DNA of 64,000 nucleotides from Woeseiaceae bacterium (GTDB lineage: Bacteria > Pseudomonadota > Gammaproteobacteria > Steroidobacterales > Woeseiaceae). The stretch lies in assembly GCA_028227395.1 (NCBI GenBank), contig JAOIZZ010000004.1, forward strand, positions 1 to 64,000, read 5' to 3'. Under the pieces are notes generated by a model, which ran no database searches, was not told the origin of the DNA, and worked only from the letters and a program-made list of their open reading frames with translations. A program made the translations under genes and the position numbers. Shown one piece after another: positions 1 to 64,000 of this stretch. Each line of letters opens with the position of its first letter. Position 1 is the stretch's first letter.

Positions 1-1
1 A

Positions 2-274
2 TCTATCAATGCTGATGGTACGATAGTTGCAATTGGGGCTAGTGGTAATGATTCGAGTGGCTCTAATGCTGGGCATGCACAAATATATGTGTGGGATGGG
101 GGTGCTTGGACGCAAAGGGGAGAGGATATTGATGGTCAAAATGCAGAAGATTTTAGTGGAGAATCTATATCACTTAATTCCGATAGTAAGCTAACCATTG
201 TTGCAATTGGAGCTTATGGCAATGATTCGAATGGTTCTGACGCTGGGCAAGTTAGAACCTTCGTCTGGCAATAG
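2..274 (+). CDS. C-terminal end of a beta-propeller/FG-GAP-like repeat protein (5' truncated by window)
   Basis: Frame open from base 2; two copies of 'AIGA.GNDS.GS.AG...VW' with a 174-nt (58-aa) period; stop at 272-274. Confidence 0.7.
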   Translation, partial: SINADGTIVAIGASGNDSSGSNAGHAQIYVWDGGAWTQRGEDIDGQNAEDFSGESISLNSDSKLTIVAIGAYGNDSNGSDAGQVRTFVWQ

Positions 275-354
275 CGGGTTAACTCATTTACAAAGGTTTT
301 TCACTCCAAATCATTAAAAACCAGATTACACTCTACTAAAGCCTTGCAACATCT

Positions 355-1617
355 CTATTGGACCATCTTAAAAGAGCCGCTATTGTATCGAAATTTAGCT
401 ACAAGAGCATCTAATAAATTTTCACTCTGATCCCAATATTGATGTTCGTTATCGCCATCAGCAAGTGGCCATGAGGAATACATTGCGATTACAATACCAG
501 CTTCAGGAGCAATTCGTAAAAATTGACCATGTATCCCAACGCCATTCAAATCTCGCTCTTCGTTGCCTTTGCCCCACCAAAATGATCGGTAAAATGGCTT
601 TGCATTCTCAGGTGTTTCATAAGGCCAATTTGAATCACCTGATTGAGCATGCATGTCTTCTATATAAGCAGCGGGTATTACTTGTTCTCCAAAAGCACTT
701 CCTTTGTTGAGCACCAATAGACCCATGCGGCTCAGATCTCGTAAAGTTGAATTCATGCCTCTACTAGCTAGAGCAAAACCACTTTTATCAACAGTGATAT
801 AAGCATCATGCTCTGCACCCATTGGTCTCCAGATATTTTCAGAAATTAAAGTTGCCAAAGATTTTCCTGTGGCCTCTTCTAGAACCCATCCGATGACATC
901 TGTCGAGCCCGAACGATAGTTAAATTTCCCAACATTTGACTCATTACGATCTATTGTTGGAAAAAAATCATACCCACCAATAGCTAAGTTTTTAGGGCAA
1001 TAATCAGCCTCTATCCAGCCAATTACACAATCTTGCAGACGAAATGTCGTCGTAAAATCTGGATAATCTTCTGTATAGTTTGATCCATCTTTCATATCTA
1101 ATACTGTCTGTAATGAGTCTGGACCCCAGCCACTCTCAGTTAGCTCTGGTATATAGTGAGAAATAGTTTGTGAAAAATCAATAACGCCATCATTCTCAAT
1201 TTTCCCAGCCAGCAGGCCGACAACTGATTTTGAAATAGAATTCATTAAATGCGGCTTTTCCTCAGTAAGATGGCCATAATATTTTTCAAATACAACATTT
1301 CCATCTTTGAGTATAAGCAAACCATCGATAAACCAATTTTTTGCAATCTCATCGATTGATTGGTTTCGCTCTTCATAGGTAATGGAAAAATCAGTGACAT
1401 AGTTATTACTTTGCTCAAGCTTCAAAATACGGTTATTATCATGTTGAATATTGACTGTGGGCAGTACCTCACGAATATGACTGTAACTCCACCTATTGAT
1501 CGGGCCAAACTGAAAATTTGATAGAGTTAGATTGTCCGGTCTATCACTTATTTGTGCTACAGAGACTCCTGTAAGCAGATAAAAACAGAGGCTTGATAAT
1601 ATAACTATCTTATTCAT
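355..1617 (-). CDS. Secreted serine hydrolase, beta-lactamase (class C)/penicillin-binding-like family
   Basis: Signal peptide; SxxK motif in 'MNSISKSVVGLL'; 'YRSGSTDVIGWVLEEATGK' typical of the family. Confidence 0.85.
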   Translation of the reverse strand: MNKIVILSSLCFYLLTGVSVAQISDRPDNLTLSNFQFGPINRWSYSHIREVLPTVNIQHDNNRILKLEQSNNYVTDFSITYEERNQSIDEIAKNWFIDGLLILKDGNVVFEKYYGHLTEEKPHLMNSISKSVVGLLAGKIENDGVIDFSQTISHYIPELTESGWGPDSLQTVLDMKDGSNYTEDYPDFTTTFRLQDCVIGWIEADYCPKNLAIGGYDFFPTIDRNESNVGKFNYRSGSTDVIGWVLEEATGKSLATLISENIWRPMGAEHDAYITVDKSGFALASRGMNSTLRDLSRMGLLVLNKGSAFGEQVIPAAYIEDMHAQSGDSNWPYETPENAKPFYRSFWWGKGNEERDLNGVGIHGQFLRIAPEAGIVIAMYSSWPLADGDNEHQYWDQSENLLDALVAKFRYNSGSFKMVQ

Positions 1618-1659
1618 AATTAATCCTAATGAGTGATGATTTAAATGTAGATAATAATT

Positions 1660-3366
1660 TTAAAAATCAAACTTACCATAAACCAATTCACCGTCCATAA
1701 TCACAGCAATTGGTCTAGTTTTATGGACTTCGTAACGATTAACTTCAAATAAATTTTGATTCAAAACGATTAAATCGGCCATTTTACCGACCTCGATTGA
1801 ACCCAATTCATCGGAACGACCTAATTGATAGGCGCCATTAATCGTATATCCATCAACCAACGTATCAAGTCTTATTCTTTCACTTCGTGGGGGCGCATAA
1901 CGCGCCTTAGAATTACCTTCAATTGGTTGACGATTGTGCCCTATTTGCATCCCATGATAAGGATTAGCTTGCTCATCTAACCATCCTTGTTTAGTGGTTA
2001 TGTCACTCGAAAAAGTAATTATTGCGTTATCGGCTATCATCGGTTGTGCACGCATTTGCGATAACGCTTTTTCGCCGATAGCTGCGATAGTATTGTGATC
2101 CGCCACATGGCCGTGCCATGCTGGTGTGAAAGAGGCTATGACGCCAAGATCTTTAAAGCGATAAAAGTCTGTATCTAGGACTGTCTCTAGATGACAAAGT
2201 GCAATACGAATCGATGGTGGTTTGCCCAGAGTCTCATGAGCACGCTCAATTGCGTTAAGGATCTTATTTGTTGATTTATCCCCAACTGAATGCACATGTA
2301 GATTTATTTTCTCTTCTGACAAATCGATGATCAGATCATGCAATTGTTCTTCTGAAAATAATGAATCACCACTATTTCCAGGTGTATCCAGGTAATCTTC
2401 GAACATATCTGCGGTTCGCGTTTCAATCACACCATCATGAAAGATTTTTAGTGTGTCTATCCTTAAACGGTCACTACCATATTTTAAATTAAGAGCTTTG
2501 AGTTGATCAATTGCAGTATCATAATCTTGAGGCAAAAAAAGTGTGAAGCTGGCATGGTAGCGCAAAGGTAGTCTTCCCGCTCTATCCAGCTTTGATAATG
2601 CGGCATAAGTCTCATCGTCAATACCAAAGTTACCAGCATCAAGTAATGTGGTCACCCCTAAATTACGAAGATAAACCATAAAATCGACCAATTCATCTTC
2701 CACTGTTGGTGTAATTGACAAAAAATTATTGATAAAAACTGAGCTTGCAGATTCAGTTATCCAGCCTGTAGGTTCACCCGATTCATCGCGTTGATAAAAA
2801 GAAAATCCAGGGATAATATCTCTAGTATCACTATCAATACCGGCTACTTCTAGTGCTCGGCTGTTCACCCAAGTTGAATGCCCCCAATAATCTAAGAGAA
2901 TAACCGGACGATCTGATTCAATTTTATCAAGATCGTCTTTATGCGGTCCTGTTTTCCCAAACGTACCATTATCCCAATAACCTCCCATGATAAATTCTCT
3001 CTCAGGATTCGCAGTAATCATATCCGAGATATTATTCATGAGATCTTCTTTTTCAGGGACAATGTCCATATTAAGAAAATCATAGGAAGCCGCGACCATT
3101 CCAGGGTGAGTATGCGAATCCGTAAGACCTGGCAATACCAACTTTCCCTTCAAATCAATAATTTTTGCACCATTACCCACAAAAGTAAGTGCACCTATGT
3201 CATTACCAACATAAGCAATTTTAGTTCCTTCAATAACTACTGCATTTGCCCAAGGAGTTTGCTCATTAGATGTATAAATAGTGCCATTGGTATAAGCAAT
3301 AGTTTTGTTATCTGCAATGGCAATGCTTACGTAGAATATCCCTATAATAAAGAGTAGTTTTTTCAT
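1660..3366 (-). CDS. Secreted amidohydrolase, YtcJ-like metal-dependent hydrolase
   Basis: 'LPGLTDSHTHPG' HxH motif, 'GSIEVGKMADLIVLNQNLFEV' C-terminus; start MKKLLFI preferred over the longer ORF start at 3387. Confidence 0.85.
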   Translation of the reverse strand: MKKLLFIIGIFYVSIAIADNKTIAYTNGTIYTSNEQTPWANAVVIEGTKIAYVGNDIGALTFVGNGAKIIDLKGKLVLPGLTDSHTHPGMVAASYDFLNMDIVPEKEDLMNNISDMITANPEREFIMGGYWDNGTFGKTGPHKDDLDKIESDRPVILLDYWGHSTWVNSRALEVAGIDSDTRDIIPGFSFYQRDESGEPTGWITESASSVFINNFLSITPTVEDELVDFMVYLRNLGVTTLLDAGNFGIDDETYAALSKLDRAGRLPLRYHASFTLFLPQDYDTAIDQLKALNLKYGSDRLRIDTLKIFHDGVIETRTADMFEDYLDTPGNSGDSLFSEEQLHDLIIDLSEEKINLHVHSVGDKSTNKILNAIERAHETLGKPPSIRIALCHLETVLDTDFYRFKDLGVIASFTPAWHGHVADHNTIAAIGEKALSQMRAQPMIADNAIITFSSDITTKQGWLDEQANPYHGMQIGHNRQPIEGNSKARYAPPRSERIRLDTLVDGYTINGAYQLGRSDELGSIEVGKMADLIVLNQNLFEVNRYEVHKTRPIAVIMDGELVYGKFDF

Positions 3367-3439
3367 AGAGTAAAAATAACACATCAACAGTAAAGATTGA
3401 AAAATAAACTTCTTTAATAAGCTAAAGCCACTTTTAATT

Positions 3440-4486
3440 TTATTTGGGTATTGGGCGTTGAATACGTTCCGAAAACATTTTTATAAATCGCACCCAATCT
3501 AGATCATATTGAACGTTCATCAGTTGCGCGCCTTCGGCACCCGGCCATAACTCCACTCCACCTACAGAAACACCATAACTAATACCATGATGAATATTAA
3601 CATCGACATACATTTTTTTGGTTGTGACTATACTCGAATCAATTAGACTTGCGACTGCGATTTGATCGTACATGAGCCACACGCTATCGGGATCAATCTC
3701 AAATCGTTTGCCAACCGTGTCTTTAAGCAATTGAGTGAATGGAGTTTCTCTCAAAATCATTTGCTCGTAATATTCTTTTGATAATGTTGATTTTCTCGAA
3801 ACATTCAAAGGCGATAATTCTATTGGTATACCTGACCGAAGAGTTACGTATGCAGCTTCAGGATCAACCCAAAAATTATACTCTGCATTCGGCGTGATAT
3901 TACCAGCACCATCAGCGAGTGATGCAATTGCCCCACCCATAATCACAAGGCTTTTTACTTTTTTTGCAAAAGTTGGTTCTGCACGTATTGCTTGAGCTAC
4001 ATTTGTGAGTGGACCAATGGCAACTATAGTAATTTTGCCTGGCTGATCCATCACTGACTCAACTAGAAATGACACTGCAGATTTACTTTTTGCTGTTATC
4101 TTGGCAAAACCACCTGGTGGCATTTTAGGCGCTTCATTGGAGTACCAGTTACCGTATTGACTTACCGAAAAGTCACTTTTATCATGTACCAAAGGCATAT
4201 CAGCACCCTGGTAAACAGGTATATCAGTACGATTAGCAATTTCCAGCATACGAAGAACATCTGAGGTTGCGGTTTCGAGACTTTCATTTCCCATAACCGT
4301 TGTTATACCTAATATTCTAAGCTCGGGTGATTGTAACGCCAGCATTAGAGCCATACCATCATCGGCTGGTGGCATCACAAAATCAGTATCAAATATAATT
4401 GGAGTTTGTTCGTCAGCTTGGGCTATTAACAATCCTGGCGTACTAAAAACTGTTATTAATAGTAATATTAATTTTATTTTTAACAT
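3440..4486 (-). CDS. Secreted inosine/uridine-preferring nucleoside hydrolase family protein
   Basis: 'IIFDTDFVMPPADDGMALMLAL' variant of the DxDxxxDD motif; 'ITIVAIGPLTNVAQAIRAEP'. Confidence 0.85.
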   Translation of the reverse strand: MLKIKLILLLITVFSTPGLLIAQADEQTPIIFDTDFVMPPADDGMALMLALQSPELRILGITTVMGNESLETATSDVLRMLEIANRTDIPVYQGADMPLVHDKSDFSVSQYGNWYSNEAPKMPPGGFAKITAKSKSAVSFLVESVMDQPGKITIVAIGPLTNVAQAIRAEPTFAKKVKSLVIMGGAIASLADGAGNITPNAEYNFWVDPEAAYVTLRSGIPIELSPLNVSRKSTLSKEYYEQMILRETPFTQLLKDTVGKRFEIDPDSVWLMYDQIAVASLIDSSIVTTKKMYVDVNIHHGISYGVSVGGVELWPGAEGAQLMNVQYDLDWVRFIKMFSERIQRPIPK

Positions 4487-4596
4487 TGTCTTCCTCTGAA
4501 AATTCTATTGCTATTATTGGGTTGAACTTACTTATATTTTTGACGGCTATATAATAGATAGGTAGATTACATTATTTAAAGTTATGATCAAACTTC

Positions 4597-5301
4597 TTGG
4601 GAGAGAACATGCTAACTGTATTAATTACCGGTGCAAATCGAGGTATTGGCTTAGAGTTGGTCAAACACTACTTAGATCATGGTGATCGAGTAATAGGTAC
4701 TTATCGAGAAACAACAAGCTCTAAAGAATTAATCCAGATGAGCGAAAATCATAAAGATCTAAAAACACTTAGCTTAGATGTCAGTTCAGATGAGTCATTG
4801 AAAGATTTCCCAAATCAATTGAATGGTGCACCAATTGATATTTTTATCAATAATGCTGGAGTCTTTGGCCCACGTGATTCTTCATTTGGTAATGTCACTG
4901 AAGAAGGTTGGGTCGCGGCACTAAAAGTCAACGCCATCGCCCCTTTAATTTTGACACAATTAATTATTGAAAATTTAAGAAAAGGTTCAGTAAAAAAATT
5001 GATCTACATAACTTCAAAAATGGGTTCTATTGATGACAATAAAGGCGGTGGCTCTTATGTCTATAGAAGCTCAAAAACAGCATTAAATGCGGTAGTTAAG
5101 AGTATATCCGTTGATCTCACTAATGAAGGAATGCGTGTAGCTCTATTGCATCCCGGATGGGTTAGAACGGATATGGGTGGACCTAATGGACTGATTGATA
5201 CAAAGACGAGCGTTTCTGGGATGATTAAAGTGATTGATGGCTTAAAAGATTCAAATTCTGGCAGCTTTTTTAATTATGATGGCACAAATATTCCATGGTG
5301 A
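4597..5301 (+). CDS. Short-chain dehydrogenase/reductase
   Basis: 'ITGANRGIGLELV' Rossmann motif, NNAG, YRSSK active site. Confidence 0.88.
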   Translation: MGENMLTVLITGANRGIGLELVKHYLDHGDRVIGTYRETTSSKELIQMSENHKDLKTLSLDVSSDESLKDFPNQLNGAPIDIFINNAGVFGPRDSSFGNVTEEGWVAALKVNAIAPLILTQLIIENLRKGSVKKLIYITSKMGSIDDNKGGGSYVYRSSKTALNAVVKSISVDLTNEGMRVALLHPGWVRTDMGGPNGLIDTKTSVSGMIKVIDGLKDSNSGSFFNYDGTNIPW

Positions 5302-5396
5302 TCATCACAATAATAATTTTTAAATTCAATTCTTTCGGTACTTCAAATAGTCCTTAAGGTACGAATCGAAACAGCATGCATTTTTAGGCGACGGAA

Positions 5397-7010
5397 TTAA
5401 TTTTTTCTACCCGGTCCATAAATAATTTTCCCTGGTCTATTGCCATTATGCTTACCATTTTCAACAACGATAACCCCATTCACGATTACAAATTTCATGC
5501 CGACTGAATATTGATGAGGTTCTTCAAATGTAGCTTTATCAATTATTTCGTTAGAATTAAATATTGCAATATCTGCATAATATCCTTCTGCAATTAGACC
5601 CCTATCATGAATACCTAACCTTTTAGCACTCTGACTGCTCATCTTTCGAACCGCCTGCTCTAATTTTAGAATACCTCGCTCTCTTACGTAATACCCCAAT
5701 ACCCTCGCAAATGTACCGTATTGCCTTGGATGTGGAGTGCCCTCACCAAATATACCAACTGGACCATCAGAGCCGATGGCGGTTGCTGGATGTTGCATTA
5801 TCCTATCCACATCATCAGGGTTTATAGCGTGATAAACCGCTGTCACACTTCCTTTCTCAAGTATTGCAAAAATAGTTTCTACTGCATTTTCAGCAGATGG
5901 CTTCATTCCCATTTCAATAGTAATTTCTGCAAGATTTTTCCCTGCCATTGATGGGTCCCAAGAATTTCTGGAAATAAATATATTCTTTGGATTGCCGCCC
6001 CCTCTTCCGTATAAAATTTTCTTAATAACTTCATTCTTAATAATGCTTCTGGTTTCAAGACTTCTAATTCGCTGAAGCATTCTTTCGTCTCCACCCTCCT
6101 GTGCCCATTGAGGTATTAAAGCCTTTAAACCTGTTTGAGAAGCGGTGTATGGGTATTGATCAATCGTTACGTCAAGCCCTTCATTCCTGGCTATATCCAC
6201 CAATCGTAAGCTCTCGATAGAAAGTCCCCAATTCTCTACACCCATTACCTTGTGATGAGTAATTTGAACTGGAATATCACTTTCTCGACCAATCCGAATT
6301 GTTTCTTTAACAGATTGAATTAATTCGGATGTCTCTTCGCGTATATGTGATATATAAATACCATCATATTCAGCAACAACCTTTGATAATTCAATTACCT
6401 CTTCGGTAGAGGCATAACTACCTGGCACATAGAATAATCCAGTAGACATACCCAAGGCTCCATCTTCCATGGCTTCACGAATCAATACCTTCATTTGTGT
6501 CATTTCAGATCTTGTAGGTTCACGATCTTCCGCCCCCATAACCATTTGCCTGATTGTTCCATGACCAACAAATGTACTCCAATTTGGACTGATTTTTTTC
6601 TCAATGATTGCATCATAATGATGACCAATTGGAAAAGGGGAAGCACCGTCATTACCTTCAGTAAGTGTAGTAACTCCTTGAAGAAGAGCACTTTCTGCTC
6701 CAGGAACATCAAAAATACCACGAAGTGCATGCGTATGAGGATCGATAAAACCAGGTGTAACCACCAAACCATTAGCATCGATGATTCGTTCTGCATTTTC
6801 TTTTGAAAGATTTCCGATTTTAACTATCCGTTCATCTTTAACAGCAATATCAGCAAAAAACCATGGATTGCCTGTACCATCAACCACCCTTCCATTGGTT
6901 ATTAAGATGTCATAGAGCAATAAATCATTTGCAGAACTATATTTTGCAAATCCAATAAGTACAAATACTGTTGCTGTATAAAAAGAATTTTTAAAAATTC
7001 TATAACACAT
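5397..7010 (-). CDS. D-aminoacylase / N-acyl-D-amino-acid deacylase-like amidohydrolase
   Basis: 'TPGFIDPHTHALRG', 'YISHIREET', 'ITHHKVMG', C-terminal 'GLIAEGYYADIAIFN'. Confidence 0.85.
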   Translation of the reverse strand: MCYRIFKNSFYTATVFVLIGFAKYSSANDLLLYDILITNGRVVDGTGNPWFFADIAVKDERIVKIGNLSKENAERIIDANGLVVTPGFIDPHTHALRGIFDVPGAESALLQGVTTLTEGNDGASPFPIGHHYDAIIEKKISPNWSTFVGHGTIRQMVMGAEDREPTRSEMTQMKVLIREAMEDGALGMSTGLFYVPGSYASTEEVIELSKVVAEYDGIYISHIREETSELIQSVKETIRIGRESDIPVQITHHKVMGVENWGLSIESLRLVDIARNEGLDVTIDQYPYTASQTGLKALIPQWAQEGGDERMLQRIRSLETRSIIKNEVIKKILYGRGGGNPKNIFISRNSWDPSMAGKNLAEITIEMGMKPSAENAVETIFAILEKGSVTAVYHAINPDDVDRIMQHPATAIGSDGPVGIFGEGTPHPRQYGTFARVLGYYVRERGILKLEQAVRKMSSQSAKRLGIHDRGLIAEGYYADIAIFNSNEIIDKATFEEPHQYSVGMKFVIVNGVIVVENGKHNGNRPGKIIYGPGRKN

Positions 7011-7055
7011 CCAGATTATACTTATAATCTAATTAAATTTATGGGTCTCGCCTGG

Positions 7056-9314
7056 CTATTCATCATTATAGCTTTTCATAATTTCTCTTGGCCAAGCCAT
7101 TGGGACTTGTTGCTGAGGATTAAATACTCTTTTGTAACCTTGAGATGGGTATGCTTTAGCCGCAGCTGCAATTTCTTTTTCACTTATGAATTCACTTGGA
7201 ATTAGCTTAAAGACATCCAAACCACGAATAATTTCTGTTGCATAAATATAACCTTCATAATAATAAACAGACCAGTATCCACCTGTTACCAATTGCTCTT
7301 CATCTATAGGCCCTCTATCAAAATAAGCAATTTCTTTAGGTTTTTCTGAATCAGTAAAATCTATTATTGAAATTCCACCTTGATACCAAGCTTGAACAAA
7401 TATATCTCTTCCAGGTATTGGGATAATTGACCCATTATGTGCAACACAGTTTTCGGTTTCTAATTGTGGTGCTGGCATTTTGTAATGACTCTTGTATTCG
7501 AGTTTTCCGTCAACGATGTCATAAATAGCATCGGCACCCCAAGTGAGAGGATCCCAAGCTCTGCATCGAGGTCTTCCACCACCACCCCACTCATCAGTGA
7601 ATACTACTTTGGTTCCGTCATTATTAAATGTTGCTGAATGCCAATAAGCGAAGCCCTCATCTGAAACTGCATCTAGCCTTATTGGCTCATAAGGGTCTGT
7701 TATATCAAATAATATTCCATTGCCTGAGCATGCCCCAGCTGCAAGATTAGCGGAAGGAAAAACTGTTATATCATGGCATTCCTCAGTTACTCCTGTTGTT
7801 TGGGTGTCATCTCCATGATCACCACCTCTCCATAACCCAGCTAAAGCACCTGTTTCGGGATCAGCAAATACTGTAGGGCTACTAACTATTTTTGATTTTG
7901 ATGGATCAGCAACTGGAATTTCAATTATGTCTATTCTAAATAAAGCAGTCCTGTTATCGCCTGCAATATCCCCTATACAAGAATCTAATTCGTCATTGTC
8001 CCTTACGCTTGAGGTACCGGAGTTATAAACTATAATCTTGCCATCATCACCCGGTCCAGAAACAACTGAATGAGTATGTGAGCCACGACATGTTTGAACA
8101 ATCCCAACTTGTTTTGGTCTTCTTAAGTCAGATATATCAAATATCCTGATTCCACGGAATCTTTCTGGAGTTGGTTCACTCCCTGCACCCTGAAGCCCAC
8201 AGTCCACTCGGCCTCTGGTTTCTTCAACTGACATAATTAATAAATTACCAACTACAGAGACATCACCTTGACCTCCAGGACAAATAATAGAAGAAACTAG
8301 TGACGGAACCCCACCTTCAAACATCCTATAAATATTGAATCCGTGATAGCTTCCAGCAATTAATATATCGTCTCTAAACGCGATATCTGTATTGGAAAAA
8401 CTCAACATGGGGCTTCTTTTGTCACTTGCAGTAGTTTCTATTGATTTTACTTTCTCTCCCTCATCGTCATCATCCTCGTCACTCTCTTTAGCTTCATAAC
8501 GCTCAGAGGGATTATTAGGATCAAAAAAACCTGCAGGTTTTGATAAAGATGAAATCAATTCCAAATTAAGTATTGCTTCTCCAGCATTATAAAGTCCGGG
8601 GCTTAAGCCCGCCCTTGGATCCTCCGACAAAGTCACCAGCAAATAATTCATTCTCTCTATCTCTACCGATTGATCGTTTACTACATCTGAGGCAAATTCA
8701 TTCAAAATCGGATCATATGCGGAGCCTCTCTGTTTTCTTAATTTATCAACCATTTTGATTGCACCATCATGATGATTAATCATTAGTTTAAGAAAAAGTC
8801 TGTCGAAATCAGTGCTATTGCTTCTTTCGAGTTCTTCTAACTCTTCAGCACTAGCCATACCTGCCATATCATCCATACCTGCCATATCATGATGTGCATG
8901 CATTTCATTATATTTTACTGGGTCTAGTGCGATTTCCCCACGATCTTGAAGCCAATTCTTCATAAAATCGACCTCATCTTCCTGAGTAACTAATATTTTT
9001 CCAGCTAAGTCTAAGACAGGGATAGAGTTAGTTCTATCTAGCGCCATATCAGACATAATCATGGCTTGGTGGTGATGTAAGATCATTCCCTGCATAAACT
9101 CAACATCGTCAGAGGTAAAGCTAGTGTCAGCGATTTCTGATGCTGTTGCTACATCTATATCCTTAGTTTCCTCACCTGGTGCTCCAGGTTGAACAATTGG
9201 AGGTGCTGTACTTTGATCTTCAGCAAAGATTGATGAAAAAATAAACAGTGAAATGACAAGGATAAGAGTTTTTTTTCTGATTAAAATAAAATTATTCATA
9301 TAAGTGTTTGCCAA
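7056..9314 (-). CDS. DUF305 domain (two His-rich helical segments) fused to LVIVD-repeat beta-propeller, exported
   Basis: 'MQGMILHHHQAMIMSDMAL' and 'LKLMINHHDGAIKMVDKL' (DUF305); downstream repeats 'DIAFRDDILIAGSYHGFNIYRM', 'GIRIFDISDLRRPKQVG', 'GISIIDFTDSEKPKEIAYFD' (LVIVD). Confidence 0.8.
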   Translation of the reverse strand: MANTYMNNFILIRKKTLILVISLFIFSSIFAEDQSTAPPIVQPGAPGEETKDIDVATASEIADTSFTSDDVEFMQGMILHHHQAMIMSDMALDRTNSIPVLDLAGKILVTQEDEVDFMKNWLQDRGEIALDPVKYNEMHAHHDMAGMDDMAGMASAEELEELERSNSTDFDRLFLKLMINHHDGAIKMVDKLRKQRGSAYDPILNEFASDVVNDQSVEIERMNYLLVTLSEDPRAGLSPGLYNAGEAILNLELISSLSKPAGFFDPNNPSERYEAKESDEDDDDEGEKVKSIETTASDKRSPMLSFSNTDIAFRDDILIAGSYHGFNIYRMFEGGVPSLVSSIICPGGQGDVSVVGNLLIMSVEETRGRVDCGLQGAGSEPTPERFRGIRIFDISDLRRPKQVGIVQTCRGSHTHSVVSGPGDDGKIIVYNSGTSSVRDNDELDSCIGDIAGDNRTALFRIDIIEIPVADPSKSKIVSSPTVFADPETGALAGLWRGGDHGDDTQTTGVTEECHDITVFPSANLAAGACSGNGILFDITDPYEPIRLDAVSDEGFAYWHSATFNNDGTKVVFTDEWGGGGRPRCRAWDPLTWGADAIYDIVDGKLEYKSHYKMPAPQLETENCVAHNGSIIPIPGRDIFVQAWYQGGISIIDFTDSEKPKEIAYFDRGPIDEEQLVTGGYWSVYYYEGYIYATEIIRGLDVFKLIPSEFISEKEIAAAAKAYPSQGYKRVFNPQQQVPMAWPREIMKSYNDE
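8855..8890 (-). repeat. Perfect 18-bp tandem duplication encoding MAGMDD/MAGM-type Met-rich linker
   Basis: ccatacctgccatatcat occurs twice in tandem (8855-8872, 8873-8890). Confidence 0.9.
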
Positions 9315-9510
9315 GGATTAGTATTTAGTTGTTCAATATATTGTGAATATAGTTCGTTTAGAACTTCATCTTTTTCCTACCCTACAGAACCTTGCACAAC
9401 TTGTGAAGTCTGGTAGTTAATTTTCAGAAAAAATCTAAATCTAATATTATTTTTATGAATAAAAATAATACTCATTGGAAATTGGCACTTCTGAGTAATA
9501 TCAGCACCAA

Positions 9511-9560
9511 GAATCGGTCACGTACTTTCGGACGATGAATTTTAAGTCTTTAGCTTTTAA
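9511..9560 (-). pseudogene. Decayed tRNA-Leu(UAA) remnant
   Basis: 9519-9554 'cacgtactttcggacgatgaattttaagtctttagc' matches the intact tRNA-Leu segment 'cacgtcctttcggacaacggattttaagtccgtagc' at 30/36 positions, same orientation; anticodon loop kept, acceptor and T stems lost. Confidence 0.75.
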
Positions 9561-9703
9561 TAATCAGTAACAATCATATTACTTATATTAATTTATCTAG
9601 GGGCTTATAGAGTATTTTGGTTATTATTGATTATTGACGAAATAAATTTGAAATTGAGAAAAATTAGTATAATTTTTGTAAAAATTTTAACTGCCTTATT
9701 TTT

Positions 9704-10936
9704 TTAAACCGTTGATCTCATTGATATTTTCTGAATTTTCTGATAAATAACATAAGCTGCAACAAGGCCAATCATGCTAAAGAAGGAAACTATTAGAAAC
9801 AGGTACTGATAACCAGAGGCACCCGGATAAGCATCTAAAATAATACCCCCTAAGGTTGGCATAAATATATCTGGCGTGTATGCTATTACTGAAATTATGC
9901 CTGTCGCAGTGCCTGTGAATGCTAGTGGTATACTACTTTGCTCCAAGAGAGAAAAATAAGTTCCCCTAAGGGCATAGACAGCAGCGGTAAGAATGGCAAC
10001 ATTGATTATTAAATATGGCAAGAGTGCGGAAGAACCAGGAATAAGAGAAAAGATCAAAAAACCTACAGTCATAACAATACAAAATCCTAATATAGCTTTG
10101 GCGGGGCCAATTTTATCAGCAAAAAAACCAGCTGCAATGGCAGCAAATGGCGTGACCCAGTATTTACCTGCTCCTATAGCGCCACCACCAACTTCACCCA
10201 ATTCATAAATTTCAGTCGCATAAGGGGTAAAAAAGATTGTTCCCCACATTGCAGTATTGGTTGCCATTATAATAAGTGCGATTAACCAAATGACGGGTAA
10301 CCTTAAAATATATATGATTTCATTGGTGGTCACTTTTGGCTGTTTTTTATTATTAGATATGTCATCACTCATAATTCGCCAGACCAAAAGCGCTAGCACT
10401 AAAATATAAAAAGATATCATTATGATAATTTCAGGGACAGCCCTATCATCACCTCTGCTGTATGCAAAAATCATTAACAAAATCGTTGTCGATATCACGT
10501 CGGAAATACTTCTGCCTCCTTCAAGTATCCCGTAGGTCTTTCCTTGATCCTCTTTACTGCCCCAACAGCGTGCTGCTTTGATCATGGCTGACCATAATAT
10601 GCCTGCGCTGGTTAGACCCCATATTGCGAATAATATTAGGCAGATTTCAAAAGAAGGTAAAGTCGAAAAAACAAAACCCGCTAGTGCGGTTATCACGAGG
10701 GCAATAGATATGAGTTTTCGTGGTGAAAATCGATCTGCTAACCATCCTCCAGGAAAATAAGCGATTAAAGACACAGCTCCGAAGGTGCTTAAAAGAATTC
10801 CCATTTGTGTTTTTGTAAATCCAAAGGCATTTTGCATGGGAATATAAAAAATATCTGAAAATAAAGGTAGCCAAAAAATAACGCTCCCAGACAGGCATAA
10901 TAAACCCATCGTTAGCCATTTTTCAGTAAACGTCAT
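9704..10936 (-). CDS. MFS transporter
   Basis: 12-TM-like hydrophobic protein; 'GGWLADRFSPRKL' MFS motif A. Confidence 0.85.
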   Translation of the reverse strand: MTFTEKWLTMGLLCLSGSVIFWLPLFSDIFYIPMQNAFGFTKTQMGILLSTFGAVSLIAYFPGGWLADRFSPRKLISIALVITALAGFVFSTLPSFEICLILFAIWGLTSAGILWSAMIKAARCWGSKEDQGKTYGILEGGRSISDVISTTILLMIFAYSRGDDRAVPEIIIMISFYILVLALLVWRIMSDDISNNKKQPKVTTNEIIYILRLPVIWLIALIIMATNTAMWGTIFFTPYATEIYELGEVGGGAIGAGKYWVTPFAAIAAGFFADKIGPAKAILGFCIVMTVGFLIFSLIPGSSALLPYLIINVAILTAAVYALRGTYFSLLEQSSIPLAFTGTATGIISVIAYTPDIFMPTLGGIILDAYPGASGYQYLFLIVSFFSMIGLVAAYVIYQKIQKISMRSTV

Positions 10937-11052
10937 TTACGCCCTATACTTGAAGTGATTTTTTAAGATATATCAAACCACCTTACACAACATTATAAAA
11001 TTTGTGAAGTTAGGCATTGATACAAAAAAAAACTAGAAAATGATCCAAAAAC

Positions 11053-11099
11053 AAAAAACCCCTTCCCTAATCTTCCGAAGAAAATCAACAAAGAGGTTT
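11053..11099 (-). terminator. Probable intrinsic terminator of the tRNA-Cys/tRNA-Leu unit
   Basis: On minus strand AAACCTCTT...AAGGGGTTT can pair (with a G-U), enclosing TTTTC-TTCG-GAAGA (UUCG tetraloop), followed by a T-run. Confidence 0.55.
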
Positions 11100-11125
11100 A
11101 ATTCAATATTATCAACTACTTATAA

Positions 11126-11212
11126 TGGTGCCCAGAGCCGGAATCGAACCGGCACGTCCTTTCGGACAACGGATTTTAAGTCCGTAGCGTCTACCAATTC
11201 CGCCACCCGGGC
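11126..11212 (-). tRNA. tRNA-Leu (anticodon UAA)
   Basis: GCCCGGGTGGCGGAATTGGTAGACGC...CTTAAAATCC...GGTTCGATTCCGGCTCTGGGCACCA with long variable arm; CCA encoded. Confidence 0.97.
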
Positions 11213-11227
11213 TAATAATCAGATAAT

Positions 11228-11301
11228 TGGAGGCTAGGGTCGGAATCGAACCGGCGTCCACGGTTTTGCAAACCGCTGCATAACCACTCTGCCACCTAGC
11301 C
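11228..11301 (-). tRNA. tRNA-Cys (anticodon GCA)
   Basis: GGCTAGGTGGCAGAGTGGTTATGCAGCGGTTTGCAAAACCG...GGTTCGATTCCGACCCTAGCCTCCA. Confidence 0.97.
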
Positions 11302-11313
11302 TTATTCAAATAA

Positions 11314-11348
11314 TTAACAATTATTAACAATTATTTACTTAACAATTA
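11314..11348. repeat. Three copies of TTAACAATTA (two tandem, third offset)
   Basis: TTAACAATTA at 11314-11323, 11324-11333 and 11339-11348. Confidence 0.85.
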
Positions 11349-11459
11349 CTAAGTAAATGGACTAACTTTACGCTGTGCTCTAACAACTAATACGAAGTAT
11401 ACCTCGGTGGACTTTTTAATCAATCAAATATCGTCAATCGATACATATAATGGATATCA

Positions 11460-12716
11460 ATGAAAAATATACTCATTTTTTTCTTACTAGTTCTTTTTTT
11501 AATGCCACAAATAGTGGTGGCAGAATCATCTGGACTGTTCTCGAAAATCAAATTAAATGACCTTCTTGTATCTTCTGTTTATGGAAGTATGACTCCATAC
11601 ATATCAACCAGTGATTCAGGTATTACTACCATCAATTGGTTAGAGCCAAGTGATAGTGGTTACGCTATAAAATTTGCAAAATATAATAATACTTGGGATG
11701 AGCATAAAATTGTCGCACAGGGTAATAATTGGTTTATTAACTGGGCCGATTTCCCCTCTCTAATACACATGAATGATGATAATTACGCTGCCCATTGGCT
11801 TATTAAAAGTAGCTCAGATAGGTATGCTTATGATACGCAAGCCTCCATATCAAAAGACGGTGGAGACACTTGGTCCAAACCCATAATCGTCAATCAAGAT
11901 GGAACTCCCACTGAGCATGGCTTTGCAAGTTTATATAGAGATGGTGATAACTTAGGGCTTATATACTTAGATGGTAGAAAAATGATCAACGAAATGACTG
12001 CTGATCCTAATGATACTGGCATGACATTGAGAGCCACTTCCATAAATCTAGAAACAAATATTATCAGTGAACAACTTATTGACGGTCTCGTGTGTGAATG
12101 TTGCCAGACCAATATTGCAAAAAGCAGTCAAGGTCCAATAGGTATATATCGGAACCGAACTGAAGATGAGATAAGAGATATATATATCACCAAGAAAATC
12201 AATGGTAAGTGGATGCCTGGAAAGTTACTCCATAAGGATGATTGGAATATCTCAGGGTGCCCTGTAAATGGACCATCGATTCATGCTGATATTAACAATG
12301 TAACTGTGGGTTGGTTTACCGCTGCCAATGATAATCCTGTAATCAAGTTAACTAAATCATCAGACCATGGCAATACATTCTCAACACCATATGAAATCGG
12401 TCTTAATAGTGCCGTTGGGCATATCAATATCACGGTTGATAGAAATGATAATACCTGGATGATTTGGCATAAGAAAATTAGTAACGGAGCCGTGGCTTTG
12501 ATGTTGAGCATGCTGGAAGATAAAACAAATCAACTTTCAGAAATGATTATAGATGAGACTGGAAATATCCCTCGTTACAGTGTTCCTCAGATCACCAATC
12601 ATAATGATGAGATTATTATGGCTTGGACTATAAAGGTTAACAGTGAAACATCAGGTAGAGGACGAAATACCCAGACTTCCATAAAGTCAGCATCGTTTAA
12701 AATCAATCAATTTTAA
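11460..12716 (+). CDS. Secreted sialidase-like (BNR/Asp-box) beta-propeller protein
   Basis: Signal peptide; Asp boxes 'SKDGGDTWSKP' and 'SSDHGNTFSTP'; cysteine motifs CECCQT and GCPVNGP. Confidence 0.75.
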   Translation: MKNILIFFLLVLFLMPQIVVAESSGLFSKIKLNDLLVSSVYGSMTPYISTSDSGITTINWLEPSDSGYAIKFAKYNNTWDEHKIVAQGNNWFINWADFPSLIHMNDDNYAAHWLIKSSSDRYAYDTQASISKDGGDTWSKPIIVNQDGTPTEHGFASLYRDGDNLGLIYLDGRKMINEMTADPNDTGMTLRATSINLETNIISEQLIDGLVCECCQTNIAKSSQGPIGIYRNRTEDEIRDIYITKKINGKWMPGKLLHKDDWNISGCPVNGPSIHADINNVTVGWFTAANDNPVIKLTKSSDHGNTFSTPYEIGLNSAVGHINITVDRNDNTWMIWHKKISNGAVALMLSMLEDKTNQLSEMIIDETGNIPRYSVPQITNHNDEIIMAWTIKVNSETSGRGRNTQTSIKSASFKINQF

Positions 12717-12735
12717 TTGAATATCTAGTAGCTGA

Positions 12736-13098
12736 TTATTTGGTGTATTTTTCAGCGCCTAAAAAATGAATGGATACATAAGGCTCATCACCTACTACCC
12801 AGCTATCATGCGGCTCTTTTGATACATAAAAAATATCACCGGGGGTTAACATGGTGACCTTTCCACCGGGTGATGCAGCAGTGGCATTGCCACTTACGAC
12901 CAAACCTAGATGCTCAACATCACAATATTTTTTATTGATGAGTGCGCCAACATGAGTTGACCATTTCCAACCTGGTTCATAAGTGGCTCTTCCAATAACC
13001 ATATTATTTATTTTAACGGTTTCAAACATCCCTTTATCAAAATTTGCAATCTCATCTGGAGAGTCGAATCTCTTTATTATTACTGCTAAATCATTCAT
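12736..13098 (-). CDS. Small cupin-fold protein
   Basis: 'HLGLVVSGNATAASPGGKVTMLTPGDIFYVSKEPHDSWVVGDEPYVSIHF' double-stranded beta-helix pattern. Confidence 0.75.
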   Translation of the reverse strand: MNDLAVIIKRFDSPDEIANFDKGMFETVKINNMVIGRATYEPGWKWSTHVGALINKKYCDVEHLGLVVSGNATAASPGGKVTMLTPGDIFYVSKEPHDSWVVGDEPYVSIHFLGAEKYTK

Positions 13099-13186
13099 TG
13101 CCTGCCCTTTTATTTAAGGATTATTAATCCATAACTCAATACTTAATATAAATCTCCTCAGGCCTGCTATCAAATTTCTCTTTGTT

Positions 13187-13345
13187 TTATAGAGAATTTA
13201 CCGCGACTATTGGCGCCACGATAAAATAAAGCAAACTGCATACTGCTAAAATCGTAACATCTTCATCAGAATAATAACGGCACACTAAATAAGTCAGTAC
13301 GCTAAATCCAAGAATAGGTAAAACCAAGTCACTTATATTTTCCAT
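13187..13345 (-). CDS. Small (52 aa) predicted membrane protein, not in ORF track
   Basis: MENISDLVLPILGFSVLTYLVCRYYSDEDVTILAVCSLLYFIVAPIVAVNSL*; AGGGGG Shine-Dalgarno-like sequence upstream of ATG. Confidence 0.6.
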   Translation of the reverse strand: MENISDLVLPILGFSVLTYLVCRYYSDEDVTILAVCSLLYFIVAPIVAVNSL

Positions 13346-13432
13346 AATTAATACCCCCTTCTATTATTTATACATAATAATAAGGAGTTTGGAAAGTAAA
13401 CTCCGTGGAAGTACTTTAGGGTGAAAACAAAT

Positions 13433-13508
13433 TGGAGCGGGAAACGAGATTCGAACTCGCGACCTCAACCTTGGCAAGGTTGCGCTCTACCAGCTGAGCT
13501 ATTCCCGC
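13433..13508 (-). tRNA. tRNA-Gly (anticodon GCC)
   Basis: GCGGGAATAGCTCAGCTGGTAGAGCGCAACCTTGCCAAGGTTGAGGTCGCGAGTTCGAATCTCGTTTCCCGCTCCA. Confidence 0.97.
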
Positions 13509-13673
13509 AATTAACTATGCCTATTAACTTGTAAAAAAATAGCTAATATTGATATATATTTTAAGTCACCTATACGTCACTCATTAAATACTAAAAATAC
13601 AGCATTCAAATCAATTTAAGTCCGTAATTATACATTAATTATCATAATGTCATAGCTACATTTAGCCATTTGG

Positions 13674-14207
13674 CTATTGAGGCTGGATGGCCGCATAATA
13701 AATGTCTAATTCGGTAGATATAACTCGATCATCAAGCTTCATGCTTTCTTTAATCCGATCATAATCTCCAAGATTGTTGAGCTGCACAACGATACGATTT
13801 AGCGATGGCAATGCATCAATAACAGATAATCCATAATTTAAAGCTAGATCGGGGCCATTCACACCCTCAGCATATTTTATAAATAGTTGCCCGTTTGTGA
13901 GCCCTACTCTCCCAGTATTAGAGTTTTTTACAACTTTCATAATAATTGATGATTGTGTATTTTGTAATTGAGTATTAGGCAAGCTCCCATCCAACGAATA
14001 CTTGTAGTCACCAATTGCTGCAATACCGTCATTAATTGAAATGGTATTATTTTTATCAAAAACTACCATTGAATTTTCAATGATATCAATATTTTGATCT
14101 ATCGACCCTAGCATTTGAGCCTGCAAAAAGGATGATAAGGACCCAATTAAAAAGCAAAATTTTACAAGTGTAAGAATTCGCTTTATTACTGTATTAACTA
14201 AACGCAT
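13674..14207 (-). CDS. Secreted stand-alone S8-propeptide/inhibitor-like protein
   Basis: Start MRLVNTVIKR (10 nt after subtilase stop) preferred over ORF start at 14375; 'ALNYGLSVIDALPSLNRIVVQLNN...SMKLDDRVISTELDIYYA' resembles prodomains that precede S8 catalytic domains. Confidence 0.6.
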   Translation of the reverse strand: MRLVNTVIKRILTLVKFCFLIGSLSSFLQAQMLGSIDQNIDIIENSMVVFDKNNTISINDGIAAIGDYKYSLDGSLPNTQLQNTQSSIIMKVVKNSNTGRVGLTNGQLFIKYAEGVNGPDLALNYGLSVIDALPSLNRIVVQLNNLGDYDRIKESMKLDDRVISTELDIYYAAIQPQ

Positions 14208-14217
14208 ATTTTTTCCT

Positions 14218-17200
14218 CTATCTATTATCGAATTGAATGGCGGCCTGCACAAAAGTCCCTGTTGATCCAGATATATGATCGATAATATGCAGCTTCCAAT
14301 CACCGACCTTGGTTTCACCATAAAAAGCATTGGATGGTAAATATACCCATTGACTTGATGATAAATCCGTCGCAAGTGCCGTTAATGGCGGCAACAAAGT
14401 ACTAATTGTGCCACTTGGTGATTCCAGCCTAAAACCTAGATGATTTGGGTCAGAGTGACTAATTTTCATTGCCACTTTTAGATGTTCGATCGTGCCACTT
14501 CCACTTTCCGTTATAGACTGAGTGTATAAGCTTAGATCATCCATACTCACAGATTGAATTGCAGTAAGGTTCCATGATGTTTGGGAGACACTGCCTAAAC
14601 TACCTGTGGTATAGGCTATAGCGGCATTGACAGCAGCCGTGGCATCAACCGCTCCAAAACCATACCAAGGATGAAATTTTAATCCGGTGGAATTAGTTAC
14701 CCAACCCACATAGCTAATGTTGCCTCCAACATTTGTTGCAGAAAAGCCAGTATCAACTTGCACGGCCGTGGTCGCTAAAATATGCTTCACATCTCGCCAT
14801 GTTAATGCAGGATTGGCTTCTAACATGAGTGCAATAACACCTGACACCATGGGTGTGGCGGCGGAAGTTCCATTCATACTACTCGTGTAATTACAATTAA
14901 GGTTTTCAGCATGAGGAGATTCGTTAGAATTGAAAGCGTTAAGTGATGCTCCACTAGAACTGACTGATCCTAATGAGCAGGAAGAGCGATCTAACGTCAT
15001 AATAGCGGGCTTTCTGGGATACGGTAATGATGTATCCTCCATATTAACTTCTAGATCTAAATCTAATCCATATTCACCTCCAGGTGCACTGACCCATAAA
15101 GAAGCACCAGGTGTGGAGTATGATGCTTTAGTCCCATCCGCATTCAATGAGCCGACACCGATTATCTGAACCATTAAATAAAGAGAATCAAAAACTGCGT
15201 CGTAACATCCTATTTTATATGTACCTGCATTATCTCCATCCCCACAAAAAGAAAACAGTGACGTTCCAGTAGCGCCTTTATAGTAATCATTACCACTTGA
15301 ATTGACATACAAAGCGCCTTTGGAATTTCTTAGATCGTTAACTCCCGCAGCTAATTGATCTTGTAATGCGCTGGAGGGTTGAGACAGTGCGGTGGTGGGT
15401 CCACCGTAACTCATATTAAATATTGACACATCAGCAGCTAGAGAAAAGCTCGATGCCCCTAGCGATTTAACATGATTTGCAGAGCTATCATTACTTCCTG
15501 AGAGTAAATTAAATGCTTTTATGGAGGCATTGGGTGCCACTCCTCTGCCGCCCAGATTATTCCAACCTTTAGCGGCAACAATGCCAGCGACCATGGTGCC
15601 ATGATCCGCTCCTGATCCAGTCGGTGCTGGATTATTTGATGAATCGGTGAAACTCCACGATCCATTAGTCACCACATTATCAACGATATCTTCATGGGTT
15701 ATTTCAAGCCCACTATCCACAATTGCAACAATAATTCCAGCTCCTGTTTTGCCGGCTGCTATCGCACCATCGACGTTTAAATCGGCACCTGATGTGCCAG
15801 CATTCGTTGCAAAATTCTTTTGCCCGGTATTATCTAAATGCCATTGATGGTTATAAAGGGGATCAGTTTTTAGATTAATGTTGATTTTAGCAGTGGCGGA
15901 ATCAACATAGCCATCATTCACTTTATAAGTAAAATAATCAGCTGCTGCTACAGTCTGGGTGGTTGAATAAGTAAAAGCACCCGTACTTGTGTTGGTAATA
16001 GTTGCTGTGCCGCTTGTCGCACTCTCAACAATTGAATATGTAACACTCCGACTGTCTTGCGAAGTTGAGGTTAGTGTAGCCGAGCCACCATTAGTTACTC
16101 TTGGTAATAAATTGATGAAATAGCTAGCAGTGGCGCTTGTTGGTGCTGTATGCACATTTACATTTAAAGGGTAAGCATCTGAAGTATCGGCAACCCCATC
16201 TCCATCATCATCCGTATCTGCATTATTACCTATACTGTCAGAATCGGTATCTAAAGTTTCTGTCGAATCTAATGGAAACGCATCAGAGGTATCAGCAACA
16301 CCATCTCCATCATCATCCGTATCTGCGATCATCCCTTTACCCTGACAAGACGAATCACAGCTATCTGGTCGCCCATCGCTGTCTGTATCCGTTCTTCCAT
16401 TCAGAGTAATTAATGGAAATGCATCTGAAGTATCGGCAACACCATCCCCATCATCATCCGTATCTGCATTATTACCTATGCCATCAGCATCGGTATCCAG
16501 AGTTTCCGTGGCATCAAACGAAAAGGCATCAATACTATCGCGAACATTGTCGTTATCATCATCCACATCCAGTAAATCAGCGATGCCATCGCCGTCATTA
16601 TCTGGCGCATCAGAGGCAACCGCCACATTAGCGAGCAATATAGAAACGCCAGTCTCATTCGCAAAGTCACTAACGACAATCTCATCAGATACAAGATTTG
16701 CTATCGATGTTTGCATGGAATTTTGTGTCGAGGTTATTATTTGTTTTGCTGTAAATGAAACTGGATCAAGGGTGGCACTCGAAACCAATGCATTGATCGT
16801 TGCTAATGTGTTTGAAATAGCTGTCAATTTAGAGGTTGATATTGCTATTGCGGGCGTCACTTCTTGTACTACTTTTGTTAACACTGTTTGTATCGTTGCA
16901 CTTGCGGTTAAGTCAATGCTACCCTGAGATTGAGCTAAAGATGAGATCTGCTTAGCCACTGACTTTGCCAGTGAAATTGATACATCGGTGGATGAATCAT
17001 CGTCATCTGTTAGTGTTGTTGCTGACTGTAAGATTAAGCCAACTTGCTGATTGATGCGTTGTTGTTTTTTTGCACTTACATCGGCCGCCTTTGCCTTCGC
17101 CCAACCATCCGATGACAATAAGTTTTCAACGCTTACGCTGATACCAAGATTAATAAGCATTTGTGCTTTACTCTCCACACTTGAGATAGAGGAAAGTACG

Positions 17201-17895
17201 GTCGTTAAAGGAGTAATACTTGCAAGCTTTTTCAGATCAGAGGGTATATCAGATAGCAATACTAGGTTAGGCAGCCTCTTACCTGTTGTTATATCTCTTC
17301 CGCCTCTCGATACAATTTGACTAGTCCCGTCCGAGGAAGGCGTGAATGAATCGACATAAAAATATCCATTTGAATTGGTCGTGCTAGTTGGCTCGCCAGA
17401 ACCTTTAATATTATCGCCATTTAAATCAACAAATACCGATGCTCCTGAGATGGGCGCATCAACAACGCGTCCTTCAAATGCATCTTTGAGAGTTACCGTG
17501 ATTGATTGATTGTCTGTTAAAGAACCATCTGTTACTTGTGCTGAGAGCAAATAGACATTGTCCTTGTCTTTATCAGCAGGTACCTCAAAATCCGGTGGCG
17601 TCTTAAATGAGAGGGCACCGGCAGATGAAATTGAGAATAGAGATCGATCATCAACATCAGATTGTTCGTTGACAGCCTCTATGGAAAAGATTAATTGATT
17701 TCCTTCAGCATCTGATGCGGATAGTGACGCAACCGAGCTAGAACCCTCAAGCACTGATAATGATCCTGGATCATTGAAAATCGGGGCGGTATTAATGACT
17801 GGGGCTGGGGCATCACCACCACCTCCTCCACAAGCAACAAGAAGCGAGGTAAAAAAAGAAATTAACAAACACCGACTCATTATATTTAACACCAC
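14218..17895 (-). CDS. Lipoprotein S8 (subtilisin-like) protease with cadherin-like domains, TSP type-3 repeats and C-terminal P domain
   Basis: Lipobox LVAC; Asp 'IVAIVDSGLEITHEDI', His 'HGTMVAGIVAAKG', Ser 'MNGTSAATPMVSGVIALMLEAN'; DxDxDG repeats; proprotein-convertase P-domain-like C-terminus. Confidence 0.92.
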   Translation of the reverse strand: MVLNIMSRCLLISFFTSLLVACGGGGGDAPAPVINTAPIFNDPGSLSVLEGSSSVASLSASDAEGNQLIFSIEAVNEQSDVDDRSLFSISSAGALSFKTPPDFEVPADKDKDNVYLLSAQVTDGSLTDNQSITVTLKDAFEGRVVDAPISGASVFVDLNGDNIKGSGEPTSTTNSNGYFYVDSFTPSSDGTSQIVSRGGRDITTGKRLPNLVLLSDIPSDLKKLASITPLTTVLSSISSVESKAQMLINLGISVSVENLLSSDGWAKAKAADVSAKKQQRINQQVGLILQSATTLTDDDDSSTDVSISLAKSVAKQISSLAQSQGSIDLTASATIQTVLTKVVQEVTPAIAISTSKLTAISNTLATINALVSSATLDPVSFTAKQIITSTQNSMQTSIANLVSDEIVVSDFANETGVSILLANVAVASDAPDNDGDGIADLLDVDDDNDNVRDSIDAFSFDATETLDTDADGIGNNADTDDDGDGVADTSDAFPLITLNGRTDTDSDGRPDSCDSSCQGKGMIADTDDDGDGVADTSDAFPLDSTETLDTDSDSIGNNADTDDDGDGVADTSDAYPLNVNVHTAPTSATASYFINLLPRVTNGGSATLTSTSQDSRSVTYSIVESATSGTATITNTSTGAFTYSTTQTVAAADYFTYKVNDGYVDSATAKININLKTDPLYNHQWHLDNTGQKNFATNAGTSGADLNVDGAIAAGKTGAGIIVAIVDSGLEITHEDIVDNVVTNGSWSFTDSSNNPAPTGSGADHGTMVAGIVAAKGWNNLGGRGVAPNASIKAFNLLSGSNDSSANHVKSLGASSFSLAADVSIFNMSYGGPTTALSQPSSALQDQLAAGVNDLRNSKGALYVNSSGNDYYKGATGTSLFSFCGDGDNAGTYKIGCYDAVFDSLYLMVQIIGVGSLNADGTKASYSTPGASLWVSAPGGEYGLDLDLEVNMEDTSLPYPRKPAIMTLDRSSCSLGSVSSSGASLNAFNSNESPHAENLNCNYTSSMNGTSAATPMVSGVIALMLEANPALTWRDVKHILATTAVQVDTGFSATNVGGNISYVGWVTNSTGLKFHPWYGFGAVDATAAVNAAIAYTTGSLGSVSQTSWNLTAIQSVSMDDLSLYTQSITESGSGTIEHLKVAMKISHSDPNHLGFRLESPSGTISTLLPPLTALATDLSSSQWVYLPSNAFYGETKVGDWKLHIIDHISGSTGTFVQAAIQFDNR
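16169..16590 (-). repeat. DNA repeats encoding thrombospondin type-3-like calcium-binding repeats
   Basis: Repeated unit 'gcatctgaagtatcggcaacaccatctccatcatcatccgtatctgc' in three near-identical copies; protein 'NADTDDDGDGVADTSDAFPL'. Confidence 0.9.
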
Positions 17896-17954
17896 TGAGA
17901 ATTTAACATATAAAATTACACTAGCATGTTAATGAAGTTCTATTTATATAATTC

Positions 17955-18677
17955 TCATTTAAGCGTTATCCAGACAAGATCAATTACCGTATCACCAGTA
18001 TTGCCCGATTCATGCCCGGCATCTAATTCAATGGCGTCCATCCAACCAGCATCACCATCTTTTCCAATTTGTTCTGAATACTGAATTTTTCCACCCAATT
18101 TAGCGGATGTCTCTCCAGCTTTTATGACGATATATATTTGATCGCCAGGGTGACTGTGAACACCCTCCCACTGACCTGGCTCAATTTGAACTCGTTGAGC
18201 AATAAGCCGATCATTCTCAAATAATAATTCTTGAGCTAGATTAGGATACACATGTGAGCTTCGTTCTTCATTAGGATATAAAGGTTTATCTTTCTTTAAT
18301 GTTACATAGATTAATTCAATGGCCTCATCACCAGTATTTCCTGAATTATGGCCGGCAGATAAAGGAATGTCATCCATCCACCCCACCGAGCCATCTCCAT
18401 CAATTTCTGCTGAATACTCGACTTCTCCATCAAGCATGCCAGACCACTCTCCACCTTTGATATGAACATAGAGTTGATTCCCCGGGTGTGAATGAATACC
18501 TTCCCATTCTCCAGGTCCAACGATTAATTTTTGTAATACTACATGCTCGTTCTCAAAGACAACCACCCCGTCTTTATCTTCTATATTAGGGTAGATCAAA
18601 AGATATGGATTTTGAGTCTCTAATGAAGAGCAGGCAGTCAAAAATAAAATTACAAAAATAGCTATTAATTTATTCAT
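17955..18677 (-). CDS. Lipoprotein with tandemly duplicated cupin domain
   Basis: Lipobox 'FLTACSS'; two copies of 'GxWEGxHSHPGxQxYxxIKxGE...GWMDxIxLxAGHxSGNTGDxxIxLxxxTLK'. Confidence 0.8.
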   Translation of the reverse strand: MNKLIAIFVILFLTACSSLETQNPYLLIYPNIEDKDGVVVFENEHVVLQKLIVGPGEWEGIHSHPGNQLYVHIKGGEWSGMLDGEVEYSAEIDGDGSVGWMDDIPLSAGHNSGNTGDEAIELIYVTLKKDKPLYPNEERSSHVYPNLAQELLFENDRLIAQRVQIEPGQWEGVHSHPGDQIYIVIKAGETSAKLGGKIQYSEQIGKDGDAGWMDAIELDAGHESGNTGDTVIDLVWITLK

Positions 18678-18686
18678 AATATTTCC

Positions 18687-19247
18687 CTATGATTCTTTTT
18701 GCATGGATGGCCATGCGGCTTCCAGATATTTAAACATCGACCACAATGTCATCCCGGCTGATAACAGTAAAAAAGAAAAGCCAATCGCATAAACATCAAA
18801 GCCTAATATCGATTCCTTATAAACCATAAAACCAATTCCAAACATCTGTAATGCTGTCTTAAGTTTACCTGACCATGACACCGCTACTTTTGCCCTATCG
18901 CCGATTGTTGCCATCCATTCACGTAATGCAGATACCGTTATTTCACGACCAATAATAATGACGGCAATAATATCCACATACCAACCTGGATCTGATTGAA
19001 CCAGTAACACAAGCACTATTGCTACCATCAATTTATCGGCAACAGGGTCAAGAAAAGCTCCAAAACGAGACATTTGACCATAATTTCTTGCTACATATCC
19101 ATCGAGAAGGTCAGTAAGTGCCGCAAACCCAAATATGATTCCTGCCATCGGTCTTGCGTTATCGCTTTGTAAATAAAAACATATAACAACAATAGGTATT
19201 GCAGCAATCCGAAGTAATGTTAAAAAATTAGCGAATGTTATTTTCAT
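18687..19247 (-). CDS. pgsA: CDP-diacylglycerol-glycerol-3-phosphate 3-phosphatidyltransferase
   Basis: Start MKITFANFLTLLRI; CDP-alcohol phosphatidyltransferase motif 'DLLDGYVARNYGQMSRFGAFLDPVADK'; directly downstream of uvrC. Confidence 0.93.
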   Translation of the reverse strand: MKITFANFLTLLRIAAIPIVVICFYLQSDNARPMAGIIFGFAALTDLLDGYVARNYGQMSRFGAFLDPVADKLMVAIVLVLLVQSDPGWYVDIIAVIIIGREITVSALREWMATIGDRAKVAVSWSGKLKTALQMFGIGFMVYKESILGFDVYAIGFSFLLLSAGMTLWSMFKYLEAAWPSMQKES

Positions 19248-19263
19248 AGAGATATCATAAAGT

Positions 19264-21090
19264 TCAATTATGATTATGTAAATTATTAAAAATACGCGCA
19301 GACATCGACTTACTAATGCCATGAATTTTAGCCAAATCGACAATACCTGCTTTCATTACCCCATGAATACCTCCAAATTGCTTTAAGAGTTCTCTTTTTC
19401 TAATAGGTCCGAGCCCTTCAATACCATCTAAACGAGAACCTTTTCGATTAATACTTCTTTTTAAGCGATGGCCAGTGATTGCAAATCTATGCGCTTCATC
19501 TCTTATTCGCTGTATTAAATGCAAAGCAGGTGAATCAGCAGCTAAATTTAAAGGTTCACTTTGGGTCGTTAGGAATAACTGCTCCATACCGGGTTTTCTC
19601 GATTTTCCTTTTGCCACTGCAATAACGATAATATTTATTATATTTAGTTCATTAAGGATACGCATACAAGAAGACAGCTGGCCCTTTCCACCATCCAAGA
19701 ATAATATATCTGGCATCAATGCTTCGCCTTTTTTGATTCTCTTATAACGCCTTTCCACCGCCTCAGATAAGGCCGCATAATCATCACCATGATCTGAGGA
19801 TTTAATATTAAAACGCCTGTAGTCGCTCTTCAGAGGGCCTAGTTCATTAAAAACAACACAAGAAGCAACCGTAGCTTCACCTGAGATATGACTAACATCA
19901 AAACATTCTATTCTTTTAGGTTGAATGCCATTACAAAAAAGCTTTCCAAGTGAGCTTAACTGAGCGGTTAATGATGCCTCACTCGATACTTTACACTCTA
20001 GACCATAAATTGCATTCTTATGCGCCATATCTAGCCAGCCCAAACGATTACCGCGGACATTATTAGTTAACCTCACTTTTCTTTGCGCCTTATCAGAGAG
20101 TAAATTTTCCAATACTGAATCTCTCTCTATAGGAACTGGAACAATTATTTCAGACGGTGATTTAATGCTCAAATAATACTGAGATAGAAATCCTTGTTGA
20201 ATGTTTTCTCTGGTTGCTCCACCTCTAATTTTAAAATAATAATTCTTACTCGCAATTACGGAGCCATTTCTTACTGAGAGAATTGCAACACAATGAGTTA
20301 CCCCATCAGAGGCTATACCAAGGGTATCTATGTCTGTTTTTCTAGATGTTGCAACTAACTGTTTTGCCTGAATTTCTTTTAAGCGGCTTATTTGATCTCG
20401 ATATTTTAATGCTTCTTCGTATTTTTTTTGTTCTGAGCACAGTTCCATGCGTTTGACTAGAGCATTAACTATGCTTTTATTTTTACCTGCTAAAAACTGC
20501 ATGGTTGATTTAACATCATTATCATAATCCTTTTTGTCAATGAGACCAACACAAGGAGCTGAACAGCGTTGGATCTGGTATTGAAGGCAAGCTCTTGATC
20601 TATTTCTAAAAAAACTGTCTTTGCATTGACGAACCAAGAATACTTTTTGCAACTCAATTAATGTTTCTCGAACTGCATTAGTGTTGGGGTAAGGACCAAA
20701 ATATTTTCCTTTTCGAGCTTTTGCTCTTCGCTGAAACTCAACCCTAGGAAAAGCATGCTCGGTAGCAATGTATATATATGGATAGCTTTTATCATCTCTT
20801 AGCACAACATTGTAGCGAGGTTTATTTTTCTTGATTAAGGTATATTCAAGAATCAAGGCCTCCGCCTCTGTATTGGTTATGGTTAGATCAATATCACAGA
20901 CATGGGTCATCAAAAGCGCTGCTTTTGGATCTTTTTGCTCGGACTGAAAATAATTTGGTACACGCTTTCTTAAATTCTTTGCTTTTCCCACATATAGGAT
21001 ATTGCCGTTATTACCAAACATGCAATAAACCCCCGGTTTAGAGGGTAATTCACTAAGAAATTTACTTTTATTTTTGAATAAGTCAGACAT
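19264..21090 (-). CDS. uvrC: Excinuclease ABC subunit C
   Basis: GIY-YIG N-terminus 'SKPGVYCMFGNNGNILYVGKAKNLRKRV', UvrC homology and C-terminal HhH. Confidence 0.97.
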   Translation of the reverse strand: MSDLFKNKSKFLSELPSKPGVYCMFGNNGNILYVGKAKNLRKRVPNYFQSEQKDPKAALLMTHVCDIDLTITNTEAEALILEYTLIKKNKPRYNVVLRDDKSYPYIYIATEHAFPRVEFQRRAKARKGKYFGPYPNTNAVRETLIELQKVFLVRQCKDSFFRNRSRACLQYQIQRCSAPCVGLIDKKDYDNDVKSTMQFLAGKNKSIVNALVKRMELCSEQKKYEEALKYRDQISRLKEIQAKQLVATSRKTDIDTLGIASDGVTHCVAILSVRNGSVIASKNYYFKIRGGATRENIQQGFLSQYYLSIKSPSEIIVPVPIERDSVLENLLSDKAQRKVRLTNNVRGNRLGWLDMAHKNAIYGLECKVSSEASLTAQLSSLGKLFCNGIQPKRIECFDVSHISGEATVASCVVFNELGPLKSDYRRFNIKSSDHGDDYAALSEAVERRYKRIKKGEALMPDILFLDGGKGQLSSCMRILNELNIINIIVIAVAKGKSRKPGMEQLFLTTQSEPLNLAADSPALHLIQRIRDEAHRFAITGHRLKRSINRKGSRLDGIEGLGPIRKRELLKQFGGIHGVMKAGIVDLAKIHGISKSMSARIFNNLHNHN

Positions 21091-21093
21091 AAA

Positions 21094-21726
21094 TTAAATA
21101 TTTGAGAGTACTTTTATTCGTTTAAATATATTTTCAAACATGGATAATGTTAAACGCCTCGTATTTAAATTATAACGACTGCAATGGTATGAATTAATTA
21201 GCTGCAAATTTCCAATTATATGCTCCTCCGCATGACCAAATCGATAATCAGCTTGCTTTAATTCCAAAGATTTAATTACTGCTCTGTGAGCAATACCGCC
21301 AAGAGTGAGGATAATTGCTCCTTCTTTAAGCTGCATAATTTCATTTTTCAGATAGTTATTACAATTATTTATTTCGCTGCCATTTGGTTTATTTTGAGGA
21401 GGTAGACATTTTACAGCATTTGTAATTTTACAATTTATTAGTTTTAAATCATCATCGGATGCGATTGACTCCTCATGACTACTAAAACCATATTTATATA
21501 AATTTTTATATAAAGATGCACCTGCATAATCTCCTGTAAATGGCCTACCAGTGCGATTTGCTCCATGCATTCCTGGCGCAAGACCAACTATCAACAAATT
21601 AGCGTCATCACGACCAAATGCCGGTACGGGCTTACAGAAGTAATCGGCATGCTGAGATTTTACATCAACTAAAAAACGTGAAAGTCTTTTGCATTTTTTG
21701 CAATCTGGATTATAAGTATTCTGCAT
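21094..21726 (-). CDS. Fe-S type uracil-DNA glycosylase (family 4/5-like)
   Basis: 'CKKCKRL...LLIVGLAPGMHGANRTGRPFTGDYAG' and C-terminal 'NSYHCSRYNLNTRRLT'. Confidence 0.85.
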   Translation of the reverse strand: MQNTYNPDCKKCKRLSRFLVDVKSQHADYFCKPVPAFGRDDANLLIVGLAPGMHGANRTGRPFTGDYAGASLYKNLYKYGFSSHEESIASDDDLKLINCKITNAVKCLPPQNKPNGSEINNCNNYLKNEIMQLKEGAIILTLGGIAHRAVIKSLELKQADYRFGHAEEHIIGNLQLINSYHCSRYNLNTRRLTLSMFENIFKRIKVLSNI

Positions 21727-21802
21727 GCTGACTTATTTTAAGGTATTTAATCATGTCTAGTATATTATGGATCAAATGACTGGATATCCAAATAAATAAC
21801 TT

Positions 21803-22363
21803 ATGCCTTTTATCTTATTTAATAAACCCTATGGTATTGTGAGTCAATTTAGTGGCACTGAAAATACATTAGCTAAATTTATATCTGAAAATTCTGTTTA
21901 CCCTGCTGGACGACTAGATAAAAAAAGCGAAGGGCTTTTGGCGTTAACCAATGACGGTAAATTACAAGCGAGAATATGTGAACCAAAACGCAAATTATTA
22001 AAATATTACCTGATTCAGGTTGAGGGTGAGACTACCCAGAATCACCTTAATCAACTAACGGATGGACTGATTCTTAATGACGGACCTGCAAAAGCTCATT
22101 CGGTATGTATCATTAATCCACCTGAAAATATTTGGGATAGAGAGCCGCCAATTAGATTCAGAGAAAACATGCCTACTTCGTGGCTCGAGATATCCATATT
22201 TGAAGGCCGTAAACACCAAATCCGGAGAATGAGTGCTGCAATTAATTTACCGGTATTAAGACTGGTTCGATGGCAGATAGGGCCTTGGCTGATAAATGAT
22301 TTAAAACTTGGTCAATTCACCAAAATGACCAATAAAGAAGCGTGGTCAATGCTTAATCAATAA
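21803..22363 (+). CDS. Pseudouridine synthase, RsuA/RluE family
   Basis: 'PAGRLDKKSEGLLALTNDGKL', 'FEGRKHQIRRMSAAINLPVLRLVR'. Confidence 0.9.
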   Translation: MPFILFNKPYGIVSQFSGTENTLAKFISENSVYPAGRLDKKSEGLLALTNDGKLQARICEPKRKLLKYYLIQVEGETTQNHLNQLTDGLILNDGPAKAHSVCIINPPENIWDREPPIRFRENMPTSWLEISIFEGRKHQIRRMSAAINLPVLRLVRWQIGPWLINDLKLGQFTKMTNKEAWSMLNQ

Positions 22364-23732
22364 TCGCTCTCTTTTGTAAACTTGGTATTCCAAGAGCGAT
22401 TTCCATGGCTTGCTCATAGTTCAATCTAGGGTCAACGGGCGATTTATATGCAATAGATAAATCCGCATCATTAAGTCCTCTAGCGCCCCCAGTGCATTCA
22501 GTGACATTTTCTCCGGTTAATTCAAGATGGACTCCACCTAAATACGTGCCCATTTTCTTATGAACACGAAACGCGGATTCTAACTCAGCGGATATTTTTT
22601 CAAAACGTCTTGTTTTTGTTCCATCTGCCGTAGATTCAGTATTACCATGCATTGGATCGCAAACCCATAAAATGGGTGACCCAGTTTCATTGGCTGCCTC
22701 AACCAATGGCGGTAAATTTGCCTCAATACTGTCAGCACCAAATCTGTGTATAAGCGTAATTCTTCCCGGTAGGTTATTTGGGTTTAGAGCAACTATTAGG
22801 CCTTGTAACCACTCACGAGTCATGCCATTACCTATCTTTATACCCATTGGATTTGCTACACCACGAAAATATTCTACGTGCGCACCATCCAACTCAGCTG
22901 TTCGCATTCCTATCCAAGGAAAATGAGTGGTTAGGTTGTACCAATTTCCAGTTCGTTCGATGTATCTGGTCTGAGCTTGCTCGTAAGGAAGATGGAGACC
23001 CTCATGAGCAGCATATATTTCAGCTTTTTGTGAGAGGAACAATGGCCTTCCAGAAGTAGATTCTATAAAGTCAATTGATTCTTTAATGGTAGTAATAATT
23101 TCATTATATCTATCAGCCATTTCAGAATGACCTAACCAGTCAAGATCCCAGTATTCAGGGTGATGAAGATCGACAAAACCACCATCTATTAATGATCTTA
23201 CAAAATTCATAGTAAGGGCAGCTCTTTCATATCCACGTAAAATCAATGTTGGGTCAGGTATTCTGTCACCACTAGTAAATGGACTGCGATTAATGATATC
23301 ACCACGATAACTTGGAAGCTCCTGACCATCTTTTGACTCAAGATCAGCTGATCTGGGTTTTGCGTACTGGCCTGCCATTCTTCCAATTCGTACAACCGGC
23401 TTTTTTAGACCGTATTGCATAACAGTACTCATTTGCAATAATATTTTTAACTTTGCAACAATACTTTCAGATGAGCAATCACTGAAGCTTTCAGCGCAAT
23501 CACCACCTTGTAGAATGAATACTTCGCCTCGTTGGGCGGCAGCAATATGTTCATTCAACTTATCAACTTCCCATGAAGTTACTATTGGCGGTAATTTTTT
23601 AAGTTCAGCAACAACTGATGCCAAGTGTTCTTCATTGGGATAATTAGCTTGCTGAGCCGCATTCAAAGTTGTCCATGAAGTAGGTTTCCAGTTATTTATT
23701 TCGTTTTCTTTGTTCACAAAAATACCGTCCAT
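22353..23732 (-). CDS. Class II 3-deoxy-7-phosphoheptulonate synthase
   Basis: 'FILQGGDCAESF', 'RIGRMAGQYAKPRS', 'WVCDPMHGNTESTADGTKTR' class II DAHPS signatures. Confidence 0.95.
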   Translation of the reverse strand: MDGIFVNKENEINNWKPTSWTTLNAAQQANYPNEEHLASVVAELKKLPPIVTSWEVDKLNEHIAAAQRGEVFILQGGDCAESFSDCSSESIVAKLKILLQMSTVMQYGLKKPVVRIGRMAGQYAKPRSADLESKDGQELPSYRGDIINRSPFTSGDRIPDPTLILRGYERAALTMNFVRSLIDGGFVDLHHPEYWDLDWLGHSEMADRYNEIITTIKESIDFIESTSGRPLFLSQKAEIYAAHEGLHLPYEQAQTRYIERTGNWYNLTTHFPWIGMRTAELDGAHVEYFRGVANPMGIKIGNGMTREWLQGLIVALNPNNLPGRITLIHRFGADSIEANLPPLVEAANETGSPILWVCDPMHGNTESTADGTKTRRFEKISAELESAFRVHKKMGTYLGGVHLELTGENVTECTGGARGLNDADLSIAYKSPVDPRLNYEQAMEIALGIPSLQKRAIID

Positions 23733-23950
23733 AAGTTAGTGATTTGAGATTGTGCATGTCAAAACTTATTATTGCAATCATAAGCTTACAAGATAAATAT
23801 AAACGCTATCTTAAATTAAGTTATCAAATATCTTCACTTTCTAGCACTTGCCTTTAAAAACATCACTGGAAACAACGACAAAGGGTAGGCAAAATACAAC
23901 TAATATCTATTCTATAAATACTAATCGCATATCTTTTTTAGGGGTAAATC

Positions 23951-25468
23951 TTGAAACACATACTTGATAGTCTCAATCTCAATTCAATTAATGCTGGTAG
24001 CTGGTCTGGTGAAGTCTCACTTCAATCTACAGATGGAACCCTAATCGAATCAATTAATCCGTCAACAAATGAAGTTATAGCAAGTGTAAAGAATACCACC
24101 ACAGAAGAGTATGAAAAAATTATAGTGTCTGCACAAGAAGCTTTTCTTGAATGGCGCACCGTCCCTGCCCCAGTTAGAGGAGATGCTATTAGAAGGGTTG
24201 GAGCAGCGCTCAGAGAGCACAAAGATGCACTTGGCAGCTTAGTAAGTTTAGAGATGGGGAAGATCAAAGCAGAAGGCGATGGTGAAGTACAAGAAATGAT
24301 TGATATGGCTGATCTTGCTGTTGGTCAATCAAGAATGCTCTATGGCATGACGACACACTCAGAAAGACCAATGCATCGAATGTATGAGCAATGGCATCCA
24401 TTAGGTCTCGTTGGTATTATTTCAGCGTTTAATTTTCCCGTTGCAGTGTGGTCATGGAATGCATTTATTGCCACAATATGCGGAAATGTTAGTGTCTGGA
24501 AGCCCTCTCCAAAAGCACCTTTATGCGCTGTTGCTGTTCAAAAAATATGCAACCAAGCGTTAAAAGATCAAGGTTTACCAAATATATTTCATTTAATTAA
24601 TGATGAATCTAATATCCTTTCTCAAAAACTTATTGATGATCGCCGGATCGATCTATTGTCATTTACCGGCTCAAGCGAAGTCGGTAAAAATGTAGGACAA
24701 AAAGTTGCTTCCAGGATGGGTAAATACCTTTTAGAGCTCGGTGGTAATAATGCAATTATTGTTGACGAGTCAGCTAATTTCGATATTACAATACCAGGTA
24801 TTGTGTTTGGCTCAGTAGGTACTGCAGGCCAGAGATGCACTACCACCAGAAGAGTACTTGTTCATGAATCACGCATGGATGAGCTCAAGGAAAAGCTTAT
24901 TCGAGCCTACTCGCAAATTCCAATCGGTGATCCGCTTGATACCAACACACTAATGGGGCCATTGATTGATGAAAGATCTTTGCAAAATGTTGAAACTGCA
25001 GTTGAAAAAATCATTGAAGCTGGTGGTGAAATCCTATGCGGGGGGATAAGAGTTGGTGATAAAGGTAACTTCATAGAACCAATAATTGCAGTTGCTGAAA
25101 ATGAATGGGATATTGTTCAAGAAGAAACATTTGGGCCTTTGTTGTATTTAATTCCATGTAGCTCACTCGATGATGCAATTGACAAACAAAACAACGTTAG
25201 GCAAGGCCTCTCCTCTGCTATTTTCACGAATAACCTTCAAAATGCTGAGAAATTTTTATCTAGCGTTGGTTCGGATTGTGGAATCGCAAATGTTAATATA
25301 GGGACTTCCGGTGCTGAAATTGGTGGTGCTTTTGGTGGTGAAAAAGAGACCGGTGGTGGCCGTGAAGCAGGCTCAGATTCCTGGAAAGCATATATGCGCC
25401 GTCAAACTAACACCATTAATTGGGGCACTGAATTGCCATTAGCTCAAGGTGTCAATTTTGATGTCTGA
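23951..25468 (+). CDS. Aldehyde dehydrogenase, ALDH7/L-aminoadipate-semialdehyde dehydrogenase-like
   Basis: '[34 protein letters not shown]', '[12 protein letters not shown]', '[24 protein letters not shown]'. Confidence 0.92.
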
Positions 25469-25475
25469 TTATAAC

Positions 25476-25880
25476 TTATGATTTTTTAAGCTTTTGAAGC
25501 TGCCACAAACTTTCAAATTGAGCTTTAGATAAATCGTTTAGTTTTAAATCGATGGCAGCTGCCGCTTTTTCCATACCATTAAATCTTGAAATAAATTTTT
25601 CGCTCGCCATCATTAGTGCTCGCTCAGGATCAATTCCTGCGTGCTTGGCAAAGTTGACAAGAGTAAATAAAACATCGCCTAATTCTTCATTTATTGCAGC
25701 ATCAGAGATAGATATGGCAGCTTTTAATTCATTTATTTCTTCGTCTAATTTTGTCAATACTTCGTCATTATCTTGCCAATCAAAACCAACGCTAGATGCT
25801 TTATTGCTAACTATTGTCGCTAATTCGAAAGCAGATATATTTTCTGGAAGATCGTTTAGTGTCAATCTTTCATGCTTCAT
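25476..25880 (-). CDS. MazG-like nucleotide pyrophosphohydrolase, single C-terminal-type domain
   Basis: 'VGFDWQDNDEVLTKLDEEINELKAAI...NEELGDVLFTLVNFAKHAGIDPERAL' matches the C-terminal MazG domain; N-terminal domain absent. Confidence 0.8.
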   Translation of the reverse strand: MKHERLTLNDLPENISAFELATIVSNKASSVGFDWQDNDEVLTKLDEEINELKAAISISDAAINEELGDVLFTLVNFAKHAGIDPERALMMASEKFISRFNGMEKAAAAIDLKLNDLSKAQFESLWQLQKLKKS

Positions 25881-26497
25881 TTTACTTCTCCACGTAATCG
25901 ATCACAAAATAAAGAAATAATCATTGCTGTAGCACCCCATATTCTGTGATTTTGATATTGATATTCGACCATTGGTAACTGAATGTCATTGGTCTCCCAT
26001 AAGCCTTCTTTCTTGTTCTTATGATTCATAAAAAATGTTAATGGTATTGTAAAATAACTCTCTACCTCAGATCGATCTATTAAAATTTCTGGTGATCCCA
26101 ACAAAATCCCTACAACTGGATGAATAATATATCCAGTAAAAGTAGGGACAGACGGCAACTTTCCTATAATTTTTATATCCGACTCCTTAAGACCTATCTC
26201 TTCTTTTGTTTCACGTAATGCTGTCATGGAAACATCGGTGTCGTTTTTCTCGCTACCCCCACCTGGAAAACATATTTCCCCAGCATGGGTGGTTAAATGG
26301 GTTGAACGTTTAGTTAACAGAATCTCTAAAGAGCCCTCAATGTCAATGATAGGTAATAAAATAGCAGCTGATTTCAAGCCTTTTGGAAATCTCTTTTTTA
26401 AAGTCGAAAGGATAAACTTATTATGAAGACTTTTTTTAATCAATAATGAATGATCTACACCAGAAAATATTTCAATCAATTCATGCAAAGCTTTCAT
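25877..26497 (-). CDS. NUDIX hydrolase (CoA pyrophosphatase-like)
   Basis: Nudix box 'GGGSEKNDTDVSMTALRETKEEIGL'; 4-bp ATGA overlap with the mazG-like gene. Confidence 0.88.
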   Translation of the reverse strand: MKALHELIEIFSGVDHSLLIKKSLHNKFILSTLKKRFPKGLKSAAILLPIIDIEGSLEILLTKRSTHLTTHAGEICFPGGGSEKNDTDVSMTALRETKEEIGLKESDIKIIGKLPSVPTFTGYIIHPVVGILLGSPEILIDRSEVESYFTIPLTFFMNHKNKKEGLWETNDIQLPMVEYQYQNHRIWGATAMIISLFCDRLRGEVK

Positions 26498-26542
26498 TTT
26501 TATAAAATAATTAAAAAAATATCTGGTGATTGATCGATGAAT

Positions 26543-27931
26543 TTATTCCTTAATGCCGCCATCAGTTAGATTCTTCGGATCTAATAATCTTGCCAGTTCA
26601 GTTTCACTTAGATCTGTCATCTCCAATGCTACATCCCTTACTGATCTGCCTTCCTTGTAAGCACTTTTAGCGATTTTTGCTCCTAACTCATAACCAATAA
26701 CGCTATTTAGTGCGGTCACCAGAATTGGATTGCGATCTAAGGCATCCTTTATACTGTCATGATTAACGGTGAAGTCTTTAATAGCTTTATCAGCCAAAAC
26801 ATTTAATGCATTTGCCAATATTTCAATGCTTTGCAGTAGATTATAGGCCACAACAGGAAGCATTACATTTAATTGAAAATTACCAGATTGACCGGCAATA
26901 GTGATCGTTGAATCATTTCCTATAACTTGTGCACCTACCATGGCTACTGCCTCAGGTATGACAGGATTAACTTTACCAGGCATAATACTCGAACCAGGTT
27001 GAAGCTCTGGTAATTTAATTTCACTAAGCCCCGCCAACGGACCCGAGTTCATCCAACGCAAATCGTTTGATATTTTAATCATACTGACAGCCAAAGTTTT
27101 TAACTGACCTGACATCTCTACTGCCGCATCCTGAGTTGCCAAAGATTCAAACAATGATTCTGAAGAAGAAAATGAAATATTTGTTCTTCTTGACAACAAT
27201 ATTGCCACTTTACTACCAAAATCAGGATGTGCGTTAATTCCCGTTCCTACGGCAGTTCCGCCTTGAGCAAGCTGTAACAAACGACTCATAGAGTCATTGA
27301 TTCGGTCGTGTGCATGTATTATCTGAGACCGCCAACCATTAATTTCTTGACCAAGCGTCACCGGCATTGCGTCCATTAAATGCGTTCGCCCTGTTTTAAC
27401 CGTGTCTTTAAATTCTATAGATTTAAGCTCTAATTCTTTACCTAGATTATCAAGAGCTGGTAATAGCCCGTGATGCAAACTAATTGAGGCTGATAGGTGA
27501 ATACATGTTGGTATCACATCATTACTACTCTGACTCATATTAACATCATCATTAGGGTGAATACTGTCACCGAGTATTGAGCTTGCTAATTTAGCAATAA
27601 CCTCATTGGCATTCATATTAGAACTGGTTCCAGAGCCTGTCTGGAAAATATCAATTGGAAATTGCTCATCATGATCACCAAGAATAATCATTTCACAAGC
27701 ATCACAAATTGCATTTGCTTTATTTTTTGGCAATAAACCAAGATCACTATTAGCAGAAGCGGCAGCCCATTTTATTAGTCCTAGCGCAGCAATAAATTGC
27801 CTTGGTATAGTGATCCCGCTAATTGGAAAATTATTCACGGCGCGTTGAGTTTGGGCCCCCCACAAAGCATCTATAGGGACTTTTAGCTCTCCCATACTAT
27901 CAATTTCTTTTCTATATTTATCGCTTCCCAT
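26543..27931 (-). CDS. fumC: Class II fumarate hydratase
   Basis: 'GSSIMPGKVNPVIPEAV', 'TGSGTSSNMNANEVIA', 'TGRTHLMDAMPVTLGQE'. Confidence 0.94.
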   Translation of the reverse strand: MGSDKYRKEIDSMGELKVPIDALWGAQTQRAVNNFPISGITIPRQFIAALGLIKWAAASANSDLGLLPKNKANAICDACEMIILGDHDEQFPIDIFQTGSGTSSNMNANEVIAKLASSILGDSIHPNDDVNMSQSSNDVIPTCIHLSASISLHHGLLPALDNLGKELELKSIEFKDTVKTGRTHLMDAMPVTLGQEINGWRSQIIHAHDRINDSMSRLLQLAQGGTAVGTGINAHPDFGSKVAILLSRRTNISFSSSESLFESLATQDAAVEMSGQLKTLAVSMIKISNDLRWMNSGPLAGLSEIKLPELQPGSSIMPGKVNPVIPEAVAMVGAQVIGNDSTITIAGQSGNFQLNVMLPVVAYNLLQSIEILANALNVLADKAIKDFTVNHDSIKDALDRNPILVTALNSVIGYELGAKIAKSAYKEGRSVRDVALEMTDLSETELARLLDPKNLTDGGIKE

Positions 27932-28039
27932 AATCGAATCCTCAGGACATAAACTAATGATCTAATCATACAGCAAACCATTATATTTTAGTCTTTTTAG
28001 TGTATGATTCTTATTCTAAGAAGCAAGCGACAAGTAAAT

Positions 28040-29401
28040 ATGGCAAATGAAAAATTGACAGCAATATCACCTTTAGATGGTCGCTATGCGGATAAAACCG
28101 AAGAGTTGAGTAGAATCTTCAGCGAATATGGGCTGATAAAATATAGAGTAGAAATAGAGATCCGCTGGTTACAGATGCTAGCTAATAACTCAGAAATAAT
28201 TGAACTTGATAAATTTGACACAGACACTAACAATCAATTAAATCAAATTATTGATAACTTTGATGTTAGTGATGCTGAAAGCGTCAAAGAAATTGAAAAA
28301 ACAACCAATCATGACGTCAAGGCTGTTGAGTATTTTATCAGCCGGCAATTCAATGATCACAAGAATATCAACGATTTTATTCATTTTGGATGCACTTCAG
28401 AGGATATTAATAACCTAGCCTATGCCATGATGCTCAAAGAGGCTCGAGAATCCATTCTTAATCCATTGATGATTTCCTTACATAAAGAAATTAAAGGCTT
28501 GGCACTTAAGCATCGAGATACCCCAATGCTCTCAAGAACTCATGGTCAAACGGCAAGCCCAACCACCGTTGGAAAAGAATTTGCTAATGTACTTTCAAGA
28601 CTTAATATTATAAATAACGAGCTTAATGAAATAAATATATATGGAAAATTCAATGGTGCAGTCGGTAATTTTAATGCACACCATATTGCTTACCCCGAAT
28701 GTGATTGGCTTGAAATTAGCTCAAAATTTATAAAATCATTGAATTTAGAGCCAAATCTTCTAACCACTCAAATAGAACCTCATGACTGGATGGCAAAATA
28801 TTGTCATTACCTTATTCGTTATAATACGGTTTTATTGGATATGAGCAGAGATATATGGGGCTATATATCTTTAGGCTATTTTAAACAAAGGCTTGAAAAG
28901 AATGAAGTTGGTTCATCTACAATGCCACATAAAATAAACCCTATTGATTTTGAGAATGCAGAAGGAAATTTAGGACTAGCCAATAGTTTGTTTGGTCATT
29001 TTGCAGAAAAACTTCCTATCTCAAGATTTCAAAGAGATCTCACTGATTCAACTGTTCAGAGAAATCTCGGAGTCGCAATAGGCTATGGAGTTATAGCTAT
29101 TAAGTCACTCCTAAAAGGGATCAATAAATTAGAAATTGATGAAATCGTAATTAATAATGATATTGAGAATAGATGGGAAGTTCTAGGTGAAGCAATCCAG
29201 ACTGTGATGCGACGTTATGGAATACCAGAGCCATATGAAAAATTAAAAACACTAACCAGAGGTAACAAAATAACTAAATCCATTTTATCAGATTTTGTTC
29301 AATCCTTGGATATTCCTGATCATGCGAAAAATGAACTACTTAATTTAACGCCATCGACCTATATTGGCCTCGCCTCTAAGTTAACCAACCTATCTAAATA
29401 A
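28040..29401 (+). CDS. purB: Adenylosuccinate lyase
   Basis: Start MANEKLTAISPLDGRYADK; 'GSSTMPHKINPIDFENAEGNLG'. Confidence 0.96.
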   Translation: MANEKLTAISPLDGRYADKTEELSRIFSEYGLIKYRVEIEIRWLQMLANNSEIIELDKFDTDTNNQLNQIIDNFDVSDAESVKEIEKTTNHDVKAVEYFISRQFNDHKNINDFIHFGCTSEDINNLAYAMMLKEARESILNPLMISLHKEIKGLALKHRDTPMLSRTHGQTASPTTVGKEFANVLSRLNIINNELNEINIYGKFNGAVGNFNAHHIAYPECDWLEISSKFIKSLNLEPNLLTTQIEPHDWMAKYCHYLIRYNTVLLDMSRDIWGYISLGYFKQRLEKNEVGSSTMPHKINPIDFENAEGNLGLANSLFGHFAEKLPISRFQRDLTDSTVQRNLGVAIGYGVIAIKSLLKGINKLEIDEIVINNDIENRWEVLGEAIQTVMRRYGIPEPYEKLKTLTRGNKITKSILSDFVQSLDIPDHAKNELLNLTPSTYIGLASKLTNLSK

Positions 29402-29443
29402 AATTGAATACTTAATTATAATTTTTAGATTCACACTAATAAC

Positions 29444-30556
29444 ATGAATACCCAAACAGAAAATTTAGCAAACGAGTGTGTGATTATAGGGTTATCTGGA
29501 GGCGTAGATTCTGCTGTAGCTGCCCTTCTGTTAAAACAACAAGGCGCTGATGTTCAAGCACTTCATATGACCAATTGGAATGATGAAGACGGCTATTGTA
29601 ACGCTGCTGATGATTTACAGGATGCAAAAAAAGTATGTAAAAAATTATCTATTCCACTTCATCACGTTAATTTTTCTAAAGAATACGCAGATCTCGTATT
29701 CAAAGATTTTCTTTCTGAGTATAAAATTGGAAGAACGCCAAACCCAGATATATTATGCAACCGAGAAATTAAATTTGGGGTTTTTATAAAATACGCAAAA
29801 AGGCTTGGTGCTAAATATATCGCTACCGGTCATTACGCCGACCTTAATAAGAATATTGAATCTACAGAGCTAATTAAACCAAAAGATAAAAATAAAGATC
29901 AAACCTATTTTTTACATGCAGTGAATGAAGCGGCATTAAAACAGACTCTTTTTCCACTTTGTAATCTAACAAAAAGTGAAGTTAGGGATATCGCAAAAAT
30001 GAATGGATTATTAAATTATGATAAAAAAGACAGTACAGGTATTTGCTTTATTGGTGAGCGTCCATTTCGAGAATTCTTAGAAAAATTTCTGCCAGCACAG
30101 CCTGGGGTAATGGTTGACAACAATGGTAATATCATTGGACAACACCAAGGATTAATGTATTACACAATTGGACAAAGACAAGGATTGAATATTGGTGGGC
30201 GAAAAGACAGTAATAACGAACCTTGGTATGTTTTAAAAAAAGATCTAACTACAAACACACTCATGGTAGTTCAAGGTGATCATCATGATCTTTATAGCCG
30301 CTCATTAATTGTTTCTAATTTTTCATGGATTGGCTCTGCTGAAGAACTTATTTTAGATACTAAAACAATAAATTGTCATGGTAAGGTTAGATATCGTCAG
30401 CCAGATCAAGCCTGCAAAGCAGAATTACTTAAAGACAATAAAATAAAAATCGTTTTTGATGAGCCACAACGTGCAATCACTGAAGGACAAGCTGCTGTCT
30501 TATATAAAAATAATCGATGCCTTGGCGGCGGAGCTATTGACGAAGTTATAAAATAA
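29444..30556 (+). CDS. mnmA: tRNA-specific 2-thiouridylase
   Basis: 'GLSGGVDSAVAALLLK', 'GRTPNPDILCNREIKF', 'STGICFIGERPFREFL'. Confidence 0.97.
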   Translation: MNTQTENLANECVIIGLSGGVDSAVAALLLKQQGADVQALHMTNWNDEDGYCNAADDLQDAKKVCKKLSIPLHHVNFSKEYADLVFKDFLSEYKIGRTPNPDILCNREIKFGVFIKYAKRLGAKYIATGHYADLNKNIESTELIKPKDKNKDQTYFLHAVNEAALKQTLFPLCNLTKSEVRDIAKMNGLLNYDKKDSTGICFIGERPFREFLEKFLPAQPGVMVDNNGNIIGQHQGLMYYTIGQRQGLNIGGRKDSNNEPWYVLKKDLTTNTLMVVQGDHHDLYSRSLIVSNFSWIGSAEELILDTKTINCHGKVRYRQPDQACKAELLKDNKIKIVFDEPQRAITEGQAAVLYKNNRCLGGGAIDEVIK

Positions 30557-30557
30557 A

Positions 30558-31349
30558 ATGAATGATTATTTAATTGATATTGGTGCAAATCTGACTCACA
30601 GCGATTACACCTCTGATCTCGATGTTATTATCAATGAGGCGTTGAAAGTAAATATTAAAAAATTAATAGTTACTGGCTCTAATAATGATGAGAGCATAAA
30701 AGCTTATAACCTTTCCAAGAAATACGAAAAAATCTTATATTCTACTGCCGGTGTGCATCCACATTATGCAGAAACTTATAATAAATCAGTGGAAAATTCG
30801 ATTTATGAGTTAAGTAAGCATAAATCAGTAGTTGCAATTGGTGAATGCGGTTTAGATTATTATCGAAATCTTTCGTCAAAAAAAGATCAAATTCGAGCAT
30901 TCGGAGCTCAACTTGATATTGCAAAAGAGGTAAAAATTCCCGTTTTTCTTCATCAGCGAGAAGCGCATATCGATTTCACCAATATACTCCAGGAGTGTAT
31001 TAAAAATCTTCATGGAGGAATAGCTCATTGTTTTACTGGAACTAACGAAATGCTATCGGTATACCTTGATATGGGGTTATATATCGGTATTACTGGCTGG
31101 ATATGCGATGAACGCAGGGGAAAGAATTTACAGGAAATTGTAAAAAATATACCTCTCGATCGTATGATGATTGAAACAGACTGCCCTTATTTATTACCTC
31201 GTACTCTAGAACCAAAACCAAAATCTCGTCGTAACGAGCCTAAATATCTACACGAGATTGTCAAAACTATCGCTAAATTTTCGTCATATAGCCCAGAAGA
31301 TATTATCATATCAAGCACAAGAAATGCAAAAAAATTATTTAATATTTAG
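30558..31349 (+). CDS. tatD: TatD family metal-dependent hydrolase
   Basis: 'VHPHYAE', 'IGECGLDYYRN', 'FLHQREAH', 'MIETDCPYLLPR'. Confidence 0.9.
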   Translation: MNDYLIDIGANLTHSDYTSDLDVIINEALKVNIKKLIVTGSNNDESIKAYNLSKKYEKILYSTAGVHPHYAETYNKSVENSIYELSKHKSVVAIGECGLDYYRNLSSKKDQIRAFGAQLDIAKEVKIPVFLHQREAHIDFTNILQECIKNLHGGIAHCFTGTNEMLSVYLDMGLYIGITGWICDERRGKNLQEIVKNIPLDRMMIETDCPYLLPRTLEPKPKSRRNEPKYLHEIVKTIAKFSSYSPEDIIISSTRNAKKLFNI

Positions 31350-31378
31350 CTTATAAATCAATAATTTATAAATTTATA

Positions 31379-32683
31379 TTAAATTGATTTATCAATAATA
31401 ATTTGTTCAAATTCCTTTATATCTGGATTGATAGTGAATGTTTTGCTGGGCTTATCAAGTAGCGCCAACAGATCATCAGGTATTGCTACTTTTTGACCAA
31501 TCAAAGGCTCAACAATTGTCTCAAATTTTGCTGGGTGTGCCGTAGCGGCAATAAACCAATCTTGCGACATTTTTACTTCATCTGTGAATTGGCTATAAGC
31601 ATAAGAAGCAGTTGCTGTATGAGGGCATATAATAGTGTTAGTTTTTTCAAAAATTCTAGTGATTTCACTACTGATGTTTTCATCAGAAACAGAAACCGCA
31701 GAGATTAAATCCTTAAGATCATCAGCTTGGCCAAATAAACCGCTTAAACGCTCCATGTTACTTGGATTACCAACATCCATTGCATTAGCAAGCGTCTGAA
31801 TACTAGATTTTGGCAACCATTCCGCGCCGTTTAAATAATCTGCAATCAAGCGATTTTCGTTCACAGATAAAACTATTTCACCAACAGGAAATCCCATCCC
31901 TCTGGCCAATAAACATGCCATACCATTTCCCAAATTCCCAGTTGGAATGATAAAGTTCACCTTATTACCACTTTGCCTATAATGATTTAGACTGCTATGG
32001 GCATAGTAAATACTTTGCGGCAATAACCGTCCTAAATTTATACTATTAGCGGATGAGAATCGATACCGTGAAGACAGTTTTGGATCAACAAATATATCTT
32101 TTACCAGTGCTTGGCAGTCATCAAATGTGCCATTTACAGTCAGAGACAGAATATTATCCCCCCAACATGTGAGCTGCTTTTCTTGTCGTTTTGACACTTT
32201 ATCTTTTGGGAACAAAACAATGACTTTTACATTAGGTAGGCCATAAAATGCAGCGGCAACGGCCCCGCCGGTATCACCAGATGTGGCAACTAAAACTACT
32301 AAAGGCTTAGTTTCAGTGCTATTCAAACGACTCATACAAGAGGCCAAGAACCCAGCACCTACATCCTTGAATGCTGCTGTAGGGCCATGAAAAAGCTCCA
32401 AAAACCAAACATTTTCCTCTGGTAGAATTTTAACAGACGGTATTGAAAAATATAATGATTCTTTTATGATTTGACTTAAATTACTGTGCAGTATTGATTC
32501 TTTGAAATAAGGATCTAATAAGGCTTCAGCAGTATCAGTCAAGGACATCATAGCTGGTAGTGCCTCATAATTTATATAGGGTAACTCTTCGGGTATAAAT
32601 AAACCGCCATCATCAGCAATACCCTTAGCTAATACCTCATCGATACCATAGCTTTGATTGCCGCGAGTACTAATGAAATTCAT
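31379..32683 (-). CDS. thrC: Threonine synthase
   Basis: Start MNFISTRGN; 'FLELFHGPTAAFKDVGAGFLA', 'ATSGDTGGAVAAAF'. Confidence 0.96.
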   Translation of the reverse strand: MNFISTRGNQSYGIDEVLAKGIADDGGLFIPEELPYINYEALPAMMSLTDTAEALLDPYFKESILHSNLSQIIKESLYFSIPSVKILPEENVWFLELFHGPTAAFKDVGAGFLASCMSRLNSTETKPLVVLVATSGDTGGAVAAAFYGLPNVKVIVLFPKDKVSKRQEKQLTCWGDNILSLTVNGTFDDCQALVKDIFVDPKLSSRYRFSSANSINLGRLLPQSIYYAHSSLNHYRQSGNKVNFIIPTGNLGNGMACLLARGMGFPVGEIVLSVNENRLIADYLNGAEWLPKSSIQTLANAMDVGNPSNMERLSGLFGQADDLKDLISAVSVSDENISSEITRIFEKTNTIICPHTATASYAYSQFTDEVKMSQDWFIAATAHPAKFETIVEPLIGQKVAIPDDLLALLDKPSKTFTINPDIKEFEQIIIDKSI

Positions 32684-32685
32684 GA

Positions 32686-33630
32686 CTAAGTTTCCACATA
32701 AGCGCCAGATGTATTTAAGGGGCTCACCCATCCCTGAGAATCAATATTATGGCTGGCAAAAATCTCCATCATTATTGTTTTTAATTCAACCGCGATATGG
32801 TTCTCACATAATGCAAAAATACTAGGGCCACTGCCAGACAAAGAACAACCTAAGGCGCCTTTATTCATAGCCGCTTTTTTAATTTCATCAAAACATCCCA
32901 CGGAATCTGATCGCTGTGGCTCGATAATAACATCATGCATGCTATTTTTAATTAGATCCAAATCTACCTTTTGCAAACCCAATAAAAATCCTGCTAGATA
33001 ACTTTGTTGATTTAGCCATTGACTCATTGAATAGTTGTTAGCCAAGCCGTTTCTACTTTCAGCTGTGTTGACTATTAAATCCGGATGAACTAAAACTGAA
33101 CTAATGATTTTTGGCACCTCAACTGAAGTGATTTCGGGGAGATATGAGGGAGGACAAAATACCATGCCACCAATAAGACTGGGAGCAACATTATCTGCAT
33201 GAATACCACCACTGGCATACTTCTCTCCTTCTAGGGCGTATTTCATTAATTTTTCAGTTGATAGAGGTTGGTCCAGCAATGCATTAACTGCAACAGCTCC
33301 AGCTACCGCAGAGGCAGCTGAACTTCCCATCCCTGATTGCAAAGGGATGCCTTTATGGATTAGCATCTCTATTCCACTCTGACCACCTTCAGCACTCCAT
33401 AATGCTTTAGCTGCTATTGATGCTGTATTTTCATCTGAATTTTTTGAAAGATCTTTATGAGGATTACCCGCTTGGTCATAGATTTCTTTTATAAATACGC
33501 CCTCTTCATTAACTCTTCTTGCAGACACACGGTCACCTGCGCCTTTAATTGCAAGCCCCAACATATCAAAGCCCACAGCAACATTACCAATAGAAGCTGG
33601 AGCAAACGCAGTTATATACTTATTATTCAT
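32686..33630 (-). CDS. thrB: Homoserine kinase (GHMP)
   Basis: 'APASIGNVAVGFDMLGLA', 'PLQSGMGSSAASAVAGAVA'; between thrA and thrC. Confidence 0.95.
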   Translation of the reverse strand: MNNKYITAFAPASIGNVAVGFDMLGLAIKGAGDRVSARRVNEEGVFIKEIYDQAGNPHKDLSKNSDENTASIAAKALWSAEGGQSGIEMLIHKGIPLQSGMGSSAASAVAGAVAVNALLDQPLSTEKLMKYALEGEKYASGGIHADNVAPSLIGGMVFCPPSYLPEITSVEVPKIISSVLVHPDLIVNTAESRNGLANNYSMSQWLNQQSYLAGFLLGLQKVDLDLIKNSMHDVIIEPQRSDSVGCFDEIKKAAMNKGALGCSLSGSGPSIFALCENHIAVELKTIMMEIFASHNIDSQGWVSPLNTSGAYVET

Positions 33631-33634
33631 TTTT

Positions 33635-36112
33635 CTACTTTATTAGTTTGATGAGATTTATAATATCTGCAGATATACCTGCAGCAGTAACCCCCGGACC
33701 TGCGCCCGGGCCTTGAACGATCAATGGGTTATCTGCATATCTATCTGACTGAATTTTAATTATATTATCAGTAAGCTGAATGTTGCTAAAAGGATGATCA
33801 ATTGGATATTCCTTAAGGCCGATAAAAATATTATTATCTATATCTATTGATGCAATATATCTAAGTGTTAGATTATTGTTCTTTGCGGTTTCATATCGAT
33901 CCTGCATTACAGAATCATAATCTTTCAGTTTTTCAAGAAATTCATCGATTTTTGCATCGATTAGATCATCTGGAACAAGACTTTCAATGGCAAAATCAGA
34001 AATATCAAGACCCCTACCGGCTTCACGAGCCAATATTGTCAGTTTCCGAGCTACATCCATCCCACCAAGATCATCTCTAGGGTCAGGCTCTGTATAGCCA
34101 TTCTCTTTAGCTTCAATAACAATTCTAGAGAACGGTTTCGAGCCATCAAACACATTAAATAAATAGGCTAAAGTTCCAGATAATATACCCTCGATGGAAT
34201 GTATCTTATCTCCCGTAGAAACCAAACTATTGATTGTATTTAACACTGGCAAACCAGCTGCAACTGTAGTCTCATAAAAGCAATAAGATTTATTCTTTAC
34301 TGAGATATCCTTTAAAGTTTTGTAATAACTCAGATCGTCACTAAAGGCCTTCTTATTTGGCGTAATTACATTAATACCGAGCCCTAGCCATCGCTTATAT
34401 TGCTTCGCGATAGAGTCATTCGATGTACAGTCAATTATCAAGATATGGCCGTTGCTTGAATGTTCTGTCAGGTGAGCCTCAAAAGTATTAAGATTGATAT
34501 GAATGGCTTCTTCTTGCATTGTTTCGCGCCACTTTGTTAAATCTATTGAGGGATTACCAAGCAGCATATATTTTGATTTAACAATAGCTTTTAAATGGAT
34601 ATTCACTCCAAGCTCAGCGGCAATTATCAATAAATGTGAATTTATTTGGTCGAGTAACTCGCTACCAACCAAACCTGGGCCAATCAAACCTATAGTTAGT
34701 GATGGCTGATTATCAAAAAAACCAGCATGTACTTTATTGAGAGCTTGTAATGCGTCTTTTGATTCAATAACAGCAGAAATATTTCGCTCTGATGATCCTT
34801 GAGCTATCGCTCTTATATTAATTCCAGCTCTACCTAAAGTACCAAAAAATTGACCTGCAACACCAGATTGACCAGTCATCTCGTCACCAACAACAGCGAT
34901 TATACTCTGACCTTTGGTTGCCTCAATTTTAGAAATCAATCCGGCTTTCAGTTCATTCTCAAAGGCATTCTCGATAACTTTTTTTGCAGTATTGGATACG
35001 CCCTCATCCACCGCGATACAAATAGAATGCTCTGAGCTTGCTTGTGAAATCAACGTTACAGATATATTTTCATTTTTAAGTGCTACAAAAAGCTTATCAG
35101 CGGTTCCTGGAACACCAATCATTCCAGTACCTTCAAGATTGATTAATGCCATAGAATCTATAACCGTTATGCCTTTTATATTTCTGTCTACCGATTTTTC
35201 TGCCGATATTTTACTGCCAACAGCTTCAGGATTAAATGTATTACGAATAAAGACTGGAATTTTTTGCTTCATCAACGGGCTTAATGTCTTTGGATGTATA
35301 ACTTTGGCTCCAAAGTAAGCCAATTCCATGGCCTCGTTATATGATAAATTACTTACGACTCTAGCGTCATTGACTTTACCTGGATCCGCACTCATAACGC
35401 CGTTCACATCAGTCCAAATTACTAATTCTTGCGCCTCAAATAATGAAGCACATATAGCGGCAGAGTAATCACTCCCGTTACGCCCTAAATTTGTTGGCAG
35501 TCCTCGTTCGTTTGAGGCGATAAAGCCCGTAATGACGAATATATTTGCTTGGTTTGCTACAATCACTTTCTTGAGACAGTCGTTTGATTTATTCCAGTCA
35601 ACTACATCGCCAAGATCAGTTGTTTTAAGATAGATAACTTTTCGACTATCAATAAATTCTACTTCTTTATCGTTATCTATTAATTTAGCAATATATAGTG
35701 ATAAAATTTTTGCCGACCAAAGTTCTCCAAACCCTGCAATAACCTGATCAGCATTATCCTCATAAATCAAATCCTCGGCGAGTAATTTACTAATCGAGTC
35801 GATATCATTTGAAAATGACTCTAAAAACTCTTTGGCTGCAGATTCTTCAAGCAGATTCTTAACTAATGTTGATATACGTTGGTTAATGGCTTGATATTGT
35901 TTTGATTCGTACAAATTACTTGCATTACAATTACTAGCTATATCGATCAATAGATCGGTAACACCACCAAGAGCTGATACCACTATCGCATGACGTAAAG
36001 TTGGGTCTTTGTAATAACAGTCTAATATTATTTTCGACACTCTAACGAAACATTGAGTGTCAGCTAGGCTAGATCCACCGAATTTAAATATCTTCCAATT
36101 TCTATCTTTCAT
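33635..36112 (-). CDS. thrA: Bifunctional aspartokinase/homoserine dehydrogenase
   Basis: 'KFGGSSLAD' aspartokinase start, ACT region, homoserine dehydrogenase 'GLIGPGLVGSELLDQI', 'EGILSGTLAYLFN'. Confidence 0.96.
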   Translation of the reverse strand: MKDRNWKIFKFGGSSLADTQCFVRVSKIILDCYYKDPTLRHAIVVSALGGVTDLLIDIASNCNASNLYESKQYQAINQRISTLVKNLLEESAAKEFLESFSNDIDSISKLLAEDLIYEDNADQVIAGFGELWSAKILSLYIAKLIDNDKEVEFIDSRKVIYLKTTDLGDVVDWNKSNDCLKKVIVANQANIFVITGFIASNERGLPTNLGRNGSDYSAAICASLFEAQELVIWTDVNGVMSADPGKVNDARVVSNLSYNEAMELAYFGAKVIHPKTLSPLMKQKIPVFIRNTFNPEAVGSKISAEKSVDRNIKGITVIDSMALINLEGTGMIGVPGTADKLFVALKNENISVTLISQASSEHSICIAVDEGVSNTAKKVIENAFENELKAGLISKIEATKGQSIIAVVGDEMTGQSGVAGQFFGTLGRAGINIRAIAQGSSERNISAVIESKDALQALNKVHAGFFDNQPSLTIGLIGPGLVGSELLDQINSHLLIIAAELGVNIHLKAIVKSKYMLLGNPSIDLTKWRETMQEEAIHINLNTFEAHLTEHSSNGHILIIDCTSNDSIAKQYKRWLGLGINVITPNKKAFSDDLSYYKTLKDISVKNKSYCFYETTVAAGLPVLNTINSLVSTGDKIHSIEGILSGTLAYLFNVFDGSKPFSRIVIEAKENGYTEPDPRDDLGGMDVARKLTILAREAGRGLDISDFAIESLVPDDLIDAKIDEFLEKLKDYDSVMQDRYETAKNNNLTLRYIASIDIDNNIFIGLKEYPIDHPFSNIQLTDNIIKIQSDRYADNPLIVQGPGAGPGVTAAGISADIINLIKLIK

Positions 36113-36224
36113 CTAAATCTCTCAGAGCAATTAATATAAAATCTATTTAAAATACTATTAGGTACAACCAATAGTTAATTTAATTACTTTTATAGCAAGA
36201 TTAATTATTGACGAAAAAATTAAA

Positions 36225-36299
36225 TGGTGGGGCGTGTAGGGATTGAACCTACGACCGGTCGGTTAAAAGCCGAATGCTCTACCGCTGAGCTAACGCCCC
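36225..36299 (-). tRNA. tRNA-Lys (anticodon UUU)
   Basis: GGGGCGTTAGCTCAGCGGTAGAGCATTCGGCTTTTAACCGACCGGTCGTAGGTTCAATCCCTACACGCCCCACCA. Confidence 0.97.
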
Positions 36300-36437
36300 A
36301 ATTATCATTTAATTCTAATTTACGTTTTTTTATTCAATTGGCGAGGATGATACCGCACCTCACATAAATCTCAAGGGAATATCGATAAAATTTACCTAGA
36401 TCTCTAAATTACTCTTTTGAGGTAGTAAAAAACTAAA

Positions 36438-37178
36438 TTATAAACCTCTACTATTCATTACCTTTATTCGTTGCTCAGCTAACTTTGCAACTGTTGATTG
36501 TGGGTATTCATTTTGGATTCTATTTAAAACTAAACGAGCTTGATCCCAATTTTCTAATTCATAATTACAATAACCAATTTTAAGTAAGGCATCAGGAATC
36601 TTTCTTGAGCGAGGATAATCATATACAACTTTGTTAAATTGAGATAAGGCTTGCTCAAATTGATTAGATGCATAGTAAGACTCAGAGAGCCAATACTGAG
36701 CGTTATCAATCAAGCTACTACCTGGATATGCGGCCAAAAATCGAATAAAAGAAAGCGATGCTAACTCATAATTCTGTTCTTTTAAAAGCTCAAATGCTGC
36801 TTGATAATTTTCTTCGTCAGTACCTCCGGGAACAGGCAATTCACCATAGATAATTTCCTCCTCATTAACAACATTCATTGAGTTTAGAGCACTAATTGAT
36901 CTTTCAAGATCTTGCAAACGATCATCCAGATCAACATATAGTGCTCTTTGTCTATCTTGGGTTGCCTGAGACTGGTATTGCAAATCTTCCGTTTGACCTT
37001 GAATTTGAGTTACTTGCTCTTGGATATTATCAAGCTGCCGAGCAATTTCAATTAGACTCTGATCGTTTGATCTTTGTATGACACCTGAGTTAACTCTCTG
37101 ATAGTTATCATCTACCGGAAGATCTGCGCAACCTGCAGCGACTAAAACACCAATGTAAATAAAAGCATGTCTAAACAT
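36438..37178 (-). CDS. cpoB: Cell division coordinator CpoB (YbgF), TPR protein
   Basis: N-terminal coiled coil, TPR 'YQAAFELLKEQNYELASLSFIRFLAAYPGSSLIDNAQYWLSESYYA'; next to pal. Confidence 0.93.
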   Translation of the reverse strand: MFRHAFIYIGVLVAAGCADLPVDDNYQRVNSGVIQRSNDQSLIEIARQLDNIQEQVTQIQGQTEDLQYQSQATQDRQRALYVDLDDRLQDLERSISALNSMNVVNEEEIIYGELPVPGGTDEENYQAAFELLKEQNYELASLSFIRFLAAYPGSSLIDNAQYWLSESYYASNQFEQALSQFNKVVYDYPRSRKIPDALLKIGYCNYELENWDQARLVLNRIQNEYPQSTVAKLAEQRIKVMNSRGL

Positions 37179-37192
37179 AACAATTAACTGTA

Positions 37193-37723
37193 TTAATTAA
37201 TTACCAGCTCTACTCTTCTATTTTGAGTATATGAGCTCTCATCACTTCCATAAGAGTTGGGTCTTTCCTCACCAAAACTAACCGTAGTAATCTGAGCTGG
37301 TGCAACGCCATTAAGAAGCAGCATACGCCTAACTGCCTGAGCTCTGCGCTCACCCAGTCCGATATTGTATTCTCGAGACCCTCTTTCATCAGCATGCCCT
37401 TCCAGTCTTACTGTAAGCAAGGTATTAGAATTCATATTCGACGCATGTGCATTTATTAATCCATCATATTCAGTGCGTAATTCAGAACGATCAAAATCAA
37501 AATAAATAATTGTCTCAAGATTTTCAGACATACTGTCATCGGTCATCGTTTCTAGATTATTATTACTGTCCATGCCCATTCCGTATGTTGCCGCATCTTC
37601 ACTATCACTAGAGCTACTCATGCCGCTATCGTTACCCATACTTCCAAGTTTACTTCCTGATGACGCACAGCCTGATAAAACCAAAAACAATAATCCAATT
37701 AAACCTAAATTAAAACGTTCCAT
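37193..37723 (-). CDS. pal: Peptidoglycan-associated lipoprotein
   Basis: Lipobox 'LSGCAS', OmpA-like 'VRLEGHADERGSREYNIGLGERRAQAVRRMLL'. Confidence 0.96.
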   Translation of the reverse strand: MERFNLGLIGLLFLVLSGCASSGSKLGSMGNDSGMSSSSDSEDAATYGMGMDSNNNLETMTDDSMSENLETIIYFDFDRSELRTEYDGLINAHASNMNSNTLLTVRLEGHADERGSREYNIGLGERRAQAVRRMLLLNGVAPAQITTVSFGEERPNSYGSDESSYTQNRRVELVIN

Positions 37724-37800
37724 TTCAACAACTCCTAAAGTTTCAACTATTTATAAAAATTTAACACAAAAATTAGCATTAAACACAAAATAATACATTA

Positions 37801-39114
37801 CTATAATTTTAAAAATGGTGACCACACTGGTTCTCTAATATCCCCCTGCTTAGATGCCACTCTTTGCCTCACTAGGCCATCGGCCGTTACAGTTTCCAAT
37901 ACTCCATTTCCTCTCATTTTTGTTGCGTAAATAAGTGTATCACTATTGGGTGCAAAACTTGGAGATTCATCCTGCATTCCTGATGATAAAATCAATAAAT
38001 CTTTTTTATTTATATCATAAATAGCTATCCGATAATCGCCTCTATAAAGATGAACCATTGCTAATTTCGTTCCATCGGGTGACAAACGTGGTCTGGCATT
38101 GTAATTACCTTGAAAAGTAACTCTTTCAGCTTTATCGCTATTTAAGAAAATTTTATATATTTGTGGGGCACCGCCCCTGTCAGAAGTAAAGTAAATTTCC
38201 TTGCCATTAGGTGACCATGTTGCTTCTGTGTCAATAGCTCTATTATATGTCATTCTCTTTAAAGCTCTTGTTGCAATATCAAGAATATAAACATCTAAAT
38301 TACCATCAGGACCACCCAAAGTAAGGACTAATTTTCTTCCGTCTGGGGAAAATGCGGGCGATCCATTTATGCCGGGGTGGTCCGAGATTTTTCTTCGATT
38401 TCCTGTTCTTAATGTTTGCAGATATATGGATGAGGCATTGCCCTCAAATGACACATATGCAATTTGCCTGCTATCTGGTGACCAAGCTGGAGACATAATT
38501 GGATCTTTAGAATTTACTACGACCTGCTCATTCTCTCCATCAGAGTCAGCGATAATTAATGAGTAACTAGTCTCATTGCGCGATACATTTGATTTGACAT
38601 AGGCAACTTTTGTATCAAACACACCTCTAATTCCGGTCAGCTCTCGATAAATCATATCAGCTATACGATGCGCTGACCTTCTCAGTGTGCTGTCGTTAGC
38701 AGGCATTCTATATCCAACAATTTGTTCGCCCTTATAAATATCGAATAATTGGAACTGAATATTATAAGAACCAGTTCTCATTTGAGTAATTCGACCCACA
38801 ACGACTGCTTCGACACCCAAAATGGACCAATCATCAAAATCAATCTCTGCGCCCGTGGTTGGCTTTTGTAGCATATTCTTTTGAGGGGTTGGCGAAAATC
38901 GACCACTTCGCATTAAATCATTTGTAATTATTTCAGCGATATCAACTGACAATAATGGCACGCCCTTATCAGCCCCAAAAGGAACTATGGCAATCGGTGT
39001 TTGTTTTCCCACACCTTGTGTGATTCTTATTGTTAGCTCAGCGTATAAGACATCATGAAAAAATAAACATAAAAGTAAAATTATTTTTTTATCGAGATTC
39101 ATCCGTGTCCTCAT
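37801..39114 (-). CDS. tolB: Tol-Pal system protein TolB
   Basis: TolB N-domain 'PIAIVPFGADKG' and WD40-like 'SPAWSPDSRQIAYVSFEGNASSIYLQ' repeats. Confidence 0.96.
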   Translation of the reverse strand: MRTRMNLDKKIILLLCLFFHDVLYAELTIRITQGVGKQTPIAIVPFGADKGVPLLSVDIAEIITNDLMRSGRFSPTPQKNMLQKPTTGAEIDFDDWSILGVEAVVVGRITQMRTGSYNIQFQLFDIYKGEQIVGYRMPANDSTLRRSAHRIADMIYRELTGIRGVFDTKVAYVKSNVSRNETSYSLIIADSDGENEQVVVNSKDPIMSPAWSPDSRQIAYVSFEGNASSIYLQTLRTGNRRKISDHPGINGSPAFSPDGRKLVLTLGGPDGNLDVYILDIATRALKRMTYNRAIDTEATWSPNGKEIYFTSDRGGAPQIYKIFLNSDKAERVTFQGNYNARPRLSPDGTKLAMVHLYRGDYRIAIYDINKKDLLILSSGMQDESPSFAPNSDTLIYATKMRGNGVLETVTADGLVRQRVASKQGDIREPVWSPFLKL

Positions 39115-39125
39115 AAACCTATAAA

Positions 39126-39965
39126 TTATTGATAAGGTTCAAATATAAAACGTAAATTTCTTTCAAATAAACTTGGATCTTCAGGGTCTGGTAAAGGTGA
39201 TGCTTTGTAAACAGCAGCTTCCACTGACCGTCGAACCGATTCGTCACCGTTGCATGTTTCAACCACCGCGCTAATAACTTCACCTCCAGGCAGTTGCCTT
39301 ACATTCACTACACAACTGATACCGCTCAATGCTGATGGAGGTTGAACCCAGTTATTTTCAATTTTCCTACCCAAACTAAAAGTATACCTTGCAAGTGCGC
39401 CTGAGCGAAGCGCATCTAAACGTTTTTGTTCGTTCGATAATTCGCGTTTCAATTGAGCTTTTTTTTCAGCTTTTTCTAGATCATTGCGTATTTTTTCATT
39501 TTCTGCACGTTGTCGCTTTATATCATCTAATCTTTCTTGCTCTGCTTCAATCCGCTTTTTTTCAAGCTCAACTTCAATCCGCTTTTTTTCAACTTCAGCT
39601 TCTTTCGCTTGTTTAACCATCAATTCTTTTGATTCACGAGCCTCAATTATTTTCTGCTCTTTTGCTCTTTTTATTTCAGCTTTTCTGGTAATTTCTGCTT
39701 CTTTTTTCTTCTTTTTATTTATTCGTATTTTTTCTGCCCGAATATCTGATTTTCGTTTTTGCTCTTCCGCTTCTCGTCTTTCTTGTGCTAATTTCTTTTG
39801 CGGCGTTAATAAATTATCCTCCTCAATTAATACGGCATCTATCATAAGGGGTCGAGATGGTATATTAGCATTCGATCTCTCGAACGCTAATATCATCATT
39901 GTGAATATAGCGAGGTGCAAACCACATGCAAAAGCCATTGGTATAATGTTATATTTATCTCGCAT
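39126..39965 (-). CDS. tolA: TolA envelope protein
   Basis: N-terminal TM, long KRE-rich helix, C-terminal TonB/TolA-like domain; tol operon position. Confidence 0.92.
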   Translation of the reverse strand: MRDKYNIIPMAFACGLHLAIFTMMILAFERSNANIPSRPLMIDAVLIEEDNLLTPQKKLAQERREAEEQKRKSDIRAEKIRINKKKKKEAEITRKAEIKRAKEQKIIEARESKELMVKQAKEAEVEKKRIEVELEKKRIEAEQERLDDIKRQRAENEKIRNDLEKAEKKAQLKRELSNEQKRLDALRSGALARYTFSLGRKIENNWVQPPSALSGISCVVNVRQLPGGEVISAVVETCNGDESVRRSVEAAVYKASPLPDPEDPSLFERNLRFIFEPYQ

Positions 39966-39983
39966 TCAACAACTCATATCATA

Positions 39984-40430
39984 TCAATCAGGTACAGGAT
40001 AAGACTCTAAAGGATCGGTTACGAAACCAATATTTTTTGCTCCGCCCCGCTGCAAAAGAACCATAGCTCCAACAACATTGCCATATGGCACTTGCCGATC
40101 TGCTTTGACCAAAATCATCGTAGATGGCTGACTTGCTAATACTGCCCTAGTTCTTGATATTATCGATTCAGCATCTTTTGGTTTATCTTCGTCATCACCA
40201 ACATTAATATATAATTCACCTTGAGCATTTACGCTCAATATTAAAGGGGCCAAACTTGAAGAATCAGCGATTGGATCTGCGCCTGCTTTTGGCAGCTCAA
40301 CTTTTATTCCTTGCGTGAGCAATGGTGCTGTGACCATAAATATAATCAATAAAACAAGCATGACATCAATGTATGGAACTACATTGATTTCACTGATGAC
40401 TTTCCTTTTTTTTACCACTTCAGTTATCAA
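39984..40430 (-). CDS. tolR: TolR
   Basis: 'INVVPYIDVMLVLLIIFMVTAPLLTQGIKVELP'. Confidence 0.96.
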   Translation of the reverse strand: MITEVVKKRKVISEINVVPYIDVMLVLLIIFMVTAPLLTQGIKVELPKAGADPIADSSSLAPLILSVNAQGELYINVGDDEDKPKDAESIISRTRAVLASQPSTMILVKADRQVPYGNVVGAMVLLQRGGAKNIGFVTDPLESYPVPD

Positions 40431-41110
40431 TCATTTTTATATAACTCATGTCGTTGCAAGATACTTGCAAATTCTTCAGAAAAACTATCGTAACGAATTT
40501 CTAATCGAGTCACTTTATCAGCAAATCTATTGTAAGCAATAACAGCAGGTATTGCTGCAAATAAGCCCATCGCAGTAGCGATTAACGCTTCAGCTATACC
40601 AGGAGCAACCATCGCTAAGGTGGCAGATTGAACACCCGCAAGGGCCCGAAAGGAGTTCATAATACCAATTACTGTCCCAAACAAACCAACATAAGGGCTT
40701 ATTGACCCGATTGTAGCTAATGTTGCAAGACTGTGTTCCAATTTATCAACTTCACGCATTTGAGCCACTCGCATAGCTCGAGAACACTCCTCGACCATTT
40801 TATCTTTCGAAATAGATGATTTTGTAGATAAGCGGTTAAATGCCTTGAATCCTGCTTTAAAGATACTTGACATTCCTATATCGCCATATTCATTTTTATT
40901 AGAGTTCTGATAAAGAGCATTTAAGTCACCACCTGCCCAAAAATTAGTCTCGAATGAATCAGAGGTTGTTTTAATTTTTTTAATTAATTTTTGTTTAGTA
41001 AAGATAATATTCCAAGATCCAATTGATGCCATTAATAATAGCAACATCACAAATTGAACGATGATACTCGCGTTAAGGATAAGATTTATAAACGACATAT
41101 TAGTTGTCAT
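40427..41110 (-). CDS. tolQ: TolQ
   Basis: 'LATLATIGSISPYVGLFGTVIGIMNSFRALAG', 'PGIAEALIATAMGLFAAIPAVIAYN'. Confidence 0.96.
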   Translation of the reverse strand: MTTNMSFINLILNASIIVQFVMLLLLMASIGSWNIIFTKQKLIKKIKTTSDSFETNFWAGGDLNALYQNSNKNEYGDIGMSSIFKAGFKAFNRLSTKSSISKDKMVEECSRAMRVAQMREVDKLEHSLATLATIGSISPYVGLFGTVIGIMNSFRALAGVQSATLAMVAPGIAEALIATAMGLFAAIPAVIAYNRFADKVTRLEIRYDSFSEEFASILQRHELYKND

Positions 41111-41144
41111 ATTTTGATTTCCTTAGAAAAATAATCATTAGTAT

Positions 41145-42188
41145 TCATTCTAGCAAATCACGGTTAATATTTTTATCTTGATTGGTTGGATTTAATCCAA
41201 AATGCAAATAGGCGTTCTTCATAGCAACTCGTCCACGTGAGGTTCTCATTATAAATCCTTGTTGAATTAAATAGGGTTCTACTACATCTTCTATAGTTCC
41301 GCGTTCTTCACCCAATGCAGCAGCAAGACTCTCGATTCCAACAGGGCCACCATCAAACTTTTCAATTACTGCTAATAATAACCTTCTATCCATAGTATCA
41401 AAACCATTTGGATCAACCTCCAGCATGTCCAATGCATCATTTGCTACCTGTTCTGTGACTTTTCCGTCAGCTTTGACCTCTGCATAATCCCTCACTCTTC
41501 TTAGCAAACGATTAACAATTCTTGGGGTACCTCTGGCTCTCTTGGATAATTGGTCACTTCCACCATCATCTAAATCTAAATTCATGATACTTGCTGATCG
41601 ATTAGCAATTTGAGCTAATTCATCAATTTCATAAAAATTTAATCTTTGTACAATACCGAATCTATCCCTTAATGGTGATGTTAATAATCCAGCTCTGGTA
41701 GTTGCTCCAACTAGAGTAAATGGAGGAAGATCTAATTTAATTGAACGAGCTGCCGGACCTTCGCCAATCATTATATCTAACTGGAAATCTTCCATAGCCG
41801 GATACAAGATCTCTTCAACCACTGCATTCAAACGATGTATTTCATCAATAAAGAGGACGTCATTTGGTTCGAGGTTTGTAAGCAAAGCTGCAAGATCTCC
41901 TGGGCGCTCAAGAACAGGTCCAGATGTTTGTTTTAACTTAACTCCCATCTCATGAGCAATAATATGCGCCAATGTTGTTTTACCCAATCCAGGAGGTCCA
42001 AATATCAATACATGATCTAATGACTCAGATCTTTTACGAGCCGCCTCAATAAAAATCTCCATTTGCTCACGCATGCTTTTTTGACCCACATATTCTGCGA
42101 GTGTTTTTGGTCTTATCGCCCGATCAAAAGCCTTATCCTCAGTAGCTTCGTCCCCACTGATTAATCGATCATGCTCAATATTATTCAT
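41145..42188 (-). CDS. ruvB: Holliday junction branch migration helicase RuvB
   Basis: '[11 protein letters not shown]', '[16 protein letters not shown]', 'FIDEIHRL'. Confidence 0.97.
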
Positions 42189-42779
42189 TTAATCTACAAC
42201 CTTTTTCAAAGCATGCCTTATCATTTGACTCACCGTTAAATCATCATCCTTGATGGATGTCATTAATTTTTTTATCTCGGGAGCCTTATAACCCAGCGCT
42301 AGCAACGCATCAAAAGCCTCTTCTCTGGCGCTATTAGCGTTAATTTTCTGATGCCCAGTTGATGGACTATCCACAAGATCGATGAGTCGATCTCGCATTT
42401 CTATAACCAACCTTTCAGCTGTCTTTTTTCCAACACCAGGAATTTTAACTAACGAACCGCTATCTTCCGTTCTCACACAACGCTCAAAATCATTTACACT
42501 CATTGAAGATAATATTGCTAGAGCAAGCTTCGCACCAACGCCGCTTATTTTTAAGAGCATTCTAAATAAATATCTGTCATTAAGGTTAGAAAAACCAAAT
42601 AATGTGTGAGCATCCTCTCTCACTTGCAGGTGCGTGTAGAGAAAAATATCCTGATCTAGTGCGGGCATTTCAATAAAGGTTGTGGATGGGACCTCCACTT
42701 CATAACCAATACCATTAACCTCAATAAGTACTTGTGGTGATTGTTTAATTAAAATCTTGCCTTTTATTGACCCAATCAT
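42189..42779 (-). CDS. ruvA: Holliday junction branch migration protein RuvA
   Basis: 'MIGSIKGKIL...YEVEVP', HhH 'KIPGVGKKTAERLVIEMRDRL'. Confidence 0.97.
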   Translation of the reverse strand: MIGSIKGKILIKQSPQVLIEVNGIGYEVEVPSTTFIEMPALDQDIFLYTHLQVREDAHTLFGFSNLNDRYLFRMLLKISGVGAKLALAILSSMSVNDFERCVRTEDSGSLVKIPGVGKKTAERLVIEMRDRLIDLVDSPSTGHQKINANSAREEAFDALLALGYKAPEIKKLMTSIKDDDLTVSQMIRHALKKVVD

Positions 42780-42789
42780 TACTGCACCA

Positions 42790-43293
42790 TTAGCTTATAG
42801 CTCTTAGGGAATCTTGCATCGCTCTTTCATTACTATAACAAATAGCTGCTGCAATGGCGTCCGCGGCATCTTCTGCCGGAGTACCATCAAGATTTAATAG
42901 TGATACAACCATATGCTGAACCTGCTCCTTTGATGCTGCCCCAGTGCCAACTACCCCTTTTTTTATTTCTCTTGGAGAATACTCAAATACATTCATATCA
43001 AAATCAAATGTTGCGCACAAAGCGGCAGCTCTAGCATGGCCCAGTTTTAATGCACTTGAAGGATTTTTATGCACAAAAACACTTTCAATAGCCATGATGT
43101 CAGGATTATATTCCTTTATGAGTGCACGTACAGATTGATGAATTACTTTTAGGCGATCAGTAAAGTCGCCATCGGTACTTTTGATAACTCCACTTGTTAT
43201 ATATTTGAGCTGACCACCAACCAAATCAATCAGACCAAATCCCGTCTTTCTTGAACCAGGATCAATACCTAATATTCGTTGGTTAGTTTTCAA
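42790..43293 (-). CDS. ruvC: Holliday junction resolvase RuvC
   Basis: 'ILGIDPGSRKTGFGLI', 'AIESVFVHKNPSSALKLGHARAAALCA'. Confidence 0.97.
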   Translation of the reverse strand: MKTNQRILGIDPGSRKTGFGLIDLVGGQLKYITSGVIKSTDGDFTDRLKVIHQSVRALIKEYNPDIMAIESVFVHKNPSSALKLGHARAAALCATFDFDMNVFEYSPREIKKGVVGTGAASKEQVQHMVVSLLNLDGTPAEDAADAIAAAICYSNERAMQDSLRAIS

Positions 43294-43303
43294 TAATATA
43301 GCC

Positions 43304-44047
43304 TCATAATTTTGCTAAAATTTCATCCGTAATTTCTGCATTACTATAAACAGTTTGAACATCATCAAGATCCTCTAGAGCTGATGTCATTTTTATCATC
43401 GTTGCGGCTTCATGCTCGTTTAAATTGGTAATAGTTGAGCATCGCCATGTTATTTCTTTGTTATCAGGCTCATGATCAGCCGCTATCATGACTTTAACCA
43501 AAGCTTCATAATTACTTGGGTCAACAATAATCTCGATTGAACCATCATCCTCAGTAATAAGATCATCAGCTCCTGCATCTATTGCAATTTCCATCAACGC
43601 ATCTTCATCGGCATCTTGATTGTAGGTTAATATACCCAAAGATTTAAACATATAAGCAACAGATCCGTCAGCCCCCATATTCCCTGAGAATTTACTGAAT
43701 GCATGCCTAACATCCGCAACTGTTCTATTCTTATTGTCGGTCAAACAATCAACTATAACTGCAGCTCCTCCTGGACCATAACCCTCATAACGTATTTCAA
43801 TATAATCAATACCTTCTAGTTCTCCTGCGCCACGCTTGATTGCTTTAGCAATGTTGTCTTTTGGCATACTTTGAGATTTACCTTTCTCAACAGCCATCCT
43901 TAATCTAGGGTTCGAATTTAAATCTGAGCCACCTAATTTTGCAGCAATAGTTATTTCACGGATCAATTTGGTAAATAATTTACCTCTTTTTTTATCTTGA
44001 GCGCCCTTTCGATGCTGGATATTTGCCCATTTACTATGACCTGCCAT
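43304..44047 (-). CDS. yebC: YebC/PmpR family regulatory/translation factor
   Basis: 'MAGHSKWANIQHRKGAQDKKRGKLFTKLIREI'. Confidence 0.97.
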   Translation of the reverse strand: MAGHSKWANIQHRKGAQDKKRGKLFTKLIREITIAAKLGGSDLNSNPRLRMAVEKGKSQSMPKDNIAKAIKRGAGELEGIDYIEIRYEGYGPGGAAVIVDCLTDNKNRTVADVRHAFSKFSGNMGADGSVAYMFKSLGILTYNQDADEDALMEIAIDAGADDLITEDDGSIEIIVDPSNYEALVKVMIAADHEPDNKEITWRCSTITNLNEHEAATMIKMTSALEDLDDVQTVYSNAEITDEILAKL

Positions 44048-44402
44048 AAAATAGTTTCCATTTTTATTTAATTATCTAATTGTTATCATACCGTTTAAAC
44101 CTATCGTAATCACCATCAATAAAGTCAAACTTGATAGTAATTCGCAACTTGATAATTATGATATAAGACATCCTTCTGTTATTGATTAGAATCTTCTCTT
44201 CTTAACAATAGCCCTCCATTAGATTATAAATTATTAGCTAGAGGTGAGGGTTAAACATACAAGATTTGATTGATTATTTCTTTGAGAATAGTTAAGCCCA
44301 ATCCCTATCGAAATATGGCAACAGTGAAACTTAGTTCAAATAATCCAAAATTCAGATCAATACTAAATAAATTAAATAAAAATTAATAACGCCATAATAA
44401 AA

Positions 44403-45833
44403 TTATTTTTTATTCGGGTAATTCAAAGCACGCTTATCGACAGCCAGAGATGCCTCATGAATAGCTTCAGATAAGCTAGGGTGGGCATGGATTGTTCTTT
44501 GAATGTCTTCAGAGCTGGCTTCAAACTCCATTGCTAAAACGACCTCGCCAATCAACTCTCCAGCCATGGGACCTATGATATGCACACCTAAAATTTGATC
44601 ATTCTCTTTTGATGAGATCATCTTAACCATTCCAGAGGTTTGCTCCATAGCTTTTGCACGGCCGCTTGCAGCAAACGGAAATAATCCAACTTTATACTCG
44701 ATGTTTGCATTTTTTAACTCAAGTTCATTTTTTCCAGCCCATGCAATCTCAGGTGAGGTATAAATAACCGAAGGAATGATATCGTAATTTAGCTCTGCAA
44801 TATCGCCCGCGATTATTTCAGCGACCATAACCCCTTCTTCAGAACCCTTATGTGCAAGCATTGGCCCTCTAACACAATCACCAATTGCATAAACATTGGG
44901 GATGCTTGTCTGGCATTGTTTATCCACATTAATGCGGCCTGATTCATCTAAAGTAACACCGCTATCGATTGAGAATAGATTATCTGTATGAGGTTTTCTG
45001 CCAACCGCAACCACCACACGATCAAATTGTTTCTCAATCTTTTCATCATCTTTTATATAAGTTAATTTAACGCTTGATTTAGTTTTGTGAGCAGCAGTAA
45101 CTTTTGCATCAAGATGAAGATTTAAACCCAGCTTAATAAATTGTTTTTTTGCTTCTTTTGCAATATCTCGATCAACTAGACTTAAAAATTCTGGTGAAGC
45201 TTCAAATATATCAACTTTAGACCCAAGCCTACCCCAAACACTCCCCAACTCTAATCCGATTACACCTGCTCCCACAACAGCAAGACTAGATGGCACTTCT
45301 GTAAAATCTAATGCACCCCATGAATCCACTATTCGCTTCTCATCAAATGGAATTGCTTTTAATTCTATAGGTGACGAACCTGAAGCAAGCACGATGTGCT
45401 TTCCCTGAAGTGTATTGATATCACCTTTTGAATCTGTAAATTCAACTTGATTTAATCCCATGAATTTACCATGCCCCACCAACGCTTCTATCTTATTTAC
45501 TTTCAAAAGCCCTGCCACACCGCCAGTTAATTGTTTAACGATATCATTCTTACGTTTTTGCATTGCTTTGATATCTATTACTGGAGTATTAATATTAATG
45601 CCATGATCAGAAAACTCATGCGAAGCTCGATGAAAAAGCTCTGAAGACTCCAGAAGAGCTTTTGATGGAATACATCCAGCATTTAAACAAGTACCACCAA
45701 ATGAACTAGATCCATCTCGATTTTTCCACTTATCTATACAAGCGACACTAAGGCCGTATTGACTAGCACGTATTGCTGCAATATACCCAGAAGGTCCTCC
45801 ACCAATAACAATTACATCAAAATTTTTATTCAC
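44403..45833 (-). CDS. lpdA: Dihydrolipoyl dehydrogenase
   Basis: 'FGGTCLNAGCIPSKALLESS' redox motif; follows sucB. Confidence 0.96.
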   Translation of the reverse strand: MNKNFDVIVIGGGPSGYIAAIRASQYGLSVACIDKWKNRDGSSSFGGTCLNAGCIPSKALLESSELFHRASHEFSDHGININTPVIDIKAMQKRKNDIVKQLTGGVAGLLKVNKIEALVGHGKFMGLNQVEFTDSKGDINTLQGKHIVLASGSSPIELKAIPFDEKRIVDSWGALDFTEVPSSLAVVGAGVIGLELGSVWGRLGSKVDIFEASPEFLSLVDRDIAKEAKKQFIKLGLNLHLDAKVTAAHKTKSSVKLTYIKDDEKIEKQFDRVVVAVGRKPHTDNLFSIDSGVTLDESGRINVDKQCQTSIPNVYAIGDCVRGPMLAHKGSEEGVMVAEIIAGDIAELNYDIIPSVIYTSPEIAWAGKNELELKNANIEYKVGLFPFAASGRAKAMEQTSGMVKMISSKENDQILGVHIIGPMAGELIGEVVLAMEFEASSEDIQRTIHAHPSLSEAIHEASLAVDKRALNYPNKK

Positions 45834-45842
45834 TTTGAATTC

Positions 45843-47084
45843 TCAAATTTCAAGCATTAAGCGTTCAGGATCTTCGAGTGACTCCTTGATACTGACCAAG
45901 AAAAGGACCGCCTCCCTTCCATCTATGATTCGGTGATCATAGGTAAGGGCAACATACATCATAGGGCGAATAACTATCTTACCATCCACAACAACTGGCC
46001 GCTCTTTAATGCCATGCATACCAAGAATTGCACTTTGTGGTGAATTAAGTATCGGAGTAGAAATGAGCGAGCCAAATGTTCCGCCATTTGTAATTGTGAA
46101 TGTTCCGCCAGTGAGATCTTCCATTGTAATTGAGCCATTTTTTGCCTTAATGGCGAGTTCGGCTATCGATCTTTCAATTTCGGCAAAACTCAATTCGTCT
46201 AGATTTTTTATTACTGGAACCATCAAACCTCGCTCAGAGGAAACTGCAATTCCAATATCATAGCGATCATGATAAACAATATCCTGATCATCAATTGAGG
46301 CATTTATAATTGGAAATTTTTTCAAAGCTTCGACTGATGCTTTACTAAAAAAGGACATAAAGCCAAGCTTTACCGAATGCTCCTCAAGGAAGGATTTTTT
46401 ATACTTTTTTCTAAGCTCCATCACTTCAAACAAATCTATTTCATTAAAACTGGTAAGCATGGCTGAATTAGTTTGGGCTTCAACCATTCGTTCTGCAATT
46501 TTTGCCCTTAACCTGGTCATCGGAACACGTTGTTCATCTTTACTAGCGGGCTCTTTAGCAGCAACAGGTGCTTGATGAAGAGGCATATCAATATCATTGG
46601 ACCTGACGCTCTCTCCTTCGTCATCTCTAAGGTAACCTAATATATCTGTTTTTGTTATACGCCCATCTTTTCCACTTCCATTAATCATAGATGCATCAAG
46701 ATCATGTTCTTTGAGTAACACTTTTACAGAAGGGCTAATCTTTTTATCCTTACTATCATTTTTTGACGTACCAGGTGCTGAGTTATCTTTGCTTGATAAT
46801 AAAACATCATTTGCATGATCATTGTTTTTACTAGCACTGACTCCTAATGACTCTGTCATAACCGCCAATATATCGCCCGCCTTAACAACGCTCCCATCTT
46901 TAATTTTTATCTCAGTCAAGATTCCCGATTTTGGTGATGGCACTTCCAAAACAACCTTATCTGTCTCAAGATCCACTAGATTTTCATCACGAGACACTTG
47001 GTCGCCGGTTTTTTTATGCCAATTGATTAATGTAGCATCTGCAACAGACTCTGGCAGTGGTGGGACTTTTATTTCTATTGTCAT
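45843..47084 (-). CDS. sucB: 2-oxoglutarate dehydrogenase E2 (dihydrolipoyl succinyltransferase)
   Basis: Lipoyl '[17 protein letters not shown]', catalytic '[15 protein letters not shown]'. Confidence 0.96.
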
Positions 47085-47135
47085 TACTTTTAAATCCTAT
47101 TTTTTTGAAAATATAATTAAACTTATTAGATTAAT

Positions 47136-49943
47136 TTATATCCCTAAGGCATTGATAATTAGATTTTTTTGCTGCTCAAGATGTAACTTAGATAAACCAG
47201 TAGCAGGTGCGGCAGCACCTCGTCTTCCCGAGTATACTAGGTCTTGATTTTCAATCGCATGCTGCAATCGATGTCGAATCTGGTACCAAGCCCCTTGATT
47301 CTGAGGCTCCTCTTGGCACCACACCACCTCTTTAAGATTAGGGTATTTATTTATAACAGCAGCATATTCATCTATCGGAAATGGATACAATTGCTCTATA
47401 CGCACAATTGCCACATCATCTAAGTCTTCTTGAGCTCTCATTTGATCTAAATCAAAATAAATTTTTCCACTGCATAATACCAATCGTTTAACTTTTTTAT
47501 CTTTTAGGTCATGCTGATCTTCAATTATTTGCATAAAGCGACCATTTGTTAATTCTTTAATATCTGAAACAGAAGCTTTATTTCTCAACATGCTTTTTGG
47601 AGACATTACGATTAGTGGTTTCCTGTACCCACCGACCATTTGTCTTCTGAGCATATGAAACATTTGTGCTGGTGTTGATGGAACACATACTTGCATATTA
47701 TTCTCTGCGCATAATTGCAAAAAACGCTCCAATCGTGCTGACGAATGTTCAGGGCCTTGGCCTTCAAAACCATGCGGTAGCAATAAAGTCAATCCACATA
47801 ATCTGCCCCATTTTGTTTCTCCGGAGCTAATAAACTGATCAATAATCACCTGTGCACCATTAGCAAAATCACCAAATTGAGCTTCCCAAATGACAAGTGT
47901 ATTCGAATGTGTTGTAGCATAGCCATACTCAAAGCCCAATACTGCTTCTTCAGATAAATAAGAATCTATAACTCGAAATTCACCTGAATCTTTAATACTG
48001 TGCAAAGGGACATATTTATCCTTGTTACGCTGATTATACAAAACAGCATGCCTATGAAAGAATGTTCCACGTGAACTATCTTGCCCTGTTACGCGACAGT
48101 TATAACCTTCATTGATCAAACTCGCATAAGCCATACTTTCGGCAAAACCCCAATCCATCGGTAATTTATTTGCCGCCATTAATGATCGAAGTTCCATTAT
48201 TTTTTGAACTCGATCGTGCAAAATCATGTCTTCTGGAATTATGGTAAGAGCTGCAGCCAGTTTTTCTGTGGTTTTCTTTGATATTTTTGTTTCAATCTTT
48301 TTAGTCAAATCCTTTTGCTCAAAACGGCTCCAATCAGCCGTATAATCATCGCCAATCATCCCTAAAGATAATTTTGGTACAGGCTTACCTTGATCCAAAA
48401 GATCTCGATAATCATCCTGCATGATTGAAGGTTTGTTTGTGTCAATAATATTGATCTCAACTAATTTATTAGCATAGATTTGCCTTGGTGTTTTATGCTG
48501 TTTAATTTTAGAGTACATCAGAGGTTGTGTAGCGCTCGGTTCATCAGCCTCATTATGCCCTTGACGTCGATAACAAACTAAGTCGATAACCACGTCTTTT
48601 TTAAATTTACGTCGATAATCCATTGCTAGGCGTGTCACGTATATCACCGCCTCTGGATCATCTCCATTTACATGAAAAATTGGTGCCTCAATCATTTTTG
48701 CAATATCACTACAGTAAGGTGTGGACCTCGCATATGACGGCTTACTTGTCGTAAAACCAATTTGATTGTTTACAACTATATGAAGAGTTCCTCCAGTTCT
48801 AAAACCATCTACTTGAGACATTTGAAAAGTCTCAGTAACGACACCTTGACCAGCAAATGCCGCATCACCATGTATCAAAATTGGAAGAACTTGGTTGTGC
48901 TCAGAATCGCCACGACGATCTTGACGAGCCTTTACTGAGCCCTCTACCACTGGGTTAACTATCTCTAAATGTGACGGATTAAACGCCAATGAAACATGAA
49001 CATTACCTCCATCAGTTTTAATATCTCCTGAAAAACCAAGATGATATTTGACATCTCCAGTTCCAGTCATGTCTGGGTCGATTTTTTCTTCAAATTTATC
49101 AAATAACTCATCTGGTGATTGACCTAGGACATTCACCAGAACACTCAACCTTCCTCGATGTGCCATACCGATAACTACTTCTCTTACACCAGTTTCACCT
49201 GATCGTTGAATCGCATCAGAAAGTAACGGAATAAGGCTATCACCGCCCTCTAGAGAAAACCTCTTTTGACCAACAAACCTAGTATGCAAATATCTTTCTA
49301 TTCCTTCTGCAGCGGTCAATTGCTCTAAGATCGATATTTTTTCAGGATCAGAAAAATCAAATGATGAAGCTTCTTTCTCGTATCGCGTTCTTAGCCATAT
49401 ACGCTCCTTTGCTCTGGATAAATGAGCAAATTCAACACCAATTTTTTCGCAATATATTTTTTTCAGCAAGACGAGTAAATCTCTAAGCTTCATTCTTGAA
49501 CTTTTGGTACCCGCAAAACCGCTCGTAGAAAATTCATCATTTAAGTCTTCTTCCGTCAGCCCCAAGTAATCTAGTTTAAATACCCCAGGAGCTTTTCTTT
49601 CCATCATACCCAGTGGATCGATATCAGCAATTTGATGCCCCCTGAGAGTATAAACTTGAATTAATCTTGACACTGCTGCTTGTTTGTCAGCACCGACCTC
49701 ATTTTGTTTGAGTATTTTTTTAGCATTCTTTAATTTGGGTCGTGATTTATTTCTTAAATTTTCTTTTACTGAAGCATGCAATGCATCGCTTTCTTCACGC
49801 GGATATGTTGAAAAGTATTTTTGCCATTCTGATGAAACAGATTGCTCATCAGTTAGGTATGCCTCATACATCGCTTCAATAGCTGATGCATTAACACCCG
49901 AAAGACCGCTTGTGCGGTTTAGCTCTTTTAAAGATTTACTCAT
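47136..49943 (-). CDS. sucA: 2-oxoglutarate dehydrogenase E1
   Basis: 'VIGMAHRGRLSVLVNVLG', 'DGFRTGGTLHIVVNNQIGFTT', 'FLQLCAENNMQVCVPSTPAQ'. Confidence 0.97.
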   Translation of the reverse strand: MSKSLKELNRTSGLSGVNASAIEAMYEAYLTDEQSVSSEWQKYFSTYPREESDALHASVKENLRNKSRPKLKNAKKILKQNEVGADKQAAVSRLIQVYTLRGHQIADIDPLGMMERKAPGVFKLDYLGLTEEDLNDEFSTSGFAGTKSSRMKLRDLLVLLKKIYCEKIGVEFAHLSRAKERIWLRTRYEKEASSFDFSDPEKISILEQLTAAEGIERYLHTRFVGQKRFSLEGGDSLIPLLSDAIQRSGETGVREVVIGMAHRGRLSVLVNVLGQSPDELFDKFEEKIDPDMTGTGDVKYHLGFSGDIKTDGGNVHVSLAFNPSHLEIVNPVVEGSVKARQDRRGDSEHNQVLPILIHGDAAFAGQGVVTETFQMSQVDGFRTGGTLHIVVNNQIGFTTSKPSYARSTPYCSDIAKMIEAPIFHVNGDDPEAVIYVTRLAMDYRRKFKKDVVIDLVCYRRQGHNEADEPSATQPLMYSKIKQHKTPRQIYANKLVEINIIDTNKPSIMQDDYRDLLDQGKPVPKLSLGMIGDDYTADWSRFEQKDLTKKIETKISKKTTEKLAAALTIIPEDMILHDRVQKIMELRSLMAANKLPMDWGFAESMAYASLINEGYNCRVTGQDSSRGTFFHRHAVLYNQRNKDKYVPLHSIKDSGEFRVIDSYLSEEAVLGFEYGYATTHSNTLVIWEAQFGDFANGAQVIIDQFISSGETKWGRLCGLTLLLPHGFEGQGPEHSSARLERFLQLCAENNMQVCVPSTPAQMFHMLRRQMVGGYRKPLIVMSPKSMLRNKASVSDIKELTNGRFMQIIEDQHDLKDKKVKRLVLCSGKIYFDLDQMRAQEDLDDVAIVRIEQLYPFPIDEYAAVINKYPNLKEVVWCQEEPQNQGAWYQIRHRLQHAIENQDLVYSGRRGAAAPATGLSKLHLEQQKNLIINALGI

Positions 49944-50174
49944 TAGATGCTGTCAATGACGCTCATGCTATGTAAATATTTATTATCAACTGTACTAAAA
50001 AAAAGTAGTGTATCGCATGACCAGCACATTAAAAAGTAAAATTATCAATTAATATGATAGATTAATATTAAGTCATTTCATTTGTTGGTCTAGAGGTATA
50101 AATAATAAAAAAAATAGTAACAAAATACCTCTCAACTTGTATGATAATTAATATTGGTTTTGACTGATAATTTA

Positions 50175-50192
50175 ATAAAGAACATTCTTTAT
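50175..50192. promoter_or_regulatory. Perfect 8-bp inverted repeat overlapping the alkB start codon
   Basis: ATAAAGAA-CA-TTCTTTAT; ends inside the ATG at 50191. Confidence 0.4.
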
Positions 50193-51372
50193 GAAGACCT
50201 ATAACGCTTACTCAAAAACAGGCTTAAAGATATCTTACAAGGATAAAAAACGATGGGTTTGGTTACTATCATCCATCTTTCCTTTGTAAGCGATAGCTGG
50301 AATATACGGTCACCATATTACCGGCAATCAATTATGGTTACTTTTACCGCTTATATTTATATATATATTAGCTCCATTACTTGATTTTATTCTTGAGGAA
50401 GACACCAATAATCCGCCAGAAGAAGTCACCCTTCTGCTTGATTCTGACAGTTACTATAAAATTTTAACCTACATTGCAGTCCCTATGCACTTCATCGTTT
50501 TAATTGCAGCTGCTTGGTGGATAAGCATTAATCAACTAGATTGGTGGGGATATCTTAGTCTTTCAATAGTAGCTGGTAATATAAGTGGTCTTGGGATTAA
50601 TACGGGCCATGAGCTTGGTCACAAAAAGGGTAAATTTGAGAAAACCTTAGCAAAACTTGTACTTGCAGTTCCATTTTATGGTCATTTCACTATTGACCAT
50701 AATCAAGGGCATCACCGGGATGTGGCTACCCCAATCGATGGTTCTAGCTCTAGAATGGGGGAAAATTTCTATGCTTTTGTATGCAGGGAAATTCCAGCTG
50801 CCATCACCAGATCTTTCAAAACTGAAAACATAAGATTACAGCGAAGAAAACAAGATTTTCTGTGTTTTGATAATCAAATTTTTCAATCTTATGTGATTTC
50901 AACCATCTTACAAGGATCTATTATTGTAATGTTTGGCCTACAAATTATTCCCTTCCTTTTTATTCATAATATTTTTGCTTGGCTCCAGTTAAGCAGTGCA
51001 AATTATATTGAACATTATGGCTTACTCCGCCAAAAAGACGGATTAGATCATTATGAACGCTGCAAGCCTCATCATTCTTGGAATAGTAATCATGTTTTCA
51101 GCAACTTGGTGCTTTTTCACCTTCAGCGCCACTCAGATCATCACACGCATCCAACTAGGCGATACCAATCATTGAAGAGTTATGATGATCTCCCATCTTT
51201 ACCAAATGGTTATCTGGGTTGTTACTTAGTAGCTTATATTCCTTGGCTATGGTTTTATATAATGGACAAAAAACTACTCAAACTAAGCCATATTAATGGT
51301 GATCTCAGCAAAGTTAATTTAGATCCTAGAAAAAAAATGACGCTTATAAAAAAATATCAAGAATATAACTAA
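50191..51372 (+). pseudogene. alkB: Alkane 1-monooxygenase (AlkB family) with in-frame premature TAA at codon 33
   Basis: Reading from ATG 50191: MKTYNAYSKTGLKISYKDKKRWVWLLSSIFPL*AIAGIYGHHITG...LAPLLDFILEEDTNNPPEE... continuous with the ORF-track protein from 50485; His motifs GHELGHKK, HNQGHHRDVATP, NYIEHYGL, LQRHSDHHTHPTRRYQ. Confidence 0.75.
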
Positions 51373-51375
51373 ATC

Positions 51376-51546
51376 ATGACTAAACACCAATGCCCAGAAT
51401 GTGCTTATACCTATGATGCTAGTATTGGTGATGAATATGAAGGTTACCTTCCTGGCACTCTCTTTAAGGACCTTCCTGATGATTTTTTTTGCCCTGATTG
51501 CAGCGTCAGATTTAAAATAGACTTCATAGAGGTAGATTCAATATAA
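51376..51546 (+). CDS. Rubredoxin (56 aa), not in ORF track
   Basis: MTKHQCPECAYTYDASIGDEYEGYLPGTLFKDLPDDFFCPDCSVRFKIDFIEVDSI*; two CxxC motifs, PGTxFxDLPDD signature; starts 3 nt after alkB stop. Confidence 0.92.
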   Translation: MTKHQCPECAYTYDASIGDEYEGYLPGTLFKDLPDDFFCPDCSVRFKIDFIEVDSI

Positions 51547-51552
51547 TTACTT

Positions 51553-52944
51553 TTAATTACGCTTATCACGTAACGCATCTTTGAATCGATATAACTGAAT
51601 CATTCCTTGCAAATAATGTCTTCGTAGGGCGCTCAATGGAAACTTAGGCGATAAACCATGAACTATTCGAGGTAGATCACGTGGCTTTTTATTGCTTTTA
51701 CCATATTTTCCAAGCCACTTTGCGAGCTGCAATCCCGTCCAAGTTGATGTGTTGACCCCATTACCATGATACCCAAAACCAAAAAAAACACTTAGATCAT
51801 CATCCAAATGTCCAATTGATGGTGTCAGTCTTCGCGTAAAACAAACAAAACCATGCCATTTATACTCTATTTCGACATCAGACCAATTTGGCCAGATAGA
51901 ACGCATTACATCGATCAGATAATTATAATTTTTTTCAGCGCCCGCTCTATCTCCCGATGATGAGCCACGCCCACCAAATAAAAAACGATTATCTGGCAAC
52001 AAACGATAATAATTAACAAGTTTCCTTGAATTGATAACTGGGTTCTGTGTTTTCCAATTATGCGAGGCAAGTTCATCTGAGGTGAGCGGCCTTGTGGTGA
52101 TAATAGAACTAATGATCGGCAAACTTCGTGCTTTAAAATTACCAAGTAAATGTTCAGGCATAAAGCCATTTGTTGCGAATATCACGTACTTAGCTTTTAA
52201 AACTCCAGACCGTGTTGTTAGATAATGTGAGCTGCTATTTTTTTGCCAGTCAATAACTTCACTGTTAGAGAAAAGTCGTGCACCATTTTTTTTAGCAGCA
52301 ATTGCTAGGCCATTGGCATATCTGAGTGGATGTAATCCAAAGGTAGGTTTTATGGCAACGCCACCCCACTGTTGATTTGCATCAAAATAGGACTCTTTGA
52401 GCTCTTCTTTTGAGATAATTGTTGCATCTAAACCGAGATATTTCCTCTGAAAACTAGCATATTCATAGATTTCCTCTAAATTGCTTTTTGATCTGGCAAC
52501 TTGTATTTCTGCCGAACCTTGAATTTTGATATCCATTTTTTCATCTATGATATTACTTCTTACTAGCTCAACAGCTTCAACCTGAGATTGATAATAACTT
52601 CGCACATCATCAAGGCTATATTTTTTTATTAGATTCTCTGAAGATTCAGCTACACCTCCGATTGAGCAAAAACCACCATTACGTCCAGATGCACCCCAGC
52701 CAAAATGACCAGCCTCAAGAACTGCCACATCAATATCATAATCTTTTGCCAGATGGTAGGCAGCCGATAAACCTGTATAACCTCCCCCAATAACAGCAAC
52801 ATCACAAGAATGCTCTCCTATCATCTTAGTATTGGGAGCGATAGAACTCCCCTGAGTTGATTCCCATAAGGAGTCCTCGGGGGTATCAAACTGATACATA
52901 TCTTGACTATACATAGGTGATTTCATAGTTTTATTTATCTGCAA
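51553..52944 (-). CDS. FAD-dependent amine oxidoreductase (DAO/PuuB-like)
   Basis: 'CDVAVIGGGYTGLSAAYHLAKDYDIDVAVLEAGHFGWGASGRNGGF'. Confidence 0.88.
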   Translation of the reverse strand: MQINKTMKSPMYSQDMYQFDTPEDSLWESTQGSSIAPNTKMIGEHSCDVAVIGGGYTGLSAAYHLAKDYDIDVAVLEAGHFGWGASGRNGGFCSIGGVAESSENLIKKYSLDDVRSYYQSQVEAVELVRSNIIDEKMDIKIQGSAEIQVARSKSNLEEIYEYASFQRKYLGLDATIISKEELKESYFDANQQWGGVAIKPTFGLHPLRYANGLAIAAKKNGARLFSNSEVIDWQKNSSSHYLTTRSGVLKAKYVIFATNGFMPEHLLGNFKARSLPIISSIITTRPLTSDELASHNWKTQNPVINSRKLVNYYRLLPDNRFLFGGRGSSSGDRAGAEKNYNYLIDVMRSIWPNWSDVEIEYKWHGFVCFTRRLTPSIGHLDDDLSVFFGFGYHGNGVNTSTWTGLQLAKWLGKYGKSNKKPRDLPRIVHGLSPKFPLSALRRHYLQGMIQLYRFKDALRDKRN

Positions 52945-52964
52945 AATATATTGTATTGTTGAAT

Positions 52965-54149
52965 TTACTTAGCTAGAAGTAATACTTTTGTTTCACTGCT
53001 GGTCATTTTTAATCCAACACCAATCATGAGTAAAAATGGAATTGGAATCAATACCAAAGTGAGCCAACCATAATAATACATAATTGTTCCTGCCAATAAA
53101 GAGCCTAGTGCTGACATCCCAAATACACAAAATTCATTAATGCCCTGAGCTTTAAATCTTTCGCTTGATTTATAAGTATAGGTAAGCATGGTTGTGCTAC
53201 CCACATACAAAAAGTTCCAGCCTATTCCTAGCATGACAAGTGCTGTCCAGTAACTGAAGATTGATTGGCCTGACAGGCCAGCAAAGCAAGCTAGAAGCAG
53301 GCCGATAACTCCAACCATCATAACTTTTGAGAGGCCAAATCTTTCAATTAAAAATCCAGATACTAGAGACGGGACATACATTGCTAGAACATGACTACGG
53401 ATAACATTCGCTGTAGCCTCTATAGAATAACCATCAATAACATGCATACTCAATGGAGTTGCCGTCATAATGAAAGTCATAGCTCCATAAGCAACAGTTC
53501 CACCAAGCATGGCCATTACAAAAACCCGTTGACGCATGATGATAGCCAGTCGTCTAGCACCATCTTCAGGGCCCTCTTCACTTGTAACGCGAAAAGGTGA
53601 AAGCATTAATAGTAAAATAGACTGCACCCCAAAAAGAACTGACAAAGAAATTAAACTGCCCGCATAAGGAATATTCTCAATCCAATATTGGCCTCTTGTT
53701 ACTAACTCAGGGCCAAGCAAAGCGCCACCTATTGCGCCTAATAAAATCATAGAAATAGCTCGTCCAACAAATTTTTGCTCAACACTTTCAGCGGCTGCAT
53801 ATCTATATTGCTGAGTAAACGCCGCATTTATGCCAAACATTGCAGCTGCAACAACAAACAGATTAAAACTTTGAGAATGTAGGGCATAAGCAGCAATTAA
53901 AACCGCACTAGCAGCAGAGAGTGATGCAACGCTTGATCCAAATTTTCGACCTATCTTCTTCATCAACATGGTTGCTGGTATTGCTGATAAAGCAGTGACT
54001 ACAACCATTAGTGAAACTGGAAGAGTTGCAATAGATTGGTTGTCCGTTAAAGATGATCCAATTATACCGCCCAGAGTTACTATAACAATTTGACCTGTCG
54101 CTGATATTAATTGACAAAAGAAAAGTATAATTAAATTACGAGAATTCAT
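52965..54149 (-). CDS. MFS transporter
   Basis: 12-TM-like profile; 'MLMKKIGRKFGSSVASL' motif. Confidence 0.8.
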   Translation of the reverse strand: MNSRNLIILFFCQLISATGQIVIVTLGGIIGSSLTDNQSIATLPVSLMVVVTALSAIPATMLMKKIGRKFGSSVASLSAASAVLIAAYALHSQSFNLFVVAAAMFGINAAFTQQYRYAAAESVEQKFVGRAISMILLGAIGGALLGPELVTRGQYWIENIPYAGSLISLSVLFGVQSILLLMLSPFRVTSEEGPEDGARRLAIIMRQRVFVMAMLGGTVAYGAMTFIMTATPLSMHVIDGYSIEATANVIRSHVLAMYVPSLVSGFLIERFGLSKVMMVGVIGLLLACFAGLSGQSIFSYWTALVMLGIGWNFLYVGSTTMLTYTYKSSERFKAQGINEFCVFGMSALGSLLAGTIMYYYGWLTLVLIPIPFLLMIGVGLKMTSSETKVLLLAK

Positions 54150-54283
54150 TTTTCAACTTTATTTGATTGGAGTATTTTAAATGATTGAGTGAAAACATAT
54201 CTTACATAATTAAAAGAGCAATGACCTTAATATTTATGGTAAAAAAATGATTGATCATTAATATACAATGAGTCGATAGAAAA

Positions 54284-55108
54284 TTGGATAACTTAATGAT
54301 TACCAGAGATAACTACTTTCAATATTTCAAATACAGTATTTATATACTCTTGACTCTCAACTTCTATTTCTTTTTTAAAGAAGATGTTGCCGCATTAACA
54401 ATACGATTTCCAGATGGAGTTTCGTTCGATCAAATTATCAACGCCTATGCAACCTCAATTGACACAGTTGCATGGTTGATCTTGGTTTGGATATTAGAAT
54501 TAGAGACATATATCCTAGAAGAGGACCAAATTACTCCGACTATGGAATATATATCAATAGTAATCAGAGCGGTTTGTTATGGTTTTATCGCTTATGCTTT
54601 CTTTGGTTATTGCTTCACCCTACTTTTTTACTATGATACAAATGCAATCCAAGAAACAGACTTATGCTCTTTAGCTAATGGAGCCTGGACTTACTCACAA
54701 ATGATAGGTGAATACACGCCCATCTCTGTTGAAAATTGTACAATTTTAAGCACATCAAATGAATTTTTAAGATATGGAAGCACCTCCGCAATTGTTGATA
54801 TTTCGGGTGCAAAAGATATTATCTGGCTCGGCTGGATTGATGTAATTAACTCAGGCGTTTGGATAATAGTAGTGGCTATTATTGAATTAAATATTAAATT
54901 ACAAGAAAAAAATATTAAGAAAAATCTATCGCAAAAACTAAGTCAATTTAATCAATATATTTTATATCCCATACTTTTCATTAATGCTTTTTATTGGGGT
55001 TTAGAAGGTGATTTTGTCGATTTTTGGGACGCCTTTTTATGGCTTGTGGCCTTTATTTTTATAGAATTAAATATCATTCAATGGCGAGAAGAAAATATAG
55101 AACATTGA
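54284..55108 (+). CDS. Multi-pass membrane protein of unknown function with three internal TM repeats
   Basis: Long ORF; repeats 'AWLILVWILELETYILEED', 'VWIIVVAIIELNIKLQEKN', 'LWLVAFIFIELNIIQWREEN'. Confidence 0.8.
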   Translation: MDNLMITRDNYFQYFKYSIYILLTLNFYFFFKEDVAALTIRFPDGVSFDQIINAYATSIDTVAWLILVWILELETYILEEDQITPTMEYISIVIRAVCYGFIAYAFFGYCFTLLFYYDTNAIQETDLCSLANGAWTYSQMIGEYTPISVENCTILSTSNEFLRYGSTSAIVDISGAKDIIWLGWIDVINSGVWIIVVAIIELNIKLQEKNIKKNLSQKLSQFNQYILYPILFINAFYWGLEGDFVDFWDAFLWLVAFIFIELNIIQWREENIEH

Positions 55109-55375
55109 TGCCTCCAAATTATTGATCACCTGTCAAAAATTTCAGAACGAAGCTAATCAAATGGTTTACTTTAATTATTTAGATATAGGTCTTCTGCAAC
55201 TATAACAAGTCGGATATGGCTTTATTATTTGTTGGAGAATAATGTTGATGTAAAATTTTCATCCTTGATCGATAAGAGAAGACTTTTATCCTGTCTTTTG
55301 AGCTCTTTTGCTAGTTATTCACATGAGATGCTAAATCATTTATATAATGTCAAAATCGACATTCATTAATATAAT

Positions 55376-55795
55376 TTAATCAATCGATCTAATAGTTATC
55401 ATTGAATTCTCAAGAACTTCTTTAGAAAACAAGTTAGAAGAATCTTGCATGCTTAATCCAGTAAGTGACTTATCTTTATCCAAGTTCATCAGCCAAGGAT
55501 GCCATTCATCAGTAGCATTGCGCCGATAATAGCCAGATACTTGCCACTCTTCGCCCTTCGGAGAAATATATGTTTTACCAACATCCTTATCCACATTAAC
55601 AGGATCTATAATCTCCAGATTAGAAGGTAGCATAAGTGACTTGATTAATATTTCATTTGCTTTTTTTACAATACCTTCTTCAATTTGGCGTTGCGCCTCA
55701 TAAGGTGGTTGTACTGTAGATTGGTAAACAAGCCATGAAAGCGCAAGGCCCGTAATGGTTGCAAAAATAATCTGATTAATCGTGTATTTCTTCAT
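55376..55795 (-). CDS. Single-TM membrane-anchored protein of unknown function
   Basis: ORF whose ATG overlaps the queE stop (TAATG); N-terminal TM. Confidence 0.7.
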   Translation of the reverse strand: MKKYTINQIIFATITGLALSWLVYQSTVQPPYEAQRQIEEGIVKKANEILIKSLMLPSNLEIIDPVNVDKDVGKTYISPKGEEWQVSGYYRRNATDEWHPWLMNLDKDKSLTGLSMQDSSNLFSKEVLENSMITIRSID

Positions 55796-56436
55796 TATGG
55801 TAATCCCAATATTTTATGGCTTTGAATACTCAACCTCCATTGTGGATTCTTTAAACAATAATCAATGGAGAGCTCTGTGTTTAATTTAGCATTTTTATCA
55901 TCTAATGGTTGTAAGAAAAAGAAATCAAAATTCATGTTTTGAAATAAGTGAGGCGAAGCTGATTTTTCAATTTGCGGGTATACTAATTTTATCTCATTAC
56001 CAGTAATTTGCTTAAGAGTAGAGTTAGCTTTCGGGCTTACGCAAATCCAATCTATATTCTCTGGAGCAAGAATAGTTCCATTAGTTTCAACACCAATTTC
56101 AAAAGAATTTCGATGAAATTCATCTATCAGTTCTTTATCTAGTTGCAAAAGTGGCTCGCCACCAGTACATACCACATACGGACTGATAGCATGTTTTGTT
56201 TTGGGCCAGTTAGCACTTACAGCTTTCACTAATTCTTGTGCCGTTGAATATTTTGCACCACCAATACCATCAACTCCTCGAAAATCAGTATCACAAAAAC
56301 GACATATTGCTTTTTCCCGATCTTTTTCTCTTCCTGACCATAAGTTACAGCCAGAAAATCTCAGAAACACAGCCGGTCTCCCCATCTGCTGTCCTTCACC
56401 TTGAAGCGTATAATATATTTCTTTTACAGAATACAT
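55795..56436 (-). CDS. queE: 7-carboxy-7-deazaguanine synthase
   Basis: 'YYTLQGEGQQMGRPAVFLRFSGCNLW', radical SAM Cys cluster, 'CTGGEPLLQ'. Confidence 0.94.
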   Translation of the reverse strand: MYSVKEIYYTLQGEGQQMGRPAVFLRFSGCNLWSGREKDREKAICRFCDTDFRGVDGIGGAKYSTAQELVKAVSANWPKTKHAISPYVVCTGGEPLLQLDKELIDEFHRNSFEIGVETNGTILAPENIDWICVSPKANSTLKQITGNEIKLVYPQIEKSASPHLFQNMNFDFFFLQPLDDKNAKLNTELSIDYCLKNPQWRLSIQSHKILGLP

Positions 56437-56438
56437 AC

Positions 56439-57098
56439 TTAATTCAACAAAGGGTCCTCAAACCCAGCATTTATAAAGCCTTTTTCTCTTAACTTGCATG
56501 CTTCGCATTGCTGACAGGGCGGTTGCTCGCCTTTATAGCAAGTATGCGTATATGCCATGGCATCCATCGCACCGAGCTCAGCGGCCAGAACCACTGTTTC
56601 GCTTTTGCTTAAATGCATTAACGGAGCATGAATCTTGATAGCATAATCGAGCCCAAGATTTAATGTTTTTTCCATGGCCTCAATTGTATTCTCCCTGCAG
56701 TCTGGATAACCACTATAATCTGTCTGTGATGTACCAATCACTAAATGATTGATTTTTTTCTGCCATGCCAATGAGGCTGCAAATGTCAAGAAAATGAGGT
56801 TTCTTCCAGGTACAAATGTTTTTGGTAAATTCCTGTACTGACCATCATCGAACTCAGATTTGCTTCCAGTTAAGCTATTCTGACCTAAGCTCTCAAACGA
56901 ATTAATAGGGATAATATGATGTGAAATATTATTACTTTCTGCAATTTGTTGAGCACATGATATTTCTATTTTATGACGTTGCCCATAATCAAACGTAACC
57001 GCTTCAATATTTTTTACATCAAAACGTTTTTTCGCCCAATACAAGCAAGTTGTAGAGTCTTGGCCTCCAGATAATATAACCAATGCTTGCTCTTGCAT
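56439..57098 (-). CDS. queC: 7-cyano-7-deazaguanine synthase
   Basis: 'VILSGGQDSTTCLYWA', C-terminal 'CYKGEQPPCQQCEACKLRE'. Confidence 0.96.
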   Translation of the reverse strand: MQEQALVILSGGQDSTTCLYWAKKRFDVKNIEAVTFDYGQRHKIEISCAQQIAESNNISHHIIPINSFESLGQNSLTGSKSEFDDGQYRNLPKTFVPGRNLIFLTFAASLAWQKKINHLVIGTSQTDYSGYPDCRENTIEAMEKTLNLGLDYAIKIHAPLMHLSKSETVVLAAELGAMDAMAYTHTCYKGEQPPCQQCEACKLREKGFINAGFEDPLLN

Positions 57099-57217
57099 AA
57101 ACTTTCTCTGCTAATGTTAATAATATACACTTTAAAATTACAAAGCACATTCATTCTTAATGTTAAATTATAGTAGACAACCAAGCTAAATTTAAGTCAC
57201 AACATAAAAAATAATCA

Positions 57218-57904
57218 ATGAACAACTTTCACAAAAAAAATATTGCAACTCTTCTTTTATTTTCATTGATCTTAATTAGTTGCTCATCCACGTTATTAAA
57301 TAGTGAAATGATTGAAAAAAAATTTGGAACCTATGGTCTTGATGTAATTGAAAATAATAATGAGCACAGAATTTCATTTCTATTCAGTAATAAGGCTAAT
57401 TATATCCCTCTTATTGAAAAAAATGCAGTCAAGAATGATTCAATATACAAAAAAAATTATCATACATTAGCCTTAGTTAGCTTCATAGATTCAAAACAAA
57501 TATTAGACGCTCATGAAGAGATAACAAAAGGCGGCTCCATTGGTGCCACTCTCAAAAAATATGGCTGGAACGTTCATAAAGATAATTTATTTGTTTTTAA
57601 GCTGCATAAACAGGTACTGACAATCACTCAAAAGTGGCTAAATAATTCAAGCGATGAATATATCTCTGTCCATGTTTATAACCTATCAGCTAAAAAAGAA
57701 AATCAAATAATCAAATACGCTGAGATTATTGAATTACATCATCCAGATTATCTTTCTCTGCATGAATTAGAAGTGATTTATGGAACCAAGCGCCTAATTG
57801 AAAGTAATAAGCAAGTATTAGGAATAAAAAAACGAATTATTAATAGGCTATCAAAAGAAAAAAGTAATCAAATTATAATGGATTCACTTAATCTTCAGCT
57901 TTGA
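57218..57904 (+). CDS. Lipoprotein of unknown function
   Basis: Signal and lipobox 'LLLFSLILISCSS'; no recognised domain. Confidence 0.7.
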   Translation: MNNFHKKNIATLLLFSLILISCSSTLLNSEMIEKKFGTYGLDVIENNNEHRISFLFSNKANYIPLIEKNAVKNDSIYKKNYHTLALVSFIDSKQILDAHEEITKGGSIGATLKKYGWNVHKDNLFVFKLHKQVLTITQKWLNNSSDEYISVHVYNLSAKKENQIIKYAEIIELHHPDYLSLHELEVIYGTKRLIESNKQVLGIKKRIINRLSKEKSNQIIMDSLNLQL

Positions 57905-57928
57905 TTTTAATAGACAACAGAACGAAAG

Positions 57929-58051
57929 TTACTCTTTTTGATTATTTTCTTTATCTTTTTTTAAGCCCGGTATTAATCGCCAAGCCAAAAGCATCATGCC
58001 AGCTGAAACAGCAATGGCAAAAAATATAATGATAAACATTAGTAGATTCAT
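57929..58051 (-). CDS. Small (40 aa) predicted single-TM protein, not in ORF track
   Basis: MNLLMFIIIFFAIAVSAGMMLLAWRLIPGLKKDKENNQKE*; TM followed by positively charged tail. Confidence 0.5.
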   Translation of the reverse strand: MNLLMFIIIFFAIAVSAGMMLLAWRLIPGLKKDKENNQKE

Positions 58052-58133
58052 TTACACAGAATAGTATAATTTTAATAAATAATCATAATTTATGACTAAA
58101 TCAACACGATAATAATAAATTAAGGCACTATAT

Positions 58134-59600
58134 ATGAAAGATCAAAATAAGCATGAACAATCATTAGATCCAGAAAATTGGGATGAATTTCAAGACCTGG
58201 CTCATAAAGTTGTGGATGATTTAGTCGATTACCTCAAGACTGTAGGAGATAGACCAGTATGGACCGCCTTGCCAGATGAATCAAAAAAGTTGTTTGAAGA
58301 AGTGTTGCCATTAAAAGGCTCCAAGGATTCAGATGTCTATGAGTCAGTTAAAAATCATATTTTACCCTACCCAACCAATAATATTCATCCAAGATTTTGG
58401 AGCTGGGTTGGTGGGACGGGAACGCCCAGTCAGCTAATCGCTGATATGGTAATCTCTGCAATGAATTCAGGCAGCCTTGGTATGGACGAAACTGCGTCAA
58501 CTCATGTCGAACTTCAGTTGTTGTCTTGGCTAAAAACTCTTCTTAACTACCCGCAAGACTCAAATGGGCTTCTAGTAAGTGGAGGGTCAATGGCAAATCT
58601 AGTGGGTCTAGCTGTAGCAAGAACACATGCTTCAAATTATGATGTCAGGGACGAGGGAGTCAACCTAAAAGATAACTCAAGATTAATGTTTTATGGCTCG
58701 GTAGAAACTCATTCGTGCATTAGAAAAGCAATTGAGCTTCTAGGCCTTGGATCGAAGTCATTAAAATTAATACCAATCAACAATGATTACACAGTTAATA
58801 TTGGTCTTTTGCAAAAAGCCATAGATGAAGATCGTAAAAATGGATATACACCAGCATGCATTATCGCAAACGTTGGCACAGTCAACACAGGTGCTATTGA
58901 CCCTTTGATTGAATTATCCAATATTGCAAAAAAAGAGAATATCTGGCTACACGCAGATGGTGCGTTTGGTGCGATTACTAAATTTGCAAAAACCTCACAT
59001 CACCTTGTTGATGGCCTCGAATTGGCAGACTCAATTGCATTTGATCTACATAAATGGATGTATATTCAATATGATTGTGGGTGTGTTCTCATTCGAGGAA
59101 ATCACCCTCACAAAGAGACATTTTCAGTGATTCCACCATATATCAAGACTTTTGAGCGAGGTCTTGCATCAGGCCCAATCAATTTTTCAGAATATGGAGT
59201 TCAACTGTCGCGCTCATTTAAAGCTCTGCGAGCCTGGATGGCGCTAAAAATTGAAGGTGCAGATAAATATAGTGCCCAAATTGAGCAGAATATAGATCAA
59301 GCAAAATACCTTACTCAGCTAGTCGAAGATCATCATGACCTAGAGTTGCTAGCTCCTACATCACTGAATATCGTTAACTTTAGATATATTATGCCTCCGA
59401 TTAAAGGTGACCAACTAAATGACCTAAACAGAGAAATCTTGATGAGATTACATGAAAGCGGTAGTTCTGCTCCCTCTTCCACACTATTAAATGGACATTT
59501 CTCAATTAGAGTTGCAATTTGCAATCACAGAAGCCGACAGGCTGATTTTGATAATCTAGTGTTAGATGTTGTTAAAATTGGAAAAGAGATAATTAAATAA
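58134..59600 (+). CDS. PLP-dependent group II decarboxylase (aromatic-L-amino-acid decarboxylase-like)
   Basis: 'HPRFWSWVGGTGTPSQLIADM', 'HADGAFGAITKFA', 'SIAFDLHKWMYIQYDCGCVLIR'. Confidence 0.92.
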   Translation: MKDQNKHEQSLDPENWDEFQDLAHKVVDDLVDYLKTVGDRPVWTALPDESKKLFEEVLPLKGSKDSDVYESVKNHILPYPTNNIHPRFWSWVGGTGTPSQLIADMVISAMNSGSLGMDETASTHVELQLLSWLKTLLNYPQDSNGLLVSGGSMANLVGLAVARTHASNYDVRDEGVNLKDNSRLMFYGSVETHSCIRKAIELLGLGSKSLKLIPINNDYTVNIGLLQKAIDEDRKNGYTPACIIANVGTVNTGAIDPLIELSNIAKKENIWLHADGAFGAITKFAKTSHHLVDGLELADSIAFDLHKWMYIQYDCGCVLIRGNHPHKETFSVIPPYIKTFERGLASGPINFSEYGVQLSRSFKALRAWMALKIEGADKYSAQIEQNIDQAKYLTQLVEDHHDLELLAPTSLNIVNFRYIMPPIKGDQLNDLNREILMRLHESGSSAPSSTLLNGHFSIRVAICNHRSRQADFDNLVLDVVKIGKEIIK

Positions 59601-59637
59601 ATATATATATTTCAATGATTTATAATAAATAATTAAT

Positions 59638-61014
59638 TTATATTATCGGTTCGAACGGCAAGGAAACAATTATACATGCTCCCGCCTTATAACTTGCATC
59701 AAGGTCTAAAGAGCCACCATGTGCTCTGGCGATAAGTTTTGCAATATATAATCCCAGTCCCGTTCCACCAGTATGCCTAGCCCTGGATGGATCACCCCTG
59801 TAGAATGGCTCACCTAAAAACTTTGCCTCCTCCTCTGAAAATCCTGGTCCAGAATCACAAACCTTTATTAATGTTGCATCAGATGTAACTGAGAAATCAA
59901 CCATTACGATAGCTTTTTTATCTAAATTGTAATTCAGTGCATTGTTTATAAGATTTTTAATCATCAATATCACTCTTGCCTTGTCAGCATTCAAGTACAT
60001 ATCATCTGGGAAATTAAATTTTATTAAGTATTTTTCTCTTGGAAAAAAATCAGTAATTAGCTTTTCAGTAATATCAGCTATTGAAGCTCGCTCAATATTA
60101 ATACCTTCGTGGCGTCCATTAAGTCGCTCTGCTTCGATTAGTGTAGAGATCACTTTTTCCATTTCATCAAGATCACTGATAAGGTCACTTTGATCTTCAC
60201 GGTTATTCTGCAGCTCAAGCGCAAGCCTTAATCTTGATAATGGCGATCTTAACTCGTGACTGATGCCTAATAACAACTGACGTTTCGCATCAAGCATCAA
60301 TTCAACGTCTTCTGCCATTTTATTCACATCCAATGCCAAATCGCCTAACTCATCATTTCTAAATTTTCTAATGCGAAAAGCAACGTTACCCCGTCCTATC
60401 TCTGCTGCACCACGCCTGACAATCTCAATGGGCATAAATAACCACCTAACAGGCAAATATGTTAGTAATACTAAGAGCAAAGTAAAAAGAATAATAATTA
60501 GATTATAGCCGCCCTGCTCAATCTTTATATAACGTGGAAGGCTTTTCTGTTCTGCAATAGAGGTTATTTTAGGAGTAGATACTACTATTGCGTAGCCACT
60601 CTCTTCGATTTTCAAAAACCGATGAAAACCATCATTCGCAAATTCAACACCTTCAAGCTCATTCAGCCATTGATTTGAATCATCACTAAGTTGATCACTA
60701 ATCGCAAACTCTAGGTCTTTTAAATACGGAAAGGAAGGTGCTGATGCCCAGGTTATATCTGGACCTAAAATTCTTATGTCTACAGGTACTTGCTTGGTAA
60801 TTGCAATTGCATTTTCTATTTTTGGCGGATTTCCAATATCTTGCTTTACATACTCAATATGCAAAGACAAATGGCCATTAACTAGCTCTCTGAGCTCATC
60901 TGTTTGATATACCCAACGTAGGCCAAAAATTGAGGCATATGCAAAGACAGCACCTGATAATAGAAATATACCCAGTAGACGCAGAGACAATGAATGTCCG
61001 ATACGCGTGAACAT
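59638..61014 (-). CDS. Two-component sensor histidine kinase (HAMP + HisKA)
   Basis: 'LLLGISHELRSPLSRLRLALEL', N box 'NLINNALNYN', 'GTGLGLYIAKLIARAHGG'. Confidence 0.94.
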   Translation of the reverse strand: MFTRIGHSLSLRLLGIFLLSGAVFAYASIFGLRWVYQTDELRELVNGHLSLHIEYVKQDIGNPPKIENAIAITKQVPVDIRILGPDITWASAPSFPYLKDLEFAISDQLSDDSNQWLNELEGVEFANDGFHRFLKIEESGYAIVVSTPKITSIAEQKSLPRYIKIEQGGYNLIIILFTLLLVLLTYLPVRWLFMPIEIVRRGAAEIGRGNVAFRIRKFRNDELGDLALDVNKMAEDVELMLDAKRQLLLGISHELRSPLSRLRLALELQNNREDQSDLISDLDEMEKVISTLIEAERLNGRHEGINIERASIADITEKLITDFFPREKYLIKFNFPDDMYLNADKARVILMIKNLINNALNYNLDKKAIVMVDFSVTSDATLIKVCDSGPGFSEEEAKFLGEPFYRGDPSRARHTGGTGLGLYIAKLIARAHGGSLDLDASYKAGACIIVSLPFEPII

Positions 61015-61020
61015 TTTAAA

Positions 61021-61716
61021 TTAAGCTTTTAACTCTTTTGCAACAAAGATGTAACCACTACCCCAGATTGTTTGAATGAAACGGGCAGGCTTAGCCTTAT
61101 CTCCTATTTTATTCCTCACACGACTGACCATAATATCTATTGACCGAGTTAAAATAGTAGCATTTATTCCTCTTAATTTTGATAAAAGCTCATCTCTATG
61201 CATTTTTTTCCCAGTGTTTTTTGCAAGAATAAATAGTAACTCATATTCCATTGAGGTTAGTTCAACAGCATTACCATCAACTTTTGCAGTCCGACTGTTT
61301 GTATCAAGTATTAAACCATCAAATTTAAGCACACCATCACTAGATTTAACCTCTTTATCAACACGTCTTAGAACTGATTGTATTCTCGCTACCAATTCTC
61401 TTGGTTCAAAAGGCTTGCCAATATAATCATCAGCGCCCAGTTCAAGTCCTGATATGCGATCAGAAACATCACCTCTTGCAGTCAACATAATGATAGGAAC
61501 ATTACTTTTTTTTCTAATTTCAGCGCAAACATCGAAACCATTCTTTCCCGGGAGCATAACATCGAGAAGTAATAAATCAGGATCAGATATGTCAAATCTT
61601 TTTAGACCTTTTTCAGCATCACCCACACAGTCAAGCTTCATACCATATCGCGATAAGTAATTTTTTAGTAACTCAGAATGCCTGAAGTCATCATCTATTA
61701 GAAGTACTTTTACCAT
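61021..61716 (-). CDS. OmpR-family response regulator
   Basis: 'LLLDVMLPGKNGFDVCAEIRKKSNVPIIMLTARGD' receiver, winged-helix 'IDIMVSRVRNKIGD...GSGYIFV'. Confidence 0.95.
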   Translation of the reverse strand: MVKVLLIDDDFRHSELLKNYLSRYGMKLDCVGDAEKGLKRFDISDPDLLLLDVMLPGKNGFDVCAEIRKKSNVPIIMLTARGDVSDRISGLELGADDYIGKPFEPRELVARIQSVLRRVDKEVKSSDGVLKFDGLILDTNSRTAKVDGNAVELTSMEYELLFILAKNTGKKMHRDELLSKLRGINATILTRSIDIMVSRVRNKIGDKAKPARFIQTIWGSGYIFVAKELKA

Positions 61717-61810
61717 GACGTTATTATACTTTCATTGTAAAACCCAAGTAAATCAATATGATAGTTGTTACGAATTGAAACAAATAATTACTCTTTAAAA
61801 ATGCAATTTT

Positions 61811-61826
61811 TGTGATGCTAATCACT
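61811..61826. promoter_or_regulatory. CRP/Vfr-like palindromic site TGTGA-N6-TCACt
   Basis: TGTGATGCTAATCACT, one mismatch to TGTGA-N6-TCACA, 65 bp upstream of the M19 peptidase start. Confidence 0.45.
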
Positions 61827-61890
61827 TGATTTTTACCTATACTTAGTTCAGAAATATAACACATCATAGCCTTACAAATAGGAGCTTAAA

Positions 61891-63111
61891 ATGAAGATTC
61901 TTCGCATTGCTACCGGATATTTTTTATCGTTAATTATAATAGCTTGCTCACCATCCACCGAAATTATGTCGGCTTCTGATCTCGCCAGAAACTCTATAAT
62001 TATTGATGGCCATATTGATGTTCCGTATCGTGTCCTCCGTGAGTGGGAAGATGTTACTGGTGCAACTGATGGTGGGGATTTTGACTATCCAAGAGCCATA
62101 CAGGGCGGTTTAAATGCGCCTTTTATGTCGATATACACACCAGCCTCATTAGCGTCTGAGGGTAAATCAAAAGAGCGTGCTGAAGAATTAATTACCTTGG
62201 TAGAAAACATTGTAGCAACTGCACCAGATAAATATGCAATTGCTACTTCACCATTACAAATTAGAGAGCAATTCGATCAAGGCTTGATCTCTCTCCCACT
62301 AGGCATGGAAAATGGATCACCGATCGAAGGTCAAATTGAAAATATTGAGTATTTTTTCGAAAAAGGAATTCGCTATATTACCCTCGCTCATTCTCTGTCA
62401 AATTTAATCTCTGACTCATCTTATGATTCAAATAAAGCCCATGGTGGTCTAAGTGCTTTTGGCGAAGATGTAGTTAAAGAAATGAACCGTCTTGGCATGA
62501 TAATAGATATTAGTCATGTCTCTGATGGCGCATTTTGGGATGTAATGGCTATAACAAGTGTTCCAGTTATAGCTTCTCACTCTTCTGCGCGTCATTTCAC
62601 TCCGGGATTCGAAAGAAATATGAGCGATGAAATGATCATTCGTTTGGCTGAAAATGACGGCGTTATTATGATTAATTATGGCTCTGCATTCGTTACAGAA
62701 GAAGCTAATCAATATAATTCAAAAAGAACTGTAGCCTGGGAAAAATATTTATCATCTGACGATGACGCACCATTAGATCTGTATGGAAGTGAAGATGGTA
62801 ATGATCGTGATGCCTTCAACGATGAATATGCCAAATTAAATCCTTATCCATTTGCCACATTAGAGCAGACCTTAGATCATTTTGATCACGTGGTTGAGTT
62901 AACTGGCAGCGTCAATCATGTAGGTATTGGCTCCGACTATGATGGGGTTGGAGATACCCTTCCCATTGGTCTTAAGGATGCTTCTAGCTACCCCAATCTT
63001 ATTCAAGGCCTAATGGACCGAGGTTACAGCAATGATGATATTAAAAAAATTCTTGGTGAGAATCTATTACGTGCATGGAGTGAAATAGAAAATGGTGCCC
63101 TATCCAACTAA
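61891..63111 (+). CDS. Membrane dipeptidase (renal dipeptidase, M19 family) lipoprotein
   Basis: 'IIDGHIDVPYR', 'GMENGSPIEG', 'IIDISHVSDGAFWDV', 'SHSSARHFTPGFERNM', 'GIGSDYDGVGDTLPIGLKDASSYPNLI'. Confidence 0.93.
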   Translation: MKILRIATGYFLSLIIIACSPSTEIMSASDLARNSIIIDGHIDVPYRVLREWEDVTGATDGGDFDYPRAIQGGLNAPFMSIYTPASLASEGKSKERAEELITLVENIVATAPDKYAIATSPLQIREQFDQGLISLPLGMENGSPIEGQIENIEYFFEKGIRYITLAHSLSNLISDSSYDSNKAHGGLSAFGEDVVKEMNRLGMIIDISHVSDGAFWDVMAITSVPVIASHSSARHFTPGFERNMSDEMIIRLAENDGVIMINYGSAFVTEEANQYNSKRTVAWEKYLSSDDDAPLDLYGSEDGNDRDAFNDEYAKLNPYPFATLEQTLDHFDHVVELTGSVNHVGIGSDYDGVGDTLPIGLKDASSYPNLIQGLMDRGYSNDDIKKILGENLLRAWSEIENGALSN

Positions 63112-63130
63112 CTAATCAGTAACAGGACTC

Positions 63131-64000
63131 ATGAAGATAAAATACTTACTCAAATATATATTCAGCGTTTTATTGCTAATATTTCTAGCTGCATGTGATG
63201 GAGGCTCAAATAGCTCCAAGGATTTTGATGTAATTATCAGCAATGGAACTCTTTATGATGGGCTAGGCAATGATCCTGTTAATACTGATATAGGCATAAT
63301 TGGTGATTCAATTTCTCAAATAGGAAATCTTAAGGATTTCTCATCAAGTAAATTTATAGATGCTACAGATATGGCGGTTGCTCCAGGATTTATTAATATG
63401 CTCTCTTGGGCTACTCAACCGCTACTTATAGATGGTCGAGCTCTCAGCGATATAAAGCAAGGTGTAACACTTGAAATAATGGGCGAAGGATCCTCAATGG
63501 GTCCATTGAATGACTCAATGAAGGTCAGAATGAAGGAACAGCAGAGTAATATTAAATATGATATTACATGGACTACGCTTAATGAATATCTTGAACGTAT
63601 TGTCAGTCAGGGTGTTTCTGTAAATGTTGCTTCGTATATTGGCGCCAGTACAGTTCGTGTACATGAAATAGGCTATGAGAATCGCAAACCTACAGCCGCC
63701 GAGCTCATCAGAATGCAAAATCTAGTTGAAGTGGCAATGCTTGATGGGGCGATGGGTGTTGGCTCATCTTTAATCTATACGCCAGGAACCTTCGCTGATA
63801 CCGATGAATTAATAGCACTAGTAAAAATTGCAGCTAAGCATAATGGAGCATATATATCTCATCTAAGATCTGAGGCAAATCATCTAGAAGAGTCGGTACT
63901 CGAATTAATAAAGATTGCGAGTATAACTGGTGTACCTGCCGAGATATATCATTTGAAGGCAGCTGGTAAAAAAAATTGGCATAAACTGGAAAATGTATTT
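63131..64000 (+). CDS. D-aminoacylase-like amidohydrolase lipoprotein lacking the HxH motif (3' truncated by window)
   Basis: MKIKYLLKYIFSVLLLIFLAACDGGS...; 'FDVIISNGTLYDGLGNDPVNTDIGIIGDSI', 'AVAPGFINMLSWATQ', 'AYISHLRSEANHLEESVLE', 'IYHLKAAGKKNWHKLENVF'; open to window end. Confidence 0.82.
   Translation, partial: MKIKYLLKYIFSVLLLIFLAACDGGSNSSKDFDVIISNGTLYDGLGNDPVNTDIGIIGDSISQIGNLKDFSSSKFIDATDMAVAPGFINMLSWATQPLLIDGRALSDIKQGVTLEIMGEGSSMGPLNDSMKVRMKEQQSNIKYDITWTTLNEYLERIVSQGVSVNVASYIGASTVRVHEIGYENRKPTAAELIRMQNLVEVAMLDGAMGVGSSLIYTPGTFADTDELIALVKIAAKHNGAYISHLRSEANHLEESVLELIKIASITGVPAEIYHLKAAGKKNWHKLENVF

Follow-up and report, generated by a model that had tools for sequence, protein, structure and literature searches.

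Phage attachment-site arms flank an MFS transporter gene at the tRNA-Leu(UAA) locus of a marine Woeseiaceae genome

An MFS transporter gene downstream of tRNA-Leu(UAA) lies between two remnants of a phage attachment site, and we consider it highly probable that the locus was shaped by site-specific integration at tRNA-Leu, either by a phage or by an element that used its attachment site. In the window (the whole stretch of 64,000 nucleotides analysed), the parts follow one another and are oriented as in an integrated element: first the tRNA 5' half with core and P' arm, then the MFS gene, then P arm and core, with attL at 11212-11053 and attR at 9678-9516. A first-pass annotation of the sequence had proposed an integrase-less, tRNA-bounded segment holding the MFS gene, and this proposal is supported by the presence of both phage attP arms beside the two tRNA pieces; its observation that one gene, MFS, lies between tRNA-Leu and the fragment was likewise borne out for large genes. 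The locus belongs with decayed prophage islands integrated at a tRNA gene, a kind that has already been described. The features of the locus are the following.

11126..11212, minus strand: intact tRNA-Leu(UAA) (ARAGORN; Rfam RF00005, 55.6 bits)
11126-11182, minus strand: attachment core regenerated at attL, tRNA-Leu bases 31-87 (limits from the copies in relatives and phages)
11053..11122, minus strand: phage P' arm after the intact tRNA, terminator-like (match to the P' arm of phage L157)
9704..10936, minus strand: MFS transporter gene between attL and attR (Pfam MFS_1, E=4e-29)
9549..9678, minus strand: phage P arm of attR (match to the P arm of phage L157)
9516..9548, minus strand: decayed attachment core of attR, tRNA-Leu bases 31-62 (alignment, model from relatives, G003 copy)
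7056..9314, minus strand: gene for a DUF305-domain protein beyond attR, in the variable tRNA-Leu locus (Pfam DUF305, E=1e-37)
5397..7010, minus strand: amidohydrolase (Amidohydro_3) gene, in the variable tRNA-Leu locus
5363..5401, minus strand: probable second decayed core at the amidohydrolase stop codon (model R1, E=0.13, weak alone)
4597..5301, plus strand: short-chain dehydrogenase gene, probable conserved boundary of the variable segment (related gene at the far end of that segment in G003 and G005)

The genome assembly measures 1.62 Mb and is 85% complete; its close relatives in public databases are marine Woeseiaceae MAGs. Among the four tRNA genes of the window are tRNA-Leu(UAA) and tRNA-Cys (11228-11301), both on the minus strand. 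A BNR-like gene (11460-13508) sits beside tRNA-Cys and splits a Gly-Cys-Leu tRNA cluster. A second insertion at this place was ruled out, as other genera too have a related gene beside tRNA-Cys, and this equivalent position implies that the split is old.

When 9330-9703 was aligned locally with the intact tRNA-Leu gene, a single match emerged, pairing 9511-9554 with 11146-11188 in the same orientation at a score of 46, against a best score of 25 in 2000 dinucleotide-preserving shuffles and of about 22 at the next-best non-tRNA place in the window. The similarity noted earlier near 9519-9554, in the same orientation, is thus real and passed the shuffled-sequence control that the first-pass annotation had proposed. 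The fragment sits downstream of the intact gene, at a distance of 1.6 kb. ARAGORN called no tRNA there, and cmscan against Rfam, even with the threshold relaxed to E<=10, did not match it to a tRNA, so that the covariance-model scan for a pseudo-tRNA, also proposed earlier, recognised nothing as tRNA; a blank result is expected because the fragment is a 3' piece. A mir-286 match in the same scan was dismissed as chance. A sequence-only model built from the copies in relatives found the fragment at E=1e-6, ranking it second after the intact gene.

The fragment starts at tRNA base 31, in the anticodon stem. In the nearest relative, G003 (FRAM18_bin273, 99% complete), the fragment behind the copy of the MFS gene reproduces tRNA bases 31 to 62 exactly and free of errors (GACTTAAAATCCGTTGTCCGAAAGGACGTGCC), with no clear tRNA homology ahead of base 31. 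Because the window fragment starts at base 31 like the copies in relatives, and because the G003 fragment is exact over bases 31-62, we interpret the former as an old attachment core and not as a decayed whole tRNA. The earlier term of a decayed tRNA copy is therefore better replaced by attR fragment, since the sequence begins at base 31 and a phage arm precedes it. The core in the window is cut off at base 62, with no native flank recognisable beyond this point, and its mutated and shortened state suggests that att function was lost. The second core, at 5363-5401, is probable in light of G007, which has a near-perfect core at the matching end of its amidohydrolase gene (L070:1560-1616).

A stretch of 39 bases of the core, searched for as an exact match in IMG/VR, yielded eight contigs that carry a P arm, the tRNA-Leu core (93-98% identical) and a P' arm in joined form; the full tRNA gene was absent from all eight. 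The P arm (AAGATACTCTATAAGCCCCTAGATAAGCTAATATAAGTAATATG...) is conserved ahead of the core (truncated in L151, where the contig ends), and the terminator-like P' arm (...TTAAACCTCTTTGTTGATTTTCTTTGGAAGATTAGGGAAGGGG...) follows the core and leads into a tyrosine integrase, which matches PF00589/phrog_1 on each contig. Other genes found among the eight contigs encode an exonuclease, Sak4, a primase-polymerase, a methyltransferase, a repressor-type regulator, a DNA ejection protein and a terminase small subunit. We read these contigs as uncultured marine temperate phages, for which the phage collection offers only distant relatives among its isolates. In phages L150 (6935-9453) and L154 (6691-9642), genes with FecR and CsgG domains (curli-type secretion) adjoin attP, an unusual phage cargo.

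Both arms were recognised in the window with queries that lacked the tRNA core. Window positions 9553-9633 are 92.6% identical to the P arm of phage L157 (E=1e-29), and the alignment extends to 9678 with a score of 132 against a shuffle maximum of 34. On the other side, 11053-11122 is 91.4% identical to the L157 P' arm (E=1e-23), with alignment scores of 102-136 against a shuffle maximum of 43 (110 against 32 for one comparison); the outer arm-site repeats of the P' arm are present in relatives and lost in the window. When one phage attP was compared with the nine congeners, the window sites 11053-11188 and 9511-9633 were the top two matches of this genome. The weaker similarity that the first-pass annotation had seen on both sides of the fragment is not tRNA, as the DNA on the MFS side is the phage attachment-site arm. 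The flank similarity 'taataatcag' near 9560 and 11212 was likewise dropped as a sign of duplication, since the stretch belongs to the phage P arm.

The MFS gene is the only gene between the arms; no integrase is present inside the segment, and all phage coding sequence has disappeared from this interval in the window. A phage-type integrase was absent from all nine congeners searched, and a Pfam search of G003 returned only two recombinases, both of XerC/XerD size. XerC/XerD was set aside as the responsible recombinase, as the phage integrase accounts for the arms. The genome of the window itself contains an open frame of 439 aa that includes a tyrosine-recombinase domain (G000:C47:19285-19749), which the phage integrase search did not match. 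The segment is neither an active prophage nor a complete island, and the absence of an integrase is expected for a remnant.

A search of 60 related genomes revealed about 15 tRNA-Leu(UAA) fragments in sister genomes, mostly spanning bases 28-31 to 87 (CCA); those on the same contig as the intact gene had its orientation and often lay 0.6-4 kb apart. Partial copies of tRNA-Cys, -Gly or -Lys did not occur in the same loci (282 kb). The genes that follow the shared tRNA-Leu differ among sister genomes, and several are separated by extra cores. G003 matches the gene order of the window (MFS, DUF305, amidohydrolase side). G005 and G008 have an intact tRNA-Leu with P' arm, followed by other genes and several cores, one of which in each genome leads into a common flank with a MORN-repeat gene; this gene was probably the earlier neighbour on the downstream side. 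Repeats of the tRNA 3' end around variable genes, the trait of additive islands, are clear in G008, G005 and G007; in the window, one repeat is certain and a second is probable. The ends of two G007 contigs overlap by 55 nt, which suggests the order DUF305, core and P' arm, MFS; this order rests on a contig break and, if the join is real, would mean that units changed order.

In the comparison with relatives, which had been proposed as a further check, MFS does not lie downstream of the intact tRNA-Leu in G005, G008 or the 0.7 kb visible in G001. None of the relatives showed a clean empty site flanked by the same neighbours. In G001, tRNA-Leu is followed by 27 nt in common with P' and then by a TetR-type gene, and the contig ends 0.7 kb past the tRNA. 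In related genera, phage-like elements occupy the same tRNA, with the integrase directly behind it and a core of bases 31 to 87 located 8-10 kb away. A direct trace of a decayed phage is seen in G008, where the phage FecR-type gene has a truncated homologue next to a P arm (L066:490-969). Two sister genomes have a 3' fragment resembling tRNA-Leu immediately behind a tRNA-Met gene, on its downstream side (L067:3851-3911 and L075:11162-11201), perhaps marking a secondary integration site.

Based on these comparisons, we propose that a temperate phage or element, with an attP composed of the P arm, tRNA-Leu(UAA) bases 31-87 and the P' arm, recombined with the host tRNA-Leu gene. The tRNA would have been rebuilt with a new terminator-like downstream arm at attL, and the displaced tRNA 3' fragment would have been left behind the P arm at attR. 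All DNA between attL and attR would have come in together with the element or arrived afterwards. The phage genes and the integrase would have been lost, leaving MFS alone. Because the att sites have decayed, the segment is probably fixed at the locus. In the reading that we favour, MFS is a piece of prophage cargo that outlasted the deletion of everything else: a whole prophage would once have been present, with MFS beside its P arm, a slot that holds FecR/CsgG-type or other accessory genes in the related phages. We infer this cargo status, because the phage coding sequence is gone and because scans of IMG/VR, which detect close relatives only, found neither MFS nor the adjacent DUF305 gene.

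The relatives of MFS and its upstream region add to the picture. Relatives 85-87% identical occur in L142, L143 and L144 (Kordiimonadaceae/Emcibacteraceae MAGs, Alphaproteobacteria) and at another locus of G008 (L068), each next to a PhyH-type dioxygenase gene; neither the P nor the P' arm was found at these loci. The relatives in Alphaproteobacterial MAGs and at the different locus in G008 suggest that the gene moves between lineages, and it was likely transferred between classes, unless some contigs are misbinned. By visual inspection, TTCACAA...GTTGTGTA(A/G)GGT-like sequences precede both MFS (10980-11008) and DUF305 (9385-9410), are clearer in G003 (L074), and possibly represent a shared regulatory site; for the MFS motif, the window holds no second match within 3 mismatches.

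The first-pass annotation had also considered a tandem duplication of tRNA-Leu and its downstream DNA with subsequent decay of one copy. The same orientation and the distance of 1.6 kb would fit such an event, but the copy begins at base 31, as in relatives and phages, it is preceded by a phage arm instead of tRNA bases 1-30 or the upstream flank, and MFS is not duplicated beside it; we reject this explanation as very improbable. Two other accounts concern only how MFS arrived, and our estimates for them do not compete with that for integration. MFS may have entered an already decayed prophage by ordinary recombination, in which case the att scars would be real and unrelated to its arrival. 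Relatives of the gene at loci where the arms were not found are consistent with this route; we nevertheless consider it unlikely, since the MFS stop codon is no more than 25 bp away from the aligned P arm, and MFS sits where the phages keep their own accessory genes.

The other account holds that MFS is a small non-autonomous cassette, a 1.6 kb unit composed of core and P', gene, and P and core, which a phage integrase would have moved in trans in a manner resembling an integron cassette or a cis-mobilizable element. In its favour, G008 (cores about 0.6-1 kb apart), G005 and G007 contain segments of one or a few genes between cores that are integrase-free inside, the nine congeners lack a phage integrase, and the overlap in G007 sets core and P' directly before MFS, behind DUF305 and not behind the intact tRNA. 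Many of the stacked cores, however, lack one or both arms, the FecR-type remnant of G008 fits prophage decay, the G007 join falls at a contig break and no circular form was seen; we consider this account unlikely. It is also unlikely that the stacks of marine Woeseiaceae in general are integrase-less, att-bounded cassettes at tRNA-Leu(UAA), moved singly in trans by the integrase of an uncultured temperate phage; if true, they would be a phage-run counterpart of the integron.

Decay of an integrated prophage, the reading that we prefer, places the segment among known systems. Like Islander tDNA islands and tRNA prophages, it has an intact tRNA at one end, a displaced 3' fragment in the same orientation at the other and a core that starts at the anticodon stem/loop; unlike them, it is integrase-less, spans 1.6 kb only and has a decayed core, and the Islander filter, which needs an integrase gene, would miss it (PMC4383910). 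Grounded (cryptic) prophages similarly have defective att sites, lost phage genes and retained foreign metabolic genes (PMC6379469), whereas the window retains of the phage the att arms alone. Streamlined plankton, for example 'Ca. Methylopumilus', has additive flexible genomic islands, there with 20-bp tRNA-Lys repeats (PMC10872708); recurrent tRNA 3'-end repeats mark the island in both cases, but in the present locus a defined phage attP is connected with the repeats through the arms, and the target is tRNA-Leu(UAA). The ssrA islands of Dehalococcoides, which show tandem direct repeats, and cis-mobilizable elements are also units stacked on one RNA-gene target, some without integration genes (PMC3146451); Dehalococcoides has serine-recombinase modules, in contrast to the phage tyrosine integrase here. 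Tycheposons, as far as they are described in PMC10872708, carry tRNA-bounded cargo in streamlined marine bacteria and have tyrosine recombinases; the window segment has no such gene, and its arms are phage arms.

Starting from a similarity over 36 bases, the analysis has mapped a phage scar, of a type that island finders requiring an integrase would overlook. Matching of attP to tRNA genes is established host evidence and supports broad taxonomic assignment (PMC3861242); we consider the phage-host link firmer here than such a match alone, because the arms are found in host and phage alike. The interest of the locus lies in this link and in the integrase-less stacks. Streamlined marine Woeseiaceae are linked to a group of uncultured temperate phages that has no close relatives in the phage records searched, and the locus offers a test case for whether integrase-less tRNA-repeat islands in marine plankton originate by successive prophage decay or from cassettes moved in trans.
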